Position numbers and translations under genes: made by a program
Shown here: piece by piece, positions 1 through 37,803 of the stretch
Layout: each line of letters begins with the position of its first letter
Position numbering within the stretch: the stretch's first letter is position 1
Source: Coriobacteriia bacterium
GTDB lineage: Bacteria > Actinomycetota > Coriobacteriia > Anaerosomatales > Kmv31
DNA length: 37,803 bases
Assembly: GCA_014859305.1 (NCBI GenBank)
Contig: JACUUM010000024.1
Coordinates: 1-37,803, forward strand
Reading direction: 5' to 3'
Notes under the pieces: model-generated
The model's database searches: none
The model's input: only the letters and a program-made list of their open reading frames with translations
Told to the model about the DNA's origin: nothing

Positions 1-867
1 CGGGACGGCGACGGCGGCGAGGCGGTCGTCGTCGGCTCCAAGATCGACACCGAGGGCGAGCTCCTCGGGCAGATGATCATCCTGCTGCTCGAGAACGAGG
101 ACATACCGACCGAGAACCGGCTCAGGACGGGCCCGACCGAGGTCGTGCGCTCCGCCCTGCTCTCAGCCGAGATCGACATGTACACCGAGTACACGGGGAC
201 GGCCGTGAGCCAGTTCTTCGGCGACGAAGTCGATCCTGCCATCTCCAAAGAGGCCACCGAGTCCTACGAGACGGTCAAGGGCCTGGACGAAGAGCAGAAC
301 GACATCGTCTGGCTCCAGCGCGCGCCCGCGAACAACACATTCGCGATCGCCATCCCTCGCGAGCTGTCGGAGGGCGAGGGGATCGAGACGCTCGAGGACT
401 GGTCGGAGTACATCAACGAGGGCGGCGAGGTGAAGCTGGTCGCGAGCCAGGAGTTCGCGGACCGCGAGGACGGGCTGCAGGCCTTTGAGGAGACGTACGG
501 CTTCGAGCTCTCCGACGGCCAGCTCATCCTGCTCTCGACAGGCGACACCGCCCAGACGGAACGCGCGGCTGCCCAGGGAACGGAAGGGGCGAACGCGGCC
601 ATGGCGTTCGGCACCGACGGGAACCTCGACGCGCTCGGCCTTGTCGTGCTGGAGGATCCGCGGGGAGCGCAGGCGGTCTTCCAGCCCGCCCCGATCGTGC
701 GGGCGGAGGTGCTCGAGACGTACCCGCGGATCCCCGATATCCTGGACCCCGTGTTCGAGGGCCTCACGCTCGAGACGCTCCAGCGGCTCAACGGGCAGAT
801 CGCGGTCGAGGGGCGTCCCGCGGCCGAGGTGGCCGAGGAGTACCTGCGGGACGAGGGGCTCCTGTAG
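1..867 (+). CDS. Glycine betaine/choline-type ABC substrate-binding protein (5' truncated)
   Basis: The reading frame is open from base 1, so the start and signal peptide lie outside the window; 288 residues remain. The first visible strand (VVVGSKIDTEGELLGQM) matches the opening of mature OpuAC/ProX-type binding proteins. TEYTGTA and, later, AAMAFGTDGNLDALGLVVL are typical of the OpuCC/OsmF branch. The protein should bind a quaternary-ammonium compatible solute outside the membrane and deliver it to the two permeases downstream. The gene order (binding protein, long permease, ATPase, short permease) equals that of E. coli yehZYXW, so OsmF/YehZ is the closest analogue. A small hairpin at 893-907 follows the stop. 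The ligand cannot be fixed from sequence: betaine, choline or proline betaine are all possible. Confidence 0.9.
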   Translation, partial: RDGDGGEAVVVGSKIDTEGELLGQMIILLLENEDIPTENRLRTGPTEVVRSALLSAEIDMYTEYTGTAVSQFFGDEVDPAISKEATESYETVKGLDEEQNDIVWLQRAPANNTFAIAIPRELSEGEGIETLEDWSEYINEGGEVKLVASQEFADREDGLQAFEETYGFELSDGQLILLSTGDTAQTERAAAQGTEGANAAMAFGTDGNLDALGLVVLEDPRGAQAVFQPAPIVRAEVLETYPRIPDILDPVFEGLTLETLQRLNGQIAVEGRPAAEVAEEYLRDEGLL

Positions 868-892
868 GGTTGCGGGCGCAGAAGGTACCCTA

Positions 893-907
893 GGCGCCAC
901 GGGCGCC
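893..907 (+). terminator. Small GC hairpin after the binding-protein gene
   Basis: GGCGCC at 893-898 pairs with GGCGCC at 902-907 around the loop ACG, a 6-bp stem. There is no T-run, so it is not a classical terminator. Its position between the binding-protein gene and the membrane genes suggests an attenuator or 3'-end stabiliser, which is common after solute-binding-protein genes that need higher expression. The role is inference. Confidence 0.35.
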
Positions 908-972
908 GTTGAATGCGGACCGGCGGGGCGGAAGCCCAGCCCGGCCGTCGCATCGACACGAAGAGGAGGGTC

Positions 973-2130
973 TTGGCCTCGCGCCCCGATAGGGTCATGC
1001 TCGCCGGCGGCCTCCTCGCGGCACTCGCCCTGCTCGCCCTCCCGCTGGTCTCGCTGCGCGAGAACCGCCTTGCCGAAGGGGTGCCACACGGACTCGGGGC
1101 AGCGGGTGGCTGGGCGCTCGCTGTGGCGGGCTTCGCGGCGCTCGCCCTGGTCGCCGCCTTCGTCGCCCGCCGCCGGCTCCGCGGCCTGCTCGCGCTGCTC
1201 GACGGGACCGCGCTCGTCGTGTCGCTCGCCTGGGCGCTGGGGTCGGCCTCTCGTGCCCTGCTGGAGGCGGCTTCGCCCTTCGCGCGGGCTTCCGTAGGAG
1301 CCGGCACGTGGCTGGCGGTCGCCGGCGCCGCCATGCTGCTCTTCGCCGGCGACGACGCCTACGGCGACGGGGCCGCGAGGCCGGCTCTGGGGGCGGCGCT
1401 GGCCGTGGGCATCGCGGGAGCCGTCGTCCTCGGCGGTCTCGACCGCATCTCGCTCGCGGTGGAGTACGAGGTGCAGTCGCGGATCTTCTGGGAGGGGATG
1501 GGCGGGCACGTCGCGCTGTCGGGTGGCAGCCTGCTCTCCGCCGCGGTCATCGGCGTGCCGTTGGGCACGAGGGCGGCGAGCGCCCCGGCGGTCAGGAGGG
1601 GCGTCCTCTCCGTCACGGGTCTCATCCAGACGGTGCCGAGCCTTGCGCTTCTCGGCCTGCTGATCGCACCGCTGGCGCTGCTCTCGACGACCTACCCCGT
1701 CCTGAGGCAGCTCGGCATCCGAGGGATAGGCTTCGCGCCCGCGTTCCTCGCGCTCACGCTCTACGGGCTGCTGCCGATCGTGCGCGACACCTACCTTGGG
1801 CTCCGGGGGGTCGACCCCGGTGCGGTGAACGCCGGGAAGGGGATGGGCATGACGCCGGTCCAGCTCCTGCTGCGCGTGCGGTTCCCGCTCGCGCTCCCGC
1901 TCGTGTTGGAAGGCGTCAGGATCGCGGCCGTGCTCGTCATCGGGATCACCACCGTGACGGCGCTCGTCGGGGCCCGCACCCTCGGGACGCTGGTGTTCAA
2001 CGGCCTGGGGCAAGGCGCCTACGACCTCACGCTCCTCGGCGCGCTGCCGGTGATCGCGCTCGCGGTGCTGGCCGACTACTCGTTGCGCTGGCTAGCGAGG
2101 GCGGTCACGCCGAGGGGGGTGCGCGCGTGA
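973..2130 (+). CDS. ABC transporter permease, YehY/OpuC-like with N-terminal membrane extension
   Basis: This is an integral membrane subunit of the compatible-solute importer. The TTG at 973 is chosen because GAGGAGGG lies about 5 bases upstream. An in-frame ATG at 913 would add 20 residues but has no clear ribosome site. The product is 385 residues, the same length as E. coli YehY. The N-terminal half carries several hydrophobic segments absent from ordinary OpuC permeases. The C-terminal half is the BPD_transp_1 domain with an EAA-type coupling loop (GVDPGAVNAGKGMGMTPVQL, about residues 277-296) that docks on the ATPase. The stop overlaps the GTG of the ATPase gene, indicating translational coupling. 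Family assignment is firm; the role of the extra segments is not visible from sequence. Confidence 0.88.
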   Translation: MASRPDRVMLAGGLLAALALLALPLVSLRENRLAEGVPHGLGAAGGWALAVAGFAALALVAAFVARRRLRGLLALLDGTALVVSLAWALGSASRALLEAASPFARASVGAGTWLAVAGAAMLLFAGDDAYGDGAARPALGAALAVGIAGAVVLGGLDRISLAVEYEVQSRIFWEGMGGHVALSGGSLLSAAVIGVPLGTRAASAPAVRRGVLSVTGLIQTVPSLALLGLLIAPLALLSTTYPVLRQLGIRGIGFAPAFLALTLYGLLPIVRDTYLGLRGVDPGAVNAGKGMGMTPVQLLLRVRFPLALPLVLEGVRIAAVLVIGITTVTALVGARTLGTLVFNGLGQGAYDLTLLGALPVIALAVLADYSLRWLARAVTPRGVRA

Positions 2131-3224
2131 TCGAGTTCGACCACGTGACGAAGGCGTACGGCGCGCGAACCGTGGTCGACGACGTCAGCGCGAAGGTACC
2201 CGAGGGTGCGGTCTGCATGCTCATCGGCCCGTCAGGGTCGGGCAAGACCACCCTTCTGCGCACCGTGAATCGGCTCGTCGAACCCACGTCGGGGCGCGTC
2301 CTGATCGGCGGGCAGGACGTATCGCGTTGCGATCCCGAGGATCTCCGCCGCGGGCTGGGCTACGCGATCCAGTCGGTCGGGCTGTTCCCGCATCTGACCG
2401 TACGCGAGAACATAGGCACGGTGCCGCGTTTGCTGCACTGGGACAGGCGTCGCATCCAGCGTCGCGGCGACGAGCTGATGCGCCTTGTGGGCCTCGATCC
2501 GGCCACTTACGGCGACAGGCACCCTCGCCAGCTCTCGGGCGGGGAGGCGCAGCGCGTGGGAGTGGCCAGGGCGCTAGCGGCCGATCCTCCGGTGCTGCTC
2601 ATGGACGAGCCGTTCGGGGCGGTCGACCCGCTGACGCGCGAGCGCCTCCAAGAGGAGTTCGCGCGCATCCAGCGCGAATTGCGCAAGACGGTCCTGTTCG
2701 TCACGCACGACATCGACGAGGCGATCCGCCTGGCTGACTACATCACGATCATGAGGGGTGGCCGTCTCCTGCAGCAGGACACGCCGGAGGCGATCCTCGA
2801 ACGGCCGGCGGACAAGTTCGTCCACGACTTCATCGGCGCCGACCGCGCCTTGAAGCGGCTCGTCCGCATACGTGTGGGCGACGTCATGCGACGAGACCCG
2901 CCGAGCGTACGGGAGGGAACGCCCGTGGACGCTGCCAGAAGGGCGGGCGGGGCGTCGCGTTTCGTGTACACGGTCGACGCCGGGGGCGGCCTGACCGGCT
3001 GGCTCGACAAGCGGATGCTGCGGGACGGGGACATCGAGGCCGTCGTCACTCAAGTCGACGCCGGGACCGTCGCGGTGACCCCCGACGTGTCCCTCAAGGA
3101 CGCGCTCTCCCGGATGCTCGGCCTCGGCTTCCGGTCGATGCCGGTAGTCGACGAGGCGGACCGGCTCGTCGGGGAGGTCGGCTTCGAGTCGATCGAATCG
3201 GCGCTGTCCGAGGACCCGTCGTGA
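2127..3224 (+). CDS. ABC transporter ATP-binding protein with CBS domains (OpuCA/YehX-like)
   Basis: This is the cytoplasmic ATPase of the importer, 365 residues. The GTG at 2127 overlaps the upstream TGA and begins VIEFDHVTKAYG, the usual first strand of the family. Walker A is GPSGSGKTT (about residues 34-42), the signature is LSGGEAQRVGVARAL, Walker B is LLMDEPF, and the switch histidine is in VTHDIDEA. After about residue 245 come two CBS-like repeats: one from VGDVMRRDPPSVREGTPVDA and one from VTPDVSLKDALSRMLGLGFR. E. coli YehX is about 308 residues, so this one is closer to Gram-positive OpuCA in carrying the CBS pair. In related systems those domains sense ionic strength or cyclic di-AMP; whether they do so here is inference. 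Confidence 0.92.
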   Translation: MIEFDHVTKAYGARTVVDDVSAKVPEGAVCMLIGPSGSGKTTLLRTVNRLVEPTSGRVLIGGQDVSRCDPEDLRRGLGYAIQSVGLFPHLTVRENIGTVPRLLHWDRRRIQRRGDELMRLVGLDPATYGDRHPRQLSGGEAQRVGVARALAADPPVLLMDEPFGAVDPLTRERLQEEFARIQRELRKTVLFVTHDIDEAIRLADYITIMRGGRLLQQDTPEAILERPADKFVHDFIGADRALKRLVRIRVGDVMRRDPPSVREGTPVDAARRAGGASRFVYTVDAGGGLTGWLDKRMLRDGDIEAVVTQVDAGTVAVTPDVSLKDALSRMLGLGFRSMPVVDEADRLVGEVGFESIESALSEDPS

Positions 3225-3988
3225 CCGCGCGAAGTCTCCGCCGTCGGCTCGCCCTGATCGCGGCCGCCGCGGCGAGCTTCGCCGCCCTCGTCTCGGCGCC
3301 GCGCGCATGGGAGGCGTTCCTCGGGGCGCTTTACCCCGACGCCCCCCGACTGCTCTATGAGAGGACCGGCTTGGCGACCCTCACGGCGCAGCACGTAGCG
3401 CTGGTGGCCACGGCGTCGGTACTCGTGGTGCTCGCCGGTGTGCCGCTCGGCCTGTGGGTGACGCGGCCGTCGGGGAGGGACTTCAAGCGCGTGGTGGAAG
3501 CCGCGGTCGACCTCGGCCAGACGTTCCCGCCCGTGGCCGTTCTCGTGCTCGCGGTGCCGGCGTTGGACGCCTTCGGGTTCCTCCCCACCGTTACGGCCTT
3601 GTTCGTCTACGGGCTGTTCCCCGTGGTGAGCAACACGATCGCGGGCATCGAGAGCGTGCCGGGGGACACCGTCGACGCGGCGAGGGGTATCGGCATGGGC
3701 CCCTGGCAGGTGCTCGCTCGCGTGGAGCTGCCGCTGGCCGTGCGGGTGATCCTCGCCGGCGTGCGGACGTCGACCATCGTCGCCGTGGGTACCGCGACCC
3801 TCGGCGCCACGGTCGGTGCAGGCGGCCTCGGCGTGCCGATCATCGCCGGCCTCGTCCAGCGCAACCTCGCCTACATCACCGAGGGAGCGCTCGCGGCGGC
3901 GCTGCTCGCGCTTCTCATCGACGCCGCTCTCGAGACCGTGGAGGACGCTCTGGCGCTTCGTAGCGGCACCGAAGCGGGCGGCGCGTGA
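3221..3988 (+). CDS. ABC transporter permease, short subunit (YehW/OpuCB-like)
   Basis: This is the second membrane subunit, 255 residues. It starts at a GTG whose last two bases belong to the TGA of the ATPase gene. An N-terminal hydrophobic segment (LALIAAAAASFAALVSAP) precedes the BPD_transp_1 core of five or six membrane spans. The coupling loop reads VDAARGIGMGPWQVL and is followed by the conserved LPLAVRVILAGVR. It should pair with the 385-residue permease to form the translocation pore. It is the last gene of the four-gene operon; a 94-base gap with a likely promoter separates it from tilS. Confidence 0.9.
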   Translation: MTARSLRRRLALIAAAAASFAALVSAPRAWEAFLGALYPDAPRLLYERTGLATLTAQHVALVATASVLVVLAGVPLGLWVTRPSGRDFKRVVEAAVDLGQTFPPVAVLVLAVPALDAFGFLPTVTALFVYGLFPVVSNTIAGIESVPGDTVDAARGIGMGPWQVLARVELPLAVRVILAGVRTSTIVAVGTATLGATVGAGGLGVPIIAGLVQRNLAYITEGALAAALLALLIDAALETVEDALALRSGTEAGGA

Positions 3989-4052
3989 GGCGAGACACCG
4001 GCGACGCGGGCAGCGCCGGCCGCCGCAGCTGGCCTGCGCGGCGTCCCCCCGC

Positions 4053-4058
4053 TACCCT
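4053..4058 (+). promoter_or_regulatory. Likely -10 (TACCCT) for tilS
   Basis: TACCCT fits the actinobacterial TANNNT -10. Transcription would begin near 4065, where there is an ATG. That leaves either a leaderless message from the ATG at 4065 or an 18-base leader that carries GGAGGGAGG in front of the GTG at 4083. No convincing -35 is visible. Confidence 0.4.
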
Positions 4059-4082
4059 CAGGCCATGACGGGAGGGAGGCCG

Positions 4083-5546
4083 GTGGCGGAGCGTACGAAC
4101 GGCGGTGCGCGACCGGGCGCGAGCGGCGACGGCTTCGCGCTCGAGCGGCTCGCCCGCGAGGCGGTCGGATCCGGCGGGATGCTCCCTCCGGGCGCGCCGG
4201 TCGTCGCCATGGTCTCCGGCGGGGCGGACAGCGTCGCGCTGCTGAGGCTTCTGGCCTCCGGCACGCTCGCGCCCGGCTCCCCGCTGTCGGTCCTGCACGT
4301 CGACCACATGCTGCGCCCCGACTCGGCCGAGGACGCCGCGTTCGTCTCCGAGCTGTGCGCGTCCCTCGGCGTGCCGGTGACGGTCGCGCGCTACGACGTC
4401 GGCGCGTACGCGGCCGCGGAGGGGCTCAACGTCGAGGACGCCGGCCGCAGGGTGCGCTACCGCTTCGCCGAGGAGGAGCTCGACGCGGCCTGCCGGCGCG
4501 CGGACGTCGCGGTCGAACGCGGCCGCGTAGCGGTGGCACACACGCTCGACGATCGCGTCGAGACCGTGCTCATGCGTCTGATAGCGGGTGCCGGACCCGG
4601 CGCGCTGGCCGGCATCCGCCCCGTGCGCGGCCGCGTCGTACGCCCGCTGCTCCGGGCGCGGCGGAGCCAGGTGACGGCCTACCTCGACTCGCTCGGGCAG
4701 CCCTGGCGCGAGGACCCCACCAACCGCGACATCTCTCGCACGCGCGCACGTGTACGCTGGGAGGTCGTACCGCTGCTCGCGGCGATGAACCCTCGCTTCG
4801 CCGAGGCCGTCGAGCGCACCGCCGACATCGTCGGCGAGGAGGACGCCTTGCTCGCGGAGATGGCCGAGGCGTTCGCGCGCGACTTCACGGAAACGGTCGA
4901 GACCCGCGGCGGCGCGCCCGAGCTGCGCGTCGATCGCGCGCTCATGACGACGCTCACGCGTCCGATCATCCGGCGCGCGCTGCGGGCCGCCCTGGTCGAG
5001 GCCTTCCCCGAGGCGTCGCGGCTGGAGGCCGCGCACCTCGAGGCACTGGTGGACGGGGTGTCCTCGGAGGGCTTCGCGAGGGACCTCCCGGAGGGCCTGC
5101 GGGCCTTCACCGAGTACGATACGATGGTGGTCTGCCGGGCGGGGGAGAGCCTCCCTGCCCTGGCACCCGCTTTGCTCGACATCCCGGGTATCGCCGAGCT
5201 CGGCGAGGCCGGCTCCATCTCCGCCGAGGAGGTCGCGCCGGACGCGCCGACGGGCGGGCCCGAGACGGCGACGGTGGATGCGGATCGCGTCAGCGGGCCG
5301 CTGATCGTGGACTCGCCGAGGGAGGGCGACCGCATGCGGCCCCTCGGGATGAGGGGGACCAAGAAGCTCTCCGACATCCTGACCGACGCGAAGGTGCCGC
5401 GGAGGCGGCGGCCGGTCACGCCGGTGGTGCGCGACGGAGAGGCGATCGTATGGGTCGCGGGAGTGAGGCTGAGCGAGGAGCACAAGGTGGGTCCGGAGAC
5501 CCGCCGGGCGCTCCGGCTCACGTGGAGCGGACGGGACCGGGCGTAG
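4083..5546 (+). CDS. tilS: tRNA(Ile)-lysidine synthase
   Basis: TilS converts C34 of the AUA-reading tRNA-Ile to lysidine using ATP and lysine, in the cytoplasm. The PP-loop SGGADS is at residues 45-50, followed by HVDHMLR and HTLDDRVETVLMRLIAGAG, all hallmarks of the family. The C-terminal part (about residues 400-487) matches the TilS substrate-binding and C-terminal domains, including DRMRPLGMRGTKKLSDI. The length, 487 residues, is normal. GTG 4083 is chosen because GGAGG lies 7 bases upstream; an in-frame ATG at 4065 is a real alternative if the message is leaderless. hpt and ftsH follow, the tilS-hpt-ftsH order found in many Gram-positive bacteria. Confidence 0.94.
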   Translation: MAERTNGGARPGASGDGFALERLAREAVGSGGMLPPGAPVVAMVSGGADSVALLRLLASGTLAPGSPLSVLHVDHMLRPDSAEDAAFVSELCASLGVPVTVARYDVGAYAAAEGLNVEDAGRRVRYRFAEEELDAACRRADVAVERGRVAVAHTLDDRVETVLMRLIAGAGPGALAGIRPVRGRVVRPLLRARRSQVTAYLDSLGQPWREDPTNRDISRTRARVRWEVVPLLAAMNPRFAEAVERTADIVGEEDALLAEMAEAFARDFTETVETRGGAPELRVDRALMTTLTRPIIRRALRAALVEAFPEASRLEAAHLEALVDGVSSEGFARDLPEGLRAFTEYDTMVVCRAGESLPALAPALLDIPGIAELGEAGSISAEEVAPDAPTGGPETATVDADRVSGPLIVDSPREGDRMRPLGMRGTKKLSDILTDAKVPRRRRPVTPVVRDGEAIVWVAGVRLSEEHKVGPETRRALRLTWSGRDRA

Positions 5547-5563
5547 CGCGGAAGGACTGGCGG

Positions 5564-6103
5564 ATGCACCCCGACCTCGCAGGAGTGGTGCTGACAGAGG
5601 ACGAGATCCAGACCCGGGTGAGAGAGCTGGGCGAGGAGATCAGCGAGCGCTACGGTGACGAGAGCGTGCTCCTCGTGGCCGTCCTGCGCGGCGCGGCGCT
5701 GTTCGTCGCGGACCTCGCCCGCACGATCGCCTCACCCGTGGAGATCGACTTCATGGCGGTCTCCAGCTACGGCTCCTCGACGAAGACCTCCGGCGTGGTC
5801 CGGATCATCAAGGACCTCGACGAGGTGATCGAGGACCGCAACGTGCTCGTGGTCGAGGACATCCTCGACACCGGACTGACGCTCAAGTACCTGCTGCGCA
5901 ATCTGGCGTCACGCAAGCCCCGCTCGCTCGAGGTGGTGACGCTGTTGAGCAAGACAGGCAAGCAGCGGGTACCCATAGAGTGTGCCTTCGTCGGGTTCGA
6001 GATACCCGACGAGTTCGTGGTCGGCTACGGGCTGGACTACGCCGAGAAGTACCGGAACCTGCCTTACGTGGGTGTTCTGCGGCCAGAGGTCTACGGCGCC
6101 TGA
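5564..6103 (+). CDS. hpt: Hypoxanthine phosphoribosyltransferase
   Basis: This enzyme salvages hypoxanthine (and often guanine) with PRPP to make IMP or GMP. The 179-residue length is standard. The PRPP-binding signature [13 protein letters not shown] is at residues 94-106, with the acidic pair E98-D99. [16 protein letters not shown] near residue 38 and DFVV-type [20 protein letters not shown] near the C-terminus are family motifs. The ATG at 5564 is preceded by GGAAGGA at proper distance. It lies 17 bases after tilS and is probably co-transcribed with it and with ftsH. Confidence 0.95.
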
Positions 6104-6135
6104 AGGGTCCGCCTCACGGCTCGAGGGAGAGAGTC

Positions 6136-8118
6136 TTGAACAAGAACATCAGGACGGCGCTGCTCTACCTGCTCCTCATAGGGCTGGCCGCGCTGTTCAT
6201 CTCCAGCAACATGCCGGGTGGCGACAAGGTCACCAAGCTCAAGACCAGCGAGTTCCAGCAGGCGCTCGGCGAGCAGCGCATCGTGACCGCCGAGGCCAAG
6301 GCGCGCGACCGCGTCATCGAGGGCACGTTCTACGAGTCCGCCGAGGCCATGAAGGACAAGGAGGACCCGGTCCAGTACACGTCGCAGTTCCTCGGCGAGG
6401 ACGCGTTCACCGAGCAGATGCAGGCCGCCCAGCGCGACTACGCCGACGAGGGCCGGACGCTGACCTTCGACGTCGACCCGCAGAACACCGCGTGGTGGAC
6501 GGGACTGCTGACCTCGCTGCTGCCCATCGGCTTGCTCGTGCTGGTGATGATCTTCTTCATGCAGCAGTTCCAGGGCGGCAACTCCAAGATCATGTCCTTC
6601 GGCAAGGCCAAGACGAAGCGCATGACGCGCGACCAGCCGAGGATCACCTTCAAGGACGTCGCCGGCGCCGATGAGGCCGTCGAGGAGCTCCAGGAGATCA
6701 AGGAGTTCCTGGCCAACCCCGGCAAGTTCCAGGCACTCGGCGCCAAGATCCCCAAGGGCGTGCTGCTCGTCGGGCCTCCGGGGACCGGCAAGACGCTGCT
6801 CGCTCGCGCGGTCGCGGGCGAGGCGGCCGTGCCGTTCTTCTCGATCTCGGGCTCGGACTTCGTCGAGATGTTCGTGGGCGTGGGCGCCTCGCGCGTGCGC
6901 GACCTCTTCGAGCAGGCCAAGGCTGCGGCCCCCTGCATCGTGTTCATAGACGAGCTCGACGCGGTCGGCCGCCAGCGCGGCGCCGGTCTCGGCGGCGGCC
7001 ACGACGAGCGCGAGCAGACGCTGAACCAGCTGCTCGTGGAGATGGACGGCTTCGACATCAAGGACAACGTCATCCTCATGGCCGCCACGAACCGCCCCGA
7101 CATCCTCGACCCCGCGCTGCTGCGCCCGGGGCGCTTCGACCGCCAGATCGTGGTGGACCGACCCGACCTGAAGGGCCGCGTGGGCATCCTCAAGATCCAC
7201 GCGCGCGGCAAGCCGATGGCCGACGACGTCGACATCGAGGTGCTCGCGCGCCGCACGCCGGGCTTCACCGGCGCCGACCTCGCGAACCTCGTGAACGAGG
7301 CGGCGCTGCTCTCGGCGCGCCACGGCAAGAAGCTGCTGGACATGTACGAGCTCGAGGAGGCGATCGAGCGCGTCATCGCCGGCCCCGAGCGCAAGACCAG
7401 GCTGATCTCCGAGAAGGAGAAGCGCGTCATCGCCTACCACGAGTCCGGTCACGCACTCGTCGGCCACGTGTTGCCCAACACGGACCCGATCCACAAGATC
7501 AGCATCATCTCGCGCGGCCAGGCGCTCGGCTACACGCTGGCCCTCCCGACCGAGGACAAGTTCCTCGTGGCCAGAGGCGAGATGCTCGACAACCTGGCGA
7601 TGTTCCTCGGCGGGCGCGTGGCCGAGGAGCTGGCGCTGGGCGACGTCACCACCGGCGCGTCGAACGACATCGAGCGCGCCACGAAGATGGCCAAGCAGAT
7701 GGTCATGCGCTACGGCATGAGCGAGAAGCTCGGGCCGCAGACCTTCGGCGAGTCCAACCACGAGGTCTTCCTGGGTCGGGACTTCTCGGCCAACGCGGAC
7801 TACAGTCCCGAGATCGCCTACGAGATCGACAAGGAGATCCGCAGGCTCATCGACGAGGCGTTCGAGAAGGCGCACGGCATCCTCTCGGAGCGCCGCGCCC
7901 AGCTCGACCTGATGGCCGCCGTCCTCATGGAGCGCGAGACGGTCGACAAGGAGGAGCTGGAGGCCCTGCTCGCCAACAAGTGGGACGAGCAGCTCGCGCG
8001 CGAGAGGGAGCGCGAGGAGGCCGAGGCCGCCGCGGAGGCCGAGAAGCCCAAGCGGGTGCGCAAGCCCAAGGAGAAGGAAGAGGGCGCCGAGGGCGTCCAG
8101 CCGGTCCCGCAGGCGTAG
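6136..8118 (+). CDS. ftsH: ATP-dependent zinc metalloprotease FtsH
   Basis: FtsH is a membrane-anchored AAA+ protease that degrades misfolded membrane proteins and selected regulators. The start is TTG 6136 after AGGGAGAG; no ATG precedes the first membrane span (about residues 7-23). A roughly 95-residue extracytoplasmic segment and a second span (about 120-145) follow. Walker A GPPGTGKT is at 213-220, Walker B is FIDELDAVG, the second region of homology is [20 protein letters not shown], the zinc site H435ESGH439 is intact, and the third zinc ligand D511 lies in ASNDIERA. The 660-residue protein ends in a charged E/K/A-rich tail. Assignment is certain. Confidence 0.98.
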
Positions 8119-8198
8119 GCGGGGGTGAACGTGACGTATCGAGGCGGCGGGTCCGGTCGGGTCCGCCGCATTCGCCCTGGGCGGGGGCCGTCCGTCCG

Positions 8199-8657
8199 GT
8201 GAACGCCCACGTCCACCACACGCTGACCCGTCGCTGGGCGGAGCAGTGCGGGTACGCTCCCGCCGATGCCGAGCAGGTGGCGCTGTGGGACGCCGCGACC
8301 GACCGGCTGTTCCCCGGCGGCAAGCGGGTCTTCCTCGGCTACCACTTCGCCAACCGGGGGGCGGAGGAGCTCGCCGAGGCGTTCCTCGCGCGGGCGATCG
8401 ACGACAAGGACCTTCGCTACCTGGGGGTGGCGCTGCACTGCGTGCAGGACGCGGTGTCTCACGGCCGGCTGAGCCGCTTCCTGCACTGGCCGGGGATCGA
8501 CGTATGGGCGCGCCGCAGCCCGCGCGTGCGCGAGCGGCTGGAGCGCCGCACCAAGGAGGTGCTGCGCGCCTACGCGGACGGGCTGAGGCCGGCAGGCGAG
8601 CACGACCCCCGCGAGTTGCCGCAGCTGCCCCTCGAGCCGCCGTACGCAGCGAGCTGA
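8199..8657 (+). CDS. Small histidine-rich protein, zinc-dependent phospholipase C-like
   Basis: The 152-residue product has no signal peptide or membrane segment. Histidines cluster at the N-terminus (NAHVHHTLTRRW) and in GYHFAN and LGVALHCVQDAVSHG, with a further FLHWPG. This layout of helices with His and Asp resembles the Zn_dep_PLPC/S1-P1 nuclease fold, where these residues bind zinc. The protein is shorter than characterised members (about 250 residues or more) and activity is not established. GTG 8199 is the only suitable start in frame after the ftsH stop, but its ribosome site is weak. It lies 80 bases after ftsH on the same strand. The fold call is by motif resemblance only. Confidence 0.6.
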   Translation: MNAHVHHTLTRRWAEQCGYAPADAEQVALWDAATDRLFPGGKRVFLGYHFANRGAEELAEAFLARAIDDKDLRYLGVALHCVQDAVSHGRLSRFLHWPGIDVWARRSPRVRERLERRTKEVLRAYADGLRPAGEHDPRELPQLPLEPPYAAS

Positions 8658-8709
8658 GGGCTCGGCGCCCCGGCCCGGTCTCTCGCGCCGCCGGTCCTCT
8701 ACGCGCACG

Positions 8710-8732
8710 ACCGTTCATCGGCGACGAACGGT
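8710..8732. promoter_or_regulatory. 23-bp near-perfect palindrome upstream of the kinase gene
   Basis: ACCGTTC (8710-8716) and GAACGGT (8726-8732) are perfect inverted arms, and TCG/CGA around the central G8721 extends the symmetry with one mismatched pair. No T-run follows, so it reads as an operator better than a terminator, though it also lies 52 bases after the previous gene. It is about 31 bases upstream of a possible -10 at 8764. Confidence 0.4.
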
Positions 8733-8763
8733 GCTATTCATCACAGGCGCCGACGTGCCGATG

Positions 8764-8769
8764 TAAGAT
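8764..8769 (+). promoter_or_regulatory. Possible -10 (TAAGAT) for the two-component genes
   Basis: TAAGAT matches TANNNT and sits in one of the few AT-richer stretches here. Transcription would start near 8776, which leaves the ATG at 8770 outside the message and favours the ATG at 8809. No clear -35 is seen. Confidence 0.35.
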
Positions 8770-8808
8770 ATGTGCAGCATTCGTCTTCCCTGCCAAGGTG
8801 GGGCGCCC

Positions 8809-10110
8809 ATGGCAAGGGGGGGACCCTCCGTGGACACGCGTGACGACCTCATAGCCCGCGAGCCTTTCGAGCCCGTGCCCCGCGCGGCGCTGCTCGCATC
8901 CGCCCCCCTGGCTCGGGGCCGCTTCCGCCTCCGCCGCCGGCTGCGACATCTGCTGTCCAGGCTCAGCGCCCGGCGCGCCCGGCTCGACCTCATCTCGTCG
9001 CTGCAGGAGGTCGCCTCGGCGGTCTCCTCGACGCTTTCCGTCTACGAGGTCCTCGACTCCGTCGTGACGCACGCGAAGCGCGTGACCAACACCGACAAGG
9101 CGATCGTCTGCCTGTTCCACGAGGACGACGAGCGTCTGGACGCCGAGCACCTCGTCGTCCGCGGCGCGCGCAGCAAGCATCCCGAATCGTGGTGGAGCGA
9201 GCAGCTCGAAGGCATCGCCGAGCAGGTCTACCGGACCGGCCGCACCTACCTGCACCTCGACGGTCCCAACGACGCCTGGCTGCTGTGCGTGCCCGTGAAG
9301 GTGCAGGAGCACCCCATCGGACTGCTGTGCGCGATCAACTCACGCAAGCGCCGCTTCGAAGAGGAGCAGGTCGCGTTCCTCGTGGTGCTGGCGTCGTTCG
9401 CCGCCTCCGCGCTCGAGAACGCGCGCCTGGCCGAGCAGGCCCGCTACTCGCTGCTCGCCAGCGAGCGAGACCGGATCGCGCGCGAGATGCACGACGGGCT
9501 CTCCCAGTCGCTGTTCAGCGTCTCGCTCGGGCTTGAGGTGTGCCGCAAGCAGGTCGTGCGGGACCCGGCAGGGACGAGGCGACGCCTGGCGGAGGTCTCG
9601 GAGCTGCTGGCCAGCAGCCTCGCCGACCTGCGCCGCTACATCTACGACCTGCGCCCGATGAAGCTACGCGAGCTGGGCCTCGCCGGTGCCATCGAGTTCT
9701 GGGTCCAGGAGATGACGTGCGACCGCCCCCTCGCAGGACGGGTCGTCGTCGAGGGCGAGCAGCAGCGTCTGGCGCTGGGCGCCGAGGTCTCTCTCTACCG
9801 CATCGCACGCGAGGCGATCGGCAACGCCATCAAGCACGCCGGCGCGTCCGACCTGGAGGTCCTGCTCCGGTTCGAGTCCGGCTCCGTCACGCTGTCGGTA
9901 TCGGACGACGGCGAGGGCTTCGACGTGGATTCTGCGTTCACGGACAGCGACGCCGGCAACACCATCGGGCTGCGGAGCATGCGGCAGCGCATCGAGCAGG
10001 AGGGCGGCACGCTGGAGGTGTTCAGCGACTCGGGTGAGGGGACCCGGCTGGTCGCTACGATGCCTATCGAGGGCGAAGGGGAGGAGCGATGGGCGATATC
10101 CGTGTCCTGA
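8809..10110 (+). CDS. Soluble GAF-domain sensor histidine kinase, NarL-partner (HisKA_3) type
   Basis: The 433-residue protein has no membrane span, so it senses a cytoplasmic signal. An Arg-rich N-terminus leads into a GAF domain (about residues 65-205). The dimerisation helix carries the phosphorylated His in ERDRIAREMHDGLSQSL (H228), and an HATPase domain follows with the N-box REAIGNAIKHA, DDGEGF (367-372 region) and GLRSMRQR. This is the histidine kinase class that pairs with NarL/LuxR regulators. ATG 8809 is preceded by AAGGTGG at 7 bases; GTG 8830 and ATG 8770 are alternatives. The 3' end overlaps the response regulator by 22 bases. No Cys cluster or haem motif shows what the GAF domain binds. 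Confidence 0.9.
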   Translation: MARGGPSVDTRDDLIAREPFEPVPRAALLASAPLARGRFRLRRRLRHLLSRLSARRARLDLISSLQEVASAVSSTLSVYEVLDSVVTHAKRVTNTDKAIVCLFHEDDERLDAEHLVVRGARSKHPESWWSEQLEGIAEQVYRTGRTYLHLDGPNDAWLLCVPVKVQEHPIGLLCAINSRKRRFEEEQVAFLVVLASFAASALENARLAEQARYSLLASERDRIAREMHDGLSQSLFSVSLGLEVCRKQVVRDPAGTRRRLAEVSELLASSLADLRRYIYDLRPMKLRELGLAGAIEFWVQEMTCDRPLAGRVVVEGEQQRLALGAEVSLYRIAREAIGNAIKHAGASDLEVLLRFESGSVTLSVSDDGEGFDVDSAFTDSDAGNTIGLRSMRQRIEQEGGTLEVFSDSGEGTRLVATMPIEGEGEERWAISVS

Positions 10111-10745
10111 TCGCCGACGACCACGAGCTCGTCCGCCTCGCGCTTCGCAACCTGCTCGAGGCCGAGGGATACATCCGGGTCGTCGGCGAGGCCGCCGACG
10201 GCGAGGAGGCGCTGCGCCTGGCACGCGAGCTGGACCCCGACGTGCTCCTGCTCGACCTGCGTATGCCCAAGATGAGCGGGGTGGAGGTCTGCCGCGAGAT
10301 GGGCGGGTCCGGTTCGACGACGCGGATCGTCGTGCTCACGAGCTACGACGACGACGAGGAGCTCTTCGCGGTGCTTTCCACCGGGGTCGCCGGCTACGTC
10401 ATGAAGGACACCAGGCCCGACGGCATCCTGCAGGCGGTTCGCGCGGTGGTCGAGGGCCAGACGGTACTGGACCCGACGGTGGCCAAGCGCGTGATCGACG
10501 GCCAGCCCCCCCACCACGCCCCGCAGCCGATCGAGGGCCTCTCCGAACGCGAGGTCGACGTGCTGCGACTGATGGCGAAGGGATGCAACAACCGCCAGAT
10601 CGGGCAGACGCTCTGGATCGCCGAGGCGACCGTCAAGAGCCACGTGAGCCACATCCTGCGCAAGCTCGACGTCACCGACCGCACCCAAGCGGTGCTCGCC
10701 GCGGTGCGCAGCGGGCTCGTGGACGTGTCGGAGCAAGGCGGGTAG
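10089..10745 (+). CDS. NarL/FixJ-family response regulator
   Basis: This is the DNA-binding partner of the kinase, 218 residues, starting at an ATG after GGGGAGGAG inside the 3' end of the kinase gene. The receiver domain has the acidic pair D10-D11, the phosphorylated D56 in LLLDLRMP and K106 in VMKD. The C-terminal LuxR-type helix-turn-helix (about residues 150-212) reads LSEREVDVLRLMAKGCNNRQ followed by EATVKSHVSHILRKL. It should activate or repress promoters on phosphorylation. The next transcription unit downstream is the Tad pilus operon, and short TTCATC motifs occur both upstream of the kinase and upstream of flp, making the pilus a candidate target; that link is inference. Confidence 0.93.
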   Translation: MGDIRVLIADDHELVRLALRNLLEAEGYIRVVGEAADGEEALRLARELDPDVLLLDLRMPKMSGVEVCREMGGSGSTTRIVVLTSYDDDEELFAVLSTGVAGYVMKDTRPDGILQAVRAVVEGQTVLDPTVAKRVIDGQPPHHAPQPIEGLSEREVDVLRLMAKGCNNRQIGQTLWIAEATVKSHVSHILRKLDVTDRTQAVLAAVRSGLVDVSEQGG

Positions 10746-11069
10746 CTGCTCCCGCGCGGCCGCGCCGCGTGTGGTGCGACAACACTCGCGCGGGTGGCCC
10801 TCGTCCCCGCGCTCGACCACGCTACCCCTTCGCCGTCCGGTCTGACTCATCCTCCAGTATGACTCCTCTCCTCGACCCATGGGCGAAAACCATCGGAGCA
10901 GCGCGTTCATCCCGATTCATCCGTTTGCTCGTGGCGAAGACTGTCAAAGAACCGGAAGGATATGGATGAGCGTTCCGCCGAGGCGGGACGCGAACACGGG
11001 GGACGTTCCGGCCCGTCGGCAGAGGCGGGCCGGAGGGCCGGCCCCCAACGGGGAGGAGGTGCTGTGCAG
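10746..11069 (+). promoter_or_regulatory. 324-base leader/promoter region of the Flp pilus operon
   Basis: This region has no convincing gene. It holds, in order: a GC stem after the regulator gene (CCCGCGCG 10751-10758 with CGCGCGGG 10787-10794); a stretch of lower GC from about 10845 to 10970; TTCATCC repeated at 10906-10912 and 10916-10922, exactly 10 bp apart, with another TCATCC at 10847-10852 and an inverted copy GGATGA at 10964-10969; a small CCGCC/GGCGG stem near 10975-10987; a stem CCGGCCCG/CGGGCCGG (11008-11033); and the ribosome site AGGAGG at 11054-11059. No convincing -35/-10 pair could be chosen. Confidence 0.5.
10751..10794 (+). terminator. GC-rich inverted repeat after the response regulator gene
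   Basis: CCCGCGCG and CGCGCGGG are perfect 8-bp complements with a 28-base loop, beginning 6 bases after the stop codon. GTGT and ACAC inside could pair further. There is no T-run, so it would be a weak or Rho-assisted terminator at best. Confidence 0.35.
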
Positions 11070-11258
11070 ATGTTCACCAAGCTGTATGTGAAGGCTCAGA
11101 CGCTGCGGGCGTCCGAGGAGGGTGCGACGGCGACCGAGTACGGCCTGCTGGTGGCGTTCATCGCGTTCGTGATTATCGCCGGTGTCGGGCTCTTCGGCGG
11201 CGCGCTCAACGCGTTCTTCATCAAGCTCCAGGGCGCCGTTAACGGGTGGAACCCGTAG
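11070..11258 (+). CDS. flp: Flp-type major pilin
   Basis: The 62-residue prepilin of a Tad (tight adherence) type IVb pilus. The sequence EEGATATEYGLLVAF contains the Flp processing site: cleavage after the Gly leaves a mature pilin beginning ATATEY, with the conserved Glu5 and Tyr6. A single hydrophobic stretch follows (about residues 25-48) that forms the pilus core helix. ATG 11070 lies 10 bases from AGGAGG; GTG 11064 is an alternative adding two residues. It is the first gene of the Tad operon and is followed by a very stable hairpin. No prepilin peptidase gene is present in the window, so processing depends on a gene elsewhere. Confidence 0.95.
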   Translation: MFTKLYVKAQTLRASEEGATATEYGLLVAFIAFVIIAGVGLFGGALNAFFIKLQGAVNGWNP

Positions 11259-11277
11259 GCCGCAGGTTCGCACGTCC

Positions 11278-11311
11278 GACTCACCCGGCGGGGAAGCCCG
11301 CCGGGTGAGTC
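11278..11311 (+). terminator. Perfect 15-bp hairpin with GAAG loop between flp and tadE
   Basis: The arms 11278-11292 and 11297-11311 are exact reverse complements (GACTCACCCGGCGGG and its partner) closed by the tetraloop GAAG. It begins 19 bases after the flp stop and ends 18 bases before tadE. No T-run follows, so read-through into the operon is expected. It most likely stabilises the flp message or stops part of the transcripts, giving excess pilin over machinery. Confidence 0.75.
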
Positions 11312-11329
11312 TACCGAGGAAGAGGCGGG

Positions 11330-11743
11330 ATGGCACTCGTCATGGTCGTCATGGGCGCAAGAGACGCCGTGCGGCGGGAGGCGGGCGCAGCCGCCGTGGA
11401 GTTCGCGATCGTCTGCATCCTGCTGCTGATGATCGTGGTCGGCATGGTGGAACTGGGTCGCCTGTACGCGGCGCAGCTGTCGATCACGCACGCGGCACGG
11501 GAGGGCGCCAGGCTCGCCGCGGTCGGGAAGTTCGACGAGTCGGCGGTGAAGGATCGCGCCTTCCCTCTCGACCCCACGATGGTTTCGGTCACCGGGCCCT
11601 CGGAGGGCACGACGGCCGGCGAGAAGTCAGTGGAGGTCACGGTCAGCTATCCGTTCCAGGTAGGGCTGCTCGGCAGCGACTGGGTCATCAGGCCCGAAGC
11701 CGTCTCGCTCAGCAGCACGGCCGTCATGCGAGCGGAGTATTGA
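11330..11743 (+). CDS. tadE: TadE-like minor pilin/pseudopilin
   Basis: The 137-residue protein has the TadE signature at residues 18-53: AGAAAVEFAIVCILLLMIVV then ELGRLYAAQLSITHAAREGA. The short charged N-terminus, Gly-Ala before VEFAIV and the single N-terminal membrane helix fit a pseudopilin processed like Flp. Most of the protein would be outside the membrane. ATG 11330 follows GAGGAAGAGG. It is followed one base later by tadG. The name rests on domain and context; the TadE and TadF families overlap. Confidence 0.88.
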   Translation: MALVMVVMGARDAVRREAGAAAVEFAIVCILLLMIVVGMVELGRLYAAQLSITHAAREGARLAAVGKFDESAVKDRAFPLDPTMVSVTGPSEGTTAGEKSVEVTVSYPFQVGLLGSDWVIRPEAVSLSSTAVMRAEY

Positions 11744-11744
11744 G

Positions 11745-12830
11745 ATGAGACGCGAGAGAGCGTTGGGTGGAGCGGGTTCTCGCGGCGCGGGCCGGCGGCA
11801 CATCATTCCGGCCTTGAGAGGTGACGAGGGCGCGACGGCGACCGTCGTCGCGGTTCTGTTCGCGTTCGGTGTGCTGTTCGGCGTCGCGATGACCGTCGTG
11901 GACGCCGGCTCCCTGTACGCGACGCGCCGGAACCTGCAGTCGGCGGCCGATGCGGGCGCGCTCGCGGGGGTCCAGCAGCTTCCTTCCGATACGGCCGGCG
12001 CCGCCGCCGACGCCGACATCTACGTTCAGGAGAACGCCGCCTTTCCGGTGGAGTGGGTGACGTCGAGCTTCTCGAGCACGACCGGCTCGGGTTTCACCGA
12101 CACTATCCATGTCACCGTCCGAGGAACCGCTCCTGTCTTCTTCGCCCGGTGGTTCGGACATGGCGACAAGCCGATCGAAGCAGGGGCGACGGCCGTCGTG
12201 GGCTCGCCCACGACGTACGAGAGCGGCGTCATGCCCTTCGGCATCCTGGCCGAGGACCTCGCCCCACCGTACGGCCTCCCGCTGGGAGAGGAGTACACGC
12301 TCAAGCTCGCAGCCGGTGATGCCAGCCAGGGCAACTACCACATCGTCGACCTGACTTCCTTCTCCGACGAGAACAACACGAAGAACCTGATCAAAGACGG
12401 CGGGTCGAGCCAGCCCATCAGCATCGGCGACACGTTCCCCACACAACCGGGCAACGTCCAGGTGCCCAACTACAAGGCCCTGAACGACTACCTCAGCGGG
12501 TGCGACCACGAGTTCGCCGACCTTGTCCACGATGCGTCGGGGATCTACAAGCCGCCGCTCGACCCAGACGGGGTCTCGTGCCGGCGGTTCATCGTCTGCC
12601 CTGTCGTCGTGATCGACGGTCTGGCCGCACCCGAGTGCTTCGACTGGGAGGAGACGACAGGGGCCACGTACGTGAGGGTGATCGGCTTCCTGAACGTCTT
12701 CGTGAGGGGCGATGCGGATGCCGACGCCGGGACGATGACCGGAAGGCTGCTGCAGGTGGCGTCCACCGAGATGACAGGCAGGATGCCTCTGCAGCCCTAC
12801 GCAGGCGTGCGCTGGTGGTTGGAGGAGTAG
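11745..12830 (+). CDS. tadG: TadG-like Flp pilus assembly protein
   Basis: The 361-residue protein has an N-terminal Tad-type segment: a charged leader, DEGATATVVAVLFAFGVLFG as the membrane helix, then DAGSLYATRRNLQSAADAGA, which matches the putative Flp pilus-assembly TadE/G-like domain. The remaining 290 residues are extracytoplasmic, acidic, and carry several Cys (in SGCDHE, VSCRRF, VCPVV and PECFDW) that could form disulfides. It probably anchors or organises the pilus on the outer face of the membrane. The ATG overlaps the spacing after the tadE stop by one base gap, so the two are coupled. The distal domain has no family I can name. Confidence 0.82.
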   Translation: MRRERALGGAGSRGAGRRHIIPALRGDEGATATVVAVLFAFGVLFGVAMTVVDAGSLYATRRNLQSAADAGALAGVQQLPSDTAGAAADADIYVQENAAFPVEWVTSSFSSTTGSGFTDTIHVTVRGTAPVFFARWFGHGDKPIEAGATAVVGSPTTYESGVMPFGILAEDLAPPYGLPLGEEYTLKLAAGDASQGNYHIVDLTSFSDENNTKNLIKDGGSSQPISIGDTFPTQPGNVQVPNYKALNDYLSGCDHEFADLVHDASGIYKPPLDPDGVSCRRFIVCPVVVIDGLAAPECFDWEETTGATYVRVIGFLNVFVRGDADADAGTMTGRLLQVASTEMTGRMPLQPYAGVRWWLEE

Positions 12831-12870
12831 ACGCCGCAACGCGGCGACCAGGCCGACAGGGGGAGTAGCC

Positions 12871-13662
12871 TTGCGCTCGAGAATGATCATGATCGTCGTC
12901 GCACTGGTACTCGGCGGGTTCGCGGCCGTGCTGGCCGGACGTTATCTCACGAGCGCGAAGGCCACGATCGACGCGGACTCGCAGCCGGTGGAGGTCCTCG
13001 TCGCCGAGGCGGACATCCCCAGGGGCGTGAGCGCGGAGCAGCTCTTCGAGCAGAAGCTCGTCACCCGTGCCAGGATCCCGCGCAGGTTCGTCGCGGCCGG
13101 AGCGATATCCTCGGCGCGCATGGTCGAGGGGCAGGTGCTCGCCGTGCCCGTCTCTTCGGGCGAGCAGCTGAGCACGAGCCGCTTCCAGTACCCCAGCGAG
13201 GCGGGGCTCGCGCACAACGTGCCGAAGGACTACGTCGCCGTCTCCCTGCCCGTCGACATGGTGAGCGGCGTCTCCGGCCTCCTGAAGCCTGGCGACCACG
13301 TAGCGGTGATCCTCTCCCTCGCCGACGATGACGAGGGCGACGATAGCGTCACGAGGATCGTGGTCCGCAAGACGCGCGTCCTCGCGGTGGACCGCAGCGT
13401 GGGCGTGGAGAAGACCGAAGGCGTGACGCAGGCCGCGCAGGGTGGTCAGGGGCTCGGCTCCGGCGGTGTGGCACAACAGGAGACGGGGCCGATCACGGTG
13501 ACCCTGGCGCTCTCGCCCGAGGATGCTGAGAAGCTCGTGTACGGCGTGAACTTCGGTTTCGGTTCCCGCGACGACCGCAAGGTGTGGCTGGCGCTGTTGC
13601 CCGCGGACAGCGACGGCGCTCCGGTGACCGCGGGCGTCCGGCGCGCCGGCGTGTACAAGTAG
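12871..13662 (+). CDS. cpaB: Flp pilus assembly protein CpaB (RcpC family)
   Basis: The 263-residue protein starts with a membrane helix (MIMIVVALVLGGFAAVLAG), followed by an SAF-type domain (VEVLVAEADIPRGVSAEQLF, about residues 30-100) and the CpaB/RcpC domain (about 105-245) with SLPVDMVSGVSGLLKPGDHV. In diderm bacteria it works with the secretin; here no secretin is encoded, so it may act at the outer membrane face or cell wall. The TTG at 12871 has GGGGAG 6 bases upstream; an ATG at 12883 is in frame. A Gly/Gln-rich insertion lies near residues 188-205. The gene sits between tadG and the TadZ gene. Confidence 0.9.
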   Translation: MRSRMIMIVVALVLGGFAAVLAGRYLTSAKATIDADSQPVEVLVAEADIPRGVSAEQLFEQKLVTRARIPRRFVAAGAISSARMVEGQVLAVPVSSGEQLSTSRFQYPSEAGLAHNVPKDYVAVSLPVDMVSGVSGLLKPGDHVAVILSLADDDEGDDSVTRIVVRKTRVLAVDRSVGVEKTEGVTQAAQGGQGLGSGGVAQQETGPITVTLALSPEDAEKLVYGVNFGFGSRDDRKVWLALLPADSDGAPVTAGVRRAGVYK

Positions 13663-13670
13663 GCGGGACG

Positions 13671-14840
13671 ATGAGGATCCTGCTCGCAGAACCCGAAGAC
13701 CAGATATCGGCGCCGCTGGTCATCCTTTTGGACGGCGGTGCCGAGGACACTGTCGAGCGCTCGACTTGCGTCGACGACGCGCTCCAGCGCCTGACGCCGT
13801 CGGATCGGCCGCAGGTGCTCGTCGTAGGGCCGTCTCTGGCCGACGCGGCGACGCTCGTCAGGATCGAGGAGGCGCTGAACCGCTCCGATGCGGCGGTCGT
13901 CCTGCTCGCCAGGAATCTGGACACGGAGCTGCTGCGGCTGGCCATGCGCAGCGGCGTGAGTGACGTGCTGCCGGTGGACGAGGCATCTCCTCAGGAGGTG
14001 CTCGACGCCGTGCGCGCGGCGGGGACGGCCGCGTTCGAGCGCGCGCGAAAGCGCGGGCCGGAAGACCCCGGCGAGATCCAGCCCGAAGCGCGCGTGGTGA
14101 CGGTCTTCAGCACCAAGGGCGGTGTGGGCAAGACGTTCCTCTCGACGAACCTGGGCGTCGCGCTGGTGAGGAACCACGGCAAGCGTGTGATCCTGCTCGA
14201 CCTCGACCTGCAGTTCGGCGATGTCGGGATCGTCCTCGGCCTGGAGCCCAAGCGCACGATCCACGACGCGGCCCAGGTGTACGAACGGCTCGACTCGACG
14301 ATGCTCGAGGGTCTGCTCGTCGAGCATTCCTCGGGAGTGAGGGCGATGCTCGCCCCGGTGCGTCCCGAGGACTCCGAAGGGATAACATCCGCACGCGTCA
14401 ACGGGATCATCGGCCACCTCAGGAAGCTGGCCGACTACGTCGTGGTGGACACCTCGCCGGCCTTCTCGGACGTCGTCCTCGGGGCTCTCGACCAGAGCGA
14501 CGCGGTCTACGTGGTGACGACGATGGACGTCGCCAGCATCAAGAACACCAAGATCTCGATGCAGAAGCTGCATCAGCTGGGATACGACGGGGATCTTATG
14601 CGCCTCGTGCTCAACAGGGCCGACAGCAAGGTCTTCCTGGAAGAGGGGAAGGTCTCGGAAGCGATAGGTGCTCCGATCGGAGCACGGATACCCAGCGACC
14701 TGCTCGTCCCCAGGTCGATCAACAAGGGTGTTCCCGTGGTTCTGGACGCTCCCAAGTCCAGGGTGGCGCGCAGCATCGATGAGATCGCGCGGGACGTCGT
14801 GCGGCGCTTCGAACAGGAGAGGACGGACGATGTCGCTTAG
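13671..14840 (+). CDS. cpaE: CpaE/TadZ pilus-positioning ATPase
   Basis: The 389-residue protein has two parts. Residues 1-125 form a receiver-like domain (MRILLAEPED) in which the usual phosphorylated Asp position reads VLVVGPS, so it is a degenerate receiver as in other TadZ proteins. Residues 140-385 are a ParA/MinD ATPase with the deviant Walker A KGGVGKT at 149-155, then VILLDLDLQFGDVGIVLGL and DYVVVDTSPAFSD. It is expected to localise the pilus machine at the membrane or pole. The start is 8 bases after the cpaB stop. Its stop overlaps the cpaF start by 11 bases. Confidence 0.92.
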   Translation: MRILLAEPEDQISAPLVILLDGGAEDTVERSTCVDDALQRLTPSDRPQVLVVGPSLADAATLVRIEEALNRSDAAVVLLARNLDTELLRLAMRSGVSDVLPVDEASPQEVLDAVRAAGTAAFERARKRGPEDPGEIQPEARVVTVFSTKGGVGKTFLSTNLGVALVRNHGKRVILLDLDLQFGDVGIVLGLEPKRTIHDAAQVYERLDSTMLEGLLVEHSSGVRAMLAPVRPEDSEGITSARVNGIIGHLRKLADYVVVDTSPAFSDVVLGALDQSDAVYVVTTMDVASIKNTKISMQKLHQLGYDGDLMRLVLNRADSKVFLEEGKVSEAIGAPIGARIPSDLLVPRSINKGVPVVLDAPKSRVARSIDEIARDVVRRFEQERTDDVA

Positions 14841-16185
14841 GGACCGGTTGGCTCAAGCCTCTCCGCGGGAATTCTCCGACCAGGTCTTGGCGGATCCCTC
14901 TTCAAGGAAGGCCAGGGACGCGATAACCGGGCACCTTCACTATCTCCTGATCGAGGAGATGGGACCGGCGCTGGACGACCTGGGAGACGGCATCGGCCTC
15001 CGCTACGAGATCGAGCGGAGGCTCAGGGAGCACCTGAGGGAGGAGACAACACCGCTCTCCGAGGCGGACCGCGGCGAGATCATCCAGGACGTAGTGGACA
15101 ACGTGCTCGGATACGGTCCGATCGAGAGCTTCCTGAACGACCCGTCGGTCACGGAGGTCATGGTCAACAACCCGGACGCCGTCTACATCGAGCGCGCGGG
15201 CAAGATCCACCGCACCGACCGGCGCTTCGTCGACGAGGACCACCTGAGGAGGATCATCGACAAGATCGTGGGGAGGGTGGGCAGGCGGATCGACGAGAGC
15301 TCCCCGCTGGTCGACGCCCGCCTCCCCGACGGCTCCCGGGTGAACGCCATCATCCACCCCCTCGCCGTCAACGGACCGATGCTGACGATACGCAAGTTCT
15401 CCGTCGAGCCCTACACGGCCGAGGATCTCGTAGGGTTCGGATCGCTGACTCCCAACCTGGTGCGGTTCCTCGAGGCCTCGGTGAGGGGGAAGCTGAACGT
15501 GCTCATCTCGGGGGGGACCGGCACCGGCAAGACGACCCTGCTGAACGTCTTGTCCTCGTTCGTGCCGCACGACGAGCGGATAGTGACCATCGAGGATGCC
15601 GCGGAGTTGCGGTTGAACCAGGAGCACGTGCTACGCCTCGAATCACGACCGGCGAACATCGAGGGCAAGGGGCAGGTGACGATACGCGACCTCGTTCGCA
15701 ACTCCCTGAGGATGCGCCCCGACCGCATCATCGTGGGCGAGGTACGCGGCGGTGAGGCGCTCGACATGCTGCAGGCGATGAACACCGGTCACGAAGGGTC
15801 GCTCTCGACGATCCACGCGAACTCGGCGCGCGACGCGCTGGCGCGGCTGGAGACGATGGTCATGATGGCCGGGTTCGACCTCCCGGTCACCGCCATCAGG
15901 CAACAGGCGTGTGCCGCGCTCGATCTCATCGTTCATCTCACCCGCTTGAACGACGGGTCTCGCCGCGCCACGCATGTCACCGCAGTGGAGGGCATGGAGG
16001 GCGAGACGATCGTCCTTCAGGACATCTTCTACTTCGACTATTCCGCCGGTCTGGACCCCGAGGGGCGGTTCCTCGGCAGGCTGAAGACGACGGGGCTGCG
16101 CCCCAAAGTCGTGCGCAAGCTGGAGGATCTCGGTATCGTGCTCCAGGCTGACCTGTTCGAGTACGAGCCGCCGGAGCGGGCGTGA
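14830..16185 (+). CDS. cpaF: CpaF/TadA pilus assembly and retraction ATPase
   Basis: This is the cytoplasmic secretion ATPase that powers Tad pilus assembly, 451 residues, normal for the family. Walker [10 protein letters not shown] is at 228-236, [20 protein letters not shown] is the following conserved box, Walker B is [16 protein letters not shown], and the His-containing motif is [19 protein letters not shown]. The N-terminal region contains [20 protein letters not shown], diagnostic of CpaF. ATG 14830 is preceded by AGGAGAGG and overlaps the end of cpaE; the stop overlaps the GTG of the VWA-TadB gene. It works on the TadB/TadC platform encoded next. Confidence 0.96.
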
Positions 16186-18110
16186 CGATGCAGGGCCTTC
16201 GGCACACATCCGTGGCGCTCTTGTTGGTGGGAGCCCTGGCGACGCTTCCCGTGCTCACCGCCTCGGCGGACCAGGCAGGTCTCGACCTGAGCGTGCACGG
16301 CATCGACGCGGACTCGTACCCGCTGGTCACGCTCGAGATCGGGCTGCCCGCGGAGATGCTCGATCGCGAGGGTCTCGCGCATCCGGAGTTCGAGGTGACC
16401 GAGAACGGGGAGGCGGTCTGGCTGGCCAGGTCGTCACGCTTGGACCCGGAGGCCTCGGACGTGAACATCGTCCTGGTCATGGACACGAGCCGCAGCATGA
16501 AGGGCAGACCGCTCGAGGACGCGCAACAGGCTGCGAGGACGTTCTGCGCCGACATGGGCGGGCGCGCGCCCGTAGCGCTGGTAGCGTTCAGCTCCGAGCC
16601 GGAAGTCGTCGTGCCTTTCACGAGGGACCGGGACTCTCTCCTGCGGGGAGTCGAGTCGCTGACGGCACATGGCGGGACGGCCGTGTATGACGCACTGGTC
16701 ACCTCGGCGCGGATCCTGTCCGTGACGCGGGAGGGGAGGCGTGTCGTCGTGCTGTTGTCCGACGGCGGGGACACGTCTAGCGTACGCAACCTCGATATGA
16801 CGGTACGGGCACTGCAGGATGCGAACGCGGTGGTGCTCTCCGTGGCCCTGCGATCCCCCGACCTCAACGAGAGCGCTCTCGGCACTCTGGCCTCCCGGAC
16901 GCGGGGCAGGAGCGTCTCGTTCGCGGACAGCGGCGGCCTCTCGGACTACTACGCGGGGCTGGCGCGCGAGTTCAGCAGCGTCTACTCGGTCACCTACAGG
17001 AGCTCGGAGCCCCATACGAAGGACATCGAGGTGGACATCCGTGCCGAGGCCGGCGGCAGGCATGCCACGGCCGCCACCGTGTTTCCCAACCCGGCGTACC
17101 TCCAGGCCGTGGAGTGGGCGGGCACGGGGCTTTCGGTCCCCGCCGCCGCCCCCGCCTACCTCGTCGGCTCCGTCTCGCTCGCGTTCGGCTCCGTCGTCAT
17201 CCTGGCATTCGCCGGACTGTTGTCGCTCCTCGGAAGGCGGGGACGACTCGACCAGCTCCGATACTACGACCAACTGCACGGCGAGACCGGCGCACCTCGC
17301 GATCCGGAACGCGACCTGTGCGCGAGGGTCGTCGAGGCTGTGGGAGCGGTGGCGGGACGGCGCGGCTTCACCCAGCCCATAGCCCAGAAGCTCGAGAGGG
17401 CGGGCGTCTCCCTGAGGCCGGCCGAGTACATCACCGCTCACATCACAACGGTCGTGCTCCTCGGCTGGGTCGTCCAGATGCTTTCCGGCGATCTGACGCT
17501 GAGCCTCGTGACCATCGTGCTCGCCAGCGTCGGCCCGCTCGCGCTCCTGGATGGCAAGGGCCGAAGGCGGACGGCGGCGTTCGACGCCCAGCTGCCGGAT
17601 GTCCTGAACCTGGTCGCCGGAGGCCTTCGGACCGGCTGGGGCCTGCAGCAGGCGCTCGAACTGGTGGTCAACGAGGGCAGGCCGCCCGCTTCCGTCGAGT
17701 TCAAGCGCGTGCAGATCGAGACGCGGCTGGGTGTGCCGGTCGAGCAGTCGCTCCAAGGGGTCGCGGACAGGCTCGGCAGCCGGCAGTTCGCCTGGGTCGT
17801 CGTGGCCGTCGCGATCCAGCGCGAAGTCGGGGGGAACCTCGCCGAGGTGCTCGACAACGTAGCGCGTTCCGTTCGCGACCGCGAGGCGCTGGAGCGCCAG
17901 GTCGAGGCGCTCACGGCCGAAGGCAAGCTCTCCGCGATCATCCTGACGGTCCTGCCGTTCGCGGTCGCGGGCGGGCTCTGGCTCATGAGCCCGACGTACA
18001 TGATGACGGCGATCGGCAGCCCACTGGGAGCGGCGATGTTCACCAGCGCCGGGCTTCTGCTGTTCGTCGGCGTCATGTGGCTCAGGCGGGTATCGAGGAT
18101 CGAGTACTGA
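16182..18110 (+). CDS. tadB: VWA-TadB fusion: secreted von Willebrand A domain joined to a type II secretion F platform protein
   Basis: The 642-residue protein is about twice the usual TadB length. Residues 1-29 form a signal peptide-like segment. Residues about 94-275 are a von Willebrand A domain with a complete metal site: D101-T-S-R-S105, T166 in GGTAVYD and D194 in LLSDGGD. A membrane span (325-350) follows, then a charged linker, two spans (about 416-455), the T2SF cytoplasmic domain (FDAQLPDVLNLVAGGLRTGW onwards, 467-580) and two C-terminal spans. The predicted topology puts the VWA domain outside and the T2SF domain inside. GTG 16182 overlaps the cpaF stop; ATG 16188 is an alternative. 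The T2SF half is the pilus base; the VWA role, probably adhesion or pilus contact, is inference. Confidence 0.92.
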   Translation: MTMQGLRHTSVALLLVGALATLPVLTASADQAGLDLSVHGIDADSYPLVTLEIGLPAEMLDREGLAHPEFEVTENGEAVWLARSSRLDPEASDVNIVLVMDTSRSMKGRPLEDAQQAARTFCADMGGRAPVALVAFSSEPEVVVPFTRDRDSLLRGVESLTAHGGTAVYDALVTSARILSVTREGRRVVVLLSDGGDTSSVRNLDMTVRALQDANAVVLSVALRSPDLNESALGTLASRTRGRSVSFADSGGLSDYYAGLAREFSSVYSVTYRSSEPHTKDIEVDIRAEAGGRHATAATVFPNPAYLQAVEWAGTGLSVPAAAPAYLVGSVSLAFGSVVILAFAGLLSLLGRRGRLDQLRYYDQLHGETGAPRDPERDLCARVVEAVGAVAGRRGFTQPIAQKLERAGVSLRPAEYITAHITTVVLLGWVVQMLSGDLTLSLVTIVLASVGPLALLDGKGRRRTAAFDAQLPDVLNLVAGGLRTGWGLQQALELVVNEGRPPASVEFKRVQIETRLGVPVEQSLQGVADRLGSRQFAWVVVAVAIQREVGGNLAEVLDNVARSVRDREALERQVEALTAEGKLSAIILTVLPFAVAGGLWLMSPTYMMTAIGSPLGAAMFTSAGLLLFVGVMWLRRVSRIEY

Positions 18111-18111
18111 G

Positions 18112-19038
18112 ATGACTGTGACTATCGCGTTGGTGTTCGCGGCCGCGGCGCTCTTCGCGTACGGCGGCATGTCGATGGTCTTCGGCGACGAGAAGCTGGT
18201 CGCACGCCGCCTGAAGGGTATGACCGACTACGAGATGGCGCAGATACGGGAAGCCGAGCCGGTCCTGCAGTCGTTCCAGGAGCGCGTGCTGGTCCCGTTC
18301 GGCAGGGGCGTGCATGGCCTCCTCCAGCGTGTGTGGCCGAAGGAGTACTGGAGCCGCCTCTCCGCTCGGGTCACCATCGCGGGCAGGCCCGGCGGGATGG
18401 GCGCCGAGTCGTTCTTCGCCGTGAAGCTGGGCACGGCCCTGCTGCTGCCGTCGCTGGCCGCCGCCCTCATCGCGTTCCTCCCTTGGTCGTTCGGCATGAA
18501 GCTCCTGTTCCTCGCGGTGCTTGCGGTGCTCGCATACCTGTCGCCGAACCTGTGGCTCTCCTCCGTCACCCGTTCCCGCCAGGACGGGATCCGTCGCGAG
18601 TTGCCGGACATGCTGGACATGCTGACGATAAGCGTCGAGGCGGGTCTGGGTTTCGACGCCGCGCTGTCGAAGTACGTCAAGAACAGCGACGGCGCGCTCG
18701 CGCGCGAGTTCGGGAGGGCCCTGCAGGAGGTGCAGGCCGGAGCGTCGCGCAAGGAGGCGTTGAAGCGTCTGGCGGAGCGAGCTGACGTCACCCCCCTCAG
18801 CTCGTTCGTCTCGGCGATGGTCCAGGCCGACGTCCTCGGGATGAGCATCGCGAACGTCCTGCGCGTGCAATCGGAGGAGATGCGTCTGAGGAGGCGCCAG
18901 CACGCCGAGCGCCAGGCTCAGAAGCTGCCGGTGAAGATGATCTTCCCTGTCATCCTGTTCATCCTGCCCGCGACTCTGATCGTCGTGCTCGGCCCCGCGA
19001 TGATCGCTCTGATGCGGTTGTTCGGCGGGAACGGCTGA
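18112..19038 (+). CDS. tadC: TadC-like type II secretion system F protein
   Basis: This is the second inner-membrane platform protein of the Tad pilus, 308 residues. One N-terminal span (MTVTIALVFAAAALFAYGG) and paired spans near residues 103-147 precede the T2SF domain (RRELPDMLDMLTISVEAGLG through LSSFVSAMVQADVLGMSIAN), and a last span closes the protein (MIFPVILFILPATLIVVLG). TadC should form a heteromer with the T2SF half of the VWA-TadB protein and engage the CpaF ATPase. The ATG starts one base after the previous stop. It is the last gene of the operon; a 158-base gap to folE holds a small hairpin. Confidence 0.93.
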   Translation: MTVTIALVFAAAALFAYGGMSMVFGDEKLVARRLKGMTDYEMAQIREAEPVLQSFQERVLVPFGRGVHGLLQRVWPKEYWSRLSARVTIAGRPGGMGAESFFAVKLGTALLLPSLAAALIAFLPWSFGMKLLFLAVLAVLAYLSPNLWLSSVTRSRQDGIRRELPDMLDMLTISVEAGLGFDAALSKYVKNSDGALAREFGRALQEVQAGASRKEALKRLAERADVTPLSSFVSAMVQADVLGMSIANVLRVQSEEMRLRRRQHAERQAQKLPVKMIFPVILFILPATLIVVLGPAMIALMRLFGGNG

Positions 19039-19116
19039 ACCTGACTCGCGCATGCCCGGGGGGTCCGGCGCCCTGCCATGCATCTCGCGCCTCCACCTCC
19101 CGTTTGGCGCGTTCCT

Positions 19117-19135
19117 CGCTGCCTTCCGGGCAGCG
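19117..19135 (+). terminator. Hairpin between tadC and folE
   Basis: CGCTGCC (19117-19123) pairs with GGCAGCG (19129-19135) around TTCCG, a perfect 7-bp stem. No T-run follows. It lies 79 bases after tadC and just upstream of a possible folE -10, so it may end the pilus transcript or act within the folE promoter. Confidence 0.35.
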
Positions 19136-19142
19136 CGTGCGT

Positions 19143-19148
19143 TAGGAT
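19143..19148 (+). promoter_or_regulatory. Possible -10 (TAGGAT) for folE
   Basis: TAGGAT fits TANNNT and would start transcription near 19155, giving a leader of about 40 bases that includes the strong ribosome site CGGAGG at 19185-19190. No clear -35. Confidence 0.35.
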
Positions 19149-19196
19149 GTGACGCACGCCGGGCCGCGGGGGCGGCTCGCCGGACGGAGGCCGCGC

Positions 19197-19766
19197 TTGG
19201 ACCGCGACAAGATCATCGAAGGTGTACGCCTGATGCTGGAGGGCATCGGCGAGGACCCCTCGCGCGAGGGGCTCCTCGGCACGCCCGAGCGAGTGGCCGA
19301 CATGTACGGCGAGATCTTCGCCGGGATCACCGAGGACGCCGCCGAGCACTTCTGCGTGACCTTCGACGAGGGGCACCGCGAGATGATCCTCGTGCGCGAC
19401 ATCCCCCTGTACTCGGTGTGCGAGCACCACCTGGTTCCATTCATCGGGCGCGCGCACGTCGCCTACATCCCCGGCTCCCACGGCCGCATCTGCGGGCTGT
19501 CCAAGCTGGCGCGCGTCGTGGACGTCTTCGCGAAGCGCCTGCAGGTCCAGGAGCGCCTGACCGCCCAGATCGCGGACACGATCGTGGAGCACCTGCTGCC
19601 CCAGGGCGTGATGGTCGTGATCGAGGCCGAGCACCTGTGCATGTCGATGCGCGGCGTCCAGAAGGCCGGCGCCGTCACCACGACCTCTGCCGTGCGCGGC
19701 GGCTTCGAGACCAACCCCGCCACCCGGGCCGAGGCCATGTCGCTGATCATGGCCGGCCGCGGGTAG
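19197..19766 (+). CDS. folE: GTP cyclohydrolase I
   Basis: FolE converts GTP to dihydroneopterin triphosphate, the first step of folate synthesis. The zinc ligands are C75 and H78 in [10 protein letters not shown] and C148 in [22 protein letters not shown] and [20 protein letters not shown] are further family motifs. The start is TTG 19197 because CGGAGG lies 6 bases upstream and the protein then begins [11 protein letters not shown], as in other FolE; a GTG at 19149 would add 16 residues without homology. The length is 189 residues. The neighbouring cca gene is convergent, 31 bases away, and the next folate gene is beyond it. Confidence 0.96.
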
Positions 19767-19797
19767 CGGGCCTACGCTCCCGGCGTTCGTCCCCGGC

Positions 19798-21246
19798 CTA
19801 CCGCCCCGCGCGCTCCAGCACCCGCCGCACGTGCGCCAGCGCGTCGTCGCGCGTGGCGAGCTCGCCCGAGAGCTGCCGCTCCCGCACCTCGTCGAGCAGC
19901 CGGCCGAGCAGCGGGCCGGGCGGCAAGGACAGCTCGTCGATGAGGTCGCCGCCGGTGATGAGCGGGCGGGTCTCCAGCCTGGGCCCGACCCTCTCGTAGT
20001 ACTCGCCGATGAGCGCCCCGGCGAAGCGCCGCATCGACTCGGTCCGCGCGGGGTCGCTCGCCGGTCCTCGGGTGGCCATCCCGTCGGCCGCCGCGAGGAG
20101 CAGCAGCGCGACGCCGGCCTCGCCGTTGCGGCGGAAGAAGCGGAAGAGCCGCTTGTCGGAGAGCGGGCGGCTCGCCTCCAGGTCCGCCGGCACCAGGTGA
20201 CGGTCCACGTACGCCTCCAGCTCCGCGATCTCGCGCACGCTCAGGCGCAGGCGCCCGCCGGCCTCTCGCGCCGCCCGCGAGCCGATGCGGCTGTGGGTGT
20301 AGAAGGTGACCCTTCCGGCGTCCTCGCGCCGTGCCGGGGGCTTGCCGAGGTCGTGCAGGAGCGCGGCGAGCTTGAGCAGCGCCCGCCTCGGCCGCTCCTC
20401 CACCGGCTCCTCGTCGAGGAAGGCCAGCACCCGCCGGGCGTGCTCCCCGGCCAGCGCCGGCAGGTCGCCGAGGAGACGCTCCAGCATGGCGAGGGTCTCC
20501 AGCGAGTGGTGCCAGACGTCCAGGTGGTGATACTCGTTCTGGGTCACGCCCCGCATCGGCAGCGTCTCGGGCAGCGCGGCGGCCAGGACGCCGCACGCGT
20601 CCGCCGCAGTGACGCACGCGGCCGAGAGGGGCTCGGCGAGCATGAGGAAGAGCTCGCGGGCGGTGCGCTCGGGCGCCGAGCGCGTGAGGTCGGCGGCGTG
20701 CTCGCCGACCCAGTCCAGCGTCTGCGGGTCGATCCCGAACCCGAGCGTGGCCGCGAACCGGAAGGCGCGCAGAGTCCGGAGCGGGTCGTCGGCGAAGGCC
20801 CGCTCGCTCACCGCGCGCACGACGCCTCCCCGCAGGTCCTCCTCGCCGCCGAACGGGTCGATCAGGGCCTCCTCCGCGCCGAGCGGGCCGAACGCCATCG
20901 CGTTGATGGTGAAGTCGCGGCGCGCGAGGTCGCCGTCGAGCGTGCCGGCGAACGCGGTGACGTCGTAGGTGACGCGGTCGGGAGTCACGATCCGGACCGT
21001 GCCGCGCTCCTCGGCCAGCGGCACGTAGGCGGCGCCGAGGCGTCCGGCCAGCGCGCGCCCATAGGCGGGCGCGTCGCCTCCGAGCGCGACGTCGATGTCG
21101 GCGAGCGCCTGCGGGCGGCCGAGCAGCGCGTCGCGTACCGTCCCGCCCACGAGGTACGCTTCCTCGCCGCGGGAGGAGGCCAGGTCGGCGACCGGGGCGA
21201 TGCGCCGGCGCAGCGCGCCGTCGGGCAGGCGCGGGTCCTGGGACAT
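19798..21246 (-). CDS. cca: CCA tRNA nucleotidyltransferase / poly(A) polymerase-family protein with HD domain
   Basis: The 482-residue protein belongs to the class II nucleotidyltransferases. GGTVRD is at residues 34-39, the metal-binding DID at 50-52, RRDFTINAMAFG near 109-120 and DPLRTLRAFRFAATLGF at 154-170. The C-terminal half holds an HD domain (LLHDLGK, H298-D299) as in many Gram-positive CCA enzymes, where it may have phosphohydrolase activity. It should repair or add the 3' CCA of tRNAs. The ATG at 21246 has GAGGGGAGAG upstream. It is on the strand opposite to the folate genes and separates folE from folP. Poly(A) polymerase or a split A- or CC-adding enzyme cannot be excluded by sequence alone. 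Confidence 0.9.
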   Translation of the reverse strand: MSQDPRLPDGALRRRIAPVADLASSRGEEAYLVGGTVRDALLGRPQALADIDVALGGDAPAYGRALAGRLGAAYVPLAEERGTVRIVTPDRVTYDVTAFAGTLDGDLARRDFTINAMAFGPLGAEEALIDPFGGEEDLRGGVVRAVSERAFADDPLRTLRAFRFAATLGFGIDPQTLDWVGEHAADLTRSAPERTARELFLMLAEPLSAACVTAADACGVLAAALPETLPMRGVTQNEYHHLDVWHHSLETLAMLERLLGDLPALAGEHARRVLAFLDEEPVEERPRRALLKLAALLHDLGKPPARREDAGRVTFYTHSRIGSRAAREAGGRLRLSVREIAELEAYVDRHLVPADLEASRPLSDKRLFRFFRRNGEAGVALLLLAAADGMATRGPASDPARTESMRRFAGALIGEYYERVGPRLETRPLITGGDLIDELSLPPGPLLGRLLDEVRERQLSGELATRDDALAHVRRVLERAGR

Positions 21247-21271
21247 GTCTCTCCCCTCTTGTCTCCAGACG

Positions 21272-21277
21272 TATACT
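21272..21277 (+). promoter_or_regulatory. Possible -10 (TATACT) in the cca-folP divergent region
   Basis: TATACT matches TATAAT at five of six positions in otherwise GC-rich DNA. The sequence ATAGTATA on the opposite strand could serve cca, so the site may fire both ways. No -35 match was found on either side. Confidence 0.45.
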
Positions 21278-21342
21278 ATCCGCCACGGGCCGCCCGAGCG
21301 GCGGGCCGGCGAGCGGACTCCCGGCGGCGAGAGGAGCTGACG

Positions 21343-22191
21343 GTGGGCGTGTGGCGATGCGGCCGCTTCGAGCTGCCGACGGATCGAGCGCTGGTCATGG
21401 GCATCCTGAACGTCACGCCGGACTCCTTCTCCGACGGCGGCCGGTTCGTCGGCCCCGGCGGCGTCGACGCGGAGGCCGCCCTGCGGGAGGGGCTGGCGAT
21501 GGCGGCGGCCGGCGCCGCTGTCCTGGACGTCGGCGGGGAGTCGACGCGCCCCGGGGCCGCCGAGGTGTCCCCGGCCGAGGAGGTGGCCCGGATCGAGCCG
21601 GTAGTGCGCGGGCTCGCCGAGGCGGGGGGCTGCGCCGTCTCGGTCGACACCCGGCACGCCGAGGTGGCGCGGGCGTGCCTGGAAGCGGGCGCGGACGTGC
21701 TCAACGACGTCGCGGGCTTCCGGGACGGAGCCATGGTGGAGGTCGCTGCCGGCAGCACGGCGGGCTGCTTGGTGATGCACATGCTCGGCGAGCCCCGCAC
21801 GATGCAGGACGACCCGCGCTACGGCGACGTCGTGGCCGACGTGAAGGCGTGGCTGCTCCGGCGCGTCGAGACGCTGGTGGACGCCGGCGTCGACCGCGAC
21901 CGCATCGCGATAGACCCCGGGATCGGGTTCGGCAAGACGACCGCGCACAACCTGGAGCTGCTGAGGCGGCTGCCCGAGCTCGTCGCCACCGGGCACCCCG
22001 TCGTCGTGGGTGCCTCGCGCAAGCGGTTCATCGGCGAGATCGCCGGAGGCGGCCCCGAGGAGCGGCTCGAGGGCAGCCTCGCCGCCGCGGTCTGGGCGGC
22101 GGCCATGGGCGCGGCGGCGGTGCGCGTGCACGACGTCGGGCCGACGGTGCGCGCCCTGGCCGTGACGGGCGCGATCGGAGGCGCCGGCTGA
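21343..22191 (+). CDS. folP: Dihydropteroate synthase
   Basis: FolP condenses dihydropterin pyrophosphate with p-aminobenzoate. The 282-residue protein carries all signature regions: MGILNVTPDSFSDGG near residues 18-32, DVGGESTRPGA, the DPGIGFGKT loop with the following N, and VGASRKRFIGEI for sulfonamide/pABA-site residues. GTG 21343 is preceded by GAGAGGAG at about 7 bases. The cca start is 96 bases away on the other strand, with a shared promoter region. folK follows after 98 bases; no folB lies between them. Confidence 0.96.
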   Translation: MGVWRCGRFELPTDRALVMGILNVTPDSFSDGGRFVGPGGVDAEAALREGLAMAAAGAAVLDVGGESTRPGAAEVSPAEEVARIEPVVRGLAEAGGCAVSVDTRHAEVARACLEAGADVLNDVAGFRDGAMVEVAAGSTAGCLVMHMLGEPRTMQDDPRYGDVVADVKAWLLRRVETLVDAGVDRDRIAIDPGIGFGKTTAHNLELLRRLPELVATGHPVVVGASRKRFIGEIAGGGPEERLEGSLAAAVWAAAMGAAAVRVHDVGPTVRALAVTGAIGGAG

Positions 22192-22289
22192 GGCGCGGGA
22201 CCGTGGGCATCAGGCTTGCTGCGGGTAGAGAGACGAGTGGGCGAGCTCTGGGCAGCGGGGCCCGCCGGGCCGGCAAGAGCGGAGGCGAC

Positions 22290-23129
22290 GTGGCCGTCGA
22301 AGCGTACATAGGCCTCGGCACGAACATCGGCGACCGGATCGGCAACATCGCGCGCGCGCTCAAGGAGATGGACGAGCTGGAAGAGGTCCGGCTGCGCGCC
22401 GTCTCGCACGTGTACGAGTCGGAGCCTTGGGGGGTGCCGGACCAGCCGACGTACGCGAACGCCGCTGCGCGCATCCGCACCACGCTGCAGGCCGACGAGC
22501 TCCTCGGCCGGTTGCAGGCCATAGAGGCGGCGATGGGACGCGTGCCCGGCGAGAGGTGGGGTCCGCGCGTGATCGACCTGGACATCCTGCTCTTCGGCGA
22601 CGAGGAGTGGGCCAGCGAGACGCTCACGATCCCTCACCCGAGGATGGGGGAGCGCGATTTCGTGGTCCACCCGCTGATGGAGGTAGCGCCCAAGGGGCTG
22701 CGCTACCCCGACGGACGCCCGGTATCGAGGCGCGGGTGGCTCGGCCGGTGCAAGAACGATCTCGGACCGGTGCCGGGGTTCGAGGAGCTCTCGCCGGTTC
22801 CCGCCGAGGGCGGGGAGCTGGTGTGCTCGCTGGAGGAGCCGCAAGCGCCGGGACCGGTGGTTCCCGGCGATGTGGGGCAGTGGCGGACGATCGCCACGAC
22901 AGCCGGCTTCGGCCGCCTCGACACGGGGGAGTCGCCGCTGGCGTTCAAGGAGTCGGTACTGCGGGACGAGGGGATCCCCTACGCCTACGACCCGCACCCG
23001 CCGGCTGGCGGCTTCAACCCGTGGGGCCTCGGCGCGCAGATCAAGCTGAAGGTGCCGGCCTCGGAGTACGAGCGGGCCGTCGAGGCGATCCGGGGCGCCG
23101 AGCGGGAGCGTTCCGAGGAGCGCAGCTAG
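22290..23129 (+). CDS. folK: HPPK (FolK) with C-terminal DUF2007-like domain
   Basis: Residues 1-145 are 6-hydroxymethyl-dihydropterin pyrophosphokinase: AYIGLGTNIGDR, the PPP-loop region YESEPWGVPDQP, GERWGPRVIDLDILLFGD and IPHPRMGERDFVVHPL. It transfers pyrophosphate from ATP to the pterin. FolK proteins are normally about 160 residues; this one has 279. The extra part (about 195-270, from WRTIATTAGF to AVEAIRG) resembles DUF2007, with ESVLRDEGIPYAY and KLKVPASEYERAVEAI. A linker with two Cys joins them. GTG 22290 follows GGAGG at 4 bases; GTG 22203 would add 29 residues of low-complexity sequence. The extension is not FolB-like. Confidence 0.9.
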   Translation: MAVEAYIGLGTNIGDRIGNIARALKEMDELEEVRLRAVSHVYESEPWGVPDQPTYANAAARIRTTLQADELLGRLQAIEAAMGRVPGERWGPRVIDLDILLFGDEEWASETLTIPHPRMGERDFVVHPLMEVAPKGLRYPDGRPVSRRGWLGRCKNDLGPVPGFEELSPVPAEGGELVCSLEEPQAPGPVVPGDVGQWRTIATTAGFGRLDTGESPLAFKESVLRDEGIPYAYDPHPPAGGFNPWGLGAQIKLKVPASEYERAVEAIRGAERERSEERS

Positions 23130-23185
23130 CCGGCGGAGCGCCGCCGATCGCGAAGCGCCGCCGAGGAGGGCATCGGCGCAGCTGG

Positions 23186-23194
23186 TGGTATACT
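23186..23194 (+). promoter_or_regulatory. Extended -10 promoter (TGGTATACT) for the pan-nad operon
   Basis: TG at 23186-23187 plus TATACT at 23189-23194 forms an extended -10 with five of six consensus bases. It lies in the only AT-rich spot of the folK-panB gap and would give a leader of about 65 bases. No -35 match is evident, as expected for extended -10 promoters. Confidence 0.6.
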
Positions 23195-23236
23195 CGCAAC
23201 CTCCGAACCGCCCGGCAGGCGGGGGCCGTTCGCCCA

Positions 23237-23257
23237 CCTCCGGGCCCAGGCCCGAGG
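23237..23257 (+). promoter_or_regulatory. Leader hairpin touching the panB ribosome site
   Basis: CCT-C-CGGGC pairs with GCCCG-AGG around CCAG, eight base pairs with one bulged C. Its 3' arm ends in the first bases of the purine-rich ribosome site at 23255-23264, so folding could modulate translation. Function is inferred from position only. Confidence 0.3.
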
Positions 23258-23267
23258 GAGGGAGCCA

Positions 23268-24155
23268 GTGAGCCAGCATACGCCCCCGGAGCGGGAGCGG
23301 CGCCTCACCGTCACAGGCCTGCGCGCCATGAAGGGCGCCACCCGCCGCATCGTCGCGATCACCGCCTACGACGTCGCCTTCGCGCGCCTCGTCGACGCCG
23401 CGGGCGTGGACGTCGTGCTCGTGGGCGACTCGCTGGGCATGACCGTCCTCGGGCACGGTTCGACCCTGCCCGTGACCGTGGACGACATGGTGCGGCACAC
23501 CGCGGCCGTCTCCCGCGGCGTGGAGCGCGCCCTGCTCGTGGCGGACATGCCGTTCATGAGCTACCAGGCCGATCCCGCGGACGCGCTGCGCAACGCGGGG
23601 CGCCTGATGGCCGAGGGCGGGGCGCAGGCGGTCAAGCTGGAGGGCGGACGCCAGGTGGCGCCGACGATCGAGCGCCTCGTCGGTGCCGGCATCCCCGTCA
23701 TAGGGCACGTCGGCCTCACGCCGCAGTCGGTGCACGCGATGGGCGGCTACCGCGTGCAGGCGCGCGAGACCGTCACCGCGCTGCGGCTGCTGGACGAGTG
23801 CCGCGCGCTGGCCGAGGCCGGCGCCTTCGCCGTGGTGCTCGAGTGCATCCCCGCCGAGCTCTCGGAAGTGGTGACCGCCGAGGTGGCGATCCCGACGATC
23901 GGGATAGGCGCCGGAGCGGGATGCGACGGCGAGGTGCAGGTGCTGCACGACCTCCTCGGGCTGACCGAGCAGACCCCCAGGCACGCCTCGCGCTTCGCGG
24001 AGATCGGCGGCGCCGTCGTGGAGGCGGTGCGCCGCTACGCGGAGCAGGTGCGCGCGGGCGAGTTCCCCGCGGAGGCGAACTGCACGCGGATGGAGCCCGC
24101 CGTCGTCGAGGAGTTGCGCCGCGCCGTCGGCGGGCGCGAGGGGCCGGAGGAGTAG
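23268..24155 (+). CDS. panB: 3-methyl-2-oxobutanoate hydroxymethyltransferase
   Basis: PanB makes ketopantoate from 2-oxoisovalerate and methylene-tetrahydrofolate, the first committed step of pantothenate synthesis. The 295-residue protein has AYDVAFARLVDAAGVDVVLV, GDSLGMTVLGH with the metal-binding Asp, VADMPFMSYQ, AVKLEGG and GHVGLTPQS, all typical. The GTG at 23268 follows a purine-rich ribosome site. It uses the folate cofactor whose synthesis genes lie just upstream. It is the first gene of panB-panC-nadA-nadB-nadC. Confidence 0.97.
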   Translation: MSQHTPPERERRLTVTGLRAMKGATRRIVAITAYDVAFARLVDAAGVDVVLVGDSLGMTVLGHGSTLPVTVDDMVRHTAAVSRGVERALLVADMPFMSYQADPADALRNAGRLMAEGGAQAVKLEGGRQVAPTIERLVGAGIPVIGHVGLTPQSVHAMGGYRVQARETVTALRLLDECRALAEAGAFAVVLECIPAELSEVVTAEVAIPTIGIGAGAGCDGEVQVLHDLLGLTEQTPRHASRFAEIGGAVVEAVRRYAEQVRAGEFPAEANCTRMEPAVVEELRRAVGGREGPEE

Positions 24156-24158
24156 CGC

Positions 24159-25016
24159 GTGGAGCTGCTGATCGCCAAGGAGGAGGTGCGAGAGGCGCTG
24201 GCCGAGGCCCGCCGCCGCGGCGCGCTCGTGGGCCTCGTGCCGACGATGGGCGCGCTGCACGAGGGGCACCTCTCGCTCGTGCGCGCGGCGGCGCGGCGCT
24301 GCGACGTGACGGCCGTCTCGGTCTTCGTGAACCCGACGCAGTTCGAGCGGCCCGACGACCTGGCGAGCTACCCGCGGGACCTGGAGCGCGACGTCGAGCT
24401 CCTGCGCGCCGAAGAGGCGACGTTCGTGTTCGCGCCCACGGCCGAGGAGGTCTACGGCGGAGGCGCCGAGGTCACGGTCGACCCCGGCCCGCTGGCACGG
24501 GTACTCGAGGGCGCGAGCCGTCCCGGGCACTTCGCGGGGGTGTGCACGGTGGTGGTCAAGCTGCTCAACGTCTTCATCCCCGACCTGGCGTTCTTCGGCG
24601 AGAAGGACTTCCAGCAGCTGCGGGTCCTCGAGCGGATGGTGCGCGACCTGGACTTCGGCGTGCGCGTGGTGGGATGCCCGACGGTGAGGGATGCCGACGG
24701 GCTCGCCATGTCGAGCCGCAACGCGATGCTCTCCCCCGAGGACCGAGCGGCGGCGCTGGCGCTCCCGCGAGCGCTCGAGGTCGCGCGCGAGGCCGCGCAC
24801 GGCGGCGAGCTCGACGCGCGCTGGGTCGCGGCCGCGATGGATTCCACGCTGGCCAGCGCCCCAGGAATCGAGCCGGACTACGCGGAGGTGGTCGACGAAC
24901 GGACGCTCGAGCCGCTCGAGCGGCTGGACCGCCCGGGTCGCGCGGTGGTGGCGGCCACGGTCGGAGGCGTGCGCCTGATCGACAACGCGGAGCTGGCGCC
25001 AGGGAGGACGGCGTGA
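24159..25016 (+). CDS. panC: Pantothenate synthetase
   Basis: PanC ligates pantoate and beta-alanine with ATP. The 285-residue protein shows LVPTMGALHEGHLSLVRAA with the HxGH nucleotide motif, VFVNPTQFERPDDLASYPRD, FFGEKDFQQLRVLERMVRDL and the KMS-like MSSRNAMLSPEDR. GTG 24159 lies 3 bases after the panB stop, with GGAGGAG upstream. The stop overlaps nadA. No panD (aspartate decarboxylase) is in the operon, so beta-alanine must come from a gene elsewhere. Confidence 0.97.
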   Translation: MELLIAKEEVREALAEARRRGALVGLVPTMGALHEGHLSLVRAAARRCDVTAVSVFVNPTQFERPDDLASYPRDLERDVELLRAEEATFVFAPTAEEVYGGGAEVTVDPGPLARVLEGASRPGHFAGVCTVVVKLLNVFIPDLAFFGEKDFQQLRVLERMVRDLDFGVRVVGCPTVRDADGLAMSSRNAMLSPEDRAAALALPRALEVAREAAHGGELDARWVAAAMDSTLASAPGIEPDYAEVVDERTLEPLERLDRPGRAVVAATVGGVRLIDNAELAPGRTA

Positions 25017-25975
25017 GCGCGGCGAGCGGCATGAACGCGCCCGGCGGCCGGAGGCCGGCCGTCGAGCCCGCCGAGTCCTTGCAGCGCGAGATCCGCGAGC
25101 TCGCGGCCGAGCGCGACGCCGTGCTGCTCGCGCACAACTACCAGCGCTCCGAGATCCAGGACGTGGCCGATTTCGTCGGCGACTCGCTGGGCCTCTCGCG
25201 CACCGCCGCCGCGGCCGACGCCTCCGTGATCGTCTTCGCCGGCGTGCACTTCATGGCCGAGACCGCCAAGCTGCTCGCTCCGGAGCGCACGGTGGTGCTG
25301 CCCGAGCCGCGCGCCGGCTGCCCGATGGCGGACATGATCACGGCCGCGCAAGCCCGGGCGTGGCGCGACGAGCACCCCGGCGTGCCGCTCGTGACGTACG
25401 TGAACTCCTCGGCGGAGGTCAAGGCCGTCACGGACGTCTGCTGCACGTCCGCGAACTCGGTGCAGGTCGTCCGGGCGCTCGGCGCGCCGAAGGTCCTCTT
25501 CGCGCCCGACCGCAACCTCGCGCACTGGATCTCGTCACAGGTCCCCGAGGTCGAGATCGTGCCGTGGGAGGGCTGGTGCCCGACGCACGACCAGGTCACC
25601 GCGGCCGACGTCGCCCGCGCCAAGCGCGAGCACCCGGATGCGGAGGTCATAGCGCACCCCGAGTGCCGGCCCGACGTGCTCGAGCTCGCCGACGCGGTGC
25701 TCTCCACCAGCCAGATGCTCGTGCGCGCGAGGGAGTCGCAGGCGCGCGAGTTCGTGGTGGTGACCGAGGAGGGTCTGCTCCACGGGCTGTGCAAGGCGGC
25801 GCCGGGGAAGCGCTTCCACGCTCTGGCGCGCCGGACGCTGTGCCCGAACATGAAGCTGACCACGCTGGAGAAGGTGCGCGACTCCCTGCGCGACCTCTCC
25901 CCGGCGATCGAGGTGCCCCACGAGACCGCGGAGGCGGCGCGGGCCGCCGTGGAGCGCATGGTGGCGATCGGGTGA
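25013..25975 (+). CDS. nadA: Quinolinate synthase A
   Basis: NadA condenses iminoaspartate with dihydroxyacetone phosphate to quinolinate and needs a [4Fe-4S] cluster. The expected cluster ligands are present: C103 in AGCPMADM, C218 in HPECRPDV and C277 in TLCPNMKLTT. AHNYQRSEIQDVADFVGDSL and DVCCTSANSV are further conserved boxes. The 320-residue length is typical. GTG 25013 overlaps the panC stop and has GGGAGGA 5 bases upstream; an ATG lies 18 bases further on. The cluster makes the enzyme oxygen-sensitive. Confidence 0.97.
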   Translation: MSAASGMNAPGGRRPAVEPAESLQREIRELAAERDAVLLAHNYQRSEIQDVADFVGDSLGLSRTAAAADASVIVFAGVHFMAETAKLLAPERTVVLPEPRAGCPMADMITAAQARAWRDEHPGVPLVTYVNSSAEVKAVTDVCCTSANSVQVVRALGAPKVLFAPDRNLAHWISSQVPEVEIVPWEGWCPTHDQVTAADVARAKREHPDAEVIAHPECRPDVLELADAVLSTSQMLVRARESQAREFVVVTEEGLLHGLCKAAPGKRFHALARRTLCPNMKLTTLEKVRDSLRDLSPAIEVPHETAEAARAAVERMVAIG

Positions 25976-27720
25976 TGGCGGAGCGGGGCCGGCACGAGGA
26001 CCTTCCGACGCGCCCGCCGGCCGAGCCGCCGGCTGCGGTCGCCGAGACGCTCCCGCGGGAACTCGGCCGCCGCTACCTGCTCCCGTTCGACACCGAGGAG
26101 CTGGCCGGCCACAGGTGCGACGTGCTCGTCGTCGGCTCCGGCATCGCCGGTCTCACGACCGCGCTGGCCGCCGCCGCCCGCGGCGCGTCGGTGACGCTGC
26201 TCACCAAGGCCTCGCTGGCCGAGACGGGGACGTGGTACGCCCAAGGGGGCATCGCCGGCCCCGTGGGCGAGGCCGACAGCGTGGAGCTGCACCTGGCCGA
26301 TACGCTGGTGGTGGGACAGGGCCTGTGCGACTGGCGCGTCGTGCAGGCCGTCGTGGGAGAGGCGGCCGACGCGCTGGCCGACCTGCAGGCACTCGGGGTG
26401 CATTTCGACCTCGCGGCCGACGGCGGGCCCGCCCTGGCGCGAGAGGGCGGACACAGCCTCCCCCGCGTCCTGCACACCGGTGACGCCACGGGCGCCGAGG
26501 TGCAGCGCACGCTGACGGGGACACTGCGCGCCGCGAGCGGTGTCACCGTGCGGGAGCACCGCTTCCTGGTGGACGTGCTCACTGCGGGCGAACGCTGCGC
26601 CGGTGTGCTCGCGCACGACATCGGCGGCGGCCGCAACGAGGTGTACTGGGCCGACGCGGTAGTGCTGGCCACCGGCGGATGCGGGCAGGTCTTCCGCGTC
26701 ACGACGAACCCGGCCATCGCCACCGGCGACGGCGTCGCGGCGGCATGGCGCGCCGGCGCCGACATCGCGGACCTCGAGTTCGTGCAGTTCCATCCCACGG
26801 CGCTGGACTCGGAGGCGGAGCCCAAGTTCCTCATCACCGAGGCGCTGCGCGGCGAGGGCGCCTACCTGCTGGACTGCGACGAGGAGCGGTTCATGACCGG
26901 CGTGCACCCGCTCGCCGAGCTCGCTCCTCGGGACGTCGTCAGCCGCGAGATGGAGCGGGTGATGGCGCGGTGCCGGCGGCCGAACGTGTGGCTGGACGCG
27001 CGGCACCTGGGCGGCGAGATGCTGAGCGAGCGCTTCCCGACGGTGTGGGAGCGATGCCGCGAGGCCGGGTACGACCTCGCGCGAGACCTGATCCCCGTCG
27101 CGCCGGCGGCGCACTACATGATCGGGGGCGTCTGGGTCGACATCGACGGGAGGACGTCGCTGCCGGGCCTGTACGCCGCCGGCGAGGTGACGGCGAGCGG
27201 CCTTCATGGAGCGAACCGGCTGGCGAGCAACTCGCTGCTGGAGGGGCTCGTCTTCTCCCGCCGCATCGTTCGGGCACTGGAGGGAGCGAGCGTGCCCGGT
27301 CCCCGCGCCTCCCGGGTCGTCTCCGGCGAGGCGGAGACGACGTCGGCGCTCGCGCTGGAGGTCGGACGCGACACCTTGAAGCGCACGATGAGCGAGTTCG
27401 TGGGCACGCGCCGTTCCGAGGGCAGCCTCGCCGAGGCGGCGGGCATCCTCGGCGGCATGGCGCGGATGCTGGCGGTCTCGCTGCGCCGCGCGGAGGAGCT
27501 CGAGTTGCAGAACATGGTCACGGTCGCGGCCCTCATCGCACACGCGGCGTGGATGCGCAGCGAGACGCGCGGCGCCCACAGTCGCCTCGACTTCCCCGAG
27601 CGCGACGACGAGCACTGGCGCGTGCGACTCATCTGGGGGCGCTCGGCGGGGCCCAAGACGGTCGCCGTGGGCGAGCACCCCGAGCCGCGACCCGCCGCCG
27701 AGCCCTGTGGCGAGGGCTGA
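25975..27720 (+). CDS. nadB: L-aspartate oxidase
   Basis: NadB is the FAD enzyme that oxidises aspartate to iminoaspartate for NadA; fumarate can replace oxygen as acceptor. After a 45-residue Pro/Arg-rich leader comes the FAD-binding VLVVGSGIAGLTTALAAAA, then GGIAGP, RVLHTGDATGAEVQ, DLEFVQFHPTAL, TEALRGEGAYL, AAHYMIGG and LYAAGEVTASGLHGANRLAS. The C-terminal helical domain is present. The length is 581 residues, somewhat longer than usual because of the leader. ATG 25975 shares its A with the nadA stop. Confidence 0.96.
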   Translation: MAERGRHEDLPTRPPAEPPAAVAETLPRELGRRYLLPFDTEELAGHRCDVLVVGSGIAGLTTALAAAARGASVTLLTKASLAETGTWYAQGGIAGPVGEADSVELHLADTLVVGQGLCDWRVVQAVVGEAADALADLQALGVHFDLAADGGPALAREGGHSLPRVLHTGDATGAEVQRTLTGTLRAASGVTVREHRFLVDVLTAGERCAGVLAHDIGGGRNEVYWADAVVLATGGCGQVFRVTTNPAIATGDGVAAAWRAGADIADLEFVQFHPTALDSEAEPKFLITEALRGEGAYLLDCDEERFMTGVHPLAELAPRDVVSREMERVMARCRRPNVWLDARHLGGEMLSERFPTVWERCREAGYDLARDLIPVAPAAHYMIGGVWVDIDGRTSLPGLYAAGEVTASGLHGANRLASNSLLEGLVFSRRIVRALEGASVPGPRASRVVSGEAETTSALALEVGRDTLKRTMSEFVGTRRSEGSLAEAAGILGGMARMLAVSLRRAEELELQNMVTVAALIAHAAWMRSETRGAHSRLDFPERDDEHWRVRLIWGRSAGPKTVAVGEHPEPRPAAEPCGEG

Positions 27721-27723
27721 CCG

Positions 27724-28635
27724 GTGCACGAGGCACCCTCGGCCGACGAGCTCGTCGCCTCGGCCCTCGCCGAGGACCTCGGCGTGCCCGCCGCGTCGCT
27801 GCTCGCCGGAGGCGACCCGTCGGTGCTCGCCCGCGACGTCACCTCCTCCGCCGTCGTGCCGGCGGGCGTGCGCTTCTCCGGCGTCGTGCGCGCGCGCGAG
27901 GGGGGCGTGGTATGCGGTCTGCCGCTGGCGGCTAGCGTATACGCCATGCTGTCCCGGGCGGCCGCGTTGAGCGAGCCCGTCGAGGTGTACCCGCTGGTGG
28001 CCGAGGGGTCCGCCGTGAGGGGGGGCGAGGCGGTGGCCGAGGTCGAGGGCGAGGCGCGAGCCGTGCTCGCCGGCGAGAGGACGGCGCTCAACCTGTTGAG
28101 CACCCTGTCGGGCATAGCCACGGAGGCACGGAGGTGGGCCGATGCCGCCGGCGGCCTCACCGTCACCGACACGCGCAAGACCCTGCCGGGGCTGCGCGCG
28201 CTCTCCAAGTACGCCGTGCGCGTCGGCGGCGCAGCGAACCACAGGGCCGGCCTGCACGACATGGTGCTCGTCAAGGACAACCACTTGCGATGGGCGGGGG
28301 GCGTCGGCGAGGCCGTCCGGCGGGCGCGCGAGAACGTCCCGGGCCTGCTCGTCGAGGTCGAGGCCGACACGCTGGCACAGGCCGTGGAGGCCGTGCGCGC
28401 CGGCGCGGACCTGGTGCTGCTGGACAACATGGACGACGCCGAGCTCGCCGAGGCGGTCTCGGCGGTACGAGAGGCGGCGGCCGACGCCGGCCGCTCGGTG
28501 AGAACCGAGGCATCGGGCGGCATCACGTTCGAGCGGCTCGCCGGGATCGCCGCGACCGGCGTGGACCGGGTGTCGGCGGGCGCGATCACGCTTGCGCGGC
28601 CGCTGGACTTCGGATTGGATGAGGAAGACCGGTAG
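27724..28635 (+). CDS. nadC: Nicotinate-nucleotide pyrophosphorylase (carboxylating)
   Basis: NadC converts quinolinate and PRPP to nicotinate mononucleotide with loss of carbon dioxide. The 303-residue protein contains GERTALNLLSTLSGIAT, DTRKTLPGLRALSKYAV, GGAANHRAGLHDMVLVKDNH and VEVEADTL, all family hallmarks including the substrate-binding Arg and Lys. GTG 27724 is 3 bases after the nadB stop. It completes the de novo NAD branch in this operon. Confidence 0.97.
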   Translation: MHEAPSADELVASALAEDLGVPAASLLAGGDPSVLARDVTSSAVVPAGVRFSGVVRAREGGVVCGLPLAASVYAMLSRAAALSEPVEVYPLVAEGSAVRGGEAVAEVEGEARAVLAGERTALNLLSTLSGIATEARRWADAAGGLTVTDTRKTLPGLRALSKYAVRVGGAANHRAGLHDMVLVKDNHLRWAGGVGEAVRRARENVPGLLVEVEADTLAQAVEAVRAGADLVLLDNMDDAELAEAVSAVREAAADAGRSVRTEASGGITFERLAGIAATGVDRVSAGAITLARPLDFGLDEEDR

Positions 28636-28666
28636 TAGCGGACGGCGCTTCCGGCGGGAGCGGGAG

Positions 28667-29155
28667 ATGACCTTCGAGGATCCGCGTGTCGAGCACTCGT
28701 ACACCCGCGCGCGCGCCGCGTGCGCCGCCGTGGCCGCGGTGCTGCCGCTGCTGCTGCTCGTGTCGTGGCTGTCCGATCCGGCCCCCCGGCCGCCGGACCC
28801 GCTGACCGTCCTCGTGATGGGTGCCGCCGGGCTCTCGCCGCTCGTGTCGGCGCCGCTGGTCACGACGATGATGCTGGCCCACGCGGCCCGGCCCTCCTCC
28901 GAAGGCGGGACGTCGGCCGGCGAGGCGGGGGACCAGCTGTTCACGATCTCGGTCGTGCGCTGCACGCTGTGGGAGCTGCCTCTGCTGCTGGGCTTCGTGC
29001 TCTACGCCATGTACGGCAGCCTCGCGCTGTACGCGCCGTTCGTGCTCGTCTCCGCCGCCGGTCTCGCCGCCTACCAGCCGAGGCGGGCGCTGTGGGAGAC
29101 GTGGCTCGCCGCGATCGAGCGGGGGCGCCCCGGCGTCTCCCGCCCCGTGAGCTGA
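28667..29155 (+). CDS. Small integral membrane protein, unknown function
   Basis: The 162-residue protein has four likely membrane segments: AAVAAVLPLLLLVSWL, LTVLVMGAAGLSPLVSAPLV, LWELPLLLGFVLYAMYG and ALYAPFVLVSAAGLAAY. A hydrophilic loop with Ser, Gly and Glu lies near residues 78-92. I do not recognise a family. ATG 28667 has a GGGAG-type ribosome site; an upstream in-frame ATG inside nadC is unlikely. It sits 31 bases after nadC and 6 bases before the DedA gene, so it is probably co-transcribed with both. Confidence 0.65.
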   Translation: MTFEDPRVEHSYTRARAACAAVAAVLPLLLLVSWLSDPAPRPPDPLTVLVMGAAGLSPLVSAPLVTTMMLAHAARPSSEGGTSAGEAGDQLFTISVVRCTLWELPLLLGFVLYAMYGSLALYAPFVLVSAAGLAAYQPRRALWETWLAAIERGRPGVSRPVS

Positions 29156-29161
29156 GGCGGC

Positions 29162-29890
29162 GTGGACCTCCCCGCCACCGGGATCCCCGTCCTGGACTGG
29201 TTCCTCGCGCTGCTCGGCGCGTACGGGTACCCGATCACCTTCGGCGCCACCGTGCTGGAGAACCTGTTCGTCATCGGCTCGGTCACCCCGGGCGAGACCA
29301 TCGTGATGGCCGCGGCGTTCGTCTCCGTGCAAGCCGAGAACATGAACCCGGCGACCGTGTGGGTGATATCGGTCGTCGGCACGGTGACGGGGAGCAACGT
29401 GAGCTACCTGCTCGGAAGGCGCGGCGGGAGGCCGGCGCTGATGCGCTACGGGCATCGCTTCCATATCTCCGAGGAGCGCATCCGCGCGGCCGAGGAGTAC
29501 TTCGACGTGCACGGCTCCAAGACGGTCCTGCTGTCGCGCTTCGCGGCCGGCATCAAGAACTTCGTGCCCATGATCGCCGGAGCGAGCCGCATGCGCCTGT
29601 GGGTGTTCGAGGCCTACGTGCTGCTCGGCGCCGTGATCTACACCTCGATCATGGTCGGGCTCGGCGTGCTCTTCGGCGAGAACTTCCCCCGCGCGCTGGG
29701 CCTGGCCGCTCGGCTCGGTTACGCGGGGCTGGCGCTGTTCGTGGTCGTGATCGTCTCGGCCGTGATCGCGCGGCGGCGCTACGTCGCCCGCAAGCTGCGC
29801 GAGGCGGCGGAGGTCGCCGAGCGAGCGGCCGAGGAGGTCGCCGAGGCGGTCCGCGGCGAGAGAGGCGACGACGAAGGGCGCAAGTGGTGA
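29162..29890 (+). CDS. DedA-family membrane protein
   Basis: The 242-residue protein has the DedA/SNARE-associated arrangement: a re-entrant segment with NLFVIGSVTPGETIVMAAAF, GTVTGSNVSYLLGRRGG, and SRFAAGIKNFVPMIAGASRM, which carries the conserved Arg, Gly and Pro of the family. Later spans are AYVLLGAVIYTSIMVGLGVL and AGLALFVVVIVSAVIARR, and the tail is an Ala/Glu/Arg-rich helix. DedA proteins are implicated in undecaprenyl-phosphate or phospholipid flipping and membrane homeostasis. GTG 29162 is near the upstream gene, and the stop overlaps birA. Confidence 0.88.
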   Translation: MDLPATGIPVLDWFLALLGAYGYPITFGATVLENLFVIGSVTPGETIVMAAAFVSVQAENMNPATVWVISVVGTVTGSNVSYLLGRRGGRPALMRYGHRFHISEERIRAAEEYFDVHGSKTVLLSRFAAGIKNFVPMIAGASRMRLWVFEAYVLLGAVIYTSIMVGLGVLFGENFPRALGLAARLGYAGLALFVVVIVSAVIARRRYVARKLREAAEVAERAAEEVAEAVRGERGDDEGRKW

Positions 29891-30882
29891 ACACCCGCCG
29901 GGCCGTCCTCGCCGCGCTGCGCGACGCCGGGGCCTCCGGCGTCTCGGGCGAGGCGGTCGCGCGCGCGCTGGGGATGAGCCGCGCCGCGGTCGCCAAGCAC
30001 GTCGCCGCGCTTCGGGCGGCCGGCTACGGGATCGAGGCCGCGCCCGGCTCGGGCTACGCCCTCACGGCGGTGCCCGACCTTCCGCTGCCCGAGGAGGTCG
30101 CCCCGCTCCTGGACTCGGCGATCTGGGCCGACCTGCGCGGCGGGGGGGAGACCGGCTCGACGAACGACGACGCCAAGGCGCTCGCAAGGGCGGGTGCGCC
30201 CGAGGGCACCGTCGTGCTGGCCGCCCGGCAGACGGCGGGACGCGGCCGCTTCGCGCGCGCGTGGTCCTCGCCGCCCGGCGGGCTGTACCTCTCGGTGGTG
30301 CTGCGGCCGCCGCTGCCGCTGCCCGAGGCCTCTCCGCTGCCGCTGGCGGTCTCGCTGGGCGTGGCGCGCGGTCTGCGATCCCTCGGCGTCCCGGCGGCGC
30401 TGAAGTGGCCGAACGACGTCGTGCTGCCCGCGGGCGGGGCCGCGCCGGGGAAGCTGGCCGGAGTGCTGCTCGAGGTCTCGGCCGAGGCCGACGCGCTCGA
30501 GTGGGTCGTCGCCGGCATCGGCGTGAACGTGCGCAGGCCGGCGGGCGGGTCGCCGTTCCCCGACGCCGCCTACGCCGAGGACGCCCTCGGCGGCGCCGCG
30601 CCTCCGCTGGCCGCGGTGGCCGCCGCCGCGCTCGACGGCGTCGGGGGCGCCTACCTGGCGTTCCTGGCCGGCGGTTTCGAGCAGCTCGCCGGCGAGTACG
30701 AGGCTCGCTGGGTGCTGGGAGGGCGGGAGGTGCGCGTCTCCGACGCGCGCGGTGGGGTCGTCGCGGAGGGGACCGCCGCGGGTGTGGACGGCTGCGGTAG
30801 GCTGATGGTCGACGGTCCGAGAGGGAGGACGAGCGTGAGCACGGGTGAGGTGACGCTTCGAGGCGGGGGAGCGCCGCGGTGA
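29887..30882 (+). CDS. birA: Biotin-[acetyl-CoA-carboxylase] ligase / biotin repressor
   Basis: BirA activates biotin as biotinyl-AMP and attaches it to carboxylase subunits. The 331-residue protein has an N-terminal winged helix (about residues 1-60: ALGMSRAAVAKHVAALRAAG), so it may also repress biotin genes. The catalytic domain shows GSTNDDAK, ARQTAGRGRFARAWSSPPGG, LKWPNDVV and GKLAGVLLE, and the C-terminal SH3-like domain is present. GTG 29887 overlaps the DedA stop; GTG 29884 is an alternative. No biotin operon operator was found nearby, and biotin synthesis genes are absent from the window. Confidence 0.95.
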   Translation: MNTRRAVLAALRDAGASGVSGEAVARALGMSRAAVAKHVAALRAAGYGIEAAPGSGYALTAVPDLPLPEEVAPLLDSAIWADLRGGGETGSTNDDAKALARAGAPEGTVVLAARQTAGRGRFARAWSSPPGGLYLSVVLRPPLPLPEASPLPLAVSLGVARGLRSLGVPAALKWPNDVVLPAGGAAPGKLAGVLLEVSAEADALEWVVAGIGVNVRRPAGGSPFPDAAYAEDALGGAAPPLAAVAAAALDGVGGAYLAFLAGGFEQLAGEYEARWVLGGREVRVSDARGGVVAEGTAAGVDGCGRLMVDGPRGRTSVSTGEVTLRGGGAPR

Positions 30883-31796
30883 AGCCGGACTTCGCGCCGC
30901 GAGGCGTCGGCGAGATCCTGGACGGCACGCTGGCGCTGCTGCGCGCGCGCTGGCGGGCCGTGCTGGGTGCCGCGGCGATCCTGCTCCTGCCGGTGGCGGT
31001 CCTCGTCGGGACGCTCCAGTCGTTCTACATGCGCGGCTTCCTGGCGCTGATACCGGTTCTGGAGGCCGGGCCGGATCCGCCCCAGGAGCTCTTCGACCTC
31101 ACCGCGCTCTCGACCGTGCAGTACGCCGCGTCGATGGCGCTGCTGCTCGTGAACGCGTTCTACGTGTCCGCGCTGATAACCGCGCTCCCGGCGCTGCTGC
31201 ACGGGCGAGCGATGCGCCCCGCCGAGCTGCTGGCCGGAGGCTGGCGGCGGCTCGTCTGGTACGTGCTCGCCGGGATCACGCTCTACGTGGCGCTGGGGAT
31301 GCTGTCGGCCGTGGGCCTGCTCGTCGGCGTGCTCACCCTCGGGATCGGCCTGCTGATCGCCGTGCCGCTCATCGCGTGGCTGGCCGCCAGGCTCTCGCTC
31401 GTGACCACGATCGCCGTGGCCGAGCAGGCCAACCCCTTCACGGCCTTCCGGCGCTCCTGGGCGTTGACCTCGCGGCGAGCGCTGCGCGTCGTCGGCTTCT
31501 ACCTGGCCGTAGCCGTCCTGCTGCAGGTGCTGATGGCGGCGGTGAACTCCCCCTCGGTCGTGCGGCAGGTGGTCGACGTGCTGATGAACGCGCCGGCGGA
31601 GAACCCGTTCGTCGCGCTGATGCGGCCGGTGGCCCCGGGCTGGAAGCTCATGGAAGGTCTCCTGTATGGCGCGGCCGTCTCCTTGTCGGTGCCGGTCGGC
31701 ACGGTGGCGTGGTACCTCTTCTACCTCGACCTGCGCTCGCGCCGCGAAGGGATGGACCTGATGGTCCGGGCCTCGGCCCTGGAGGACGAGGCGTGA
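30879..31796 (+). CDS. Membrane protein of the GPDPase-memb type, first gene of the MoxR-DUF58 cluster
   Basis: The 305-residue protein has about six membrane segments and no catalytic domain. GVGEILDGTLALLRARW at the N-terminus and FYLDLRSRREGMDLMV at the C-terminus match the membrane-domain family annotated as glycerophosphoryl diester phosphodiesterase membrane domain, which commonly precedes DUF4129 genes in actinobacteria. GTG 30879 overlaps the birA stop and its own end overlaps the DUF4129 gene. Its role in the MoxR cluster is unknown; it may be a membrane scaffold. Confidence 0.78.
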   Translation: MKPDFAPRGVGEILDGTLALLRARWRAVLGAAAILLLPVAVLVGTLQSFYMRGFLALIPVLEAGPDPPQELFDLTALSTVQYAASMALLLVNAFYVSALITALPALLHGRAMRPAELLAGGWRRLVWYVLAGITLYVALGMLSAVGLLVGVLTLGIGLLIAVPLIAWLAARLSLVTTIAVAEQANPFTAFRRSWALTSRRALRVVGFYLAVAVLLQVLMAAVNSPSVVRQVVDVLMNAPAENPFVALMRPVAPGWKLMEGLLYGAAVSLSVPVGTVAWYLFYLDLRSRREGMDLMVRASALEDEA

Positions 31797-32848
31797 CACA
31801 GCGCCGCGGCCGCCGGTTCGCGGGGCTCGCCCTGGCGGCGGCGCTGACGGCCGGCTCCGCGCTCCCGACGGCGGTGGCGGCCCCCGCCGAGGGCGGTACC
31901 GCCGCCACCTCCGAGGAGTACGCGCGCCGTGTCGAGACCGCTCGCCGCGGGGTGGCCGATGTGAAGCCGGTCCCCGACGCCGAGGAGGCCGCCAAGCTCG
32001 CCGAGCGCCTCACGGCGCTGCTGCCCGACGGCGAGCGGGTGAGTGTGGGCGAGAGCGAGGTCGAGGTCGACGTGTCGGTGCTCTCCGGGCTCGCCGTCTC
32101 GCTGGCCGGCGCGTCCACGCCCTCGGCGCGCGAGCGCGAGCTGGCGCGGGTCGAGGCGCACCTCGACTCGCTCGCGCTCGCGGTGGACGGCGCGCCGTCG
32201 GCGCGCAACGTCCGCTCCGACCCGGGCGCGCTGCAGCGCCTGCTCGCCGAGCGCGGCGGGCGCCGCACGAGCACGCTGGTGCGCCGGGTCGGCGAGCTGG
32301 TCGAGCGCGCGCTCCGGTGGCTCCAGGAGCGCCTCGACGCCCTGCTGACGCCCCAGCGCGGCTCGCGCGTGGGGATCACCCTCACCACCGTCGTCACGGT
32401 GGTGCTCGTGGGGGTGCTGGCGTTCGTCGCGGTGCGCGCCGCGCTGGCCGCGCGCACCGCGATCGCGCGCCGCGGCCGGGCGGTCGCCGCGCAGGCCGAG
32501 GAGGCCGGCACGCCGGTCGTCGCGGCGGCCGAGGGGTTGCCCGCCGACGCGCTCTCCTACGCCGAGGAGCTCGCCGCCGCGGGCGAGTACCGGGCGGCGG
32601 TGCGGGCGCTCTTCGGCGGGGCCGCGAGACGCCTGGTGGAGACCGGCGTCGTGGCCCAGACGCGCACGCGGACCGACGCCGAGCTGCTGGCCGACGTCGG
32701 CCCTGCTGCTGCGGCGGCGCTCGGCCCGCTGGCCGAGTTGACGGGGCGGTTCGAGCGGGCTTGGTACGGGCATGCGGACCCCGGCGCCGCCGGGTTCGCC
32801 GACGCCCGCGAGCGCTACCGCGAGGTGCTGCGGGCGGTGGCGGCATGA
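31793..32848 (+). CDS. DUF4129 domain-containing protein
   Basis: The 351-residue protein has an N-terminal signal-like segment (FAGLALAAALTAGSALPTAV), an extracytoplasmic region with Arg- and Glu-rich helices, one membrane span (about residues 192-218, LTTVVTVVLVGVLAFVAVRA) and a C-terminal cytoplasmic DUF4129 domain. The end of that domain reads RTDAELLADVG and ERAWYGHADPGAAGFADAR, a familiar DUF4129 signature. GTG 31793 has GGAGG 7 bases upstream. Such proteins are typical partners of MoxR and DUF58 genes; biochemical function is unknown. Confidence 0.85.
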   Translation: MTQRRGRRFAGLALAAALTAGSALPTAVAAPAEGGTAATSEEYARRVETARRGVADVKPVPDAEEAAKLAERLTALLPDGERVSVGESEVEVDVSVLSGLAVSLAGASTPSARERELARVEAHLDSLALAVDGAPSARNVRSDPGALQRLLAERGGRRTSTLVRRVGELVERALRWLQERLDALLTPQRGSRVGITLTTVVTVVLVGVLAFVAVRAALAARTAIARRGRAVAAQAEEAGTPVVAAAEGLPADALSYAEELAAAGEYRAAVRALFGGAARRLVETGVVAQTRTRTDAELLADVGPAAAAALGPLAELTGRFERAWYGHADPGAAGFADARERYREVLRAVAA

Positions 32849-33999
32849 GCGTGCGAGCCGACCGGACGAGCGTGACGGTGGCGGTCGTGGTCGTGGCGCT
32901 GATCGCCGCCTACGCCGCTGCGATCGTGGTCGCGAACAGGCTGTACGTGACCGGCTCGCCGTCCTCCACGTTCAGCACCGCCGACGACGGGCTGAGGACC
33001 TACTTCGACTACCTGGGCGCCTTGGGTTACGACCCGGAGGTGCTGCGCTCCTTCGACGAGCTTCCCGGCCCGCCGGCGACGATCGTCTTCGCCGCCGACA
33101 CGCCGCCGGTGCAGGCGCCCACCGAGGGGGAGCGAGCGCGCGTCGCGCGCTGGGTGCGCGGCGGCGGGCGGCTCGTGCTCGCGGGGCAGTTCGCCGACGA
33201 GCTCCTCGGCGGCCTGGAGCTGGGAGGGTCGGTGCGGCATCGCGGCGAGGACGACGACGAGCTCTCTCCGCTGCTGCCCTCGGCGTACGCCGAGGGGGTG
33301 GTCTCGGTGCGGGTGGGCTCGGCGAGACTGCTGACGAGCGGGCCGGAGTGGGCCACGCACATGAAGGACCTGTCCGGCCAGGCGCTCGTCAGCGCTGCCG
33401 TCGGCGACGGTGAGGTCGTGTGGCTCTCGAGCACGTTCCCCGTGGCCAACGCCGGCATAGGCGAGGCCGACAACGCGCGCCTGGCGACGTTGCTTGCCGC
33501 GGCCGCCGAGGACGGTGAGGGCGGCGGGATCCACTTCGACGAGTACCACCACGGCTACGTGAGGGGAGGCGGGTTGCTCGACCGCCTGGGCGCCGGCGGC
33601 CGCGCCGCGCTGGTGCTCGCGCTGTCCGGCGTGGTGCTCGCGCTGCTGGCGTGGGGACGGCGGATCGGGCCGCCGGTGCCCGAGCCCGTGCGGGGGGCGG
33701 CGCGCGGCAGCGGCTACATCGCGCAGCTCGGGGAGCTCTACCGCAAGGCCGGCGCGCGCGAAGTCGCGCTCGACGAGCTCGAGGAGGGGCTGCGTCGCGC
33801 TCTGGCCCGCAGGCACGGCACGCTCGCGGCCGGCCTCGCGCACCACGCGGCGGCGCGCGAGGCGCTGGAGCTCTCGCGGCTCGTGCGCGGCGGCGGAGCC
33901 GGCACCGCCGGCGCCAGGGCGCCGGGCAAGGAAGCGTTCCTCGATGCGGCCGGTGCGATCCGCGCCGCCCGGACGGAGGTGGAGGGGATCGATGGCTGA
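32845..33999 (+). CDS. DUF4350 domain-containing membrane protein
   Basis: The 384-residue protein begins with a membrane span (VTVAVVVVALIAAYAAAIVV). A DUF4350-type domain follows (about residues 40-225), with FSTADDGLRTYFDYLGALGY, VRGGGRLVLAGQF and VVWLSSTFPVANAGIGEADN. A second span lies near residue 253 and the C-terminal 115 residues are cytoplasmic helices. The domain resembles a class I glutamine amidotransferase-like fold without visible catalytic residues. ATG 32845 overlaps the DUF4129 stop; the 3' end overlaps moxR by 8 bases. It is a usual member of this cluster. Confidence 0.83.
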   Translation: MSVRADRTSVTVAVVVVALIAAYAAAIVVANRLYVTGSPSSTFSTADDGLRTYFDYLGALGYDPEVLRSFDELPGPPATIVFAADTPPVQAPTEGERARVARWVRGGGRLVLAGQFADELLGGLELGGSVRHRGEDDDELSPLLPSAYAEGVVSVRVGSARLLTSGPEWATHMKDLSGQALVSAAVGDGEVVWLSSTFPVANAGIGEADNARLATLLAAAAEDGEGGGIHFDEYHHGYVRGGGLLDRLGAGGRAALVLALSGVVLALLAWGRRIGPPVPEPVRGAARGSGYIAQLGELYRKAGAREVALDELEEGLRRALARRHGTLAAGLAHHAAAREALELSRLVRGGGAGTAGARAPGKEAFLDAAGAIRAARTEVEGIDG

Positions 34000-34951
34000 C
34001 ACAGGAGCGGTGACGGGCCTCGCCGAGCGGGTACGCGGGGAGGTCGCCAAAGCGGTGGTCGGGCAGGGCGCGACCGTCGACAGCCTGCTCATCGGGCTGA
34101 TCACGGGCGGACACGTGCTGCTCGAGGGGGTGCCGGGCACGGCCAAGACGCTGCTCGCCCGCGCGCTGGCCCGCTCTCTGGACGCGAGCTTCAAGCGCAT
34201 CCAGTTCTCGCCCGACCTCATGCCCGCCGACGTGGTCGGCACGAACGTCTACGACGCGTCGACCGGACGGTTCCGCCTGCGACAGGGCCCGGTGTTCGCC
34301 TCCGTCGTGCTCGCCGACGAGATCAACCGCACGCCGCCGAAGACCCAGGCGGCGCTGCTGGAGGCGATGCAGGAGCGCCAGGTCACCATCGACGGCGTGA
34401 GCCACGCGCTGCCGGTCCCGTTCATGGTCGTCGCCACGCAGAACCCGGTGGAGTACGAGGGCACCTACCCGCTTCCCGAGGCGCAGCTCGACCGCTTCCA
34501 GCAGAAGGTGCTCATCGATTACCCCGACGAGGCCGAGGAGGCCGAGATCCTCCTCCGCCACCTCGGCGGCCTCGAGACCGCCGACCTCGACGTGCTCGAT
34601 GTGAAGCCCGTCGCGACCGCCGCAGACGTGCTTGCCGCGCGCTCCGCCCTGGACTCGGTGACGGTGGACCCCGCCGTGCTCGACTACGTCGCGGCCATCG
34701 TGCGCGCGACACGAGAGCACGTCTCGATCGCGCTCGGCGCCTCACCCCGTGCGGGCGTCTCGCTGCTGGTGGCTTCAAAGGCGCGCGCGCTGCTCGACGG
34801 CCGGGCCTTCGTGACGCCCGACGACGTCAAGACGATGGCGCGCCCGTGCCTGCGCCACCGCCTGCTGCTGCTCCCCGAGGTCGAGGTGGAGGGCGTCGCC
34901 GCCGAGAGCGCGCTGGAGGACGTCCTGGGCTCGGTACCGGTGCCCAGGTGA
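33992..34951 (+). CDS. MoxR-family AAA+ ATPase
   Basis: The 319-residue cytoplasmic ATPase has Walker A GVPGTAKT at 46-53, Walker B VVLADEINR at 105-113, and the MoxR boxes KTQAALLEAMQERQVT and QNPVEYEGTYPLPEAQLDRF, followed by the arginine and sensor regions and a C-terminal helical lid. MoxR proteins act as chaperone-like factors for maturation of partners, often VWA-domain proteins. The DUF58 protein encoded next is VWA-like and is the expected partner. ATG 33992 has a GGAGG-containing site upstream. Confidence 0.94.
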   Translation: MADTGAVTGLAERVRGEVAKAVVGQGATVDSLLIGLITGGHVLLEGVPGTAKTLLARALARSLDASFKRIQFSPDLMPADVVGTNVYDASTGRFRLRQGPVFASVVLADEINRTPPKTQAALLEAMQERQVTIDGVSHALPVPFMVVATQNPVEYEGTYPLPEAQLDRFQQKVLIDYPDEAEEAEILLRHLGGLETADLDVLDVKPVATAADVLAARSALDSVTVDPAVLDYVAAIVRATREHVSIALGASPRAGVSLLVASKARALLDGRAFVTPDDVKTMARPCLRHRLLLLPEVEVEGVAAESALEDVLGSVPVPR

Positions 34952-34961
34952 CCTCTCGCCG

Positions 34962-36308
34962 ATGAGCCTCGTCCGCGACACGGCCGCCGCCCTTCGCCGC
35001 ATCCACGTCACGCCGAGGACGGCGCTGCTGGCGGTCGTCCCCGTTCCGGTCGTGGTGTGGCTTCCGGGACCATGGCCCTGGGTCGCCGCCCTGTCCTGGC
35101 TCGCCGTCCTGGCCGGGCTAGCCGTGGCGGACTATCGGGCCGCGGTCCCGGCGGAACGGCTCGCGATCGGGCGCAGCCTACCGGTCAAGCTCTCCATCGG
35201 CGTGGCCAACCCCGCCACCCTCTCGATCACCAACGGCTCGCAGGAGTCCGCGCTGCTCGACGTTCGCGAGACGCCGCCGCCCGGTTTCGCGGGGGAGCGC
35301 CTGCGCCGCGGGGTACGGGTCGGGCCGATGAGGCGCGTCGAGCTCGATCTGGCGTTCACACCGCCGTCGCGCGGCTCGTTCGCCTTCGGGGATCCCGGCG
35401 TGCGCAGCTACGGGCCCCGCAGGCTCGCCGCACGCCGCTTCGACGTCCCGCTGGCCGGGCCGGCCGACGTCTACCCCGACGTCACCGCGGTGCGCGCCGC
35501 CGCGCTCGCCGCGCGCAAGGGTCAGCTGCGCGAGCTGGGGATCAAGACGTTGCGGACCTCGGGAGCGGGCACGGAGTTCGAGTCTCTGCGCGACTACGCC
35601 GACGGCGACGACTTCCGCGACATCGATTGGAAGGCCACCGCGCGGCGCGGCGCGCCGGTCGTACGCCGGTTCCAGCCCGAGCGAAGCCAGACGGTGGTGC
35701 TCGCCGTCGACACCGGCCGCATGATGCAGGGCCGCGCGGGCGCGCTCTCCAAGCTCGATCGCGCGGTCAACGCCGCGCTGCTGCTCGCGTTCATGGGCAC
35801 GCGGGCAGGCGACCAGATAGGGTTGCTCGTCTTCGGCCGTGATGTGGACGCCTACCTGCCTCCCCGCCGAGGACACCGCGCCTTCCTCGCCATCCTGGAC
35901 GAGCTCCATCGCGCCGAGGGGCGGCTCGAGGAGCCCGACTACGCCCGTGCGCTGCGCTACCTCGCCGCGCGCATGCCGAAGCGCTCGCTGGTCGTGCTCT
36001 TCACCGACGTCGTCGGCGCGGAGCCCTCCCGCCGGCTGCTCGACACGCTGCGCGGCCTGTTCCCGCGTCACTTGCCGCTGGTCGTGACGCAGCGCAATCG
36101 CGATATCGAAGGGCTCGCGCGCGGGCCGGTACGGACCGAGGCGGAGGCGTACCGGGCCGCCGTGGCCGAGGGGGTCCTGCGCGACAAGGCCGACGCGCTG
36201 GCCCTGCTGTCCTCGCGCGGCTCGCTCGTGCTGGACGTGCTGCCGGAGAGACTCTCGGTGGCGTCGGTCAACCGCTACCTCGAGGTGAAGGCGCGGGGGC
36301 TGCTGTAG
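34962..36308 (+). CDS. DUF58 domain-containing protein (VWA-like partner of MoxR)
   Basis: The 448-residue protein has two N-terminal membrane segments (about residues 20-58), a beta-rich extracytoplasmic or linker region, and the DUF58 domain. The hallmark is FESLRDYADGDDFRDIDWKA near residues 205-225, followed by a VWA-like fold beginning VVLAVDTGRMM, in which the metal-site serines are replaced (DTGRM). ATG 34962 lies 10 bases after the moxR stop. It is the last gene of the cluster; a small hairpin separates it from the convergent flavodoxin gene. Confidence 0.92.
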   Translation: MSLVRDTAAALRRIHVTPRTALLAVVPVPVVVWLPGPWPWVAALSWLAVLAGLAVADYRAAVPAERLAIGRSLPVKLSIGVANPATLSITNGSQESALLDVRETPPPGFAGERLRRGVRVGPMRRVELDLAFTPPSRGSFAFGDPGVRSYGPRRLAARRFDVPLAGPADVYPDVTAVRAAALAARKGQLRELGIKTLRTSGAGTEFESLRDYADGDDFRDIDWKATARRGAPVVRRFQPERSQTVVLAVDTGRMMQGRAGALSKLDRAVNAALLLAFMGTRAGDQIGLLVFGRDVDAYLPPRRGHRAFLAILDELHRAEGRLEEPDYARALRYLAARMPKRSLVVLFTDVVGAEPSRRLLDTLRGLFPRHLPLVVTQRNRDIEGLARGPVRTEAEAYRAAVAEGVLRDKADALALLSSRGSLVLDVLPERLSVASVNRYLEVKARGLL

Positions 36309-36323
36309 GGGAGGGGGCGGCGG

Positions 36324-36344
36324 CGAGGCACGGTCGTGGCCTCG
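36324..36344. terminator. Possible shared terminator hairpin between convergent genes
   Basis: CGAGGC (36324-36329) pairs with GCCTCG (36339-36344), with CACG and CGTG inside able to extend the stem. It lies in the 44-base gap between the DUF58 and flavodoxin stop codons. There is no T-run on either strand, so it is only a weak candidate. Confidence 0.3.
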
Positions 36345-36352
36345 GCTACCGC

Positions 36353-36850
36353 TCAGCTCACCGTCTTCGCGAGCTCCGCTCCCCAGGCACGCGCCCGCTC
36401 CAGCTCCCCCTCGCGCAGGGGACCGTACTGCCCGGTCACGACGAAGCGCTCCCCCTTGCCGAGCGGATCGTATCCCTTGCTGCCCAACCCGCGGAGTATC
36501 GCCTTGGTCGATCCGCCCGGCGACCACCAGAGGCGCGTCTCGAACGCGGCCGCGCGGCCGTGCCCCTCGGGCACCTCGTCGAGCCAGGAGCGCATCGACG
36601 GGTGGGACAGGTCGGGTGGCGAGGGCGCCCTGCCCGCGCCGGTGGCGGCACCGCGCCGGCTCTGCTCGGTGGGAAGCCGGAACCCCATCACCGGGGCGCC
36701 TGCCACCACGAGGTCGGCGCCGGCGACCTCCGCGCCCGTGGCCTCGTCGGTCGGCACCGCCCGCGTCTCGGGCCCGATGCCCTCCGCTATCGCGCGGGCG
36801 ACGGCGGCGGTGTTGCCCCAGAGCGACTCGTACACCACGACAGCCTTCAT
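36353..36850 (-). CDS. Flavodoxin-like protein
   Basis: The 165-residue protein starts MKAVVVYESLWGNTAAVARA, the FMN phosphate-binding loop of flavodoxins, and continues with DLVVAGAPVMGF, a second FMN-contact strand. The middle is Pro/Ser/Arg-rich, and GERFVVTGQYGPLREGELERA precedes the last helix. It may carry electrons or act as a flavodoxin-type oxidoreductase domain. ATG 36850 has GAGGAGGGGG upstream. It lies 86 bases downstream of the DUF2318 gene on the same strand. Confidence 0.8.
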   Translation of the reverse strand: MKAVVVYESLWGNTAAVARAIAEGIGPETRAVPTDEATGAEVAGADLVVAGAPVMGFRLPTEQSRRGAATGAGRAPSPPDLSHPSMRSWLDEVPEGHGRAAAFETRLWWSPGGSTKAILRGLGSKGYDPLGKGERFVVTGQYGPLREGELERARAWGAELAKTVS

Positions 36851-36936
36851 GGGCCCCCTCCTCGCGTCTTGAGGATATCCAACCCGAGCCGGTATCGCCT
36901 CTACGGTCTCTGGGGGATCTCGACGATCACGGACGG

Positions 36937-37662
36937 CTACCCGATCTTCCTGTCGAGCGGCTGCGGCGACCAGGCCTCGATGACGCTCTTCTCCACTACG
37001 ATCCGGTCACCTGCCACCGTGCTCGGCAGCTCGTCCAGAGGATAGAGCTTGCAGGGGCCGCTGATCCCGGTCTGCGATTCGAGGTTGCGCTTGGTCCCGC
37101 AGGAGTCGCAGGTCAACGTCCCGTCTGCGGTGATCGTCTGGCCCTCTCCCTGACACGGCGGGCAGTAGCTGACACCCACGAGCAGCTTCCCTGAGGGCTT
37201 CACGTAGGCGAGCATGGGGAGCGCCTCGCCGCTGTCCTTCTCGTACTCGAAGACGACGATCTTGTTCGCGACGACATCCGCGGCGGGGATCGACAGCTGC
37301 TGCTCGTCCTGGGTCGCGGTCACGGGGGACATCCCCACCGACGACGTGTAGATGGTGGGCTCCGCCACCTTGGGCTCCTCGTAGCCCTCCGGGAGGAACC
37401 GCCCCAGGTACTTCAGCTCCTCCGAAGTGGCCTGCCCGCCGGTCCTTCCGCCGGAGCCACCGTTGGCGACGGCGAGCGCGATCACCGTCCCGACCACGGC
37501 GAGCGTCCCCACGATCAGCAGCGTCTTCCCGCTGCTTCTCTTGGCGGGCGCATGCGGTCCCTTGTCGGCCTCGCTGCGCTTGGTGCCCCCGGAACCCCGT
37601 TCGGTTCCCGCCTCGCTGCGCTTGGTGCCCCCGGAACCCCGCTTCTTGCCCTTCTTGGCCAT
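36937..37662 (-). CDS. Membrane-anchored DUF2318 protein with duplicated N-terminal tract
   Basis: The 241-residue protein has a Lys/Arg/Gly/Ser-rich cytoplasmic N-terminus containing two copies of RGSGGTKRSEA, a single membrane span (TLLIVGTLAVVGTVIALAVA, about residues 44-63), and an extracytoplasmic domain. That domain carries SYCPPCQGEG, LTCDSCGTKRN and ISGPCKLYPL, the Cys pattern of DUF2318, which is thought to bind a metal or an iron-sulfur or redox centre. ATG 37662 is chosen because GGAGG lies 6 bases upstream; an in-frame ATG at 37761 would add 33 Arg/His-rich residues. The substrate and partner are unknown. Confidence 0.8.
   Translation of the reverse strand: MAKKGKKRGSGGTKRSEAGTERGSGGTKRSEADKGPHAPAKRSSGKTLLIVGTLAVVGTVIALAVANGGSGGRTGGQATSEELKYLGRFLPEGYEEPKVAEPTIYTSSVGMSPVTATQDEQQLSIPAADVVANKIVVFEYEKDSGEALPMLAYVKPSGKLLVGVSYCPPCQGEGQTITADGTLTCDSCGTKRNLESQTGISGPCKLYPLDELPSTVAGDRIVVEKSVIEAWSPQPLDRKIG
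37568..37641. repeat. 32-bp direct repeat, 42-bp period, inside the DUF2318 gene
   Basis: Copies at 37568-37599 and 37610-37641 are identical over 32 bases, separated by 10 bases. In the protein they encode two 14-residue units (RGSGGTKRSEA plus three variable residues). The near-identity at DNA level points to a recent duplication. Confidence 0.9.
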
Positions 37663-37803
37663 TCCCGACCTCCAGTCCTGGACGAGGTGCCGTCGCTGCC
37701 AGGCGAAGAGGTCGCGGCGGGCACCCCCGTGTCGCCACCGGGACTGCTCGTCTCGTGCCATGAGGCCGTTCGCGCATCGACGAGGTGCGCTGTCCGCCCC
37801 ACG

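Follow-up and report, generated by a model that had tools for sequence, protein, structure and literature searches.

FolK of a Coriobacteriia bacterium of the little-studied order Anaerosomatales, encoded within the 37,803-nucleotide stretch of DNA analysed here (the window), carries behind its HPPK domain a tail that comparison through its relatives securely places as a homologue of DUF2007. The domain recurs across the order, fused to FolK or encoded beside it, and has been rearranged repeatedly at this one locus. The reading that we favour, tentatively, is that the module is an adapter that would assemble FolK, probably with FolP; it is ranked ahead of a ligand sensor, which is a close rival.

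The folK gene and its surroundings

The gene, identified from its open reading frame, Pfam and NCBIfam matches and codon-position GC, occupies 22290..23129 on the plus strand and encodes a protein of 279 residues; an earlier reading of this DNA from its letters alone (the sequence-only reading) had its coordinates, strand and length right. Translation would start at a GTG, with GGAGG just 5' of it, and a single unbroken frame leads to the stop codon at 23127-23129. Third-position GC is 0.86-0.96 in 150-base steps from 22351 to 23100, and the pattern stays steady through the tail, which is therefore coding and in frame. A frameshift, named by the sequence-only reading as something that could help to undo its claim, or an assembly artefact that joined two genes is refuted and retains practically no weight: the frame is intact, codon-position GC does not shift, and the same architecture is repeated in 46 of the 54 genomes of the order with a FolK match.

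The HPPK catalytic domain, residues 6-134 (22305..22691, +), is matched by PF01288 (Pfam; E 1.1e-39; 135.9 bits against a cut-off of 25.7) and, over residues 5-134, by TIGR01498 folK (NCBIfam; E 5.8e-43; 146.1 bits against a cut-off of 54.1), and its best PDB matches are E. coli HPPK. N12, N57, E79, R84, R93, D96, D98 and H116 are invariant in all 39 rows of alignment A3, which covers 39 of the 47 tailed proteins; they align with E. coli N10, N55, E77, R82, R92, D95, D97 and H115, respectively, which are positions of mutant structures in the PDB. To judge from the sequence, the catalytic domain is full-length and keeps its active-site residues. The best 50 Foldseek matches of the full-length model are, every one, HPPK-containing structures. 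Beyond the HPPK domain come a variable linker, residues 135-195 (22692..22874, +), delimited by the alignment of relatives and by AlphaFold2 confidence, and the DUF2007-related tail domain, residues 196-274 (22875..23111, +), delimited by profiles and by the model, with a predicted beta-alpha-beta-beta-alpha order.

Around folK runs a folate-pantothenate series of folE (GTP cyclohydrolase I; 19149..19766, +; family match), folP (DHPS; 21397..22191, +; Pfam), folK, panB (23268..24155, +) and panC (24159..25016, +), the two pan genes being matched in both Pfam and NCBIfam; the position given for folP is where Pterin_bind begins (21397), its true start codon not being fixed. Within the window, folE and folP are set apart by a gene for a poly(A)-polymerase/CCA-type tRNA nucleotidyltransferase on the minus strand (19801-21285; Pfam), and in the relatives L003 and L006 folE, folP and folK adjoin one another. 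Upstream of folE lies a Tad/Flp-type pilus cluster (11745-19038, +) with TadE/G-like proteins, a ParA-like ATPase, a T2SSE ATPase, a VWA-T2SSF protein and T2SSF; VWA-T2SSF and T2SSF likewise precede folE in L003.

The tail is related to DUF2007

Taken singly, the window tail is matched by no Pfam model, at a limit of E 1 or of 0.01, and by no NCBIfam model, and it is absent from the PF09413 (DUF2007) matches at E 10 in a search of its own genome. The HMM search of residues 190-279 alone that the sequence-only reading had proposed thus finds nothing, and by itself would have seemed to speak against the kinship. A profile made from the tails of 46 relatives, with the window left out, nevertheless finds the window tail at E 2.8e-19, the next best of the 385 ORFs of the window standing at E 0.69. 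When the 47 tails of alignment A1 (46 from the 61 genomes described below, plus L004) were scanned one by one, 17 reached E 0.01 or better against PF09413, the strongest at 1.6e-7, and none matched a different Pfam family, PII and ACT included. The Pfam cut-off for PF09413, 25.7 bits, is not reached by the window copy; in the genome search it is exceeded by the tails of G012 (30.6 bits), G051 (27.3) and G056 (27.0), and among whole FolK proteins by L109 (39.6), L111 (50.3), L110 (27.7) and L108 (27.8), with the FolK of L046 falling below it.

Profile-profile comparison agrees. Alignment of A1 by hhalign with 26 DUF2007 proteins encoded by other genomes in the phylum (A5, 26 of the 33 DUF2007 sequences read) gave a probability of 97.6 and E 4.7e-12, and a rerun without the window row, against all 33, gave E 7.1e-12. 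A profile of the 33 sequences places the window FolK first among the ORFs of the window, albeit at no better than E 0.074, and the profile of the 26 finds the solved DUF2007 structure 2HFV at E 0.0014; profile A1 against PDB sequences yields chance matches only. We conclude that the tail is securely homologous to DUF2007 by sequence comparison through its relatives; because the window copy misses the family threshold, we call it DUF2007-related and not a formal member of PF09413. The sequence-only reading, which had recognized a DUF2007 pattern from about residue 195, is thus upheld as to homology, with the domain beginning near W198, but not as to any direct Pfam match of the window copy.

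The subfamily is also represented in the window's genome (G000) by a free-standing protein of 115 residues (L001, 1474-1818, -, on contig C2; PF09413 E 0.0058; tail profile E 1.8e-13), adjoining what appears by eye to be a small membrane protein. Two DUF2007 proteins of another group within the phylum, L146 and L147, end in a zinc-ribbon-like segment with four cysteines.

Distribution and rearrangement at the folK locus

Our sample comprised 61 genomes, that of the window and 60 of the same order, and FolK was matched in 54 of them. A complete tail on FolK is present in 46 of these; in G017 the tail lies beyond a run of N, and in G007 a tail fragment stands at a contig end, its HPPK not being seen. 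The tail is missing from FolK in six genomes (G011, G022, G026, G035, G038 and G044), five of which have, between folP and folK, a gene for a separate protein of this subfamily. The sixth, G026, has no such gene adjoining its tailless FolK, and a similar domain occurs only elsewhere in its genome. Hence the same fusion and the adjacent gene, for both of which the sequence-only reading had suggested a search in relatives, were found, and the domain is at, or apparently at, the folK locus in 53 of 54 genomes (46 tailed, G017, G007 and the five with a separate gene). Dropped before these counts were L008 (Bacteroidales, HPPK only), L009, the duplicates L011, L022, L024 and L026, L061 (a run of N inside the gene), L064 (tail fragment only), L062 (a second, tailless FolK of G058) and L063 (another FolK of G029, truncated where the contig ends). 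L062, on contig C8, resembles FolK, is about 180 residues long and shares 40% identity with the FolK of the window; it may be a paralogue or contamination; L063 (2831-3700, -) is FolK-like and has a DUF2007-related tail.

Run against a class-wide set of 296 genomes, the tail profile matched, not necessarily at folK, 56 of 69 listed genomes of the same order and one of the 227 others, 219 matchless genomes not being listed by name. A full-length FolK profile matched 356 of 396 genomes of the phylum; among the matches listed, the tail is reached in four genomes only (G000, G012, G023 and G030), all of the same order, and the remaining matches listed stop at profile position 193 or earlier. Since no FolK outside the order reaches the tail among the matches listed, HPPK and DHPS can evidently work without it. 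DUF2007 itself is found above the Pfam threshold in 32 out of 149 genomes sampled from the phylum.

The commonest architecture, that of the window included, is HPPK-DUF2007. DUF2007-HPPK-DUF2007 occurs in G039, G048 and G056, with two stretches each by Pfam and the tail profile, and by the tail profile in G051 and G059. In G008 the domain also stands behind DHPS, Pterin_bind being recognized there by Pfam and the DUF2007-related part by profile A1 (E 5.3e-22); FolK of this genome consists of HPPK, the domain and a hydrophobic C-terminus. A strongly hydrophobic, membrane-anchor-like C-terminal segment is found in four of the five separate proteins, and the FolK of G008 and the second FolK of G029 end likewise. 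Two of the five separate proteins score only about 0.001 with the tail profile, both sharing the motif by alignment, and in Pfam four have no match at E 1, while the fifth matches only PF09413, below its threshold (E 0.06).

When 53 HPPK domains are placed on a tree, three changes account for the presence or absence of the tail; every one of 500 shuffles of the label needed more. Tailed L007 and L043, which lacks the tail but has the separate gene, are sisters (97/90). A short motif like DDPEALRRAEAAV stands N-terminal to HPPK in one family and also in the separate genes of another (loci L023, L025, L030, L038, L043, L057 and L059), as if an upstream gene had fused to folK and the domain had been lost in places.

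Selection on the tail and its linker

In eight close pairs, dN/dS calculated by a simple Nei-Gojobori procedure was 0.07-0.30 for HPPK, 0.05-0.44 for the tail (last 85 aligned codons) and 0.12-0.50 for the linker. The tail lies at or below HPPK in five pairs and is looser in three (L016/L017, L023/L032 and L038/L025); it is under purifying selection in all eight. These values bear on the view that the tail is a neutral passenger, an old fusion in the ancestor of the order that was kept without a role. G026, which has neither tail nor adjacent gene, would fit such a history, as would the faster evolution of the tail in three of the pairs and a mean column identity among tails of only 22%. A passenger is not expected, however, to be held by purifying selection in every pair or to undergo cis/trans and N/C rearrangement at one locus while a copy stays there in 53 of 54 genomes, and we consider this history improbable. 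The chance fusion of neighbours that the sequence-only reading had allowed for is rejected because of the breadth of the association, the purifying selection and the repeated rearrangement at the same locus.

The nearly invariant positions of the tail, W198, L224, G228, I229, P235, L253, V255, P256 and A263, seem to lie in the core and in turns. In 41 of 47 tails an acidic residue stands at position 234 and a basic one at 252, and the tail alignment contains no invariant polar residue. The stretch from G163 to W198 varies between 13 and 55 residues in the 39 rows of A3. The two linker cysteines noted from the sequence do exist (C154 and C179) but are not conserved: behind HPPK, Cys is absent from 29 of the 38 relatives in A3 and occurs once in each of the other nine. 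A redox or metal role for C154/C179 was considered and rejected, the cysteines not being conserved.

Predicted fold and the case for a possible sensor

AlphaFold2 (six sequences) modelled the whole protein with a pLDDT of 71.9, falling below 50 at residues 173-195, and the tail alone with a pLDDT of 75.7 as strand-helix-strand-strand-helix. The top fold match of the tail by VIA-align is to secretion-system ring-building domains (Z 7.0, 3.9 Å, 61 residues). Its match to 2HFV (Z 6.1, rmsd 5.9 over 73 residues) is tied with unrelated folds, and that to aspartokinase ACT domains is weak (Z about 5). In Foldseek all matches of the tail are at E 0.15 or worse, and the best-ranked ones include aspartokinase ACT domains and PII. 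Domains of all three kinds, ring-building, ACT and PII, are of types that assemble into oligomers. With every match weak and none standing out (VIA-align Z 7.0 or less), the model weakly suggests a fold of the ferredoxin/ACT-like class and nothing more specific. An ACT/ferredoxin-like fold had been proposed from the sequence as something that structure prediction could address; the predicted beta-alpha-beta-beta-alpha order and the ACT/PII neighbourhood agree with it, but through weak matches.

Such a fold could belong to a regulatory sensor, in line with the ligand-dependent control of the pterin pathway that the sequence-only reading had raised as one possibility; in such a sensor the tail would bind a metabolite (a pterin, folate, a nucleotide or a pantothenate-pathway compound) and an ACT/PII-like domain would tune HPPK. 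Besides the predicted topology and the aspartokinase ACT and PII rows, the acidic and basic residues at 234 and 252 in 41 of 47 tails would suit a binding site, and Pfam labels DUF2007 a putative signal transducer. In the accessible part of the literature, DUF2007 has been placed in a PII-type family (PMC11841066) and listed among the domains joined to universal stress proteins (PMC3673472), both of which count for a sensor. The Pfam name comes, however, without a demonstrated function for DUF2007 in the accessible portions of the literature examined; an invariant polar residue is absent from the tail, and a G163-W198 length of 13-55 residues is a poor fit to tight allosteric coupling. We regard a sensor as possible, and as a close second to the adapter proposed below.

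The missing dihydroneopterin aldolase step

FolB (PF02152) was found in none of the 61 same-order genomes, by a search that was positive in 10 of 14 controls; across the class it was found in 61 of 296 genomes, all of other orders. FolE was found in 54 of the 61. The order is thus marked out by a dihydroneopterin aldolase step of folate synthesis without a recognizable gene. The accessible part of PMC5041015 gives ExxHGH as the motif of folate PTPS-III, an alternative to FolB. PTPS occurs in 58 of the 61 genomes (59 matches), and the 13 loci read carry C-x-x-x-HGH, with R or H and not E three places before HGH, which is the QueD motif and not that of PTPS-III. PTPS-III as a substitute for FolB was accordingly set aside, its motif not being seen in the 13 of 59 PTPS matches read. 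The transaldolase family had no match in the one genome searched, that of the window.

With folE, folP and folK present and folB not found, the tail itself could be imagined to supply the missing step, and the lack of FolB in all 61 genomes, of ExxHGH in the 13 PTPS read and of a transaldolase-family match in the window's genome would leave room for this. The tail alignment offers no invariant acid, lysine or tyrosine, however, the best acid being position 234 (41 of 47), and G026 has neither a domain at folK nor FolB. The tail is an unlikely aldolase, and a poor candidate, because genomes of other orders in the class, such as G062 and G063, have FolK without either FolB or the tail; of the functional readings, we give this one very little credence.

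A tentative adapter for FolK and FolP

The adapter that we lean towards would be a small self-associating module on a flexible tether. It would join FolK molecules to one another and probably to FolP, and in certain lineages would also bring FolK to the membrane, so that the HPPK product would be handed efficiently to DHPS; HPPK catalysis itself would be ordinary and would not need the tail. An adapter is preferred somewhat over a tightly coupled allosteric domain, and much over an enzyme, because the module occurs in cis as well as in trans, can sit at either end of FolK and in one genome is attached to FolP; its linkers span 13-55 residues, its core is conserved and none of its polar residues is invariant.

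Several observations argue for this preference. The domain is at, or apparently at, the folK locus in 53 of 54 genomes, with a further copy on the DHPS of G008 and copies on both sides of HPPK in some proteins. The sisterhood of L007 and L043 is as expected of interchangeable cis and trans forms. The hydrophobic ends, the low dN/dS of the tail, its core-like conserved residues and its resemblance to folds of oligomer-forming types point the same way. Counted against an adapter, gene neighbourhood and fusion fit a ligand sensor too, and the acidic 234 and basic 252 leave room for a small polar site. We also count against it the weak fold matches, the weak Pfam and profile scores of the separate proteins, the looser evolution of the tail in three of eight pairs, the lack of an adjacent domain gene in G026 and, among the matches listed, FolK outside the order without the tail.

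A broader proposal, which we put forward as speculative and rather unlikely as a whole, is that DUF2007 is an interchangeable cis/trans assembly module, serving here a FolK-FolP folate metabolon that is membrane-tethered in some lineages and having the same role for other proteins elsewhere. If true, this would be the first function assigned to the DUF2007 family.

Comparison with known systems

A near-universal and repeatedly rearranged link to FolK and FolP within one order provides a concrete handle on the common domain DUF2007. The module is tied to folate synthesis, so its role is testable: HPPK can be assayed by a standard method, and nature offers fused, tailless and separate-partner forms for comparison. 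No report of a FolK-DUF2007 fusion was met in the accessible text of the literature searched, although it may be catalogued in domain databases such as InterPro. The protein represents a known enzyme in a domain arrangement that is new, and it gives DUF2007 a new partner in FolK.

An ordinary FolK of about 160 residues likewise has a full HPPK domain, and the closest solved relatives are E. coli HPPK; unlike it, the window protein adds a 61-residue linker region and a tail domain of about 80 residues. In the known folate fusions HPPK-DHPS and DHNA-HPPK (S. pneumoniae, 2CG8), HPPK is likewise joined to a partner tied to its own pathway, and in Bifidobacterium longum FolB is fused to a duplicated FolK, according to the accessible part of PMC1971073. 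The partner in those fusions is a pathway enzyme, whereas in the window it is a domain of uncharacterized function with no sign of catalysis.

DUF2007 proteins (PF09413) are mostly small, as in the solved example 2HFV; unlike them, the folK-linked domain is fused to, or encoded beside, a folate enzyme. The folK-linked subfamily has the motif W..., GIP.aWDP..P....P.G....RLLVP, which other DUF2007 share only partly. The nearest parallel in kind is with the universal stress proteins, in which, as far as the accessible parts of PMC3673472 and PMC11841066 go, DUF2007 is likewise joined to another domain; there its partner is a stress protein, whereas in the window it is a biosynthetic enzyme.
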